Shown: in pieces, positions 1 through 46,854 of the stretch
Position numbering within the stretch: the stretch's first letter is position 1
Layout of the letters: each line of letters begins with the position of its first letter
Origin: Flavobacteriales bacterium
GTDB lineage: Bacteria > Bacteroidota > Bacteroidia > Flavobacteriales_D > Sanyastnellaceae
DNA: 46,854 nt
Assembly (NCBI GenBank): GCA_019694805.1
Contig: JAIBBG010000021.1
Span: 1-46,854, forward strand
Reading direction: 5' to 3'
The notes under the pieces: generated by a model
Seen by the model: the letters and a program-made list of their open reading frames with translations, nothing else
Databases searched by the model: none
Told to the model about the DNA's origin: nothing
Position numbers and translations under genes: made by a program

Positions 1-2
1 GC

Positions 3-1478
3 GGTGCGTCGATTACAGCGGGAGAAAGCAATTCGGGTATCACCCTCCTATTCGATATCGCAGCGAGCAATCAAAGTATTTGCACGGGAAGTTGTATCGA
101 TTTTACTGACCTCACCACTCCTCAACCTAATTCCTGGTCCTGGCAATTCGATGGAGCCAATACGTCAACATCGGCCGTAGAGAATCCGACCAATATCTGC
201 TACGATGTTGCCGGTACTTATGATGTGATCCTCACCATCACGAATAGTTGCGGAACCTTCGACTTCACTTTTGATGATTTCATTGAAGTGTTAGATGTGG
301 CTCAACCAGTAATTATTGCCGATGGTCCGCTTACCTTTTGCGAAGGGCAATCGGTTGAACTGAGTGTGAATACACCGGGCACATATCAGTGGCAATTCAA
401 TGGAAATGATATCATAGACGCCATTCAAAATGTATATGAGGCAACGGAGACTGGTGACTATCAAGTGGTGGTGACCAATGGCCCGTGCGCTGCTGTTTCC
501 GAAACGATCACCATCAGTAGCGGTTTAACTCCTTATGCTGCGATCCTTCCTGATGATGACCAATTCTTGTGTGATGATTCGATGCTCATCGTTGGTGAAT
601 CCGACGGCGATATCCAATGGTACTTGGATGGAAATCCGATCATCGGTGCAACCAGTGATCAGCTCCTCGTTTCCTCCAGCGGTACGTATTGGTTCGAAGC
701 TTCATTCGGTGGAAGTTGTGCGACACTTTCCGATCCCATTCAAATAGCATTGGGCATTGAGGCGACCATCAACATCACAGCGAGTGATGATTCAGTGTGT
801 GCGGGTGATATCATCACGCTGACCATTTCAGGTGATTATGATAGCTTCACTTGGGAAAATGGCAGTGACTCATTGACCAGAAGCATTACCTCAACAGGTG
901 TTTATTCCGTGATTGCAGAAAAGGAAGGGTGTTTAGCTGATTCGAGCGTGGTGCTCTTTTTCTCTCCGCTTCCAACCATCGATGCCGGTTTGGATTTAGA
1001 AAGTACTTGCGAAGGTTATATGGAAATGTTCGCTACGGGAGAAGGCGAAATTTCCTGGTGGCTGGATGAAACTCTACTCATTGATTCCAGCGTTGTGGTT
1101 GTGGAAGCGCCTTCTAACAACATCACCTATACGGCGAAGGCAACATTGGACGGATGCATTTCTGAAGACCAAATGATGATCACGTCAGACTGTGTATCGA
1201 TCTATATACCGAATAGTCTCACTCCTAACGAAGACGGAATCAACGATGTATTCAAAGTGGAAGCGCGTGGGGTTTCCATTTATGAGTTCATCATCTTCAA
1301 TCGCTGGGGCGATGAAGTTTTTCGAAGCACAGACCCCGATGATGTTTGGACGGGTGGAAAAGACGATTATTATGTTCCGGATGGAGTTTATGTTTATCAA
1401 ATCACGGCATTGAATGAAAAGAACGAAAGCCTGATTGATAAAAAACACATGAGAGGAACGATTACCGTTTTCAGGTAA
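3..1478 (+). CDS. T9SS-secreted protein with gliding motility-associated C-terminal domain (5' truncated)
   Basis: The reading frame is open from the window edge (first full codon at base 3), so the N-terminus and signal peptide lie outside. The visible part starts with a PKD-like segment (PNSWSWQF, then AGTYDVILTI) and continues through several Ig-like/PKD-like modules with paired cysteines. The last ~95 residues match the gliding motility-associated C-terminal (CHU_C, type B T9SS sorting) family: IPNSLTPNEDGINDVFKV, a FNRWGDEVF motif, a VWTGG turn and YVPDGVYVYQI. Members of this family are exported across the outer membrane by T9SS and stay on the surface or are released. The internal ATG at 225 is not the real start. 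The stop overlaps the convergent ABC transporter gene by 8 bp. The ligand or function of the Ig-like region cannot be told from sequence. The family call is confident and the precise role is unknown. Confidence 0.9.
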   Translation, partial: GASITAGESNSGITLLFDIAASNQSICTGSCIDFTDLTTPQPNSWSWQFDGANTSTSAVENPTNICYDVAGTYDVILTITNSCGTFDFTFDDFIEVLDVAQPVIIADGPLTFCEGQSVELSVNTPGTYQWQFNGNDIIDAIQNVYEATETGDYQVVVTNGPCAAVSETITISSGLTPYAAILPDDDQFLCDDSMLIVGESDGDIQWYLDGNPIIGATSDQLLVSSSGTYWFEASFGGSCATLSDPIQIALGIEATINITASDDSVCAGDIITLTISGDYDSFTWENGSDSLTRSITSTGVYSVIAEKEGCLADSSVVLFFSPLPTIDAGLDLESTCEGYMEMFATGEGEISWWLDETLLIDSSVVVVEAPSNNITYTAKATLDGCISEDQMMITSDCVSIYIPNSLTPNEDGINDVFKVEARGVSIYEFIIFNRWGDEVFRSTDPDDVWTGGKDDYYVPDGVYVYQITALNEKNESLIDKKHMRGTITVFR

Positions 1479-3276
1479 AATTCTGCATCTCGACCAGCTT
1501 GCGGTAAACACCGTTGCGCGCCATCAATTCGTCGTGCGTGCCTTGTTCAGCAATTTTACCGTGATCTATTACGATGATCATATCTGCCTTTTGAATCGTG
1601 CTGAGTCGGTGAGCAATGACCAAAGACGTGCGATTCTCCATCAATTTGTTGATGGCATCTTGCACTAATTTTTCGCTATAAGTATCCAATGCGGATGTGG
1701 CCTCGTCGAGGATGAGGATTGGAGGATTTTTATACAATGCCCTTGCAATGGCAAGTCGTTGTTTTTGTCCGCCGCTCAGTTTATTGCCACTGTCACCAAT
1801 GTTGAAGTCATAGCCTTCCTGAATCTTCACAATAAATTCCTCAGCATTGGCGATACGTGCACTTTGCTGAATACGGTCCATATCGATTCCGGTAGCACCC
1901 AATGCGATGTTGTTTTTGATAGAGTCATTGAACAAGATCGATTCCTGAGAAACGAATCCCATGAGTTTGCGGATATCAGCAATGCGTGTGTCGCGGAGCG
2001 AATGTCCATCGATGGATACTTCGCCGCTGATGGGATCGTAGAATCTGGCGAGCAATGAAGCCAATGTGCTTTTACCACTTCCACTCGGACCAACAAGCGC
2101 CACAGTCTGTCCTTTTTTGATTTGAAAGGAAATGCCTTTGATCACTTCATCACCATAATAACCGAAGCGGATGTTTTTGAATTCAATGGAATCGTGAAAT
2201 CCATCCAGTGATTTGGCATCAGGTTTATCAAATACCGTGATCGGTGCATCGAGTATTTCGTTGATTCTTTCCAAAGAAGCCACACCTTTATTGATCTTGA
2301 AAATGGCATCACTGAATGCACGTGCAGGTTGGATGATTTGCGAAAAAACCACGAGATAACCAATGAGCATCTCCCCTCCCATTTCACCCGATATAACAAT
2401 CCGTCCGCCGAAAAAAAGCAAGATGGTGATGACGATCAACGAGATGAATTCACTCATCGGTGAACTCAGGTATTCCCTTCTGTACAACTTATGCATCAGT
2501 CGGAAATAGTAATCATTCATCCGATCGAATTTCTGTCTGAATTGACCTTCAGCATTAAAAACTTTGATGATGCGGTTACCAGTAAGTGTTTCTTCAATAA
2601 TGGAAATGAGTTCACCGAGTCCGCCTTTGCCGCGTTTTGCCGCATTCTTCAGGCTTTTGGCAATGCGCGATATCAAGAAGCCACTAACAGGTAAAAAGAG
2701 CAAAGCAAAAACAGTGAGTTTCCAACTGATCACGATGAGTGTCACAAGTGAAATCAAAATCATGATAGGAGACTTGAGCAATGCTTCGAGTGTTCCGATC
2801 ACACTGAACTCGATCTCCATCAGGTCGTTCGTCATACGTGAAATGATGTCGCCTTTTCTTTCATTGCTAAAAAATGCTACGGGTAGATCGAGCACTTTTT
2901 GATACATCTTTTCGCGGATATCTCTGGAGACCGAAGTCCTGATTCTGGCGATAGAGAAAAGAGAAAAATAGTTGACTACATTTTTCAAGAGAGCGAGAAC
3001 AACGATGAAGACGCACATCAGCGCAAGTGCGGTGCCTTGACCGTGTTGAGCGATGAAAGCATCGAGGCTTGAACTTGCCCACACCCAAAGTGCATTTCCT
3101 TTACCCGAAGATGTAGTGCCTGTGCTGTTCACCCTGAACAAGACATACAGAAAAGGCACAACAGCCAGGAAAGTGAACAATGAAAAAATGGCATTGAGAA
3201 TATTGAACAAAAAGTTCGATATCAGGCTGCTCTTATAGCCTTTGACAAGATTGAATATTAATCTGAACTTTTGCAT
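1471..3276 (-). CDS. MsbA-like ABC exporter (fused permease and ATPase)
   Basis: This 601-residue half-transporter has an N-terminal six-helix ABC exporter membrane domain (about residues 1-310) and a C-terminal nucleotide-binding domain. Visible ATPase motifs are Walker A GPSGSGKST, the signature LSGGQKQR, Walker B ILILDEATSALD and an H-loop in AHRLST. It would act as an inner-membrane homodimer. The family (MsbA and relatives) flips lipid A core, other glycolipids or drugs, and the substrate here is not determinable. I chose the ATG at 3276 (MQKFRLIF). An ORF start 15 codons upstream would overlap the end of purB and adds residues unlike the family. The gene begins 16 bp after purB on the same strand, so co-transcription is likely. 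Its 3' end overlaps the opposing gene by 8 bp. Confidence 0.9.
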   Translation of the reverse strand: MQKFRLIFNLVKGYKSSLISNFLFNILNAIFSLFTFLAVVPFLYVLFRVNSTGTTSSGKGNALWVWASSSLDAFIAQHGQGTALALMCVFIVVLALLKNVVNYFSLFSIARIRTSVSRDIREKMYQKVLDLPVAFFSNERKGDIISRMTNDLMEIEFSVIGTLEALLKSPIMILISLVTLIVISWKLTVFALLFLPVSGFLISRIAKSLKNAAKRGKGGLGELISIIEETLTGNRIIKVFNAEGQFRQKFDRMNDYYFRLMHKLYRREYLSSPMSEFISLIVITILLFFGGRIVISGEMGGEMLIGYLVVFSQIIQPARAFSDAIFKINKGVASLERINEILDAPITVFDKPDAKSLDGFHDSIEFKNIRFGYYGDEVIKGISFQIKKGQTVALVGPSGSGKSTLASLLARFYDPISGEVSIDGHSLRDTRIADIRKLMGFVSQESILFNDSIKNNIALGATGIDMDRIQQSARIANAEEFIVKIQEGYDFNIGDSGNKLSGGQKQRLAIARALYKNPPILILDEATSALDTYSEKLVQDAINKLMENRTSLVIAHRLSTIQKADMIIVIDHGKIAEQGTHDELMARNGVYRKLVEMQNFT

Positions 3277-3292
3277 AGGCTCATGCTTCGCA

Positions 3293-4657
3293 TCAAAACT
3301 CGTTGGCCAATAGATCAACACCTGTGTAGCCGGAAGGTGAAATCCTCATCAATTCCTTTTTCACTTCATCCGATACATCGAGTGTTTGAATAAACTGTTG
3401 GATATCGTTTTTGCCAATAGTGGTTTTACCGCGGGTTAAACTTTTCAATGCCTCATATGGATTCGGATAGTTTTCCCTTCTGAGGATGGTTTGAATGGCT
3501 TCTGCAACGACAGCCCAATTGTCTTCGAGGTCATTGGCAAGGGCTTTCTCATTCAATTGAATTTTACTCAAACCCTTTTCAATGGAATTCAAAGCAATGA
3601 TCGTGTGCGCCATGGGAACACCAATATTGCGTAATACTGTGCTATCAGTAAGGTCGCGTTGCAATCGGCTCACCGGGAGTTTTGCTGCCAGGTGTTCGAG
3701 CAATGCATTGGCAATACCGAGATTGCCTTCTGCATTTTCAAAGTCGATTGGATTCACCTTGTGAGGCATCGCAGACGATCCCACCTCACCTTCTTTCACT
3801 TTTTGGGTGAAATAATTCATGGAGATATATGTCCAGATATCCCGACACAAATCGATCAGAATAGTATTGGTTCTTTTGAGTGTGTCAAAAGCCGCTGCCA
3901 TATTATCGTAATGTTCAATCTGTGTGGTAAATTGAGATCGACGGAGATTCAATCTGGCGGAAAGAAAACCATTGGCAAATTCCACCCAGTCAATTTCCGG
4001 ATAAGCCACATAGTGTGCATTGAAATTTCCTGTAGCACCGCCAAATTTGGCATTGTAAGGAATCTCTTCGAGTTGATTCAGTTGTTCATCGAGTCGATCG
4101 ACAAATACATAAAACTCTTTACCCAATCGAGTTGGAGAAGCAGGTTGACCGTGCGTACGTGCGAGCATGGGAACATCTTTCCATTGCTTCGACATATCGA
4201 TGAGTTTTTCGAGAATTTTATCTACTCCCGGAATATAGATTTCCTCCACGGCATCTCTGAAAGAAGCCGGAATAGCGGTATTGTTGATGTCTTGTGACGT
4301 GAGTCCGAAATGGATGAACTCTTTGTAAGCCGATAGTCCGAGGGTTTCAAATTGTTCCTTGATAAAATACTCAACGGCTTTGACGTCATGGTTGGTGGTT
4401 CTTTCCAATTCCTTCACACGCATGACATGGGCTGGTTCCAGCTTTTGATAAATACTCCGCAGTTTGGGAAATAAGTTGTGATTGAGGTCCTGCAATTGCG
4501 GCAGTGGAATTTCACACAAACCGATGAAATACTCCACCTCTACCCATATTCTGTAGCGGATCAGTGCCTGTTCGGAGAAGTAAGGCGCGAGAACTTCAGA
4601 TTGATTGCGATAGCGGCCGTCAATGGGCGAAATGGCAGAAAGTGGATGTAGATCCAT
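3293..4657 (-). CDS. purB: adenylosuccinate lyase
   Basis: PurB catalyses two fumarate-releasing steps in purine synthesis: SAICAR to AICAR, and adenylosuccinate to AMP. The protein is 454 residues from the chosen ATG (MDLHPLSAISPIDGRY), close to the 456 of E. coli PurB. An upstream ATG at 4711 would add 18 atypical residues. The superfamily signature is clear: SSAMPHKVNPIDFE, which carries the flexible catalytic loop serine. The early SPIDGRY motif, HDVKAVEYF and LTSQDINNTA are PurB-type. The enzyme is cytoplasmic and tetrameric in characterised homologues. A candidate -7 box lies 23 nt upstream, and the ABC exporter gene follows 16 bp downstream with no functional link visible. Confidence 0.97.
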   Translation of the reverse strand: MDLHPLSAISPIDGRYRNQSEVLAPYFSEQALIRYRIWVEVEYFIGLCEIPLPQLQDLNHNLFPKLRSIYQKLEPAHVMRVKELERTTNHDVKAVEYFIKEQFETLGLSAYKEFIHFGLTSQDINNTAIPASFRDAVEEIYIPGVDKILEKLIDMSKQWKDVPMLARTHGQPASPTRLGKEFYVFVDRLDEQLNQLEEIPYNAKFGGATGNFNAHYVAYPEIDWVEFANGFLSARLNLRRSQFTTQIEHYDNMAAAFDTLKRTNTILIDLCRDIWTYISMNYFTQKVKEGEVGSSAMPHKVNPIDFENAEGNLGIANALLEHLAAKLPVSRLQRDLTDSTVLRNIGVPMAHTIIALNSIEKGLSKIQLNEKALANDLEDNWAVVAEAIQTILRRENYPNPYEALKSLTRGKTTIGKNDIQQFIQTLDVSDEVKKELMRISPSGYTGVDLLANEF

Positions 4658-4680
4658 AAGATGTTGAGAAATTGAAAGGG

Positions 4681-4688
4681 CGAATTTA
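4681..4688 (-). promoter_or_regulatory. candidate -7 box for purB
   Basis: The minus strand reads TAAATTCG, 23 nt before the purB ATG at 4657. It differs from the Bacteroidota -7 consensus TAnnTTTG at one base and resembles the TAATTTCG box in front of the SRP RNA and pruA. I see no convincing -33 TTG, so this is tentative. Confidence 0.3.
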
Positions 4689-4753
4689 CGGCCAGACAGG
4701 AAATGAGCCATTTCCGGACCGTTAACTCATGCAAACAATTCAGTTACAAGAAG

Positions 4754-4781
4754 AAAAGCCGCCCCTTTCGGAGCGGCTTTT
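4754..4781 (-). terminator. intrinsic terminator of the giant repeat-protein gene
   Basis: A perfect 9-bp stem (AAAAGCCGC at 4754-4762 pairing with GCGGCTTTT at 4773-4781) encloses a 10-base loop that can add two more C-G pairs. It lies about 20 bp past the stop codon of the giant gene. On the minus strand it is followed by a T-rich run (TTTTCTTCTT), as expected for factor-independent termination. Its AT-rich base makes it partly bidirectional, but no plus-strand gene ends here. It also separates the giant gene from purB. Confidence 0.85.
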
Positions 4782-4801
4782 CAACCTAAAAGACACTAAG
4801 A

Positions 4802-7800
4802 TTATTTATTGCTAATAACAAGTTTCTCGTGCAACACATCATTTCCGGCTTTCACCATGATGGTATAAACACCAGATTCGAATGTACGTGCATCCATAGA
4901 CCAGTTGTAAAGACGACCACCTTCAGCAACACCGTTGTAGAAAGGAACGAGTTCACGACCGGTTGCATCGTAGATCGCACCGTAAACTTGAGTATCCACA
5001 GGAACACTCATTTTCAGTGTGAAGTTGCCATGCGCTGGGTTTGGATAAGCCAACACGTGTACGATGGCTGGAACGTCAACAATAACGTGGATTGTCTGGG
5101 TTGCAGTCGTTACGTTACCACAATCATCAACTACAGTCCAGGTGCGAATTACATCGTATGGACAGAAGTCGTTGGTCTGAGTTTCAGTGAAGCTCACAAC
5201 CAGACCTTCAGAACAGTTGTCTGTAGCAGTTACTTCAGGAACTGAAGGCAGATCACCACCACAAACAATAGTTACTTCTTCAGCAGGCAGGTTGTTGAGA
5301 ACCGGAGCGCTGCTGTCTACGATATCTACAATCTGGAACGCAGTTGCAGTGTTACCGCAGTTATCTGTTGCGAGGTAAGTGCGGAGGAGACTTCCGTAGC
5401 ACTGACCAGAAACCTGAGATTCTTCGATGATCACTACATCAACCATTGCGTCGCAGTTGTCAGTTGCAGTGAGCATGTAAGCATCAACTTCATCACATTC
5501 AACAGTTACATATGGGAGGTATGCATCGAATACTGGGTTCTCTTCATCATATACGCTGATGATCTGAGTACCAACTGTTGTGTTACCACAATCGTCAGTA
5601 GCAGTCCATGTGCGGATGATGTTGTATGGACAACCTTCTTCAACAACTTCATTGTAGGTTACAACCACTTCGTCGTCACAGTTATCCATAGCAGAGAGCT
5701 CTGGAGCTGATGGGATCTGAGTGCAAGGAACGCTCAAATCAGCAGGAACTTCAATCACCGGAGCGATGGTATCAGTCACAGTAATGATTTGTGGCAATGA
5801 AGTCATGTTACCGCAAGCATCGATGGCGTTGTAGTAACGCTTGATCTGATAGTAGCAGCTACCTGGGATGATATCTTCAACAACAGTTACAGTGATATCC
5901 TGATCACAGTTGTCAGTTGCATAAACAGCATCTGAAGCAGCTGGGATTGGCTCATTGCAAAGGATGGTGATGTCACCAGGAATATTGAAGATCACTGGAG
6001 CAGTTTCATCCAACACGTAGATGAACTGAGTAGCTACAGATGAATTTCCGCAGTCGTCAGATACAGTCCAGGTGCGCTCGATGAAGAATCCGCATTCCAA
6101 TGCTGTTGTATCAGCGTTGAATTCGATATTCACTTCTTCAGTGCAATTATCATAAGCTTCGATGCTTGCAGGAGCAGGAATTTCCTGACCGCATTCCAAA
6201 GTAAGGTCTGCTGGTGAAGAAACGATAACCGGATCAGTTGTATCCACTACGTGGATGATTTGGTTAACTACTGTTACGTTTTCGCAGTAGTCCATAGCAG
6301 TCCATGTTTTCACGATGTCATAACCACAAGCTGTTTCGTTTTCGATAGAAACGGTTGGAGTTACTGTGAAGTTATCATCACAAACATCAGCGAATGATGG
6401 GTTCATTTCAGGAATGATCTGATCACATTCGTAAGTCAATTCAGCAGGAACGTTTTCTACTACAACCGGAGCAGTAGTATCGTGGATTCCGATGTACTGA
6501 GTGTATTCGAAGCTATTGCCACAGTTGTCAGTAACAACCCATGTTCTGATGATAGTACCTGGGCAACCACCGCTAGACCATTCTTCGTTGAAATCAACAT
6601 CGAGGTTGGTATCGCAGTTGTCACCGAATACTGGATTGTTTACTGGTACTTCCTGACCACACTCGATGGTGTAGTATACAGGAGGATTGTTCACCAGGTA
6701 TGGATCTTGTGTATCAACCACAGTAATTACTTGTGTAGCTGTTGTTTCGTTACCGCAAACATCTGTTGCAGTCCAAGTGCGTGTGATGGTGTAAGGACAA
6801 CCTTCAGTAACAGTCTCAACCATTACAACAGTTGGGATGGTGCAGTTGTCAGTAGCAGTTACATCTGCAGGAGCTGGAACTTCGTCGCATTCCACTTCAG
6901 CGTTCGCAGGAACACCAACGAGGATTGGATCAGTCGTATCTACAACGTGAATCACTTGATAAACAGTTGTGCTGTTATCACAGTCATCTGTTGCAGTCCA
7001 AGCACGCTGGATATCATAACCACAATCTGAAACGTTAGCAATTCCGCTGATCGCATTCACATCGAGTGAATCGTCGCAGTTGTCAGAGAATGATGGCATG
7101 TAGAATGGTGTAGGCTGATCACACTCGATAGTGAGTTCAGCAGGAACACCTTCTGTCACGATTGGGTCAGTGGTATCAACAAAGTTGATCACCTGAGTTG
7201 CAGTGGTAGTGTTACCACAGTTATCAGTTACAGACCAAGTACGTGTGAATACATAACCACATTCGTTGTAAACAGTACCTGCTTCGAGGCTTACCACGAG
7301 GTTTTCTGAGCAGTTGTCAGTAGCAGTCACAACCGCTTCTGGAGCGATCTGATCACACTCGAGGGTTGTATTAGCAGGAACACCTACGAGAACAGGATAA
7401 GTAGTATCAATGACAGTGATGATCTGAGATACAGAAACATCATTGCCGCAGTTGTCAACACCAGTCCATGTGCGGATGATGGTGTAAGGACATCCTTCGC
7501 TCTGAGTTTCGTTGAATGATACTGCAACGTTTTGATCGCAGTTGTCCATTCCGTAAACCAATGCTGGAGCTGGGATTTCATCACACTCAACGGTTACATT
7601 AGCAGGTACACCTACCAATGAAGGATCGGTTGTATCAGTAACATAAAGAGTTTGTGAAGCTGAAGCAGTGTTGTCGCAATCATCAGAAACAGTCCAATGA
7701 CGAACCAATGTGTAGTAGCAATCGTTACCAGGGATGAACTGTTCGTAGTAACCTACTTCCATGTCCTGATCACAGTTGTCAGTTGCAGTTACCATGGCTG

Positions 7801-10800
7801 GTGCTGGAATGTTTGAACATTCAACCTGAGCATCAGCTGGAACCCCTACCAATACTGGGTTAGTAGTATCTACTACCAGGATAGTTTGTGAAGCTGTAGA
7901 CTGGTTACCACACTCGTCTGTAGCAGTCCAAGTGCGTGTGATGGTGTAAGGACAACCTTCAGTTGCAGTCTGTGAGTAAGACACAGTTGCAGTAGAACAG
8001 TTATCAGTAGCTGTTACGTTAGCAGGAGCAGGAACAGCGTCACACTCCACTTCAGTATTCGCTGGAACACCAACCAGGATTGGATCAGTAGTGTCGCGAA
8101 CGTGGATGATCTGATAAACAGTCGTGCTGTTATCGCAGTCATCTGTTGCAGTCCAAGCGCGCTCGATATCATATCCGCAGGCATTCACGTTGCTGATACC
8201 GCTGATAGCAGAGATTGCCAAGGTATCGTCGCAGTTGTCAGAGAATGAAGGCATATAGAAAGGTGCATCCTGATCACACTCGATGGTGAGTTCAGCTGGA
8301 ACACCTTGTGTTACGATTGGATCAGTTGTATCAACGAAGTTGATCACCTGAGTTGCAGTAGTTGTGTTACCGCAGTTGTCAGTAACAGACCATGTACGTG
8401 TGAATACGAAACCACACTCATTGTAATCTGTACCAGCTTCGAGGCTAACCACGAGGTTTTCTGAGCAGTTGTCAGTAGCAGTTACAACAGCCTCAGGAGC
8501 GATCTGATCGCACTCGAGGGTTGTGCTCGCTGGAACACCGTGAAGAACTGGGTATGTAGTATCAATAACCGTGATGATCTGTGTAGCAGTAACGTCGTTA
8601 CCACAGTTGTCAACACCAGTCCAGGTGCGGGTAATGGTGTATGGACATCCTTCGCTCTGAGTTTCGTTGAATGAAACTGCAACGTTTTGATCGCAGTTGT
8701 CCATTCCGTAAACCAATGCTGGAGCTGGGATTTCATCACACTCAACCGTTACGTTAGCAGGTACACCTACCAATGATGGATCGGTTGTATCTGTTACGTA
8801 GAGGATTTGTGAAGCTGAAGTTGTGTTGTCACAATCATCTGTTACTTCCCAATGACGAACCAATGTGTAATAGCAATCGTTACCAGGGATGAACTGTTCG
8901 TAGTAACCTACTTCCATGTCCTGATCACAGTTGTCAGTTGCAGTAACTACAGCAGCAGCAGGAATGTTTGAACATTCAACCTGTGCATCAGCTGGAACAC
9001 CATGAAGAACTGGGTTGGTAGTATCTACCACCAGGATGGTTTGTGAAGCTGTAGACTGGTTACCACACTCGTCTGTAGCAGTCCAAGTGCGTGTGATGGT
9101 GTAAGGACAACCTTCAGTTGCAGTCTGTGAGTAAGACACAGTTGCAGTAGAACAGTTATCAGTAGCTGTTACGTTAGCAGGAGCAGGAACAGCGTCACAC
9201 TCCACTTCAGTATTCGCTGGAACACCAACCAGGATTGGATCAGTAGTGTCGCGAACGTGGATGATCTGATAAACAGTCGTGCTGTTATCGCAGTCATCTG
9301 TTGCAGTCCAAGCGCGCTCGATATCATATCCGCAGGCATTCACGTTGCTGATACCGCTGATAGCAGAGATTGCCAAGGTATCGTCGCAGTTGTCAGAGAA
9401 TGAAGGCATATAGAAAGGTGCATCCTGATCACACTCGATGGTGAGTTCAGCTGGAACACCTTGTGTTACGATTGGATCAGTTGTATCAACGAAGTTGATC
9501 ACCTGAGTTGCAGTAGTTGTGTTACCGCAGTTGTCAGTAACAGACCATGTACGTGTGAATACGAAACCACACTCATTGTAATCTGTACCAGCTTCGAGGC
9601 TAACCACGAGGTTTTCTGAGCAGTTGTCAGTAGCAGTTACAACAGCCTCAGGAGCGATCTGATCGCACTCGAGGGTTGTGCTCGCTGGAACACCGTGAAG
9701 AACTGGGTATGTAGTATCAATAACCGTGATGATCTGTGTAGCAGTAACGTCGTTACCACAGTTGTCAACACCAGTCCAAGTGCGGGTAATGGTGTATGGA
9801 CATCCTTCGCTCTGAGTTTCGTTGAAGGAAACTGCAACGTTTTGATCGCAGTTGTCCATTCCGTAAACCAATGCTGGAGCTGGGATTTCATCACACTCAA
9901 CCGTTACGTTAGCAGGTACACCAACCAATGATGGATCAGTAGTATCTGTTACGTAGAGGATTTGAGTTGCTGAAGTTGTGTTGTCACAATCATCAGTTAC
10001 TTCCCAATGACGAACCAATGTGTAGTAGCAATCGTTACCTGGGATGAATTGTTCGTAGTAACCTACTTCCATATCCTGATCACAGTTGTCAGTTGCAGTA
10101 ACTACAGCAGCAGCAGGAATGCTTGAACATTCAACCTGCGCATCAGCAGGAACACCATGAAGAACTGGGTTGGTAGTATCTACCACCAGGATGGTTTGTG
10201 AAGCTGAAGACTGATTACCACATTCGTCTGTAGCAGTCCAAGTGCGTGTGATGGTGTAAGGACAACCTTCAGTTGCAGTCTGTGAGTAAGACACAGTTGC
10301 AGTAGAACAGTTATCAGTAGCAGTTACTTCAGCAGGAGCTGGAACAGCATCACATTCCACTTCAGTATTCGCAGGAACACCAACGAGGATTGGGTCTGTA
10401 GTATCTACAACGTGGATAACCTGGTAAACAGTCGTGCTGTTACCACAGTCGTCTGTTGCAGTCCAAGCGCGTTCGATATCGTAACCGCAAGCGCTTACGT
10501 TATTGATTCCGCTGATGGCTGAAAGTGCCAATGTATCATCACAGTTGTCTGCGAATGAAGGCATATAGATTGGTTCTGGCTGATCACACTCGATGGTGAG
10601 TTCAGCAGGAACACCTTGTGTTACGATAGGATCAGTTGTATCCACGAAGTTGATCACCTGAGTTGCAGTAGTTGTGTTACCACAGTTGTCAGTTACAGAC
10701 CATGTACGTGTGAATACGAAACCACACTCGTTGTAAACTGTGCCGGCTTCATGGCTCACCACAAGATTTTCAGTACAGTTGTCGCTTGCAGTAACAACAG

Positions 10801-13800
10801 CCTCTGGAGCGATCTGATCGCACTCGAGGGTTATGCTTGCTGGAACACCGTAAAGAACTGGATAAGTGGTATCAACTACAGTGATCACCTGAACACCAAC
10901 GGTCACGTTGTCGCAATCGTCAGTAGCAGTCCAGGTACGGGTGATGGTATAAGGACATCCTTCTGTAGCAGTTTCGCTGAAAGTAACATCAACTTCTGAA
11001 TCACAGATATCAGAAGCAGTAACCACTGGAACAGCAGGTACAGCATCACATTCAACAGTTGTGCTTTGTGGAAGGTTATCGAATACTGGATCAGTTGTAT
11101 CGATGATAGAAATGATCTGTTCGAAAATGGTAGAATTATCGCAGTCGTCAGTAGCTGTCCATCTGCGGATCAATCCATTTACACAACCACCACTCACTTC
11201 GAATTCTTCGAATACCACGTCGAGGTTTTCGTCGCAGTTGTCATCAAACTGTGGAGCGATGAGTTCTGCAGTTGTACCACACTCGATGGTCAGGTGAATG
11301 GCTGGGCCTGATACAACGATTGGATCAGTCGTATCCACTACTACGATGGTTTGTGTAGCTGTAGACTGGTTACCACATTCGTCAGTAGCAGTCCAAGTGC
11401 GTGTGATGGTATAAGGACAACCAGTTGTTGCAGTCTGTGAGTAAGACACAGTAGCAGTTGAACAGTTGTCAGTAGCGGTAACTTCAGCAGGAGCTGGTAC
11501 CGCGTCGCATTCAACTTGTGTATTCGCAGGAACACCCACGAGGATTGGATCGGTAGTATCGCGAACATGGATGATCTGATAAACAGTTGTGCTGTTATCA
11601 CAATCATCGGTTGCAGTCCAAGCGCGTTCGATATCATAACCACAAGCGTTCACGTTGTTAATACCGCTGATTGCAGTAACAGTCAATGAATCGTCGCAGT
11701 TGTCAGAGAATAAAGGCATATAGATTGGTGCATCCTGATCACACTCGATGGTGAGTTCAGCTGGAACACCTTGTGTTACGATTGGATCAGTTGTATCAAC
11801 GAAGTTGATCACCTGAGTTGCAGTCGTAGTGTTACCGCAGTCGTCAGTAACTGACCAAGTGCGTGTGAATACGAAACCACACTCGTTGTAGTCAGTTCCG
11901 GCGCTATGGCTAACAATCATGTTCTCAGAACAGTTGTCAATAGCGGTCACCACAGCTTCAGGAGCCAATTGGTCACATTCTAAAGTTGTGTTGGCTGGAA
12001 CGCCGATCAGAACAGGATATTCATTGTCATAAACAGAATAAACACGGGTTGCTGTAGCAGTGTTACCACAATCATCGGAAACTGTGAAAGTGAATGTTCT
12101 GGTTAAGTTACAACCTTCACCTTGATCGGCATAACTCATTTCAACTTCAAGGTCATTATCACAATTGTCAGAAGCAGTCACATCAAAGCTCATTGGCAAT
12201 GTGCCGCATTCCACTGAATTATTATTAGGAAGATTATTGAATACTGGATCAGTAGTATCGTGAACATTGATTACCTGATATACGTAGGTAACATTGCAAC
12301 CATCAGTTGCCATCCAGATTCTTGTAACCACATAACCACAGCCATCTGGAGTCACTTCTTCAGTCATCCAAGTTTCTTCCACTGTGCCACATTCATCAGT
12401 GAATGTAACAACTGGAGGAGCAGGAACCTCATCTAAGCATTGTACTGAAGTGTTTTCAGGCTGAACGCTTGGAATTGGGCCTTCATTATCGCCTGTGATG
12501 AAGTATTGATCAAATGTTGCGATGTTGTCGCACAAATCGTGTGCAGTCCAGATTCTGTGATGAGTGCAAGAGCAAGCGGCATCAGGCTGCTGGCAATTCA
12601 CAAATCCATGATTTGAACCACCATCAAAGTTTTCATTGATACCGGTGAGCACTTCATTCAAAGAGCTGTATGTGTAAGCATTGCTGCAACCACCGATAAC
12701 TTGGTTTGCAATGGCTACTACTTGAGAAATGGTCATACCAGCAAATGTTCCGCTGGCAATGGTTTGGTTACCCAAGAATCCTGTAGAACCACCAAAGTTT
12801 GGATCATAAGCGTCGAATCCGAGAGCGAGCGTTACAGCAACCAACTGGCCAGCCAATACGTTGTTGTAAGAGTTACCTGGATTTACCAAATCAGATGGAA
12901 GTGCAGAAGGAGTGCTTCCTGAAGGAAGGAAGTCCTGAACTGCCTGAGCACTGGTGAGTGTCAAGGTATTTCCAGGATTACAACCGATAGTCAAACCAGA
13001 AGGGAATGCACCGGCGAAATTCGCATTTCTATAAACACCTGGGTTATTACCGTGAGCAGGAGCTCCCCAGCCACCTTGAGTATATGTGCGGAAGTCACAT
13101 GAAGCCTGGCTATTGTTGTTGCAGGTTTCAACATCCACATAAGTATAGGTAACCGGACCATTGTTATCTGTAGCAGTCGGTTGGATATATGGAACAGATT
13201 CTGTGCAACCCAAGTCATAAGTTGACTGTTGTTGATCGAATACAGGAGGTACATCATCACCAGTAACTACTACTGTGTCTGAATCTGTACAACCATTGCA
13301 ATCTGTCACTGTCACAGTATATGTACCAGGCATATTTACAGTCACTGTTGCACCGTTGTTAGCACCAACGATACCAGGACCCGACCACAAATATGACACG
13401 GCATTGTTGCCTGAACCTGTTGTTGTGTATTTCACATAATCAACACGGAAAGCACAATTTCCGTTATCGGAAATTTTGATATAACGCGCAGGAGATGCGA
13501 GAGTATAGCAGAATTCCTGATAGCTAGATTGTGAGAAAGTAACTGAAGAAGTCAAATTGGTGAAGCCTGAATTTGAAGCCAATGAAGCCTGAATTTTAGC
13601 ATTGGAATAATTCGTATTTGAATTGTTGCAATGTTCCAGTTTCATGCTTGCACAAATTTGAGTACCCGCAGGAAGTTCAACACCCATATCCAATACGATA
13701 TAAGATGTACCCTGACCACTTTGTGTCCAAAGTTTGGTACCCGCATTGTCTCCACAAACTGCAGAATTGGATGGGCTTTCTAACCAGCCGCCCTGTCCAG

Positions 13801-15673
13801 CCAATGTATGGTTGCAATCTGAAGTGCCTTGTGTTTGACAATTTGAAGCACCAGTAACAGTACTGGTCAATTGCACTTGTTGTGGATAGCAAAGTTGCTG
13901 ATCAGGACCAGCAGTTACATCCAATGCGCAACATCCGTTGTTATGTACGATTACTTCGTCAGTATCTGTGCAGCCATTGCAATCAGTAACAGTAACTATA
14001 TAAACACCAGTTTGATTCACTTGAATGCTTGGACCATTGTTAGCGCCAACTATTCCGGCACCAGACCACATATAAGAAATGCCGCTGTTGTTGATGCTTG
14101 GAGTTGTGTACTCTACATAATCAACACGGAATGCACAGTTACCATTGTCTGAAATTTTGATGTAACGTGCAGAAGAAGCCAATGTGTAGCAAAATTCTTG
14201 ATAGTAATTCTGAGTGAATGTCACAGAATTGGTAAGACTTACATAAGTTCCATTCAAAGCGGTAGAAGCTTGAATTTTTGCGTTCGAATAATTTGTGCCT
14301 GTGTTACTGCAATGTTCCAATTTCATGTTTGCACAAATCTGTGTACCAGCTGGCAAATCAGCACCGAGATCAAGAATGATGTATGAAGTTCCTTGTCCAC
14401 TCTGTGTCCAAAGCTTAGTGCCGGCATTGTCGCCACAAACTGCAGAACTTGATGGGCTTTCTAACCATCCACCCTGTCCGGCCAAAGAATGATTGCAATC
14501 AGAATCACCACCAGATTGGCAAGTTGATGCGCCGGTAGTTGTTGCAGTCAAAGTAATGGTTTCATTTCCGCAAAGCTGTCTGTCTTCACCAGCATTCACA
14601 AAAATTGAACATGATTCAATATTGAAATTGAAAATTTCCTGATCACACATCATTCCGGCACCATTGTCCTGAGAATAAAGACTCACGATCAATGTATAAG
14701 AGCCAGAACCCAAATTCAAACCAGTGTTGTCATCTGGTGATCTAAAAGGAACTGCGTTTTGGGTATTGTCAGTAGTATAAGAACCAGACCAATCAAATAC
14801 AACGCTTTCTGCAGTAGTACCAGATACTACTGCTTCGATATTCCAGTTGGTTGGTAAACCAGATAAGTTATAAGTAGCACCATTGGTAAGAGCAGTGCTA
14901 GTACCATTGGTGATGTTGTAAATAACTACATCATCGATGTTGGCATCGCAACATGGAGTTACTTCAACGAAAATATCATTTGATTCACCTACGTAGTTTG
15001 AACAACCTTGTCTTCTGGAGCAACGGCGGAAATACGTATCTTCATAGATAGGACCCGCATCATATGTCAAACCAGTTGCGCCATTAATCTGGGTCATGTT
15101 CCAGCCTGTAGAAGCATTCCAGTACATCCAGATGATTTCAAGCGCACCAGAACCACCAGCAGGACTTGCCACGTTGGTGAAAGGGGCTGGATCAAAACCA
15201 GAACAACCTGACTGGTTGGATCCGATTGTTCCGCCACTAGTCAGGTTGTTGCATGTATTGCAGTTGATGGTAACTGTACAGTCGTTGGATTCTCCATCCC
15301 ACGTCGGACAGCCACTTCTGCGGCAGCATCTTCTGAATGTGGTCGTTTCATTGATTGAAGGACAGTCATAAGTGTTTGAACTTGCCCCACTCACTGGAAC
15401 GAATTGCCAGTCTGTGCTGGAGTTCTTGTAGAGCCACATGTACTCCAGGGAACCTGAACCACCAGATGGGCTGGTAACATTGAGAAACATAGACGGGTTG
15501 TAACCAACGTTTCCTGTCTGGTTGGATCCGATAGATCCTCCATAAGTGACGTTGTTACACTGAGCCGATGTCTCAGTGCCAGAAAGCAATAATGCAGTCG
15601 TGAATATCAAGGCGTAAATCGCGCTGGATACAAACCGACTACAGACAGAAGAAAAAGCGTAAAAGTGCTTCAT
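4802..15673 (-). CDS. giant secreted HYR-like repeat protein with type A T9SS sorting domain
   Basis: This 3,623-residue protein starts with a signal peptide (residues 1-38, hydrophobic core IYALIFTTALLL, ending SAQ). Next come two ~100-residue modules with GGSIGSNQ starts (about 40-240), an Ig-like segment (about 241-355), and two near-duplicate discoidin-like modules (about 388-521 and 618-748). From about residue 805, some 33 HYR-like domains of ~77 residues follow, each with a VEC..DNC..C..DxCGN cysteine pattern and a DTTDP linker. The first is interrupted by an extra domain (about 850-1030). The last ~85 residues form a type A T9SS sorting domain (YPNPAHGNFTLKM, then GVYTIMVKAG). It is probably an extracellular adhesin or surface filament, which is inference from architecture. 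It has its own candidate promoter and terminator. The five-domain super-repeat is listed separately. Confidence 0.93.
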   Translation of the reverse strand: MKHFYAFSSVCSRFVSSAIYALIFTTALLLSGTETSAQCNNVTYGGSIGSNQTGNVGYNPSMFLNVTSPSGGSGSLEYMWLYKNSSTDWQFVPVSGASSNTYDCPSINETTTFRRCCRRSGCPTWDGESNDCTVTINCNTCNNLTSGGTIGSNQSGCSGFDPAPFTNVASPAGGSGALEIIWMYWNASTGWNMTQINGATGLTYDAGPIYEDTYFRRCSRRQGCSNYVGESNDIFVEVTPCCDANIDDVVIYNITNGTSTALTNGATYNLSGLPTNWNIEAVVSGTTAESVVFDWSGSYTTDNTQNAVPFRSPDDNTGLNLGSGSYTLIVSLYSQDNGAGMMCDQEIFNFNIESCSIFVNAGEDRQLCGNETITLTATTTGASTCQSGGDSDCNHSLAGQGGWLESPSSSAVCGDNAGTKLWTQSGQGTSYIILDLGADLPAGTQICANMKLEHCSNTGTNYSNAKIQASTALNGTYVSLTNSVTFTQNYYQEFCYTLASSARYIKISDNGNCAFRVDYVEYTTPSINNSGISYMWSGAGIVGANNGPSIQVNQTGVYIVTVTDCNGCTDTDEVIVHNNGCCALDVTAGPDQQLCYPQQVQLTSTVTGASNCQTQGTSDCNHTLAGQGGWLESPSNSAVCGDNAGTKLWTQSGQGTSYIVLDMGVELPAGTQICASMKLEHCNNSNTNYSNAKIQASLASNSGFTNLTSSVTFSQSSYQEFCYTLASPARYIKISDNGNCAFRVDYVKYTTTGSGNNAVSYLWSGPGIVGANNGATVTVNMPGTYTVTVTDCNGCTDSDTVVVTGDDVPPVFDQQQSTYDLGCTESVPYIQPTATDNNGPVTYTYVDVETCNNNSQASCDFRTYTQGGWGAPAHGNNPGVYRNANFAGAFPSGLTIGCNPGNTLTLTSAQAVQDFLPSGSTPSALPSDLVNPGNSYNNVLAGQLVAVTLALGFDAYDPNFGGSTGFLGNQTIASGTFAGMTISQVVAIANQVIGGCSNAYTYSSLNEVLTGINENFDGGSNHGFVNCQQPDAACSCTHHRIWTAHDLCDNIATFDQYFITGDNEGPIPSVQPENTSVQCLDEVPAPPVVTFTDECGTVEETWMTEEVTPDGCGYVVTRIWMATDGCNVTYVYQVINVHDTTDPVFNNLPNNNSVECGTLPMSFDVTASDNCDNDLEVEMSYADQGEGCNLTRTFTFTVSDDCGNTATATRVYSVYDNEYPVLIGVPANTTLECDQLAPEAVVTAIDNCSENMIVSHSAGTDYNECGFVFTRTWSVTDDCGNTTTATQVINFVDTTDPIVTQGVPAELTIECDQDAPIYMPLFSDNCDDSLTVTAISGINNVNACGYDIERAWTATDDCDNSTTVYQIIHVRDTTDPILVGVPANTQVECDAVPAPAEVTATDNCSTATVSYSQTATTGCPYTITRTWTATDECGNQSTATQTIVVVDTTDPIVVSGPAIHLTIECGTTAELIAPQFDDNCDENLDVVFEEFEVSGGCVNGLIRRWTATDDCDNSTIFEQIISIIDTTDPVFDNLPQSTTVECDAVPAVPVVTASDICDSEVDVTFSETATEGCPYTITRTWTATDDCDNVTVGVQVITVVDTTYPVLYGVPASITLECDQIAPEAVVTASDNCTENLVVSHEAGTVYNECGFVFTRTWSVTDNCGNTTTATQVINFVDTTDPIVTQGVPAELTIECDQPEPIYMPSFADNCDDTLALSAISGINNVSACGYDIERAWTATDDCGNSTTVYQVIHVVDTTDPILVGVPANTEVECDAVPAPAEVTATDNCSTATVSYSQTATEGCPYTITRTWTATDECGNQSSASQTILVVDTTNPVLHGVPADAQVECSSIPAAAVVTATDNCDQDMEVGYYEQFIPGNDCYYTLVRHWEVTDDCDNTTSATQILYVTDTTDPSLVGVPANVTVECDEIPAPALVYGMDNCDQNVAVSFNETQSEGCPYTITRTWTGVDNCGNDVTATQIITVIDTTYPVLHGVPASTTLECDQIAPEAVVTATDNCSENLVVSLEAGTDYNECGFVFTRTWSVTDNCGNTTTATQVINFVDTTDPIVTQGVPAELTIECDQDAPFYMPSFSDNCDDTLAISAISGISNVNACGYDIERAWTATDDCDNSTTVYQIIHVRDTTDPILVGVPANTEVECDAVPAPANVTATDNCSTATVSYSQTATEGCPYTITRTWTATDECGNQSTASQTILVVDTTNPVLHGVPADAQVECSNIPAAAVVTATDNCDQDMEVGYYEQFIPGNDCYYTLVRHWEVTDDCDNTTSASQILYVTDTTDPSLVGVPANVTVECDEIPAPALVYGMDNCDQNVAVSFNETQSEGCPYTITRTWTGVDNCGNDVTATQIITVIDTTYPVLHGVPASTTLECDQIAPEAVVTATDNCSENLVVSLEAGTDYNECGFVFTRTWSVTDNCGNTTTATQVINFVDTTDPIVTQGVPAELTIECDQDAPFYMPSFSDNCDDTLAISAISGISNVNACGYDIERAWTATDDCDNSTTVYQIIHVRDTTDPILVGVPANTEVECDAVPAPANVTATDNCSTATVSYSQTATEGCPYTITRTWTATDECGNQSTASQTILVVDTTNPVLVGVPADAQVECSNIPAPAMVTATDNCDQDMEVGYYEQFIPGNDCYYTLVRHWTVSDDCDNTASASQTLYVTDTTDPSLVGVPANVTVECDEIPAPALVYGMDNCDQNVAVSFNETQSEGCPYTIIRTWTGVDNCGNDVSVSQIITVIDTTYPVLVGVPANTTLECDQIAPEAVVTATDNCSENLVVSLEAGTVYNECGYVFTRTWSVTDNCGNTTTATQVINFVDTTDPIVTEGVPAELTIECDQPTPFYMPSFSDNCDDSLDVNAISGIANVSDCGYDIQRAWTATDDCDNSTTVYQVIHVVDTTDPILVGVPANAEVECDEVPAPADVTATDNCTIPTVVMVETVTEGCPYTITRTWTATDVCGNETTATQVITVVDTQDPYLVNNPPVYYTIECGQEVPVNNPVFGDNCDTNLDVDFNEEWSSGGCPGTIIRTWVVTDNCGNSFEYTQYIGIHDTTAPVVVENVPAELTYECDQIIPEMNPSFADVCDDNFTVTPTVSIENETACGYDIVKTWTAMDYCENVTVVNQIIHVVDTTDPVIVSSPADLTLECGQEIPAPASIEAYDNCTEEVNIEFNADTTALECGFFIERTWTVSDDCGNSSVATQFIYVLDETAPVIFNIPGDITILCNEPIPAASDAVYATDNCDQDITVTVVEDIIPGSCYYQIKRYYNAIDACGNMTSLPQIITVTDTIAPVIEVPADLSVPCTQIPSAPELSAMDNCDDEVVVTYNEVVEEGCPYNIIRTWTATDDCGNTTVGTQIISVYDEENPVFDAYLPYVTVECDEVDAYMLTATDNCDAMVDVVIIEESQVSGQCYGSLLRTYLATDNCGNTATAFQIVDIVDSSAPVLNNLPAEEVTIVCGGDLPSVPEVTATDNCSEGLVVSFTETQTNDFCPYDVIRTWTVVDDCGNVTTATQTIHVIVDVPAIVHVLAYPNPAHGNFTLKMSVPVDTQVYGAIYDATGRELVPFYNGVAEGGRLYNWSMDARTFESGVYTIMVKAGNDVLHEKLVISNK
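7146..11765 (-). repeat. four tandem 1,155-bp (385-residue, five-domain) super-repeats inside the giant gene
   Basis: The anchor ACACCTTSTGTYACGAT, which encodes the start of the IVTQGVPAEL-type domain, recurs at 7146, 8301, 9456, 10611 and 11766, each exactly 1,155 bp apart. Each period encodes five different ~77-residue HYR-like domains in the same order (IVTQG-, ILVGVPANT-, VLHGVPADA-, SLVGVPANV- and VLHGVPASTT-types). The copy nearest the N-terminus (10611-11765) has divergent third and fourth domains. The two central copies are the most alike, and the outer copies diverge more. This is the pattern expected from repeated duplication of a five-domain block. Confidence 0.95.
7884..9779 (-). 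repeat. 740-bp direct repeat, apparently perfect (7884-8623 and 9039-9778)
   Basis: Comparing the bases at a 1,155-bp offset, I found no difference between 7884-8623 and 9039-9778. The match is bounded by single differences at 7883/9038 and 8624/9779. Flanking sequence in the same phase is similar but carries scattered substitutions. Identity at synonymous sites over more than 700 bp indicates a very recent duplication or gene conversion. The comparison was by eye. Confidence 0.9.
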
Positions 15674-16079
15674 CAGACGTTTGGATTGGTTAGTAAAATA
15701 GAGTTTGTTTAAAAAGTCAGGCTAGAATGTTTAGGGGACAGTCTAGTTTTTAGTCAGGCAAAAATATACACACATCTAACAATTTTCCAAATTTATCGAC
15801 ATTTTTTCTGTTTTATGGAAAGTATTGATAGATTCATCGAAAACAACGCACAGGCAGCATTCACTCAAGGTAGAAATAACACACTGTATATCAACCTCAA
15901 AACTTCGTCGATTCAAAACTTTAGTAGAAGATCGGTGGTGGTATTAGCTGTTCAATCAATGAATTAAAATTTGGTGAAAGATGATCCGGGCGGTGTTTCG
16001 CATTCCATAATTCGGAAAAAAATCCATTCTTGAGGAGAGTCTTGAAATCATGAAAACTCGTGCAACATGTCCTTTTTAG
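15674..16079. other. 406-bp intergenic region upstream of the giant gene
   Basis: I see no open reading frame with coding character here on either strand. It holds the leader and candidate promoter of the giant gene (near 15759-15791). The rest, from about 15800 to 16079, is AT-rich sequence downstream of the minus-strand hypothetical gene, with no convincing hairpin or repeat. Confidence 0.6.
15759..15766 (-). promoter_or_regulatory. candidate Bacteroidota promoter for the giant gene
   Basis: The minus strand reads TATTTTTG, a perfect match to the TAnnTTTG -7 consensus. A TTTG at 15788-15791 lies 21 nt upstream as a possible -33 element. Transcription would begin near 15752, leaving a leader of about 80 nt before the ATG at 15673. 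Confidence 0.5.
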
Positions 16080-16631
16080 TTACTGGTTCCTAGGCTGGAA
16101 ATACGGTCGAGCTGACTCCCGATTCCAAATGTTTCGAAAAATATTCAGCATCAATTTTCTCTGCCACTTTTCAAAATAGATCACTTCATTGCCCACTTTA
16201 ATGAATTCAATTTCGGATTCACACAAATTTCTGTATTGAGATTCCGACAATTCAATATCAGCCACTTTCGCATACCCAGGGGTTAGTTTACTTTCCAAAT
16301 AATTTGCTGTAATGGTGTCATTTTTAATCAATGTACCATTCTTCAAAACCAATTCAACACCCTTTTCCGGAAAAAGATGAGTTGATTTTGTTGAATAAGG
16401 ATGAATCGAATATTGAATTTTCCCTCGCTGAAAATGCTTTTTCACAAAAATTCCACCATCATAAAACACGGAATCAAACAAAACTGTATAAGTCGATGTG
16501 TCGGCAGTATAATTCACATGCAAAATTTTAGAGTATTCATCGAACTGTGGATATTTAATATCATTTTGACTCATCATGGAAGAGCACCATCCAGCGAATA
16601 CCATCCATAGCAAACATTTCATATTTTTCAT
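16080..16631 (-). CDS. hypothetical exported protein
   Basis: I do not recognise this ~183-residue protein. From the chosen ATG it begins MKNMKCLLWMVFAGWCSSMMSQ, which reads as a short signal peptide ending near MSQ. An ATG three codons later is equally possible, and the ORF runs eight codons further upstream. The remainder is a soluble, beta-rich looking domain (for example TSTYTVLFDSVFYDGG and VELVLKNGTLIKND) with a basic, aromatic C-terminal end (KWQRKLMLNIFRNIWNR). It has no lipobox, sorting domain or catalytic motif that I can name. A -7-like TAGTATTTG (16657-16665) precedes it. It is probably periplasmic or envelope-associated. Confidence 0.65.
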   Translation of the reverse strand: MKNMKCLLWMVFAGWCSSMMSQNDIKYPQFDEYSKILHVNYTADTSTYTVLFDSVFYDGGIFVKKHFQRGKIQYSIHPYSTKSTHLFPEKGVELVLKNGTLIKNDTITANYLESKLTPGYAKVADIELSESQYRNLCESEIEFIKVGNEVIYFEKWQRKLMLNIFRNIWNRESARPYFQPRNQ

Positions 16632-16819
16632 TCTACTATCCATAAAATCTGACATTCAAATACTATCACCTTGATCCATGGTTATGATGCCTGTAAGAAC
16701 CTTTGGTAAAGTTCTTCATGACGTAAAGTTTGATTACAAATTTCAGCATCCAGACGCAACTTCCACTGCACCATCCGTGGTTGTCACAACACATTCACGC
16801 TCCTCGATTGGATAATACG

Positions 16820-17440
16820 TCATGTGATTGTCGCGTAATGTTCTTTCCTGGTGAAATACTCAAGCCCTAGAATCAACAACACAGAAAAAGCCAATGCGAC
16901 CTTTTGCATGATGGCCAACAATACCCAATCACCATAACCGTATAGAAACATGGTATAATAGAAAGTAAGCATGCAGATCACACAAGCTGCTTTGACCACA
17001 TTCAATTTTGTTTTGAAAGAAAAAACAGTGATGTAGAACAAACCCAACATCGATAAGGTGCTCGATATGGTGATCATGATATCATGCAACGAAGTTGCTA
17101 TCAGAAAATTGAAGATGATATCCGCATATCCCACAATCTTCAAAACCCATGCTGCATGGGCATTTGGAATCTTCTTAGACATATGGATGAAAAAGATACC
17201 ATACCCGATAGAATGAAATGCCATGCCAATGATGGCCCAAATTCTGGACGGATTTTCCATGCCATTGAAGGCTGTCTTTTGAAAAAGGTTGCTGAAAAAA
17301 TTTTTCGTCCAGTCAAAACCTGAAGAGTGATGATCGAACAACGAACCTCCCGGATACAATGATACCGCGACGAACATCAGTGTCACTGAAATAGAGAGGC
17401 AAATGAGCACTGCGAATCTTTTCATCAGGTTTTGTGTCAT
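16820..17440 (-). CDS. six-to-seven-helix integral membrane protein (DUF998-like)
   Basis: This protein is about 206 residues from the ATG at 17440 (MTQNLMKRF); the ATG five codons on (MKRFAVL) is an alternative. It is strongly hydrophobic, with about six or seven membrane segments: ICLSISVTLMFVAVSLY near the start, then segments around WAIIGMAFHSIGYGIFF, IIFNFLIATSL, LGLFYITVF, CVICMLTFYYTMFLYGYG and ALAFSVLLILGLEYF. The loop after helix 1 carries YPGGSLFDHHSSGFDWTKNFFSNL-type sequence, which resembles the YPGG...SNFLSDLG start of DUF998 membrane proteins from memory. That family assignment is tentative. No catalytic residues are evident and no function can be assigned. Confidence 0.6.
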   Translation of the reverse strand: MTQNLMKRFAVLICLSISVTLMFVAVSLYPGGSLFDHHSSGFDWTKNFFSNLFQKTAFNGMENPSRIWAIIGMAFHSIGYGIFFIHMSKKIPNAHAAWVLKIVGYADIIFNFLIATSLHDIMITISSTLSMLGLFYITVFSFKTKLNVVKAACVICMLTFYYTMFLYGYGDWVLLAIMQKVALAFSVLLILGLEYFTRKEHYATIT

Positions 17441-17608
17441 CGTATACTTTCCAAAATCACGGATCATGCGGTCGAAATCTACTACATGTATGAAACCATT
17501 CTATAGCGATATCGAAAGCCATCCATTCCATTTGCTTTATTGCATTCATTTTCAGTGCATCAAAAGGATATTCATACGGTTATTCTGCACTGTCGTCATT
17601 CTTAGAAT

Positions 17609-17953
17609 TTGGGTTTCGAGTGGAATGTTCTCGAAGGTGATGATATGATTTCAATAGATTTTCATATAGGCCGAAACCACCAACTTCAACCCAGATCATG
17701 CGGTCGGTTTCGTCATTACATAGCAGGTGCTCTGGTTTTGCTTTGGTGGCTTTTTGTGCGAAGTCTCTTCGTGGTCACCATGTTATCAATCATGGCCGAT
17801 GACAAGAGATAGTTGGCAGCCAACAATTCCTTTTGGTTGTGGGGATTCTGACTTTTCTCTTACCTGTTTTTTGTTGGTTTTAAACGAGCAGTGAACGAGG
17901 CTATTTGGAAAGGCTATTCTTATGAGACGCGTATCATAGAATCCGGTTTATAA
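17609..17953 (+). pseudogene. possible decayed membrane-protein gene
   Basis: One plus-strand frame keeps protein-like character across two in-frame stops (TAG at 17810-17812 and TGA at 17849-17851) up to a third at 17951. Before the first stop is a hydrophobic run (HYIAGALVLLWWLFVRSLFV). After the second, the frame gives LFSYLFFVGFKRAVNEAIWK and a polar tail ending ESGL. This could be the remnant of a small membrane protein, or chance. The rest of the 17441-18030 interval shows nothing else except a -7 box before the next gene. Confidence 0.25.
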
Positions 17954-17997
17954 CCATGTCTAAAAAATTTCAATCTGCTCAAGCTTCGTGATGAGAC

Positions 17998-18005
17998 TAT
18001 ATTTG
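17998..18005 (+). promoter_or_regulatory. candidate -7 box for the outer-membrane protein gene
   Basis: TATATTTG is a perfect match to TAnnTTTG. It ends 25 nt before the ATG at 18031, giving a leader of about 20 nt. I see no clear -33 TTG at the usual spacing. Confidence 0.45.
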
Positions 18006-18030
18006 AACAACTGAACATGATCCCATCCAT

Positions 18031-18690
18031 ATGATGAAAAGCGCACTCACTATCCTCCTGCTTCTTTCATGCCTTTTTTCAAAAGCCCAGATGCATCAAT
18101 TTGGTATCAAAAGTGGCATCGCTAAAACCATGATTGAGTCTTCATTCGATATCCCTTATGGAACTCATCAATTCGGCTATTTTGGTGGATTGACATACGA
18201 ATATGTTTCACCCCTAAAACTGACTGCCGGAGTGGAGTTACAATATCAACAAAGAGGTCTAAAGGAAGTATACTCCATTCCTTTTTATATGAATCTCATT
18301 ACAACAGAATATCACTATAACTATCTCACTTTAGTAGCCAAAGGCGGCGTTCAATTCGGGAAAAAGGGATGTTTCTACTTCAACCTGGGACTCACACCAT
18401 CCTATTTGCTGACTGCAAAATCGGTTACTCCCAATGCAGATGGCAGTATAGTGATCATAGGAGGAACGGATGATTTTACCAGTGATGTCAAAAGATTTGA
18501 CGTGGGCGGTATGGCTGAAATCGGCGGCGGATTTGGTATTGGTGAAAAAATCATGGTTTGTGGAGGACTTTCTTATCAGAAAAGTTTGACATCCATCACC
18601 ACCGATACATATTTCAAAGACGAGACCATCAAACACTACGCTATTGCCTTTTGTCTCGGCGTGAAATATCGACTGGTGAAAGCCTCGTGA
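18031..18690 (+). CDS. outer-membrane beta-barrel protein
   Basis: This 219-residue protein has a signal peptide (MMKSALTILLLLSCLFSKAQ) followed by alternating polar/hydrophobic strands rich in Gly and aromatic residues, typical of the eight-stranded OMP_b-brl families of Bacteroidota. Visible strand pairs include FGYFGGLTYEYVSPLKLTAG, LTLVAKGGVQFGKKG, FDVGGMAEIGGGFGIG and a final AIAFCLGVKYRLV next to the C-terminus. A second in-frame ATG follows the first directly, so the start could be one codon later. A perfect -7 box is 25 nt upstream. No enzymatic residues are seen, and such proteins have varied or unknown roles. Confidence 0.8.
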   Translation: MMKSALTILLLLSCLFSKAQMHQFGIKSGIAKTMIESSFDIPYGTHQFGYFGGLTYEYVSPLKLTAGVELQYQQRGLKEVYSIPFYMNLITTEYHYNYLTLVAKGGVQFGKKGCFYFNLGLTPSYLLTAKSVTPNADGSIVIIGGTDDFTSDVKRFDVGGMAEIGGGFGIGEKIMVCGGLSYQKSLTSITTDTYFKDETIKHYAIAFCLGVKYRLVKAS

Positions 18691-18917
18691 TTGCTTTTAG
18701 TCGCGACTTCATAACAACCATCAACGTCGTTGATATCCAGATCATCGTCTGCCCGATTTGATCAATTTATGGAATTCTTTTGGCAACACAGAAAGAATAA
18801 AAGCGTTGTCAAACAAAGAAAAGCACTTGTATCTAAGACTCTATAACCTCGCCTTCCTCAAATCAATCGTTTGCTTCTAACCATCAAACCGCCTTCTCCA
18901 CACCTCAAGATTCACCA

Positions 18918-18966
18918 TTCAACTTACAACTCACAATTCATAATTCATAATTCATAATTCATAATT
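18918..18966 (-). repeat. AATTATG heptamer repeat downstream of rpe
   Basis: On the minus strand there are four perfect AATTATG units (18939-18966), then three decaying units (AATTGTG, AGTTGTA, AGTTGAA). The array starts 6 bp after the rpe stop codon. A similar array in the same sense orientation follows the glycosyltransferase gene at 46715. The remainder of 18691-18972 shows nothing I can name. Confidence 0.85.
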
Positions 18967-18972
18967 CACACC

Positions 18973-19620
18973 TCATTTCTTCAACGCCTCAATCGTCCCC
19001 ACCGGATCTGCCGTTGCAAATACCGCATTGCCAGCAACGAGAACATCCGCACCTGCATCGACGACTTTACGATAATTGTTGAGTGATACTCCCCCATCCA
19101 CTTCAATCACGAAAGATGCACCGCAAGCTTCACGCATGGTTTTGGCTTCGCTGATCTTGGCGAGAGACCTTTCAATAAATGACTGTCCACCAAAACCCGG
19201 ATTCACACTCATCACAAGCAGCAGATCCATATCATGGGCTATTTCCCTGAGTACAGAAACAGGAGTATGTGGATTAATCGCCACACCCGCTTTCATTCCT
19301 TCCTGTTTGATGTATTGAATGGTTCTATGCAAATGCGTGCATGCCTCCGCATGTACAGTTAGGATATCAGCGCCACATTTCTTGAATGCGGGTATATAGC
19401 GATCAGGATCTACAATCATCAGATGGACATCCAATGGTTTGGTAGCATGCTTTTTCACTGCGCTGATCACCGGCATACCGAATGAAATATTGGGAACAAA
19501 AAGACCATCCATCACATCGACATGAAACCAATCTGCTTGAGATCGGTTGATCATGTCAATATCACGCTGCAGGTTTGCAAAATCTGCGGATAGTATGCTG
19601 GGTGCTATAAGGTGTGCCAT
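18973..19620 (-). CDS. rpe: ribulose-phosphate 3-epimerase
   Basis: Rpe interconverts ribulose 5-phosphate and xylulose 5-phosphate in the pentose phosphate pathway. The 215-residue TIM barrel is the usual family length. Motifs seen in order are IAPSILSADF at the N-terminus, the metal-binding HVDVMDG, DVHLMIVDP, TVHAEA, MSVNPGFGGQSF in the flexible catalytic loop, and EVDGGVS carrying the second catalytic Asp. The ATG at 19620 begins MAHLIAPSILS, as in homologues. It lies 18 bp after uvrB, but the gap holds a perfect -7 box (19628-19635), so it may also have its own promoter with an almost absent leader. Confidence 0.97.
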   Translation of the reverse strand: MAHLIAPSILSADFANLQRDIDMINRSQADWFHVDVMDGLFVPNISFGMPVISAVKKHATKPLDVHLMIVDPDRYIPAFKKCGADILTVHAEACTHLHRTIQYIKQEGMKAGVAINPHTPVSVLREIAHDMDLLLVMSVNPGFGGQSFIERSLAKISEAKTMREACGASFVIEVDGGVSLNNYRKVVDAGADVLVAGNAVFATADPVGTIEALKK

Positions 19621-19627
19621 CTAGTTG

Positions 19628-19635
19628 CAAAGTTA
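19628..19635 (-). promoter_or_regulatory. -7 box immediately upstream of rpe
   Basis: The minus strand reads TAACTTTG followed by CAACTAG and the rpe ATG. The box is a perfect TAnnTTTG match located only 7 nt before the start codon, inside the 18-bp uvrB-rpe gap. A transcript from it would be leaderless or nearly so. Confidence 0.45.
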
Positions 19636-19638
19636 TGT

Positions 19639-21657
19639 TTATTCCTTCTCGTCGAGGAGTGCTTTCATTTTGAACATTTCATCACGCAGCCTTGCCGCTT
19701 CCATGAAATCCATGTCTTTGGCCGCTTTCTCCATTTTCTTTTTGGTATCCGCTACTGCTTTCTCAAGTTGTGGTTTACTCAAATATTGCAATACAGGATC
19801 GGCTGCGACTGAAACCTGATGCTCTTCTTCATTATAATATTTCTTCCTTTTGTCGATGACACCACTTTGTTCGAATATGGTGGACTTGCCCTTCTTCACT
19901 TGTTTCGGAACAATGCCATTCGCTTCATTGTATGCAATTTGTTTCTCCCGTCTTCGTGCAGTCTCATCAATGGTTTGTTGCATGCTATCCGTAATTTGAT
20001 CGGCGTACATGATTACACGGCCATTGATATTCCTGGCTGCGCGTCCTGCAGTTTGGGTCAGTGATCTGTTGCTTCTCAAAAAGCCTTCTTTATCGGCATC
20101 CATGATGGCCACCAGAGAAACTTCTGGCAAGTCAAGTCCTTCCCTCAAAAGGTTTACACCAACAAGCACATCAAACTTGCCTTCCCTCAAGTCGCGAAGG
20201 ATTTCTATGCGATCCAGAGTTTGAACCTCACTGTGGATGTAGCGACAAGCAATGCTCAGTTTATCCAGGTACTTCGCCAATTCTTCAGCCATCCGTTTGG
20301 TAAGTGTTGTCACGAGCACACGTTCTTCACGTGCAATGGTTGCTTGTATTTCTCCAATCAAATCATCGATCTGATTGAGTGATGGACGCACTTCAATAGG
20401 TGGATCCAAGAGTCCTGTCGGTCGCACAACTTGTTCCACCAATACCCCTTCTGACTTATTGAGTTCGTATTCCGCCGGTGTTGCACTCACATAAATCACT
20501 TGGTTTTGTAATCCTTCCCATTCGTCAAATGTGAGCGGACGATTGTCCATGGCACTTCCAAGTCGGAATCCAAAATCGACCAGATTTACTTTTCTGCTGC
20601 GGTCACCGCCATACATCGCACCAACTTGTGATACGGTGACGTGACTTTCATCGATGATCATGAGATAATCATCCGGGAAATAATCCAACAGACAGAACGG
20701 GCGTTGTCCCGGTTTTCTTCGGTCGAAATAACGTGAGTAATTTTCGATACCTGAACAATATCCCAATTCCTTCATCATCTCAACGTCGTAGTTCACACGC
20801 TCTTCTAAACGTTTGGCCTCAATGAGTTTTCCGGCAGCTTCGAACGCCTTTACCTGTTGAGCCATTTCTTGTTGAATTTCCCAAATGGCCTCATTCATGG
20901 TGGCTTTCGAAGTCACGAAGAGATTGGCAGGATAAATCGTGATGGTCTCAAATGACATGATTTTTTTTCCGGTATCCGGATAAATAGATTCAATGCTTTC
21001 AATTTCATTACCAAAAAACTGAACACGAATAGCATGATCCGCATAGGCCAGATAGATATCCACTGTATCACCCTGCACCCTGAATGTACCGCGTGTAAAC
21101 TCCAATCTAGAACGGCTATACAAAGATTCAACCAGGCGATGCAGTAATCCCTGCCTGCTCATCTTCTCCCCTTTTTTCAATGGAATCACACTCTTGTGAA
21201 ATTCTGTGGGATTTCCGATACCATAAATGCATGAGATACTCGCAACCACGATCACATCGCGACGACCACTGAGGAGGGCGCTGGTTGCGGCAAGGCGAAG
21301 CTTTTCAATTTCATCATTGATGCTCAGGTCCTTTTCGATGTAAACGCCTGTTGTCGGCAAATAAGCCTCAGGTTGATAGTAGTCGTAATAACTCACAAAA
21401 TACTCTACCAGATTTTCAGGAAAAAAATTCTTGAACTCAGAATAGAGCTGAGCTGCGAGTGTTTTATTGTGACTCAGGATCAATGCCGGGCGTTGTGTTT
21501 GCTCCAGCACGTTGGCAATGGTAAATGTTTTTCCGGAACCGGTAACACCGAGAAGGGTTTGGTATTTATCACCACGGTTCACACCTTCTGTCAATTCACG
21601 GATGGCAGTGGGCTGGTCACCAGATGGTGTAAATTCCGATGTGAGTTTGAATTTCAT
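19639..21657 (-). CDS. uvrB: excinuclease ABC subunit UvrB
   Basis: UvrB is the damage-verifying helicase-like subunit of nucleotide excision repair; it is loaded by UvrA and recruits UvrC. The 672-residue length matches E. coli UvrB (673). Walker A is GVTGSGKT. The beta-hairpin that inserts into damaged DNA is seen as YYDYYQPEAYLP. Later motifs include IIDESHVTVSQ (DEAH-like), GLQNQVIYVSATPA, GVNLLREGLDLPEVSLV and QTAGRAARN. The C-terminal UVR domain, which binds UvrC, is the last ~45 residues (KMEKAAKDMDFMEAARLRDEM). The gene lies 20 bp downstream of the sugar-nucleotide enzyme gene, and that gap contains a -7-like TATTCTTTG 8 nt before the ATG. Confidence 0.98.
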   Translation of the reverse strand: MKFKLTSEFTPSGDQPTAIRELTEGVNRGDKYQTLLGVTGSGKTFTIANVLEQTQRPALILSHNKTLAAQLYSEFKNFFPENLVEYFVSYYDYYQPEAYLPTTGVYIEKDLSINDEIEKLRLAATSALLSGRRDVIVVASISCIYGIGNPTEFHKSVIPLKKGEKMSRQGLLHRLVESLYSRSRLEFTRGTFRVQGDTVDIYLAYADHAIRVQFFGNEIESIESIYPDTGKKIMSFETITIYPANLFVTSKATMNEAIWEIQQEMAQQVKAFEAAGKLIEAKRLEERVNYDVEMMKELGYCSGIENYSRYFDRRKPGQRPFCLLDYFPDDYLMIIDESHVTVSQVGAMYGGDRSRKVNLVDFGFRLGSAMDNRPLTFDEWEGLQNQVIYVSATPAEYELNKSEGVLVEQVVRPTGLLDPPIEVRPSLNQIDDLIGEIQATIAREERVLVTTLTKRMAEELAKYLDKLSIACRYIHSEVQTLDRIEILRDLREGKFDVLVGVNLLREGLDLPEVSLVAIMDADKEGFLRSNRSLTQTAGRAARNINGRVIMYADQITDSMQQTIDETARRREKQIAYNEANGIVPKQVKKGKSTIFEQSGVIDKRKKYYNEEEHQVSVAADPVLQYLSKPQLEKAVADTKKKMEKAAKDMDFMEAARLRDEMFKMKALLDEKE

Positions 21658-21665
21658 GTTTCAGT

Positions 21666-21674
21666 CAAAGAATA
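21666..21674 (-). promoter_or_regulatory. -7-like box immediately upstream of uvrB
   Basis: TATTCTTTG on the minus strand has the TA...TTTG ends of the consensus but a 3-nt gap instead of 2. It lies 8 nt before the uvrB ATG in a 20-bp intergenic gap. Confidence 0.3.
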
Positions 21675-21677
21675 AAA

Positions 21678-23549
21678 TCAATGCTTGTCCAAAGCTTCGA
21701 ACTGCGAGTTGCTGCTGATGTATTCCGGTATCAATCTCTTGAGTCGCGAAACAATTTTTTCATTGTTCTGCTCATCAAAAAGCGCAATCAAACCGCTTAT
21801 GTCCTGCTCCACTTCATCAAATCCATACTCTCTCACCTTCGCACGCAATATCTTTTTGTGATGCGTAGGAATGGTATTCTCTGCATCACTCAAAACTTCT
21901 TCGTACAATTTTTCGCCAGGTCTCAGTCCGGTAAAAACAACTTCAATATCCCGACCAGGTTCGAGACCGGAAAGTTTGATCATGTTGTTGGCGAGGTCGA
22001 TCACCTTCACGCTTTCACCCATATCGAATGCATAGATCTCGCCACCTTCGCTCATCGCTCCGGCTTCAAGCACCAATTGAACTGCTTCTGGAATCGTCAT
22101 GAAAAACCTGGTCACTTCTGGATGGGTAACGGTAATGGGCCCACCTTCTTCAATTTGTTTTTTGAAGATGGGGATCACGGATCCATTAGATCCAAGAACA
22201 TTTCCGAAGCGGGTTGTCACAAACGCCGTTTTCGAATGTTTGTCTTTCGATTGAATATAAATTTCTGCTGCACGTTTGGTCGCGCCCATCACACTCGTGG
22301 GATTCACGGCTTTGTCTGTACTGATAAATACAAATTTTTCTGCGGAAAATTCTTCAGCCAAATCGGCCATGATGCGAGTACCCAACACATTGGAAAGCAC
22401 CGCTTCGCTCGGATTGTTTTCCATCAGCGGAACATGTTTGTAGGCAGCAGCATGGTAAATGATATTCGGTTTGAAATGCGCCATCATCCTGCGCATCCGG
22501 TCGATCTGTCGCACATCGCCCATCACCACTTCAAACTTTCCTTGATATCCGGCGGCATTCAATTCATTTTCGAGTTGAAATACTGGAGTCTCTGCTTGAT
22601 CAAGCACAACCACCAACGCGGGTTGATAGGCGAGCAATTGCCTCACCAGCTCACTGCCGATACTTCCTGCAGCGCCTGTCACCAAAACGGTTTTTCCCTT
22701 CACCTGAGCACTCACGGCTGCGCTGTCCAGCTTGATAGTTTCCCTTCCCAGGAGATCTTCAATGCGTATATCACGAATTTGTCTGAAGCTGAGTTCGCCC
22801 TTGATCCATTGTTTTACCGGTGGGATATTCGATACCCGCACATTGTACGAAAGAGCTTTGTTGATGAAAGCCGCCTTTTTCTTTTTATCCAAAGAAGGAA
22901 TGGCAATGATGACCTCATCCACTTTTCCAGATGAAAAAAGTTCATCGAGTTTTTTCAATGGAAAAATTTCAGCACCTTCCATCGTCTTACCGCTTTTGCC
23001 GTGATCTTCATCGACAAAAGCAAATACTTCCATATCAGAACGAGAATCACGATCGATCGCTCGTTTCGTGATCAGTCCACTTTCGCCTGCACCATATATG
23101 ACAACACGACGTCTTGCCTTTTCCGGTGTTTTCAATTCCATGTAAAGAACTTTCACGGCAATACGGCTCACAATCATGGCAAACAAGGTGAGCAGATATT
23201 CCAGGATAATGATTGAATACGGAATGAAATATTGTTGATCGAAGAAGTAGAATCTCACCTGATTGAGCAAAGCAAAAAACACACTGCCGGCAGTGATCAC
23301 ATAGAAAATGCGCACAGTGTCTTGCGAACTGGTGTATCGGATGATGCCTGCATAGGTTTTACCCAGATAGAATGATACAATTCTTACACCGAGGAGTATA
23401 GGCAGGAAAAATCTCGCAAGATCAATTTCGATTTTGGGTGGCTTGAATTCGAAACGCACGAGGTACGCGAGGATGAAGGCCACAAAACAGATCGTGATAT
23501 CGATCAGCAGAATGATCCAACGCGGTGTATTTTTTCTGGGGAGAAACAC
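21678..23549 (-). CDS. membrane-anchored UDP-sugar 4,6-dehydratase/epimerase (CapD/WbpM/PglF family)
   Basis: This is a 623-residue protein. The first ~125 residues hold about four membrane helices (IILLIDITICFVAFILAYLV and others). A CoA-binding-like Rossmann domain follows (VVIYGAGESG), then the catalytic short-chain dehydrogenase domain starting at VLVTGAAGSIGSELVRQLL. The active-site region reads STDKAVNPTSVMGATKRAAE, where the Met-for-Tyr replacement of the usual YxxxK is characteristic of WbpM, PglF and CapD. These enzymes act on UDP-GlcNAc to make 4-keto-6-deoxy sugars for capsule, O-antigen or protein glycans. The start codon is GTG at 23549, giving MFLPRKNTPRW, and a TATCTTGCA box lies just 3 nt before it. 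No other capsule genes are adjacent. Confidence 0.92.
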   Translation of the reverse strand: MFLPRKNTPRWIILLIDITICFVAFILAYLVRFEFKPPKIEIDLARFFLPILLGVRIVSFYLGKTYAGIIRYTSSQDTVRIFYVITAGSVFFALLNQVRFYFFDQQYFIPYSIIILEYLLTLFAMIVSRIAVKVLYMELKTPEKARRRVVIYGAGESGLITKRAIDRDSRSDMEVFAFVDEDHGKSGKTMEGAEIFPLKKLDELFSSGKVDEVIIAIPSLDKKKKAAFINKALSYNVRVSNIPPVKQWIKGELSFRQIRDIRIEDLLGRETIKLDSAAVSAQVKGKTVLVTGAAGSIGSELVRQLLAYQPALVVVLDQAETPVFQLENELNAAGYQGKFEVVMGDVRQIDRMRRMMAHFKPNIIYHAAAYKHVPLMENNPSEAVLSNVLGTRIMADLAEEFSAEKFVFISTDKAVNPTSVMGATKRAAEIYIQSKDKHSKTAFVTTRFGNVLGSNGSVIPIFKKQIEEGGPITVTHPEVTRFFMTIPEAVQLVLEAGAMSEGGEIYAFDMGESVKVIDLANNMIKLSGLEPGRDIEVVFTGLRPGEKLYEEVLSDAENTIPTHHKKILRAKVREYGFDEVEQDISGLIALFDEQNNEKIVSRLKRLIPEYISSNSQFEALDKH

Positions 23550-23552
23550 GGC

Positions 23553-23561
23553 TGCAAGATA
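23553..23561 (-). promoter_or_regulatory. -7-like box abutting the CapD-like gene start
   Basis: The minus strand reads TATCTTGCA, then three bases, then the GTG start. It is close to TAnnTTTG and the same nonamer occurs before the secreted hypothetical gene at 31651. The position implies a leaderless transcript. Confidence 0.35.
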
Positions 23562-23714
23562 ATGTGGCCGCCTATGGTTTGATGTCTTGTCATTTCAATT
23601 ACATCGGAGAAATTACACCGGGTATTACGCAAGAGAACTTATGGAAGTGAAAATCGAAAATCTACCGCTACTACCTCAGTTTAGCGGGCAATGGATCATG
23701 GAAAGACCGATTGA

Positions 23715-24434
23715 TTATCCTTCGAAGGTCAAGGAGAATACGAACGTTCTGCTTCGAAGCTTGGAAATGGGATCAGCGAACTGGTTGACTTCATGGATCA
23801 GGATGTCTTTCATCCCAAAACAGGTTTTCATCTCGAGGCCGAATTTGAAATACGGCAAAAAGAAATCGAATCCACCACCGGCATCGAGTGTGATGTCCGT
23901 TTTCTGGAGCTTGATGATGATTTTTCCCGCTACATTTTCATTCACGTCTTTTTGCGATTGCATATCGATACCGTAAGTACTGCCGGCGAGAGCGTAAGCC
24001 GCAAAATTTCCCACCCTGTTGGTGCGCAGTTTCAATAGCAATGGAAACTGCAGCCATACGGATTCAGTGCGTTTAAGGTATGATTTGGTTTCACCATCTT
24101 CGATGAAAGTATAGTTCAAGCCACGGTCCTGGAAAGAAAGACCGGGAACGAAACGAATATTGACATTTTTCACTGGATTGGCTGATGCCAACAGCGCCAA
24201 ATTGAATCCGGCTTGTGGTACATTTTCTATCGACAGCAATGAATCACCAAACGTGAAATCCGGTTTGTAATCCACATAAAAAGATGATTGGTTGGCTGAA
24301 AGCAGGAATCCGAAATGATAGAAACGTTTGTCGAAATTCCCCAGATTTTCCCTGTCTTTCGCTTGCGAAAAGGCGGCTGTATGAGCGAATGCACATACGA
24401 AGAGGGTGAAGCATATTTTTTTCAAACGGATCAT
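23715..24434 (-). CDS. porT: T9SS component PorT/SprT-like outer-membrane protein
   Basis: The protein is 239 residues with a signal peptide ending near AAFSQ and a predicted outer-membrane barrel. Features matching the PorT/SprT family from memory are the NFDKRFYHFGFLLSANQ start, the region with FVPGLSFQDRGLNY, WLQFPLLLKLRTNR, a YALAGSTYGID strand, and the end FKFGLEMKTCFG...LRSRTFVFSLTFEG. PorT is needed for type IX secretion in Porphyromonas gingivalis, and SprT for secretion and gliding in Flavobacterium johnsoniae. Three T9SS cargo proteins in this window support the role. PorT is often beside ubiE in other Bacteroidota, but not here. The general OMP_b-brl_2 family is the fallback call. 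Confidence 0.72.
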   Translation of the reverse strand: MIRLKKICFTLFVCAFAHTAAFSQAKDRENLGNFDKRFYHFGFLLSANQSSFYVDYKPDFTFGDSLLSIENVPQAGFNLALLASANPVKNVNIRFVPGLSFQDRGLNYTFIEDGETKSYLKRTESVWLQFPLLLKLRTNRVGNFAAYALAGSTYGIDMQSQKDVNENVAGKIIIKLQKTDITLDAGGGFDFFLPYFKFGLEMKTCFGMKDILIHEVNQFADPISKLRSRTFVFSLTFEG

Positions 24435-24486
24435 TGAATGTTGAAGTCCGCGCTCTTAACGGGAAAAAACGGCAATATTGTACGGC

Positions 24487-25050
24487 TTAAGCGCCCTTGA
24501 TGTTGCTGTTTCTCAACATAAAACCTCTCCACAACAATACAGCAAGCAACGCATAAGCAAAACTTACAAAGGTCAAAGCAAGCAAACTGCCGATGATCTG
24601 CATATGCACAGAGACATATCTTTCAACATTTTCGGTGTTGGTTTGAATCAGCTGTTCGCGCGTCATGTCCTTCAATTCCGGATGTTCTGTCCTGATTTTG
24701 TTGAAATTGGCTTCATCCTGAATCTCGGTGTTGAAGGTATTGATTCTGGTCTCACGTATTTTCTGCACATCATCGCTCAGAACACCATAAAACAAGGCGA
24801 TGGCAGCTACAGCACCCAACACATACTTCATGGCAGACTTCATGCAATCCTTGAGGTCTTCGAGAAATGTAGGAAGCTTATGTCCGAGTGTTTTGTGCTT
24901 AAAGAAAACAGTGAGGAAGATGAGGATCAGGATGAGCAATACATTGCTCAACACACCGAAGTTCTTGGCATTTTCAATGGTCATGAACTGCGCGGCAATC
25001 AATCTTGCAGCGAGCCACATTCCGGCCATGATCCAGGGAAGTTTATTCAT
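24487..25050 (-). CDS. hypothetical membrane protein with two helical pairs (DUF4199-like?)
   Basis: This protein is 187 residues from the ATG at 25050 (MNKLPWIMAGMWLA); a TTG two codons upstream would be the only extension. There are about four membrane segments: WIMAGMWLAARLIAAQFM, VLLILILIFLTVFF, YVLGAVAAIALFYGVLS and IGSLLALTFVSFAYALLAVLLW. A charged ~75-residue loop lies between helices three and four. The layout is like that of DUF4199 proteins but the sequence is not convincing, so I leave the family open. It sits between rho and porT on the same strand, with a -7-like box 3 nt before its ATG. Confidence 0.7.
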   Translation of the reverse strand: MNKLPWIMAGMWLAARLIAAQFMTIENAKNFGVLSNVLLILILIFLTVFFKHKTLGHKLPTFLEDLKDCMKSAMKYVLGAVAAIALFYGVLSDDVQKIRETRINTFNTEIQDEANFNKIRTEHPELKDMTREQLIQTNTENVERYVSVHMQIIGSLLALTFVSFAYALLAVLLWRGFMLRNSNIKGA

Positions 25051-25053
25051 GAG

Positions 25054-25062
25054 CAAAGCTTA
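25054..25062 (-). promoter_or_regulatory. -7-like box abutting the membrane-protein gene start
   Basis: The minus strand reads TAAGCTTTG, then CTC, then ATG. It has the TA...TTTG ends with a 3-nt gap. It lies in the 23-bp gap after rho, so a separate short or leaderless transcript is possible. Confidence 0.3.
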
Positions 25063-25073
25063 TTCGATGCAAA

Positions 25074-26768
25074 TTACGAATTCATGCTAACGAGGAATTC
25101 CTCATTGTTGCGGGTCTTTTCGATCCTGTCTTTCACAAATTCCATAGCTTCTACCGGGTTCATATCAGCCAGGTGACGACGCAAAATCCACATGCGCTGC
25201 AGTACATCTCTGTCGTGCAACAAATCTTCTTTACGCGTTCCTGAAGCGAGGATATCAATTGCCGGGAATATGCGGCGGTTGGAAATTCTACGATCCAACT
25301 GCAATTCCATATTACCTGTTCCTTTGAATTCTTCAAAAATCACCTCGTCCATCTTGGAACCTGTATCTACCAGTGCGGTGGCTATGATAGAAAGTGATCC
25401 TCCATTTTCAATCTTTCTGGCAGCACCGAAGAAACGTTTTGGTTTTTCCAATGCATTGGCTTCCACACCTCCGGAAAGCACTTTACCACTTGCCGGTGCT
25501 ACAGTGTTGTAGGCACGTGCCAATCGCGTGATCGAATCGAGCAGGATGCACACATCGTGTCCGCATTCTACCATCCTTTTGGCTTTCTCCAAAACGATGT
25601 TCGCGATCTTCACGTGGCGCTCTGCAGGTTCATCAAATGTTGAAGCAATCACTTCAGCCTTCACACTGCGCTTCATATCTGTTACCTCTTCAGGACGTTC
25701 ATCGATGAGCAATACAATCAAGTATGTCTCAGGATGGTTTTTTGCAATCGCATTGGCGATGTCCTTGAGTAAGGTGGTTTTACCTGTTTTAGGTTGAGAT
25801 ACAAGCATACCACGCTGACCTTTACCGATAGGGGCAAAAAGGTCCATGATACGCATGGATAAATTGTTGTTGTTATCAGCGAGGTGAAAACGTTCGTAAG
25901 GGAATAATGGTGTGAGGAACTTGAAAGGAACACGGTCACGAACGAAATTCGGATCACGGCCATTGATCTTGTCTACACGGATCAGGGGGAAGTATTTTTC
26001 ACCTTCGCGCGGTGGGCGGATAGCGCCCAGTACGGTATCACCTGTGAGAAGACCATACAATTTGATCTGCTGTTGTGATACGTAAATATCATCCGGAGAA
26101 TTGAGGTAGTTGAAATCCGAAGAACGCATGAAACCAAAACCATCCGGCATGATTTCCAGAACGCCTTCTGCGATGACAATACCGTCGAAATTGTATCCGT
26201 GTTCATCAGCCTGACCTCTTTTGCTTCTATCCGGACGGAATACGTTCGGATTCTGCTGATTTTGGCCATGCTGTTGATGCTGCGGATTATTCTGGTTCTG
26301 TGGATTCTGAGGATTTTGTTGATCAAATCTCCTTTTTTCGCGGAATTGCTGATGTTGATGCTGAGGGCGATCTTGGCGTTGCTCCTGGCCTTCCTGAGAA
26401 GGTTGTGGATTTTCACCTGGTGCGCTCAGTTGTTTGGCAACAGGGGCTTCAGGTTCCTTGAACAGATCAGCTTGTGCAGGCGCCGCTGGTTGTTCACCAT
26501 CTTCAGCACGAGTAGCACCTTTTTTGGTACGTTCGCGCTTACCGCGTGGCTGATTTTCAGTTTGAGGAGCTGCAGGAGCCTCAGCTTCTGCTGATGGAGC
26601 TGATTCTGCTGCTGGCTCAGTGGCTGCACTTTGCACAGCCTGTTCATCCAGGATTTTATAGATGAGGTCTTGTTTCTTCAGTTTATCAGCATTGCTGATT
26701 CCAAGCTGGTCCGCCACTTCTTTGAGTTCGGCCACCTTCATGCTGTTGAGTTGCAGGAGGTTATACAT
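25074..26768 (-). CDS. rho: transcription termination factor Rho with long disordered insert
   Basis: Rho is the hexameric RNA-dependent ATPase that ends transcription. The protein is 564 residues, against 419 in E. coli. Residues 10-45 are the Rho_N helix bundle ([14 protein letters not shown]). Residues ~46-193 are a low-complexity linker, first Ala/Pro/Glu-rich, then Arg/Lys-rich, then a Gln/Asn/His/Pro tract at ~138-175. The cold-shock RNA-binding domain follows ([15 protein letters not shown]). The ATPase core has the Walker A region [17 protein letters not shown], Walker B-like [15 protein letters not shown] and the Q/R-loop regions. Starting at [15 protein letters not shown] matches other Bacteroidota Rho proteins. 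The 198-bp upstream gap could hold a regulatory leader, since rho genes are often autoregulated, but I see no defined attenuator. Confidence 0.97.
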
Positions 26769-26966
26769 GAATAAATAAAATACGTTGTCTTATTGCAGGT
26801 AAATGAGATACTTAAAGGGGAAAAAATTCCGTCAGAAAGTCCCGAATGGGCGCTGCAAGTGTAAGCCATTTTTCCGGATGATAACAATTCCGGCAACAAT
26901 TTATTCACAATGGTTGTGAACCAAAGTGTCTGTTTTCTCCGCAATCACTGATGCTGAGCGGGTTGG

Positions 26967-28595
26967 TCAACCGAGGAAAGGATAACGGTAGTCTGTTGGT
27001 GGAACAAAAGTTTCCTTGATCGTGCGAGGAGAAACCCAACGCAGGAGGTTGAGATAGCTTCCGGCCTTGTCGTTGGTACCGCTTGCACGGGCACCACCGA
27101 ATGGCTGTTGACCGACTACGGCTCCAGTTGGTTTGTCATTGATATACAAATTACCACAAGCGTTTTCCAAAATTCTGGTCGCCTGATCAACTGCGTATCT
27201 GTCGTGAGACATGATGGCTCCGGTCAGCGCATATTCACTGGTTTCATTCACCAGATGAAGCATATCCGCCCAGTTATCGTCTTCATAAACAAAGATGGTC
27301 ATCACCGGCCCAAATATCTCTTCACACATGGTGCGGAATTTTGGATTGGTGGTCACCACAACCGTTGGCTGGATGAAATATCCCACGCTGTCGTCACATA
27401 CTCCACCTGCGATGATTTCGGCATCGCTTTGGGTTTTGATGTAGTCGATATACCCCTTGATTTTGTCAAATGCTCGTTTGTCGATCACCGCATTGATGAA
27501 ATTTCCGAAGTCTTCCGGACTTCCCATCTTAAACGATTTTACGTCGGCAACAATTTTAGCCTTGACTGCTGGCCAGAGAGATTTAGGGATGTAGGCACGA
27601 CTTGCCGCGCTGCATTTTTGTCCCTGAAACTCAAATGCCCCGCGTGAAATGGCTGTTGCTACTTCATCGGCATTGGCACTTTTATGTGCCACGACGAAAT
27701 CTTTGCCACCTGTTTCACCAACAATTCTCGGATAGGTCTTGTATTTATCGATGTTGGTACCGATTTCTTTCCAAAGGTGTTTGAATACGGCGGTTGAACC
27801 GGTGAAGTGCAAACCAGCAAAATCAGGATGTTGGAATACCACATCTCCTGCGTCTTTGCCGTCGACCGTCACCATATTGATCACACCATCTGGCAATCCC
27901 GCTTCGCGGAAAAGTTCCATGATGACATGAGCGCTGTAAACCTGACTGTCTGCGGGTTTCCACACCACCACATTTCCCATCAAAGCTGCACTTGCAGGCA
28001 AGTTTGCTGCTATGGCGGTGAAATTGAAAGGTGTAATGGCAAAAACAAATCCTTCAAGTGGACGATATTCCAAACGATTCCAAATTCCAGGTTGACTACC
28101 CGGTTGATCGCGGTAGATCTGTTGCATATAAGCCACATTGAATCGCAGGAAGTCGATCAACTCACATGCTGCATCAATTTCAGCCTGAAATGCATTTTTA
28201 CTTTGTGCCAGCATAGTAGCAGCGTTCATGCGCATGCGCCATGGCCCTGCCAACATATCAGCAGCACGAAGGAAAATCGCAGCGCGCTGTTCCCAAGATA
28301 AGGCTGCCCATTTCTGTCGTGCCAACAAAGCAGCATCAATGGCCGCTTTCACATGGTCCTTGGTTCCATAGTTGAAATACCCCAAAACCTTTTGGTGTTC
28401 CTGTGGTGGAGACATCTTCTTTTTATTCTCAGTGCGGACCAATTCACTGCCGATATACATCGGAACATCGATTGGAGCTTGAGCATAAAGTGTTTGATAT
28501 GCTTTCAGAAGATCTTCACGGTCTTTGGTTCCAACCGCATAAGAACGAACCGGTTCATTGATGGGTACTGGAACTTGAAATACACCTTTTGGCAT
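26967..28595 (-). CDS. pruA: L-glutamate gamma-semialdehyde dehydrogenase (1-pyrroline-5-carboxylate dehydrogenase)
   Basis: PruA oxidises glutamate semialdehyde to glutamate with NAD+, the second step of proline catabolism. The 542-residue single-domain form is typical of Bacteroidota and similar to the mitochondrial ALDH4A1 type, without a fused proline dehydrogenase. Seen motifs are the ITPFNFTAIAANLPASAALMGN cofactor region split by WKPADSQVYSA, LHFTGSTAVF, the general-base ETGGKDFVV, the catalytic cysteine in FQGQKCSAASR and EEIFGPVMTIFVYED. The ATG gives MPKGVFQVPVPINEPV, as in homologues. No putA/proline dehydrogenase gene is adjacent. A candidate -7 box, TAATTTCG, lies 24 nt upstream. 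Confidence 0.96.
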   Translation of the reverse strand: MPKGVFQVPVPINEPVRSYAVGTKDREDLLKAYQTLYAQAPIDVPMYIGSELVRTENKKKMSPPQEHQKVLGYFNYGTKDHVKAAIDAALLARQKWAALSWEQRAAIFLRAADMLAGPWRMRMNAATMLAQSKNAFQAEIDAACELIDFLRFNVAYMQQIYRDQPGSQPGIWNRLEYRPLEGFVFAITPFNFTAIAANLPASAALMGNVVVWKPADSQVYSAHVIMELFREAGLPDGVINMVTVDGKDAGDVVFQHPDFAGLHFTGSTAVFKHLWKEIGTNIDKYKTYPRIVGETGGKDFVVAHKSANADEVATAISRGAFEFQGQKCSAASRAYIPKSLWPAVKAKIVADVKSFKMGSPEDFGNFINAVIDKRAFDKIKGYIDYIKTQSDAEIIAGGVCDDSVGYFIQPTVVVTTNPKFRTMCEEIFGPVMTIFVYEDDNWADMLHLVNETSEYALTGAIMSHDRYAVDQATRILENACGNLYINDKPTGAVVGQQPFGGARASGTNDKAGSYLNLLRWVSPRTIKETFVPPTDYRYPFLG

Positions 28596-28619
28596 GACTT
28601 AAAAAAATTAATTGGGAGG

Positions 28620-28627
28620 CGAAATTA
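28620..28627 (-). promoter_or_regulatory. candidate -7 box for pruA
   Basis: The minus strand reads TAATTTCG, identical to the box placed for the SRP RNA, and 24 nt before the pruA ATG. It has one mismatch to TAnnTTTG. No clear -33 element was seen. Confidence 0.3.
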
Positions 28628-28666
28628 CTGATATGTCCTGGAGAAATTCAGAGATGTTTATCACGC

Positions 28667-29134
28667 TTATTCAGCGTACTGTCCACAGCCTTTTGATGAC
28701 TTTTCACCGAGGGTAATTACAAAAGAATGTGACTTGGTATCTGAACCTGCTACGGCACAATCTCCGGCAACAATGCTGAGTGTGGCACTTTGACCGCTAC
28801 CTGCGCTCTCGAGAACGCCACTGAATTTGGCTTCGCCACTTTTCACATTTGGTCCTCCGGTTCCCGCCAATCCTTCTTTGGAAAGTTTACCTTCATAAGC
28901 CACGTCCGCCAAGGTCATTTTCACCGGAAAAGTTCCATCAGGAGCCGATGCCATGGCTACTGTCACGCCTTCACCTGAACCGTTAAAATATGGTTCTGGA
29001 TGTTGAGGAGTCATTTCAGCTTTCGGGGTGGATTGCTCCGGATTTGCAGCAGTATTGTCCGGGTTGGAATTGTTTTTATTTCCGCATGATGCCAATAAAA
29101 TGGCCGCGGAAAAAATCATGATTATTTTTTTCAT
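28667..29134 (-). CDS. small lipoprotein with COG3650-like C-terminal domain
   Basis: This 155-residue protein has a lipoprotein signal (MKKIIMIFSAAILLASC, lipobox LASC), so it is anchored after cleavage at the cysteine. A Pro/Asn/Thr-rich linker follows to about residue 48. The C-terminal ~105 residues (YFNGSGEGVTVAMAS ... LSIVAGDCAVAGSDTKSHSF ... GEKSSKGCGQYAE) resemble the small COG3650-type domain that ends in a conserved C...GCG/GCC pair. That match is from memory and tentative. Its ATG overlaps the stop of the upstream small membrane protein as TGATG, so the two are probably translationally coupled. Function unknown. Confidence 0.75.
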   Translation of the reverse strand: MKKIIMIFSAAILLASCGNKNNSNPDNTAANPEQSTPKAEMTPQHPEPYFNGSGEGVTVAMASAPDGTFPVKMTLADVAYEGKLSKEGLAGTGGPNVKSGEAKFSGVLESAGSGQSATLSIVAGDCAVAGSDTKSHSFVITLGEKSSKGCGQYAE

Positions 29135-29274
29135 CAGTTACAAGATTCAAAAATGGTGGAACCAGCAAAATAAAACACAACGAGCCAGATCAAACCTTTG
29201 ATCAGGAAAAAAAGAAATCCGGCTACACCGATTCTTTTTAACCAAGTCATCAAATTTTTGTTTTTCTCTTCCAT
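29134..29274 (-). CDS. 46-residue single-pass membrane protein
   Basis: A short protein from the ATG at 29274: MEEKNKNLMTWLKRIG, one hydrophobic helix (VAGFLFFLIKGLIWLVVFYF), then AGSTIFESCN. The upstream ORF extension is not protein-like. The positive residues before the helix suggest an N-in orientation. Similar tiny KRIG...FFLIKGLIWL proteins occur in Bacteroidota in my recollection, without a known function. Its stop shares a base with the lipoprotein start (TGATG), which supports it being a real translated gene. It is divergent from accC, separated by 104 bp. Confidence 0.7.
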   Translation of the reverse strand: MEEKNKNLMTWLKRIGVAGFLFFLIKGLIWLVVFYFAGSTIFESCN

Positions 29275-29378
29275 GTTTAAAATGGGTTGCAAAGAACAGC
29301 AATATTGTCTCAGAAACATGAGGAGTTGAACACAAGAAATTAGCGTTATTTGCCTACGACAAGATTCTGAATTTTCTC

Positions 29379-30866
29379 ATGAAAAAAATACTGATTGCCA
29401 ACCGCGGAGAGATTGCGTTGCGAGTAATGCGTTCTGCGAAAGAGATGGGTATCGCTACAGTTGCTATCTATAGTGAAGCTGACCGCAATGCCCCATTCGT
29501 TCGATATGCTGATGAAGCCGTTTGCGTTGGTCCGCCGCCTTCTGCACAGAGTTATTTGCGCGGTGACAAAATCATCGAAATCTGCAAACAGCTTGGAGTA
29601 GATGGCATTCATCCCGGTTATGGTTTTCTTTCTGAGAATGCCAATTTTGCAACCGCCGTGCGAGAAGCGGGGATCACCTTGATCGGACCAAGTCCTGAAG
29701 CCATGGATATCATGGGCGATAAACTCTCGGCCAAAAATGCCGCGCGCAAATACAATATCCCCATGGTTCCCGGCACTGAAGGTGCTGTGAGTGACGTTGA
29801 AGAAGCGAAACGAACTGCGTTGGAGGTCGGACTTCCTGTTTTGATCAAAGCCAGTGCTGGCGGAGGCGGCAAAGGCATGCGTATTGTCGAAAAAATTGAA
29901 GACCTGGAAGAACAAATGACGCGTGCCATCAGCGAAGCTCAAAGTGCCTTCGGTGATGGTTCGGTATTTATTGAAAGATATGTTGCCGGTCCACGGCACA
30001 TAGAAATACAAGTGCTCGCGGATAATCATGGAAACGTGGTCTACCTCTTTGAAAGGGAATGCAGTATCCAGCGTCGTCACCAGAAAGTGGTAGAAGAAGC
30101 GCCATCAGCAATTCTCACTCCTGAAATGCGCGCAGCCATGGGCAAAAGCGCGTGCGATGTGGCTCGGAGTTGTAACTACTCAGGTGCAGGAACTGTAGAG
30201 TTTCTGGTGGATGAAAACCTGAATTACTATTTCCTGGAAATGAACACGCGATTGCAGGTGGAGCACCCGGTTTCAGAGATGATTACCGGTATCGATTTGG
30301 TGAAAGAACAAATCAAAGTGGCGCGCGGCGAAAAGCTAAGTTTTAACCAGGATGATCTCAAGATCAATGGACATGCGCTTGAGATTCGTGTATATGCGGA
30401 AGATCCGGCGAATAATTTCTTGCCTGATATCGGAAGACTTGTCACTTACAAAAAACCATCAGGACCGGGAGTACGCGTGGATGACGGTTTCGAAGAAGGT
30501 ATGGATATTCCTATCTATTATGATCCGATGATCGCCAAACTCATCACGCATGGGAAAGACCGCCAGGAAGCGATTCTACGCATGGTGAGAGCTATCGATG
30601 ATTACGAAATAACAGGCTGTCAAACTACCTTGGCTTTTTGCCGTTGGGCCATCCAACATGAAGCCTTTGTCAGTGGCAATTTCGATACCCATTTCGTGAA
30701 AAAATATTTTACACCGGATGTTTTGAATATTGCCGATCAGCATGAGATGGAAATTGCAGCCCTTGCAGCTCTTCAGGCCTATGTGAATCAGGAAAAGAAG
30801 CAAGAAGTGGTGATGCCAACAAATGGTAAAAATTCCGCATGGAAAGCACGAAGGCTGGGAGTATGA
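29379..30866 (+). CDS. accC: biotin carboxylase subunit of an acyl-CoA carboxylase
   Basis: This enzyme carboxylates biotin on a carrier protein with ATP and bicarbonate. The 495 residues comprise an N-terminal biotin-carboxylase domain (ILIANRGEIALRVMRSAKEMG), an ATP-grasp domain with the Gly-rich loop SAGGGGKGMR, the bicarbonate/biotin site FLEMNTRLQVEHPVSE and a C-terminal domain (GHALEIRVYAEDP). It has about 45 more residues at the C-terminus than E. coli AccC (449). No accB, carboxyltransferase or BCCP gene lies next to it, so the partner is unclear. It may serve acetyl-CoA carboxylase or a propionyl/methylcrotonyl-CoA carboxylase. No BCCP domain (AMKM biotin site) is fused to it. It starts divergently from the small membrane protein gene. 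Confidence 0.93.
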   Translation: MKKILIANRGEIALRVMRSAKEMGIATVAIYSEADRNAPFVRYADEAVCVGPPPSAQSYLRGDKIIEICKQLGVDGIHPGYGFLSENANFATAVREAGITLIGPSPEAMDIMGDKLSAKNAARKYNIPMVPGTEGAVSDVEEAKRTALEVGLPVLIKASAGGGGKGMRIVEKIEDLEEQMTRAISEAQSAFGDGSVFIERYVAGPRHIEIQVLADNHGNVVYLFERECSIQRRHQKVVEEAPSAILTPEMRAAMGKSACDVARSCNYSGAGTVEFLVDENLNYYFLEMNTRLQVEHPVSEMITGIDLVKEQIKVARGEKLSFNQDDLKINGHALEIRVYAEDPANNFLPDIGRLVTYKKPSGPGVRVDDGFEEGMDIPIYYDPMIAKLITHGKDRQEAILRMVRAIDDYEITGCQTTLAFCRWAIQHEAFVSGNFDTHFVKKYFTPDVLNIADQHEMEIAALAALQAYVNQEKKQEVVMPTNGKNSAWKARRLGV

Positions 30867-30958
30867 AAATTTGATGAATTATCTTCGTGGACAGTAACAA
30901 ATCATCATTCCGGACGTTTATGATTTGTGCATGATAATTGGCATAAAGAGCCTCAGTG

Positions 30959-31627
30959 ATGAAAGCCGTACTTCTTACCCTCAGTCTTTTGGTTTCAGTT
31001 TGTGGTTTCACACAGACTGAACCGACAGCGAAGTATGTCATCATTGATACGATCGTCACCGAATACTACAACTCGATCTGGTATACCATCAACGGTGATA
31101 CCATGGTGAAAGCCACCCACTCTCCTATCGAAGTTTCTGCATACTCTGGTAATCGCCATAAGAAAAAGCAATACGATAAGCTTCAGAAAAAAGTGATCAG
31201 GGTGTATCCGTATGCCAAAGCTGCTGCAGATGTTATGAAAATGTATGACGCCGTTTGTGCTACCATAACCGATCCCAAAACGCAGGAACGACTGCTCGAC
31301 CAAGCAGAGGCGGAAATGAAGAAGCAATTTGAAAAAGATTTGAGGGATATGACGGTTTCTGAAGGGGTAATCCTCATCAAACTCATCGACCGACAAACAG
31401 GTGATAACAGCTATAAATTGGTACAAGAACTCAAAGGAAGTTTTTCAGCTTTCATGTGGCAAAGCGTCGCCCGTGTCTTTGGTCATAATTTAAAGGATGA
31501 ATACGAAGCCGAAGGCGAAGATGTATGGATTGAAAACATCTGTACCCAAATCGAAGATGGAACCATTCCAGTGCAATTGAAAGAGGTAGATCCATTCGGA
31601 TTGAGAACCTATACCATGCACCAATAA
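30959..31627 (+). CDS. DUF4294 family exported protein
   Basis: This 222-residue protein begins at ATG 30959, one codon after a possible GTG, with a signal peptide MKAVLLTLSLLVSVCGFTQ. The body matches DUF4294 as I remember it: KLQKKVIRVYPYAKAAADVM, a charged helical region with LLDQAEAEMKKQFEKDL, SEGVILIKLIDRQTGDNSY and FSAFMWQSVARVFGHNLK. This family is common in Bacteroidota, predicted periplasmic, and of unknown function. A -7-like TATGATTTG is at 30919-30927. The gene is 92 bp after accC and 56 bp before the next gene on the same strand. Confidence 0.85.
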   Translation: MKAVLLTLSLLVSVCGFTQTEPTAKYVIIDTIVTEYYNSIWYTINGDTMVKATHSPIEVSAYSGNRHKKKQYDKLQKKVIRVYPYAKAAADVMKMYDAVCATITDPKTQERLLDQAEAEMKKQFEKDLRDMTVSEGVILIKLIDRQTGDNSYKLVQELKGSFSAFMWQSVARVFGHNLKDEYEAEGEDVWIENICTQIEDGTIPVQLKEVDPFGLRTYTMHQ

Positions 31628-31650
31628 CCGCGATTCTCAATCCGGTTTTA

Positions 31651-31659
31651 TATCTTGCA
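31651..31659 (+). promoter_or_regulatory. candidate -7 box for the 31684 gene
   Basis: TATCTTGCA, the same nonamer found in front of the CapD-like gene, lies 24 nt before the ATG at 31684. It is one base short of a TAnnTTTGCA match. Confidence 0.3.
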
Positions 31660-31683
31660 CGCTGAAATAACACTTACTATTCC

Positions 31684-32562
31684 ATGAGATTCATTCTTAC
31701 TCAACTGCTCGTCTTGTTTTGCCTTCAGCAATCACAGGCGCAGTTAAAAATTTGGCACAGATACAAACCAGGAACAAAGTACACTTTTGAGTATAGCAAA
31801 ACCAAAAATGATGGGACAGGTACTACAAGTCCAACCAATGTCACTCCATTTTATCTGACCATTGATAAAGAAGATGCCGGTGGCATCCATGCTACATGGA
31901 AGATCGGAGCAACGGTGATTTCAGGATTAACAGAAGCACAAAAAAAAGAGGTCGAGCCTTTTCTCAACATCAACAAAGACTTTGAAGTTAAAATCACTTT
32001 AGATAAAGAAGGATCACTTATCGCAGTAGAAAATTATGATGCTTGTGTAGCTCATATCAAATCCATGGGAGCATTGCTTAAACCATTATTTGGAAACACA
32101 TCTGAAATAGATGAGTTGATTGATAACCTGAGTGAGGATGTTGAAACTTTTCTGCGTGTCTTTTTCCCGGAAATCAGACAGTATTTTGATATCTATGCCA
32201 ATACATGGAACAATGGTGTTTACTACATCGAAGAAGACATCATGGAGATAGCCGGTATCGGTAGCAGTATTCCTTTTGAATCTGAAGTGACCGTGACGAA
32301 TATTCCTTCGAAAAAGATGGAAGTCAACTTGAATCAGGTTTACAACAAAGAGGTTTTGGCCAATGCCAAAGAACAATATACCGGTGATCCGCAACCATGG
32401 TTTTCCGGCCTTGGTCTTCCTGAAGACCTGGAATTGAAACTGGTGACCAACTATAAAATGAATCCGTTATCACGTATGGTGGAATCTCTTACTTTGCAGA
32501 AATCGGCATCATCTGAAGGTAAAACAATGACCGAACAAATTTCATTTGTCCTGAGAAAATAA
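31684..32562 (+). CDS. hypothetical secreted protein
   Basis: I do not recognise this 292-residue protein. It has a signal peptide (MRFILTQLLVLFCLQQSQAQ) and a soluble mixed domain, opening with KIWHRYKPGTKYTFEYSK, with a central acidic helical stretch (EIDELIDNLSEDVETFLRVFF) and a C-terminal half rich in beta-like segments (ESEVTVTNIPSKKMEVNLNQ). There are no lipobox, sorting domain or catalytic signatures. It is probably periplasmic. The next gene starts 2 bp after its stop with a GTG codon, which suggests translational coupling to the membrane glycosyltransferase. Confidence 0.75.
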   Translation: MRFILTQLLVLFCLQQSQAQLKIWHRYKPGTKYTFEYSKTKNDGTGTTSPTNVTPFYLTIDKEDAGGIHATWKIGATVISGLTEAQKKEVEPFLNINKDFEVKITLDKEGSLIAVENYDACVAHIKSMGALLKPLFGNTSEIDELIDNLSEDVETFLRVFFPEIRQYFDIYANTWNNGVYYIEEDIMEIAGIGSSIPFESEVTVTNIPSKKMEVNLNQVYNKEVLANAKEQYTGDPQPWFSGLGLPEDLELKLVTNYKMNPLSRMVESLTLQKSASSEGKTMTEQISFVLRK

Positions 32563-32564
32563 GC

Positions 32565-33794
32565 GTGAAAGACCGTTCAACCTCCTTCGTATATCTGCTG
32601 CGCAACGATCGAACCGTTGCCTCTTTCACGGTGATTACAGGGTTGATATGTCTGGGTTATTATTTTCTCGAACTCGCCAATCACCGCGCACAAATGGCGG
32701 ATTTCCGTGTGTATTATGACGCGGCGAATGCATTCATTCATGACACCCAACTCTATGGAAAAGCATTCGGTGTGAGCAGCGGATTTTATAAGTATTCACC
32801 ATTTGCCTGCATACCTTTTATTCCACTGGCCATACTTCCATATCCGATAGCGTCTTTCATATACTACCTCCTCATCATGGCGGCCATTTGTTGGTTCATG
32901 GTGAAGTTGTTTCATGAATTGCATCCCTCACGCGATTGGAAGTCCTCACGATATGGATGGGCTCTGTTTCTGGTTGCGCTTTTCATGGCAGATCATTTAG
33001 AACGTGAACTTCATCTGGGAAATGTGAATCTGTTTCTGCTGATTCTCGGTTATGCTGTTTTTCTGGCATTGCGGTCGAATCGTCAGATCCGCGCCGGGAT
33101 ATTCATGGGCATCCTGTTGTTGTTCAAACCTCATTTTCTCATCCTGCTCCCCTATTTCGTTTGGAAGAAAAAATGGACAACCCTTTTCGCAGGATTTGGA
33201 ACCATCCTTATGGGTGTGCTCATTCCGACATTGATCAAGGGTTATGATGGCAACGTACAACTCCATGCTGAATGGCTCATGGCCATGAAAGACCACAATG
33301 TGAAATTGGAAGAAAGTCCAAATACCATTTATGGCATACTCAATCATTTCGTGCTCAACCATCATGGAAGTTTGTGGTTGGTGATTGCCGTTTTGATGTT
33401 GGTCGCAGGATTGTTTGCCTATTTCCTCATCAGAAATAAACGCATTGAACAGCATGAAGAAATCAGATTTTCTGAATACTTCTTATTGATTGCGCTGATT
33501 CCAAATCTTACCCACACCGACACCGAGCACTTCATGTGGAGCTGGCCATTGATTGCATATGTCATCATTTCACTTTTGACCCAGCCTGTTGCAGGCCCAT
33601 GGAAATATGCTATCGCCATGTTCCTCGCATTCATACCCTATTGTGTGAATTCTCCTGATATCGTTGGAAAAAAAATCCGCTTTCTTTTTGATGAAGGAGG
33701 TTTGCTGGGAACAGCCAACCTGATCATCATTTTATGCGCCGTGTTGATCTACCTGAACCAGACGAGAAATAATCATTTATACTCTGTTTCGTAG
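32565..33794 (+). CDS. GT87/DUF2029-like polyprenyl-phosphate mannosyltransferase
   Basis: This 409-residue, multi-spanning membrane protein (about ten helices) resembles the GT87 (DUF2029) family, GT-C enzymes that transfer mannose from a polyprenyl-phosphate donor on the outer face of the membrane. The N-terminal outside loop shows the family pattern ADFRVYYDAANAF...YGKAF with an acidic residue, followed by FYKYSPFACIPFIPLAIL. Later segments include LGNVNLFLLILGYAVFLAL and LLFKPHFLILLPYFVWKKKW. The start is GTG at 32565, two bases after the previous stop. Its last 22 bp overlap the convergent esterase gene. The sugar and acceptor are unknown. Confidence 0.8.
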   Translation: MKDRSTSFVYLLRNDRTVASFTVITGLICLGYYFLELANHRAQMADFRVYYDAANAFIHDTQLYGKAFGVSSGFYKYSPFACIPFIPLAILPYPIASFIYYLLIMAAICWFMVKLFHELHPSRDWKSSRYGWALFLVALFMADHLERELHLGNVNLFLLILGYAVFLALRSNRQIRAGIFMGILLLFKPHFLILLPYFVWKKKWTTLFAGFGTILMGVLIPTLIKGYDGNVQLHAEWLMAMKDHNVKLEESPNTIYGILNHFVLNHHGSLWLVIAVLMLVAGLFAYFLIRNKRIEQHEEIRFSEYFLLIALIPNLTHTDTEHFMWSWPLIAYVIISLLTQPVAGPWKYAIAMFLAFIPYCVNSPDIVGKKIRFLFDEGGLLGTANLIIILCAVLIYLNQTRNNHLYSVS

Positions 33795-34633
33795 CGGATT
33801 TCCATCATGCTGTAAATGGCATTGTGCAGAATGGTGAGATGATCTTCATCCTTGAGTGGGAAAAATTTCACTTTCAATCTTTCATCTGGAATACTATCAA
33901 GAATGGCCGCCAATCTTTCTGCGGGTTTTTCCATTTCTTCTCCTTCCGTTCCCACGGTAAGATAAACACATCGATCATAACAGGAAGTATTCTTCCTCAC
34001 TCCATCAGCATACTGAAACAGGGATTGATTGTCCCACCATAAACTTGGACTAACAATCAGGTAATCATCAAACATACATGGATCTTTGAAAAGAATTTCA
34101 GAGGCCAACAAACCACCAAGGGATTGCCCGATCAGTGTTGTATGCATGGTTCCACCATATTTCTGTTCAATCCATGGTTTCAATTCTTGTTTCAAAAAAG
34201 CCATGAATGGCTCTGACTTGCCAGTCGTCGGAAAATCGATTCTATCCTGTTCGATGGTCGTAGGAAAAGTAAAATCGCGTTTTCGATCAACATTGGCAAT
34301 ACCCACCAAAATCACCCGAGGTGCCCTTCCCATCATATTCATGAATTGTACGATACCCGCCGTATGGATGAAATCTTCATCCTTCGAACCATCCAACAAA
34401 TAGATAACCGGATACTTCTTAAAGGCTATAGAATCGCGATCGAAATCATCCGGGAGGTAAATGTTCAGGATTCGTTTTTCGCCAAGAATAGTAGATTGAA
34501 TGGAATCAATCACACCAAGCTGAAATGGTGTATCCTTCAGCACTGTTTGCGATGGTGCATGGACTTCCTGTTTGTTTTCATGGCAAGCACTGAACAACAA
34601 GATGCAGGCTAATACGATTAAACCCGATTTCAT
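33773..34633 (-). CDS. esterase-family alpha/beta hydrolase lipoprotein
   Basis: This 286-residue protein begins at ATG 34633 (MKSGLIVLACILLFSAC), with a lipobox FSAC; the longer ORF start at 34681 would bury it. The body is a PF00756-type esterase: ILNIYLPDDFD, YPVIYLLDGSKDEDFIHTAG, the nucleophile elbow LIGQSLGGLLASEI and, near the end, DEDHLTILHNAIYSMM with the likely catalytic His. Relatives include enterobactin-esterase-like and S-formylglutathione hydrolase-like enzymes. The substrate is not predictable. It lies 14 bp after the GT4 gene on the same strand, so they probably form an operon. It overlaps the opposing GT87-like gene by 22 bp. Confidence 0.87.
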   Translation of the reverse strand: MKSGLIVLACILLFSACHENKQEVHAPSQTVLKDTPFQLGVIDSIQSTILGEKRILNIYLPDDFDRDSIAFKKYPVIYLLDGSKDEDFIHTAGIVQFMNMMGRAPRVILVGIANVDRKRDFTFPTTIEQDRIDFPTTGKSEPFMAFLKQELKPWIEQKYGGTMHTTLIGQSLGGLLASEILFKDPCMFDDYLIVSPSLWWDNQSLFQYADGVRKNTSCYDRCVYLTVGTEGEEMEKPAERLAAILDSIPDERLKVKFFPLKDEDHLTILHNAIYSMMEIRYETEYK

Positions 34634-34647
34634 GGTTTTTATGTCTA

Positions 34648-35925
34648 TTATTTCATGATGGCTTTGGCATAATTCGACCAACTCATTTCTTTGGTTGATG
34701 CCGTTACATTGTTCCGATCTATGGGTTGTTCCAGGAATCTGAACATCACTGCCGACATGTCATCCAGATCCCTATCATTGGCCAGATAACCATTGAAACC
34801 ATCTTTGATCGTTTCTGGGAAATGTCCCACACGCGTGGCGAGTAGCGGCAATGCGAAGTTGTAGCTCAGAGATTCTATGCCCGAAGGTGTTGCTGTGAGG
34901 TAATACAAAATCGCAGCATCACTCACTTGAAAATACTTGTGTACATCTTCATTGGGGATAAATTGATTGAATACCACACAGCGATCTTCAAGATGTAATT
35001 GTTGGATCAAATCAAGCGGGCGATAGTTCTTCTCATCATCCGATTTTTTCAGAAATAATTTTTTCGCCGTTCCGAACAATACATTCTTCAAGCGTGTAGA
35101 CCATTTTGATTGATCCAGTGTATGCCAGAAACTTTCACCACAAATGAGCAACGAGACATCATCTCGTTGAGCGGCGACTTGGGCAAATGCTTCAATGGTT
35201 TGATGCAAACCCTTGTATTTTCTTATAAAACCGAAGAAAAGAAAAACATGCTTTCGCAATCCGTGTTCGCGTTTGAATTGTTCAGTATCAAAAGACGGAT
35301 CGGGTTTGAAAAGATCGTAAATCGGATGAAAAAGTTTGATCACTGTAGTGGCTTGCTGACTTCGAACGCCATCATAAGACAACTCCATCTTTTTATGAGG
35401 AAAAAGTTTCTTGAGTTCTTCCCAGGTTTTCAGGGCATGAACGATATAAGTTGAAGCCTGCTGAATTCCTCGTTTCGTGAAGAATTTATCGACGTTAGAG
35501 TTTTCCTTCTGTATGACAAAATGCAAATCAAGGATGACTTCGATACCAGACCGCTTCAGTCGTTTTACCATATAACCAATAGGCAATCCTTGTAATGCAA
35601 TGCTCCATTGAAAGATCACTTTCGCAGCACCGAGCGAACGGATATAATTTACTGTTTCCTGCCAGGTGAATGGATTGTTGTAATTGGTGATGTATTTCAC
35701 CTGAACCTGACTTCCGCTAAGGAGATCCGTTTTACTGCTTTTGTCCACGAACTCTCTCGGAATGATCGCTGGATATTGTTGTGTCCAGCTCACAATGTGC
35801 ACTTCAGTGTTTTCGATCTTGTCCAGAGCCAATGCCAAAGAGGTATTGTAATTCTGTATTCCGCCTTTGAACCGTGGTCCCGGTCCGAAACACACCACAA
35901 TTTGTTTTTTCGATTCGTTACTCAT
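34648..35925 (-). CDS. GT4-like glycosyltransferase
   Basis: This 425-residue protein starts at the ATG giving MSNESKKQIVVCFGPG; the longer ORF adds 15 cysteine-rich residues unlike the family. It has a GT-B fold. The N-terminal domain has the donor-proximal loop GPGPRFKGGIQNYN. The C-terminal domain opens at FLFFGFIRKYKGLHQTIEAF and carries the EX7E-like motif region around TPSGIESLSYNFALPLLATR, followed by KDGFNGYLAND, typical of GT4. It probably transfers a sugar to a lipid or polysaccharide at the cytoplasmic face. The specific sugar is unknown. It is divergent from the M1 peptidase gene and upstream of the esterase. Confidence 0.87.
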   Translation of the reverse strand: MSNESKKQIVVCFGPGPRFKGGIQNYNTSLALALDKIENTEVHIVSWTQQYPAIIPREFVDKSSKTDLLSGSQVQVKYITNYNNPFTWQETVNYIRSLGAAKVIFQWSIALQGLPIGYMVKRLKRSGIEVILDLHFVIQKENSNVDKFFTKRGIQQASTYIVHALKTWEELKKLFPHKKMELSYDGVRSQQATTVIKLFHPIYDLFKPDPSFDTEQFKREHGLRKHVFLFFGFIRKYKGLHQTIEAFAQVAAQRDDVSLLICGESFWHTLDQSKWSTRLKNVLFGTAKKLFLKKSDDEKNYRPLDLIQQLHLEDRCVVFNQFIPNEDVHKYFQVSDAAILYYLTATPSGIESLSYNFALPLLATRVGHFPETIKDGFNGYLANDRDLDDMSAVMFRFLEQPIDRNNVTASTKEMSWSNYAKAIMK

Positions 35926-36035
35926 ACACAATACGCGAAGAAAACACAGACTTCTCAATCTTTCACACAATCTCAGAGGATTATGCGCATGAAGCCGTTC
36001 ATCATTTCATGAACCGATTTTACCCTGAACGGTAC

Positions 36036-36044
36036 CATCTTGCA
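36036..36044 (+). promoter_or_regulatory. candidate -7-like box for the M1 peptidase gene
   Basis: CATCTTGCA ends 21 nt before the ATG at 36066 and shares ATCTTGCAC with the box at 31651. It has C in place of T at the first position. Weak evidence. Confidence 0.2.
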
Positions 36045-36065
36045 CCGCAGGGTTTATCTTTTCCT

Positions 36066-37733
36066 ATGAAATTTCTCCAAATACTTTTCTCCTTCATCAT
36101 GGCTTGCGGCTCCATGCTGTTGCATGCCCAGCGCGCTGAATTCACACGAGCCGATAGTCTGCGTGGATCGCTCCGTCCAGAAAGGACTTGTTACGATGTC
36201 AAATCTTATGATCTGCATTTGCGAGTGGATACGACAAATCAATCCATCTCTGGCAGCAATCGGATTTCATTTCAAGCCGTGCAAGATTTTAAGAAGCTTC
36301 AGATCGATCTTTTTGCCAATATGTCTATTCAGCGAATCACATTCAAAGGTGCTGAGCTGAAATACCAAAGAGAATTCGATGCCGTTTTTGTGGAATTTTC
36401 GGAGAATGTGGTGGCCGGTTCAACAGAAAACATCACCGTCTATTTTTCAGGTAAACCCCTTATTGCTAAAAATCCCCCGTGGGATGGCGGATTCACATGG
36501 ACTCAAGACAATCATGGTCTTCCATGGATTGGTGTATCGTGTCAGGGAATCGGCGCAAGTCTTTGGTGGCCCACGAAAGAAGATCCGGCTGATGAACCGG
36601 AAAAAATGAATTTGCACATCAATGTTCCCAATGGACTTCGGTGTGTTGCCAATGGCAATGAAGAAAATCCTACCACGAGTGCTGATGGCACAACCACTTA
36701 TCACTGGAATATTTCTTATCCCATCAACAATTACAATGTGTCGATCAATATTGGAGATTACGTGCATTTGCATGACACATACCGGGCAGAAGACGGTGAT
36801 ACGCTCTCATTGGATTATTATGTCATTCGCGACAACAGGCAAAAGGCCATCAGTCAGTTCAGGCAAGTAAAACCTATGCTGGCTTGCTATGAAAAATTCC
36901 TGGGGAAATATCCCTTCTGGAATGATGGTTATGCTTTGATAGAAACTCCATATCTCGGCATGGAACATCAAAGCGGTATTGCTTATGGCAATCGTTACAA
37001 AACAGGTTATGCTGGAATGGACCGTTCCGGAATGAACCTACCATTCGACTACATCATCATTCATGAAACAGGTCATGAATGGTGGGGAAACAGTGTGACA
37101 TGTCGCGATCTGGCTGATATGTGGATCCATGAAAGTTTCTGCACTTATACTGAAGCCATCTACGTGGAGTGTATGTACAATTACGATACAGCCATGACTT
37201 ACGTCAATGCGCTTCGCAATTCCGTTTCCAATACCAAACCGATCATTGGTGTCTATGGCGTAAACCGTGAGGGGCACGGAGACATGTATGTGAAGGGCAT
37301 GCTCTTCCTCAACACCCTGAGACATGTCGTGAATAACGATGATATCTGGTGGCCCATGATCAAAAACATGAGCGATACCACATTCAAAATGACTGCGGTG
37401 AATTACGACGACGTGGTAACTTTTTTTAATCAAAAATCCGGCTTGGATTTGACCCGGGTATTTGAACAATATGTAAAACATCCATCAGTGCCCGAATTGG
37501 AGTACTGCATCAAAAAGAAGAAAGGAAAAATGATTGTGAGTTACCGATGGAAAGCGCAAGTAGAAGGTTTTGATATGCCTATCGATGTAAATATTGGCGA
37601 TGAACACTTCAGGTTAAAACCAGGTACGTCCTGGAAAAGCTTGAGTGTAGATCATCCCATAGACGATCGACTACTCATCGACGATAGAAAATTCTACATT
37701 CGGAAAAAACAAGTCACGAAGAAAAATGGTTAG
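36066..37733 (+). CDS. M1-family zinc metallopeptidase
   Basis: This 555-residue protein starts at ATG 36066, which gives a signal peptide (MKFLQILFSFIMACGSMLLHAQ); the ORF runs 64 codons further upstream but antisense to the GT4 gene. The beta-sandwich N-domain (CYDVKSYDLHLRVD) resembles aminopeptidase N. The catalytic site is HETGHEWWG at residues 333-341, with the third zinc ligand Glu356 in WIHESF, an exact HExxH-x18-E. The substrate-gate motif reads GMEHQ instead of the GxMEN of classical aminopeptidases. The large C-terminal ERAP-like helical domain of E. coli PepN is absent. It is probably periplasmic or secreted and takes part in peptide breakdown. The gene ends 6 bp from the convergent P-domain protein gene. 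Confidence 0.93.
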   Translation: MKFLQILFSFIMACGSMLLHAQRAEFTRADSLRGSLRPERTCYDVKSYDLHLRVDTTNQSISGSNRISFQAVQDFKKLQIDLFANMSIQRITFKGAELKYQREFDAVFVEFSENVVAGSTENITVYFSGKPLIAKNPPWDGGFTWTQDNHGLPWIGVSCQGIGASLWWPTKEDPADEPEKMNLHINVPNGLRCVANGNEENPTTSADGTTTYHWNISYPINNYNVSINIGDYVHLHDTYRAEDGDTLSLDYYVIRDNRQKAISQFRQVKPMLACYEKFLGKYPFWNDGYALIETPYLGMEHQSGIAYGNRYKTGYAGMDRSGMNLPFDYIIIHETGHEWWGNSVTCRDLADMWIHESFCTYTEAIYVECMYNYDTAMTYVNALRNSVSNTKPIIGVYGVNREGHGDMYVKGMLFLNTLRHVVNNDDIWWPMIKNMSDTTFKMTAVNYDDVVTFFNQKSGLDLTRVFEQYVKHPSVPELEYCIKKKKGKMIVSYRWKAQVEGFDMPIDVNIGDEHFRLKPGTSWKSLSVDHPIDDRLLIDDRKFYIRKKQVTKKNG

Positions 37734-37739
37734 AACACA

Positions 37740-40700
37740 TCAACGAATGACGTTGATGGTTCCGGAACGTTCACCTGTTTCGTGCAATTCCGTTTCGTAT
37801 TTCAAGAAGAAGGTGTAAACACCATCCGGTACGAAGTATTCGCCATTGTCAACACCACCGGTCCACACAGCCTGTGGGTCTTCAGTTTCAAATACCACAT
37901 CTCCCCATCGATTGAAAATTTTGAGATGGAACTTCATCACATTGAAAGTACTGATCTTCCATTCATCATTGATCCCATCATAATCAGGGGTAAAGGTGTT
38001 GGGTATGTAGATGGAGAAACTACAATCCTGAAAAGAGACATCTACATGGTCTGTCATCGTACCGCACTCATTGCCTACCATGACAGAATACATGTCTGGT
38101 TCATACACAGTGATCATATCTCCTACTTCACCCGTGCTCCATTCATAATAGAGATTGTCTTCGTGGTACGCTGAAATGTAAACCGGCTGATCGACACATC
38201 CTACAATAGGTTCTCCCAATTCAACAAATGGCAGGGGAAGAACCACCACATGCACTGAATCCGTGCGTGAACAATTCTGTTCAATGATGGTCACGGAATA
38301 GGTTCCTTCTGAACTCACGACAATCTGATTGTCTTGGTCACCGGTACTCCAACTTCCATCGATCGGTGAAAAGAATTCAATGGTAGTACCCTGACAAATG
38401 GAAACATCTGGACCAAGTTCCAACATAGGTAAAATCACAGGAATAACATCAATGGATCCGGAAGACTGACATCCGTTGTTGGTGACTACCACATCATATG
38501 TACCTGGTGAAGTCACGATGATATCTGCGGTGTTGAGTCCATTGGACCAGCTCACTTGATCCCAGCTATATCCGGCATGTAAAATCACTTCGCCATTTTC
38601 ACACAAATAAACCTGATCTACCAAAGTAAGTTGAGGAAGAGGAATAACATCGACATGAACCACATCATTGTATTCGCAGCCTAAAGGAGTTGTTACCTTC
38701 AACGTATAAGTACCTTCAACATCGGTATACAAATTGGCATCCGCAGGATTGCCGCCGATGAGTCCATCGGTTGTGGACCATTCAATACCCGGATAAGCAC
38801 CAATGATGGTAGAATAAAGAACAGTGCTTTCGCCTTCACAAATTGCAACATCCACACCAGCATCCACCTCATAGATTTCCTCCACAGGAACTTCCAGTGT
38901 AGCCGATGCCTGAAGGTTACATCCATCTGTTACCGTTACGGTGTACTCCATCGTTTCAGTGAGGGTTGTCAGCGTAGTAGAATCATTGGGTGTATCCAAA
39001 CCTGTGATAGGTGTCCACGCATAACTACCTGCAGATCCACTCGCAATGAGCAACACTGAAGAACCCGGACAAATTTGTGCAATGGCTTGAGTACTCACTT
39101 GTGGCAATGGAAGCACCGTGAGCACAACATGATCTTGAGCTGAACAGCCATGAATATCAGTGCCTGTAACGAAATAGGTTTGATTCGAGGTAATGGTAGC
39201 TGTTGGATTCGGCACCAATGCATTGCTCAATCCAGTAGCTGGAGACCAAATGTAATTGCCACCGGCAGCACCAGTTGCGAGCAACGGGTAAGGTGTATCA
39301 TAACATACATCTGCATCTGGACCGGCATTGATTATAGGCAGATCATAAACTTCGATGGTCATATCCACCATATTCGGACAAATTCCGCTGACACTGAGTG
39401 TGATCAAATGTTGACCAATGCCTGCAGCGCCCGGATCGAATACGCCATTGATGCCGTCTGTGATCCCGTTGCCTGAATAGATACCTCCATCATCGTTGAT
39501 GCTCGTATTGGCCAATGTTACAGGAGAAGCATCCATACACAATCCTGCTGGTCCTGACAAAGACAACACCGGCATTTCCTGAACTTCAATGGTGATAGAT
39601 CCCGGTGAAATACAAGGATTATTCACCTCATAATTGATCGTGAAAAATCCAACCCCACTGACCAGTGGATCAAAGATGCCATTCACAGCGTCGGTGATTC
39701 CCGGTCCAGACCATGTACCGCCAACCTGATTTGCGATCAATGTCTGAGGAGCCGATGAAGTGCACAGTACCGGCACAGGATCAATCACTACCTGACCAGT
39801 TGGAAGCAAATCAAAAAGTTCTTCGTCATAACCATCGCCACCAAAACATTCACCCGGGGCAACTGTATCGCATGAGCTTGTGATCGAAAGAGAAAACACC
39901 ACATCTTGCCACGGCATCACGTTGCCGGATGCATCAATGAGTTGATTCAATTGAATATTCAAAGAAGTGGTCGAATCGGCGATGTATACGTAGGGCGTAC
40001 TATTCCATTCGTAACCATATTCACACACAATAGGTGTTGGAGGATTGGCAGAAGGCACAGTAAAAATGGAAGCACTTCCAGCAGAGCAAGAGTTGTCTGC
40101 TATCGTTGAACTATAACCTGCAGGCGTTGTATACGACACAGTCTGCGGATCACCACATGAATTTGTACCTGTGAAAGTGATTGTAGCATCCGTCAAAGCG
40201 CCGACATCACCACCGATACAGTCATAAATCTGTACAGACCAACCGGCAGTGCTGGCATCACAACCATAAAGTGCGCTCCAGTTGATCGCAGTTGGTGTTG
40301 CTCCATAAGTGCCATACGTACCTGAAAGAGTGGCTGGAGCCGGGTTGCAGACATTGATGTTGTTCGATGATTCCGTAGAGAAACATAAATTACTGATGTT
40401 GTTTCCGGAATTACAAATAGATCCTTGACCTATGGCCCCAGGATTGGGCATCAATAACAATGTTGGGCTACCACATGTTGCAGGTCCGATCATGTAAAAT
40501 GCCAGGTCACTCACCCAGGTATGTGTACCGCTGTAACACACGCTGATCTGTGTGTTGGCATCGATTAACATCGGAAAAGCGGGAAGATTTGAATATGGGG
40601 TAATGCTGCCGTAATTAATGGTTCCGTTCAACGACACCGGACCAGTGCAGCCCGGAGCAATCGGAGCTACATCAACGCTGGTTTCTGCCATGGTAAGCGA

Positions 40701-41054
40701 CACCCATGCGATGTAACAACCCACAACGGTTCCAGTTCCATCAATAATGCTTACGGTATATGCACCACCGGTGAGATTCGAAATTGTGGATGATGACACA
40801 TTGTTTTCGGCAGAATAAAAGGACCAACCCGTGCTACCTACTGTGAATTTTGACCAGACGAAATTCCATCCTGGTGTTCCTCCGGGAGGTGTAGCTGTGA
40901 GATCGCCTGTTTGGCCCAATTCAAAATAATAAATCGGATCATTGGGATTTCCGTTGGTGTACTGCGTTTCTCCCTGACAGCCGGTGCTGCTGATCTGCCC
41001 AATAGCTTGAGCAAAGGAGAAAATTATAAAAACAGAGAAAAGCAGTTTACGCAT
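37740..41054 (-). CDS. T9SS cargo with P-domain, Ig-like repeats and gliding motility-associated C-terminus
   Basis: This 1,104-residue protein starts at the ATG giving MRKLLFSVFIIFSFAQAIGQ; the ORF's 32 extra codons upstream are not signal-like. Residues about 125-300 look like a proprotein-convertase P domain (a TWVSDLAFYMIGPATC strand, GWSVQIYDCIGGDVGALTDATI). PKD/Ig-like modules follow up to ~1010, with repeated LPLP linkers and two or more cysteines each. The last ~90 residues are the CHU_C/type B sorting domain (IPNTFTPDYDGINDEWKI, FNRWGDVVF, VWTGG, FVPDGVYTFFL). It is exported by T9SS to the cell surface. Bacteroidota secrete many such multidomain proteins and their ligands are rarely known. 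It is head-to-head with the PhoD-like gene. Confidence 0.93.
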   Translation of the reverse strand: MRKLLFSVFIIFSFAQAIGQISSTGCQGETQYTNGNPNDPIYYFELGQTGDLTATPPGGTPGWNFVWSKFTVGSTGWSFYSAENNVSSSTISNLTGGAYTVSIIDGTGTVVGCYIAWVSLTMAETSVDVAPIAPGCTGPVSLNGTINYGSITPYSNLPAFPMLIDANTQISVCYSGTHTWVSDLAFYMIGPATCGSPTLLLMPNPGAIGQGSICNSGNNISNLCFSTESSNNINVCNPAPATLSGTYGTYGATPTAINWSALYGCDASTAGWSVQIYDCIGGDVGALTDATITFTGTNSCGDPQTVSYTTPAGYSSTIADNSCSAGSASIFTVPSANPPTPIVCEYGYEWNSTPYVYIADSTTSLNIQLNQLIDASGNVMPWQDVVFSLSITSSCDTVAPGECFGGDGYDEELFDLLPTGQVVIDPVPVLCTSSAPQTLIANQVGGTWSGPGITDAVNGIFDPLVSGVGFFTINYEVNNPCISPGSITIEVQEMPVLSLSGPAGLCMDASPVTLANTSINDDGGIYSGNGITDGINGVFDPGAAGIGQHLITLSVSGICPNMVDMTIEVYDLPIINAGPDADVCYDTPYPLLATGAAGGNYIWSPATGLSNALVPNPTATITSNQTYFVTGTDIHGCSAQDHVVLTVLPLPQVSTQAIAQICPGSSVLLIASGSAGSYAWTPITGLDTPNDSTTLTTLTETMEYTVTVTDGCNLQASATLEVPVEEIYEVDAGVDVAICEGESTVLYSTIIGAYPGIEWSTTDGLIGGNPADANLYTDVEGTYTLKVTTPLGCEYNDVVHVDVIPLPQLTLVDQVYLCENGEVILHAGYSWDQVSWSNGLNTADIIVTSPGTYDVVVTNNGCQSSGSIDVIPVILPMLELGPDVSICQGTTIEFFSPIDGSWSTGDQDNQIVVSSEGTYSVTIIEQNCSRTDSVHVVVLPLPFVELGEPIVGCVDQPVYISAYHEDNLYYEWSTGEVGDMITVYEPDMYSVMVGNECGTMTDHVDVSFQDCSFSIYIPNTFTPDYDGINDEWKISTFNVMKFHLKIFNRWGDVVFETEDPQAVWTGGVDNGEYFVPDGVYTFFLKYETELHETGERSGTINVIR

Positions 41055-41215
41055 AGTCTTCGTTACAAAGTAGTTGAGGTCTGCCGGACCATCCGGCATA
41101 GGGTTGCAACTACATGACTTGGATATAGTGGTGTGCGTTGCTTTCATCATGGTGATTTAACGAAAAAAACGACCTTGGGGGTCATCTCTTGGCCGACCAG
41201 AATTATTTTCACGCC

Positions 41216-42577
41216 ATGAATGTACGCAATTTCACGCTGACAACATCGCTAAAAACCTTAGCCATTCTCGTTTCGTGTTGTCTGATTCAGATCAACGCTC
41301 TTTCAATCAAACATCATGTGATGCTCGGGTACGTCGACATGCGTGAAGCATGTATCTGGGTTCAAACCGAAACACCTTGCAGAGTCATGCTCAGTGTTAG
41401 CATTCAAGGCAGTAAAGCGAAATCTACGATTTATGAAACCGCAACAGAGGGCGAGTTTGCATATGTCAAACATATGATTGTACCCAACCTGGAACCGGCG
41501 ACCACTTACCAATACACACTTGCCTTTGCTGCAAATGGTGAAAATTATGGTGAAGCCAGCGAGCCCTATTCATTTACCACACAAGCTTTATGGCAATACC
41601 GGACTGATCCCCCTTCTTTTCGCATGGCAACCGGCAGTTGTGCTTTTATCAATGAAGAAGCATACGACCGTCCGGGCAAACCTTATGGCGGCAACTACGA
41701 AATATTCGAATCTATCGCCGCAAAAGATCCGGACCTGATGTTGTGGCTCGGTGACAACATCTATCTCAGGGAGGTTGATTTTGCTGCGAAATCAGGCATT
41801 GCACATCGCTATTCCCATGCTCGGGAACTTCCAGAAATGCAGAAATTACTCAGTGCGTGTGCACATTATGCCATTTGGGATGATCATGATTTTGGTCCCA
41901 ATGATGCCGATCGTTCTTATGTGCATCAAGATTGGACCTTTGAAGCCTTCAAACAGTTTTGGGCCAATCCATCATATGGCATACCCGGCAAACCAAATTC
42001 AGGAGGAATCACTACACAATTTCAATGGAGTGATATCGACTTTTTCCTTCTGGATAACCGGTCCTATCGCATACCCATGAATGTGGTAGGTAGCGATGAG
42101 CCTACCATTTTGGGAGATGACCAAATCAATTGGTTGATTGAGGCCTTGCGTTACAGCAGAGCTCCTTTCAAGATCATCACCATGGGTGGACAATTTCTCA
42201 ATACCGAGAAAAAATTCGAAAACTATGCGGTGTGGGAAAAAGAACGCCAGCGCATCATAGATGCCATAGAAGCCAATCACATCACGGGTGTTGTTTTCCT
42301 TTCTGGCGATCGCCACTGTGGTGAATTGAGCGAATTGAAAATCGCCGATGACAATGTCATTTACGATCTCACTGTGTCGCCACTTACGAGTACAGCATAC
42401 GACAATACCAAGGAGAACAATACCTTGCGGGTAGAACAAACCATCATTCCACAGAGACATTTCGCCACACTTGAGTTTTCAGGTCCAGCCGGAAAACGTG
42501 TGATGAAAATCGCTACATGGGATGCGTCGGGAAAACTGATTTACGAAAAGGAAATTCCACAACCAACAAAACCCTAA
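41216..42577 (+). CDS. PhoD-like alkaline phosphatase family protein
   Basis: This 453-residue protein starts at the ATG at 41216 (MNVRNFTLTTSLKTLAIL), preferred over the TTG nine codons upstream. A signal peptide or anchor runs to about QINAL. An N-terminal fibronectin-like domain (HHVMLGYVDMREACIWVQTE) precedes the metallophosphatase domain. Metal and catalytic motifs are GSCAFIN, LMLWLGDNIYLREV (the D/N ligands), AIWDDHDFGPNDADRSY and VVFLSGDRHCGEL. PhoD enzymes are calcium/iron-dependent phosphodiesterases or phosphatases acting outside the cytoplasm. The substrate is unpredicted. No Pho box can be called. It is divergent from the P-domain protein and convergent with the small gene at 42582. 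Confidence 0.92.
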   Translation: MNVRNFTLTTSLKTLAILVSCCLIQINALSIKHHVMLGYVDMREACIWVQTETPCRVMLSVSIQGSKAKSTIYETATEGEFAYVKHMIVPNLEPATTYQYTLAFAANGENYGEASEPYSFTTQALWQYRTDPPSFRMATGSCAFINEEAYDRPGKPYGGNYEIFESIAAKDPDLMLWLGDNIYLREVDFAAKSGIAHRYSHARELPEMQKLLSACAHYAIWDDHDFGPNDADRSYVHQDWTFEAFKQFWANPSYGIPGKPNSGGITTQFQWSDIDFFLLDNRSYRIPMNVVGSDEPTILGDDQINWLIEALRYSRAPFKIITMGGQFLNTEKKFENYAVWEKERQRIIDAIEANHITGVVFLSGDRHCGELSELKIADDNVIYDLTVSPLTSTAYDNTKENNTLRVEQTIIPQRHFATLEFSGPAGKRVMKIATWDASGKLIYEKEIPQPTKP

Positions 42578-42581
42578 AGGA

Positions 42582-42878
42582 TCAATTGAGCCTTTCCCTG
42601 AGTCGCAGAAGAATCTCTTCTTCGATGTATTCACTTGCACCAAAATCGAGAGGTTTGAAATGGGACTCCACATTTACAGCCACTTCAACCCTGTTGTCAT
42701 CTGCGTACATGGTGATTTCCACCTCGCTGGCTGGTGAAAGGAAACGCCAACCTCTACTTGCTTGAATTCTGTTATTTGCATTGTCTACAAGCTCTTTACG
42801 TAACTTCATTTCACGCAATACTTCTTGTGCCAAATGCATTGCACGCTGCCGCGAGCAGTAAAAGATCTTTGAAGTCAT
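42582..42878 (-). CDS. small conserved-looking hypothetical protein
   Basis: I do not recognise this 98-residue protein. It begins MTSKIFYCSRQRAMHLAQEVL, a basic amphipathic helix, then a short linker and a beta-like stretch (GWRFLSPASEVEITMYADDN, then RVEVAVNVESHF), and ends with an acidic/basic helix (SEYIEEEILLRLRERLN). It lacks a signal peptide or membrane segment and is likely cytoplasmic. It is a stand-alone gene, 4 bp from the convergent PhoD-like gene and 159 bp downstream of the radical SAM gene. That 159-bp gap has no other gene; it holds an ATCTTTG (-7-like, TCATCTTTG) about 27 nt before the ATG. Confidence 0.7.
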   Translation of the reverse strand: MTSKIFYCSRQRAMHLAQEVLREMKLRKELVDNANNRIQASRGWRFLSPASEVEITMYADDNRVEVAVNVESHFKPLDFGASEYIEEEILLRLRERLN

Positions 42879-43037
42879 ATCGTCAACGTTAATTAAGGCT
42901 GCTCAAAGATGATGATTTCTATTGAAAAAATCAACACCCCTTCTTAAAAAATCAACATGATTTGACATTCAGGTGATCTAACCCGTCATCTGGGTAGACC
43001 AATCAAAGAATTTGTAAGATGAATATTCGTAATGATA

Positions 43038-44363
43038 TCAACGATTTTGCCCAAGCGTAATCCTGAGATCATTGTATTTCTTCTGAACGACATCAGGAGG
43101 ATTAAAATATCCATAAGCTAAATGAGGAAACTCTTCTTTGATTTTTGACATGACTTGACGGATGCCCATACCTTCTGGCAGATCAGTCACAGACAATTTT
43201 CCCAGATACCAATCCGGGTCAATATTGAAATTCCTCCATTGGATCATACTCAGATCTGCAAACTTGATCCAATCCCGCAATGCCTCATACTCTGCTTGCT
43301 GATCAGTCATTCCTGGGAAAGTAAAATAGTTGATACTCGCCCATCCACCGTATTGACGCACAATCCGAGAACTTTCACGGATATCTTCAAATGCGTAGTT
43401 ATTGGGCAAATAATAAGCTTCATAAATATGCTTCTGAGCTGAATTGGTGCTGACCCGGATGGAATTCAAACCAGCTTTCATCAATTCCTCAACAGCTTTT
43501 GGACGACTTCCATTGGTGTTGAGATTGATGATACCGCGATTGGTCTTTTGCCTGATCTTCACAATCACATCACGTATGAGTTGCCAAACCAAAAGAGGTT
43601 CTCCTTCGCATCCCTGTCCAAAACTTACAATGGGACGTTCAGCCGTTTCTAAATGAGGGACAGTGAACTCCAGAATTTCATCCACGGTTGGAATAAACGA
43701 AAGTCTATCTTGTGGTGAAGTCAATTCATGTTCCTCCGGCTGAAAAGAGATACAGCCTAAGCAATTGCTGTTGCACGCCGGTGAAACAGGGATCGGGCAT
43801 TCCCATCTACCCATAAAAAAATTGCGGGCAGCTGGACAACAATATTGAATACTGCAATTTTGACCAAGATGTTGAATGAGTCGATTGTCAGGATGTTTTG
43901 ACAACCGCTTTTTGGTTTCTTCGATGATGAGTTCACGATCGAAGTTTTCAAGATCCTGTCTTTCGTCCGGATCAATACGCACGGCTGTGGTGTAAAATTT
44001 ACCATCGAGCCAGCCAACAGTTGTATAACAATAAAGCGGTAACACTGGTGCTCCTTCTTCTTCCGTTCCGAAAGCGGCCATATACAACTGAGTATATGCG
44101 GGAGCATTGAGCGCAGCAACGGCTTGTACATCTTCTCGGATTTCGAATTCACCGGTTTCAATGTTCAAACCATAAGGTCTTCTGCCCGGCAAGGTGAGCA
44201 TATCACTGCCAAATGGGACTTCAATAAAATCTTCCGGTTTGAGGGGATAGACATTATATCCTGAACGGCCCACTGCTTCATATCGCGTGTCTTCGAAAAT
44301 ATTGCCTTCGGCATCGGCAAATACCATATATGGCACACGAGATGGATGCTGCAGTGATTTCAT
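43038..44363 (-). CDS. radical SAM enzyme with large N-terminal domain
   Basis: This 441-residue protein has the SAM-cluster motif CNSNCLGC (Cys197, Cys201, Cys204, CxxxCxxC). Its radical SAM barrel continues with FGQGCEGEPLLVWQ, IINLNTNGSRPKAVEEL and GLNSIRVSTNS, the usual order of glycine-rich and beta-strand motifs. Residues 1-190 are a separate domain that I cannot name, ending with additional cysteines (NCSIQYCCPAARNF) just before the cluster motif. These cysteines might hold an auxiliary cluster or metal. The reaction is unknown. It begins 29 bp after the YkgJ-like gene, with a -7 box 4 nt before its ATG. It shows no tRNA- or peptide-modification-specific accessory domain (B12, TRAM, SPASM) that I can see. 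Confidence 0.88.
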   Translation of the reverse strand: MKSLQHPSRVPYMVFADAEGNIFEDTRYEAVGRSGYNVYPLKPEDFIEVPFGSDMLTLPGRRPYGLNIETGEFEIREDVQAVAALNAPAYTQLYMAAFGTEEEGAPVLPLYCYTTVGWLDGKFYTTAVRIDPDERQDLENFDRELIIEETKKRLSKHPDNRLIQHLGQNCSIQYCCPAARNFFMGRWECPIPVSPACNSNCLGCISFQPEEHELTSPQDRLSFIPTVDEILEFTVPHLETAERPIVSFGQGCEGEPLLVWQLIRDVIVKIRQKTNRGIINLNTNGSRPKAVEELMKAGLNSIRVSTNSAQKHIYEAYYLPNNYAFEDIRESSRIVRQYGGWASINYFTFPGMTDQQAEYEALRDWIKFADLSMIQWRNFNIDPDWYLGKLSVTDLPEGMGIRQVMSKIKEEFPHLAYGYFNPPDVVQKKYNDLRITLGQNR

Positions 44364-44367
44364 GGTG

Positions 44368-44375
44368 CAAAAATA
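44368..44375 (-). promoter_or_regulatory. -7 box abutting the radical SAM gene
   Basis: The minus strand reads TATTTTTG, then CACC, then ATG. It matches TAnnTTTG perfectly and sits only 4 nt from the start codon, in the 29-bp gap after the YkgJ-like gene. It implies a leaderless transcript. Confidence 0.45.
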
Positions 44376-44392
44376 ACGGCCAACGGCGGAGA

Positions 44393-44911
44393 TCAGATCA
44401 CTCCTTTGTCCTTCATTCGTTGCTCGAGCTTTTCAACCATCACAAGTGTGGCAGGACAGCGTGGCATGTTGGGAATGAAGACATCATCTACCTGATCTTT
44501 AAAATCCTTTCGGTGGAAATGCGGGAACTCCGCACAATCTTTCGGTCGAATTTCATAAACCGTACACATTCTCGTGCGGTTGTCAAAATGCTGACAAGGC
44601 GTATTGGCGTTCATGATATCGCCAGTTTCTTCTTCTGTATAGAGATACTTATCGTAGTATTGTTTGTAGGTCATCCCGAATCTTTCCGCGATTCTTTTGA
44701 TCTCAGGCTTTGTCCAGGTCGGAGTCATTTCCCGACAGCAATGACCGCACTCAACGCAGGAAATTTCCTTCCAGGCATCATCTGATGCAGCTTTCACTTC
44801 TTTCAATAAACCATGTGGTTTTTTTCGGAGGATTTTTTTCAGACTGGCAGCAAGTTTCTTCTTCTTGGCATGTGCCCTGCGAACGTAGTACGCATAGTTG
44901 AGTTTTTTCAT
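44393..44911 (-). CDS. YkgJ family cysteine-cluster protein
   Basis: This 172-residue protein starts at ATG 44911 (MKKLNYAYYVRRAHAK); the TTG two codons upstream is unlikely. A strongly basic N-terminal ~45 residues (AHAKKKKLAASLKK) lead into the PF03692-type cluster CVECGHCCREMTP. Further conserved positions are NTPCQHFDNRTRMCTVYEIRPKDCAEFP, with cysteines matching the CxxCxxCC...C...C...C pattern thought to bind zinc or an Fe-S cluster. The family has no established activity. It is directly upstream of the radical SAM gene on the same strand, so a related maturation role is plausible but unproven. Confidence 0.88.
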   Translation of the reverse strand: MKKLNYAYYVRRAHAKKKKLAASLKKILRKKPHGLLKEVKAASDDAWKEISCVECGHCCREMTPTWTKPEIKRIAERFGMTYKQYYDKYLYTEEETGDIMNANTPCQHFDNRTRMCTVYEIRPKDCAEFPHFHRKDFKDQVDDVFIPNMPRCPATLVMVEKLEQRMKDKGVI

Positions 44912-45002
44912 ATTCAAATTTGACGGCGGCTAAAATAGAAGATTGAGATGATTTGCAAGATTTTCCCCCAGAAGTTCTGGAACCTTCATCGTTGAAAAAA
45001 GA

Positions 45003-45107
45003 AAAAAGAGCAAGCGACTCTTATCGCACCGCTACAACCGTCTGCCTTTGCTGCCTTCCGGCCCTGGAGGATTGGACAGGAGCTGGTCGTAAAAGACTTG
45101 CTCTTTG
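45003..45107 (-). ncRNA. ffs: bacterial small signal recognition particle RNA (4.5S)
   Basis: Read on the minus strand, the ~105-nt RNA carries the conserved SRP domain IV: GGGCCGGAAGGCAGC, with the GGAA tetraloop at 45059-45056 and the AAAGGCAG side that Ffh recognises. The ends pair perfectly for 10 bp (AAAGAGCAAG at 45005-45014 with CTTGCTCTTT at 45097-45106). The 3' end runs into T6-C-T6 (45007-44995), consistent with factor-independent release; the short hairpin GCGATAAGAGTCGC precedes it. It lacks an Alu domain. A promoter-like box ends 5 nt before the 5' end. The RNA binds Ffh and targets nascent membrane and secreted proteins to FtsY/SecYEG. Exact ends are estimated. Confidence 0.93.
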
Positions 45108-45111
45108 GCCG

Positions 45112-45119
45112 CGAAATTA
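45112..45119 (-). promoter_or_regulatory. candidate SRP RNA promoter
   Basis: The minus strand reads TAATTTCG, with a TTG at 45138-45140, 18 nt upstream as the -33 element. The box ends 5 nt before the predicted 5' end of the SRP RNA helix, which is the expected -7 position. One mismatch to TAnnTTTG. Confidence 0.5.
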
Positions 45120-45186
45120 ATATGGTTTTGAAAAAAACAACGTGCATAATTGAATTCTCGGAAAATTTCTCCCCGCACAGAACTTA

Positions 45187-45194
45187 TATCTTTG
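45187..45194 (+). promoter_or_regulatory. -7 box for the DUF4199-GT2 operon
   Basis: TATCTTTG is a perfect TAnnTTTG match, 19 nt before the ATG at 45214, predicting a leader of only 10-15 nt. No good -33 TTG was found. It is divergent from the SRP RNA promoter. Confidence 0.5.
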
Positions 45195-45213
45195 ACCACC
45201 AACAAAAGTCCGC

Positions 45214-45747
45214 ATGACACAAATTGACCATACCAGTACTGAGAATCCGAATTCACCCAAATTGATTCCTGCTATTATCTACGGAAGTGTTATTTCACTG
45301 CTCACCTTTATGATCATGATTACAGCCACCTGGACCGGCTGGGACATGAATAGCGGCTCGTATAAAGCGGCGATTTGGATACTTACGGCGGCGATTTTGT
45401 TTCTCTGTATCAAAGATTACCGTGATCTGCGCAACAACAAAAAACTAACAGTAGGACAAGGTGCCGGTCTTGGAGCGTTGATCGGACTGGTGAGTGGCAT
45501 ATTGGGTGCCATCCTGTTTTACTTCTTTATCACCTATATCAATCCTGGTTTTTTAGCTGAAATAGAAAACGTCGCCATTGAAGAGATGCAATCAAAAGGC
45601 TTGAGTGATGAGCAAATTGAACAAAGTCTTCAAATGATGTCCTTTTTCATGAATCCGGTATTCATGGGCGTCATGACTCTAATATTTTCTGTCATCTTTA
45701 ACCTGATTGCAGGACTCATCATTGGTGCTATCCTTAAACGAGACTAA
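45214..45747 (+). CDS. DUF4199 membrane protein
   Basis: This 177-residue protein fits the DUF4199 layout: a first helix (LIPAIIYGSVISLLTFMIMI), a second (AAIWILTAAILFLCI), the conserved cytoplasmic KDYRDLRNNKKLTVGQGAGL, a third helix (LIGLVSGILGAILFYFFI), an acidic outer loop (EIENVAIEEMQSKGLSDEQI), and a final helix (VMTLIFSVIFNLIAGLIIG). No function is established for the family. In Bacteroidota it is often next to a GT2 glycosyltransferase, as here. The two genes overlap by one base (TAATG), suggesting translational coupling and a shared envelope role. Confidence 0.88.
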   Translation: MTQIDHTSTENPNSPKLIPAIIYGSVISLLTFMIMITATWTGWDMNSGSYKAAIWILTAAILFLCIKDYRDLRNNKKLTVGQGAGLGALIGLVSGILGAILFYFFITYINPGFLAEIENVAIEEMQSKGLSDEQIEQSLQMMSFFMNPVFMGVMTLIFSVIFNLIAGLIIGAILKRD

Positions 45748-46709
45748 TGACCACAGTGACTGACGTTTCTATCGTAATACCTCTGTTCAACGAAGATGAA
45801 TCGCTTCGTGAACTTCACGCTTGGATCAGACGTGTCACTGATCAGCATCAACTTTCTACAGAAATCATTTTTGTTGACGACGGTTCAAAGGACAAATCAT
45901 GGGAAATCATTGAATCGCTCAAAGCCCATGACCCCATGATCACCGGCATTCGTTTCCAAAGGAATTATGGGAAAAGCGCTGCTTTGCATGTTGGATTCGA
46001 AGCTGCCAGCGGAAGCGTTGTCATAACCATGGATGCAGATATGCAAGATTCACCCGACGAAATTCCGGAACTCGTGAGGATGATTCGTGAAGATGGGTTT
46101 GATCTCGTAAGTGGCTGGAAAAAGAAACGACATGACCCGATCTCTAAAACCATTCCCACTAAACTCTACAACTGGGCGACACGAAGAATGAGCGGCATCT
46201 ATTTGCATGATTTCAATTGTGGTCTCAAAGCATACCGACTCGAGGTGGTGAAGTCATTGGAAATTTTTGGTGAAATGCATAGGTATATTCCTGTGATGGC
46301 GCATCGTGAAGGTTTTAGAAAAATCGGTGAAAAGGTGGTTGAACATCGGGCCAGAAAATATGGTGTTACCAAATTCGGACTTGAACGTTTCATCAATGGT
46401 CCACTCGATTTGCTCACCATCATGTTCATCTCGAAATTCGGCAAACGACCGATGCATATTTTTGGTACCATCGGCGCAGCCATGTTCCTCATCGGTTCCT
46501 TTATTTCGATTTATCTCATCATCAATAAATTCTTTCATCTCTACGTTTGGCAAACCAAAGCTCCTCTTCTCTCCGATCAAGCAGTCTTTTACATTGCCCT
46601 CGCTTCTATGGTGATCGGAACTCAACTTTTCCTCGCCGGATTTCTCGGTGAACTCATAACGCGCAATGCACCAGGGCGGAATAATTATAAGATTGGGGGG
46701 AGGATTTGA
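45747..46709 (+). CDS. GT2 polyprenyl-phosphate glycosyltransferase (DPM1/ArnC-like)
   Basis: This 320-residue inner-membrane enzyme has an N-terminal GT-A domain: SIVIPLFNEDESL, IIFVDDGSKDKSW, the metal-binding DADMQDSPDEIPELV and FNCGLKAYR. Two C-terminal membrane helices follow (GTIGAAMFLIGSFISIYLII and YIALASMVIGTQLFLAGFLG). Relatives transfer a sugar from a nucleotide donor to undecaprenyl or dolichyl phosphate, giving the lipid-linked sugar used by GT-C transferases such as the GT87-like protein in this window. The sugar cannot be told. It starts inside the stop of the DUF4199 gene and a heptamer repeat array starts 5 bp after its stop codon. Confidence 0.92.
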   Translation: MTTVTDVSIVIPLFNEDESLRELHAWIRRVTDQHQLSTEIIFVDDGSKDKSWEIIESLKAHDPMITGIRFQRNYGKSAALHVGFEAASGSVVITMDADMQDSPDEIPELVRMIREDGFDLVSGWKKKRHDPISKTIPTKLYNWATRRMSGIYLHDFNCGLKAYRLEVVKSLEIFGEMHRYIPVMAHREGFRKIGEKVVEHRARKYGVTKFGLERFINGPLDLLTIMFISKFGKRPMHIFGTIGAAMFLIGSFISIYLIINKFFHLYVWQTKAPLLSDQAVFYIALASMVIGTQLFLAGFLGELITRNAPGRNNYKIGGRI

Positions 46710-46714
46710 TTGGG

Positions 46715-46784
46715 AATTATGAATTATGAATTATGAATTATGAATTATGAGTTATGAATTAAGAATTATGAGTTGAGAATTGTC
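46715..46784 (+). repeat. AATTATG heptamer repeat downstream of the GT2 gene
   Basis: Ten consecutive 7-bp units run from 46715 to 46784: five perfect AATTATG units, then variants AGTTATG, AATTAAG, AATTATG, AGTTGAG and AATTGTC. The array begins 5 bp after the GT2 stop codon in the sense orientation. Because the period is 7, TGA stop codons fall in all three frames. Beyond it, to the window end, I see no gene. Confidence 0.9.
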
Positions 46785-46854
46785 AGGTTTTGGTGGGATG
46801 GTTTTTATGATATTTGCGATGGAATTGAGGAGGCGACTTCTGGATTCCGCACAC

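Follow-up and report, generated by a model that had tools for sequence, protein, structure and literature searches.

A five-domain block as the probable unit of growth in a giant HYR_4C protein with a T9SS sorting domain from a Flavobacteriales bacterium

The repeat array of a giant HYR_4C protein from a Flavobacteriales bacterium very probably grew by in-register tandem duplication of a five-domain, 1,155-bp block in the interior of the array, so that its predicted stalk would lengthen in five-domain steps. We assign this reading a probability of about 0.85. The gene lies in a 46,854-nucleotide stretch of contig JAIBBG010000021.1 (assembly GCA_019694805.1), the whole of which is called the window here. 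An earlier sequence-only reading of the window had proposed that this gene grows by whole blocks rather than by single domains, and the proposal is supported by the domain tree, by spacings of n x 385 residues in 7 of the 12 proteins classed and by the grouping of interior D-E domain pairs by protein.

Results

Domain organization and sorting signal

A Pfam scan of the open reading frame (4802-15673) returned 32 stretches of HYR_4C (PF23237), with 583 bits against a gathering score of 27. Four cysteines per domain are present in 32/32 full HYR_4C domains, and one 154-residue entry with eight cysteines corresponds to two domains. Together with one split HYR-like domain ahead of the array, the 32 full domains account for the roughly 33 that had been counted from the sequence. 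The C-terminal sorting domain scores 33.8 bits in Pfam (threshold 27) and 32.5 with TIGR04183 (threshold 23), and residues 1-37 of the protein, as judged by eye, resemble a signal peptide. In the genome of the window, a single frame of 2,541 residues encodes SprA (TIGR04189), with two matching stretches that score 1862 and 525 bits, and there are at least 150 Por_Secre_tail matches (150 scored of 247 candidates). From the sorting domain and the array we infer that the protein is a T9SS-exported surface fiber, the array being its predicted stalk. Scans of the ORF with Pfam and NCBIfam found no adhesive domain, and the N-terminal modules were left unclassified by them. The positions of all features are given in Table 1.

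Table 1. Features of the HYR_4C gene in the window
Feature	Position	Strand	Description	Basis
ORF	4802..15673	-	3,623 residues; giant HYR_4C protein ending in a T9SS sorting domain	
Sorting domain	4814..5047	-	Por_Secre_tail / TIGR04183, T9SS type A; residues 3543-3620	Pfam and NCBIfam
Domains 28-33	5078..6481	-	Six non-periodic HYR_4C domains; C-terminal run, part of the framework common to orthologs	
Block 5, partial	6482..7408	-	A B C D'; C-side edge	
Block 4	7409..8563	-	A B C D E	
Block 3	8564..9718	-	A B C D E	
Block 2	9719..10873	-	A B C D E	
Block 1	10874..12028	-	A B C D' E'; N-side edge	
Youngest tract	9039..9778	-	740 bp from the end of E through A and B into most of C; same sequence at 7884-8623, 1,155 bp away	
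First HYR-like domain	12491..13240	-	Split by an insertion; borders approximate	Sequence and HMM match to C-terminal part
N-terminal module	13265..14584	-	About 213 residues, two copies: residues 364-576 and 591-803, 157/213 columns identical	

The five-domain register

Twenty-four consecutive domains (4-27) stand in a five-class register, with domain lengths of 77, 79, 75, 78 and 76 residues that add up to 385. Written as classes, the array reads 1 2 / A B C D' E' / (A B C D E) x3 / A B C D' / six further domains; classes A to C therefore occur five times and D and E three times. In the domain tree, class A unites domains 4, 9, 14, 19 and 24, class B domains 5, 10, 15, 20 and 25, class C domains 6, 11, 16, 21 and 26, class D domains 12, 17 and 22, and class E domains 13, 18 and 23; the clades of A, C, D and E are starred and that of B has a support of 89/85. 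The fourth domain of block 1 and of the last block is of type D' (domains 7 and 27), and the fifth domain of block 1 (domain 8) falls outside class E. Class clades thus recur at every fifth domain and neighbors do not cluster, as the sequence-only reading had expected under block duplication. Protein identity is 36-63% between classes and 88-96% within a class.

The same register is seen when the array is compared with itself. Over DNA offsets of 150 to 3599, the best was 1155 (0.675 identity), the value that a self-alignment had been predicted to give, followed by 2310 (0.601) and 3465 (0.518), with a mean over all offsets scanned of 0.252 (s.d. 0.028). Similarity between domains of the window protein reaches 0.70 at a lag of five and lies between 0.43 and 0.45 at lags of one to four; the lag-5 autocorrelation of 0.70, against a median of 0.43, exceeds what shuffled domain order gives (p 0.001, 1,000 shuffles). 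Pairs at least 80% identical and one unit apart cover domains 4-25 of 33, which places the duplication in the middle of the array. Tandem Repeats Finder, run with a longest period of 500, did not detect the array.

All five anchors were confirmed at 7146, 8301, 9456, 10611 and 11766, with a constant spacing of 1,155 bp. Three copies of the 40-bp anchor (8301, 9456 and 11766) are the same; the copy at 10611 differs at two positions and that at 7146 at five. The repeat had been described as exact, a term that suits its spacing of 1,155 bp but not its sequence, given that block pairs share 62% to 95% DNA identity over 385 codons and that the edge blocks carry other fourth domains. The period of five was likewise read correctly, but the borders were not, the periodic stretch running over 6482-12028 (domains 4-27) and being wider than the 7146-11765 originally assigned. 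Domain lengths had been held to be constant between copies, and the 77, 79, 75, 78, 76 cycle agrees with this, across orthologs as well.

Age and mosaic structure of the blocks

Synonymous and nonsynonymous divergence was computed from Nei-Gojobori counts with our own script, and its high dS values are rough. For domains A-C of blocks 1 and 2 we obtained dS 0.76 and dN 0.08, a dN/dS of about 0.1, which indicates that these blocks are old copies under purifying selection; for their A domains alone the values were dS 1.53 and dN 0.12.

Blocks 3 and 4, on the other hand, share the 740-bp exact tract, which crosses three domain borders. Among informative sites for blocks 2, 3 and 4, 76 of 78 in A-C join blocks 3 and 4, while the 62 sites in D-E join mostly blocks 2 and 3 (48 sites, against 12 for blocks 3 and 4 and 2 for blocks 2 and 4). 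These sites fall into 14 runs, compared with a mean of 64.8 and a minimum of 46 in 5,000 shuffles. The youngest duplicated unit thus looks like a phase-shifted D-E-A-B-C. Blocks 2 and 3 differ in D-E at 16/462 sites, more than blocks 3 and 4 do in A-B-C (2/693), and this calls in addition for either a subsequent conversion or another duplication.

Orthologous proteins

When residues 1-1215 were used as query against 5.8 billion proteins, 81 were returned, the window's own included, and 12 of them were classed by domain. The distance from first to last A domain is 4, 5, 4, 4, 3, 2 and 2 times 385 residues in P0001, P0002, P0004, P0005, P0006, P0007 and P0011, respectively. The first A of P0004 and P0005 is weakly recognized (best match 49%, to a B), and the positions of B give the same value of 4. 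Copy number hence changes in whole units in 7/12 classed proteins (window included), which are exactly n x 385 with n from 2 to 5, and P0008 has a five-domain unit of 386 residues. The expectation that orthologs would differ by multiples of five domains was borne out in these proteins and failed in P0003, P0009, P0010 and P0013, which are off the n x 385 register; P0003 and P0013 nevertheless carry the ends of the common framework, and the class matches of P0009 and P0010 are mostly weak.

The ortholog series consists of the window protein and six single database sequences. All 31 ABC triplets from the 7 proteins have a length of 231 residues, and their alignment spans 231 columns. In a tree of pairs of fourth and fifth domains, the 7 C-edge pairs form a single clade (100/100). 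Five proteins have two or more D-E pairs, and in four of them these interior pairs cluster within the protein: those of P0004 are identical, and support is 100/97 for P0002, 93/91 for P0005 and a weak 83/70 for P0001. The two D-E pairs of P0006 do not group together, and the pairs at the N edge split into two groups, with one row left unplaced. P0005 and P0006 each have a D-E block on the N-terminal side of the D'-E' block; this, with the ungrouped pairs of P0006, indicates that edges are not frozen and that interiors are not homogenized everywhere. The ABC tree is less clean than the D-E tree, and in it the C-edge triplet of P0004 groups with the interior ones.

Genome searches were also carried out. 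Of 40 genomes (own included) searched with the N-terminal 391 residues, 7 matched, own included, and the best other match was 54% over 140 residues; orthologs were therefore taken from the protein search. A profile search of genome contigs with the ortholog alignment gave 8 loci, with best segments 33-51% identical. The C-terminal piece matched 74/114 genomes, own included, many of them through the array itself, for which reason these matches were not used for the ortholog count.

Unit size in paralogs and the wider family

Paralogs in the window's own genome have other units: the array of the gene on L020 repeats every 3 domains within a larger period of 6, and the gene on L019 has a 6-domain unit. 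For two more (L022 and L023) the best offset is five domains (389 and 386 residues), with shuffled-order p values of 0.013 and 0.08 that do not reach 0.01. Between the L020 protein (P0148) and P0134, whose array domains are 81-94% identical to it, the difference amounts to a single whole 3-domain block. P0084, labeled Sanyastnella coralliicola in its source, has a 4-domain unit in four copies and shares with the window protein a C-terminal 402-residue module at 48%; P0088 also has a 4-domain unit, and these two proteins share the module at 47-48% identity. In the record presumed to be the genome of S. coralliicola, the unit measures 939 bp. P0086 is 90-100% identical to P0084 per domain and has a single 4-domain unit and lacks two other domains, a difference of three 4-domain blocks and two domains. 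It lies on a draft contig, and its single copy is possibly an assembly collapse. Period 5 is also found in the more distant P0008, P0015, P0082 and P0083, whose blocks range in length from 375 to 388.

For a wider survey, the 81 proteins and the best 120 of 2,277 from a further search, 170 distinct proteins in all, made up 179 sequences together with nine frames from the own genome, 155 of which have at least 10 domains (154 after one duplicate was dropped). Periodicity at p <= 0.01 was found in 104/154, and 44 have a clear unit of 1 to 8 domains: 1 in 9, 2 in 4, 3 in 6, 4 in 5, 5 in 16, 6 in 3 and 8 in 1. Unit 5 remains in 8 proteins once eleven orthologs or near relatives are set aside; the sample was drawn with the window protein as query, so the true frequency of fives cannot be read from it. 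Of the 35 proteins with a unit of at least 2, 25 have their most similar stretch (at least 80%) in the interior of the array. In 7 it comes to within two domains of the N end (5 proteins) or the C end (3 proteins, one of them reaching both ends), and 3 have no such stretch. Judged by the arrays with units of 3 and 6 in own-genome paralogs and of 4 in a relative, five is not special as a unit size; most likely the duplication that founded the array in this lineage happened to comprise five domains.

Predicted structure

The sliding alignment for the structure model was aligned by class, not by position (939 columns). The model has a pLDDT of 88.4 and a pTM of 0.42, with no confident geometry between domains. 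Foldseek ranked protocadherins first for the predicted fold, N-cadherin fifth and the RTX adhesin repeat 6xi1 sixth; by this fold the array would resemble the extender repeats of RTX adhesins and the cadherins, which are tandem beta-sandwich domains. A sequence search of the PDB gave no match at E 0.1.

Discussion

The process behind block duplication is inferred to be unequal recombination between block copies. Neighboring domains, with classes 36-63% identical in protein, would be too different for efficient recombination, and copies five domains apart can be identical over hundreds of bases, so that an exchange would slip by 1,155 bp and leave reading frame and fold intact. The pattern of blocks 2-4 would be the expected footprint of a D-E-A-B-C duplication, with an extra later conversion or second duplication on top of it.

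The sequence-only reading had also suggested that the register may reflect a structural unit of the fiber, and in its stronger form this reading takes the five-domain block as a structural or binding unit whose register is held at five by selection. Each class has indeed remained under purifying selection long after synonymous divergence (as in the A domains of blocks 1 and 2), ABC triplets are constant in length in 31/31 cases, and five-domain periods recur in P0008, P0015, P0082 and P0083 and, as best offsets, in L022 and L023. Selection on the fold of each domain, however, accounts for the constraint with no need for a five-domain unit, and the blocks of 3 and 6 domains in paralogs of the same genome, the 4-domain units of P0084 and P0088 despite their 47-48% identical C-terminal module and the off-register P0013 all stand against it; moreover, at a pTM of 0.42 no block geometry can be read from the model. 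We therefore regard a five-domain structural unit as unlikely. Unit size varies from gene to gene within a genome, and the register is most likely a record of how the array was duplicated.

Two other explanations have much less in their favor. The repeat number could be a product of assembly, copies 3 and 4, or more, having been duplicated or collapsed, and a 740-bp exact repeat within a 106-contig draft assembly makes the exact block count in the window's genome uncertain. But blocks 1, 2 and 5 are clearly distinct from the rest, the D and E domains set blocks 3 and 4 apart from each other, and like arrays occur on contigs of 3.59 Mb (P0008, period 5), 4.10 Mb (P0084, period 4) and 7.08 Mb (P0110, period 3), so that we hold this to be very improbable. 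Even less credible is that domains were duplicated singly and acquired the five-fold register later, by selection or by gene conversion between like positions. Single-domain growth does exist in the family, lag-1 similarity being found in 9 of the 44 clear related arrays, yet neighbors in the window protein are no more alike than other out-of-register positions, and the exact DNA tract runs over three domain borders.

Beyond this gene, we raise tentatively, at less than even odds, the idea that HYR_4C giants are length-quantized stalks. Each gene would have a private quantum of 3, 4, 5 or 6 domains and a conserved C-terminal end module, with an interior that turns over in the manner of satellite higher-order repeats. 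Recombination could then switch fiber length in fixed steps within living populations, while folds are kept and neighbors stay different.

Growth by multi-domain blocks is already known. Domain repeats often expand by several domains at once, and often in the middle of the array, with block units of 7 in nebulin, 5 in cadherin and 4 in FN3 (Bjorklund et al., 2006; PMC1553488). The window array has in common with the proteins described there the multi-domain autocorrelation peak, the mid-array growth and neighbors that are less alike than domains one block apart; it differs in being a bacterial HYR_4C array in an intron-free gene, in a unit size that varies within a genome and in the whole-unit ortholog series. 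In the BadA stalk of Bartonella henselae, domain arrays have been proposed to change by recombination, and length differs between isolates (PMC8859334). BadA, like the window protein with its predicted surface location, is a giant bacterial surface protein with domain arrays, but it is a trimeric autotransporter with neck and stalk domains and not a T9SS cargo, and the available part of that source describes no fixed multi-domain register. Fibrillar adhesin-like proteins (PMC8286594) resemble the window protein in their length and tandem stalk-type domains and differ from it in that no adhesive Pfam domain was found in the latter; the term HYR does not occur in the main text of that article. 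Among the literature matches listed, judged by title and start of abstract, nothing concerned this repeat class in Bacteroidota, and in one search with 15 of 42 matches listed none of the 15 mentioned HYR_4C or PF23237, which is weak evidence of absence as few subscription journals were covered.

What this array offers is an unusually clear ortholog series, in which one bacterial gene family shows 2, 3, 4 and 5 five-domain steps between common ends, along with parallel pairs of other unit sizes. The series allows structure to be told apart from the history of duplication: orthologs reproduce the register, yet genes within a single genome differ in it, and a period by itself should therefore not be taken for a structural unit. 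The array marks a region where stalk length may vary in steps among close strains.

Repeat organization of the window protein and related giants

In the database protein P0008, a more distant relative of the window protein with a five-domain unit of 386 residues, the classes D, E and A of the window block were matched in that order. Of the remaining two domains of this unit, one matches B at only 49% and the other C or D at 54-60%, while domains nearer to B (63%) and C (69%) occur once each, downstream of the P0008 array.

Self-comparison of the window protein showed that the two N-terminal copies of the ~213-residue module are identical in 157 of 213 columns. This pair is preceded by another duplicated module of ~98 residues (residues 39-136 and 141-238; 53/98 identical). 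The insertion that splits the first HYR-like domain is present too in the seven-orthologue consensus, and is perhaps a nested functional domain. The short AT-rich repeats fall outside the listed long ORFs of the window.

Features of the window and of related giants in its own genome
Feature	Location	Strand	Detail
AT-rich tandem repeats	window 18926-18976 and 46714-46781		7/14/21-bp
First HYR-like domain, split	window 12491-13240	(-)	insertion of roughly 170 residues
~213-residue module, tandem duplicate	window 13265-14584	(-)	residues 364-576 and 591-803
HYR_4C giant	L020 573-9809, contig C88	(+)	3,079-residue open frame
Related giant	L026 3-5099, contig C74	(-)	85-residue repeats

The L020 giant harbors a 3-domain unit nested within a 6-domain unit, and its relatives P0132 and P0134 a 3-domain unit nested within 9; the sprA match (C88:311839) lies about 1 kb beyond the end of this giant. 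The repeats of the L026 giant reach up to 98% identity across 150 residues, a one-domain repeat that contrasts with the window protein inside one genome.
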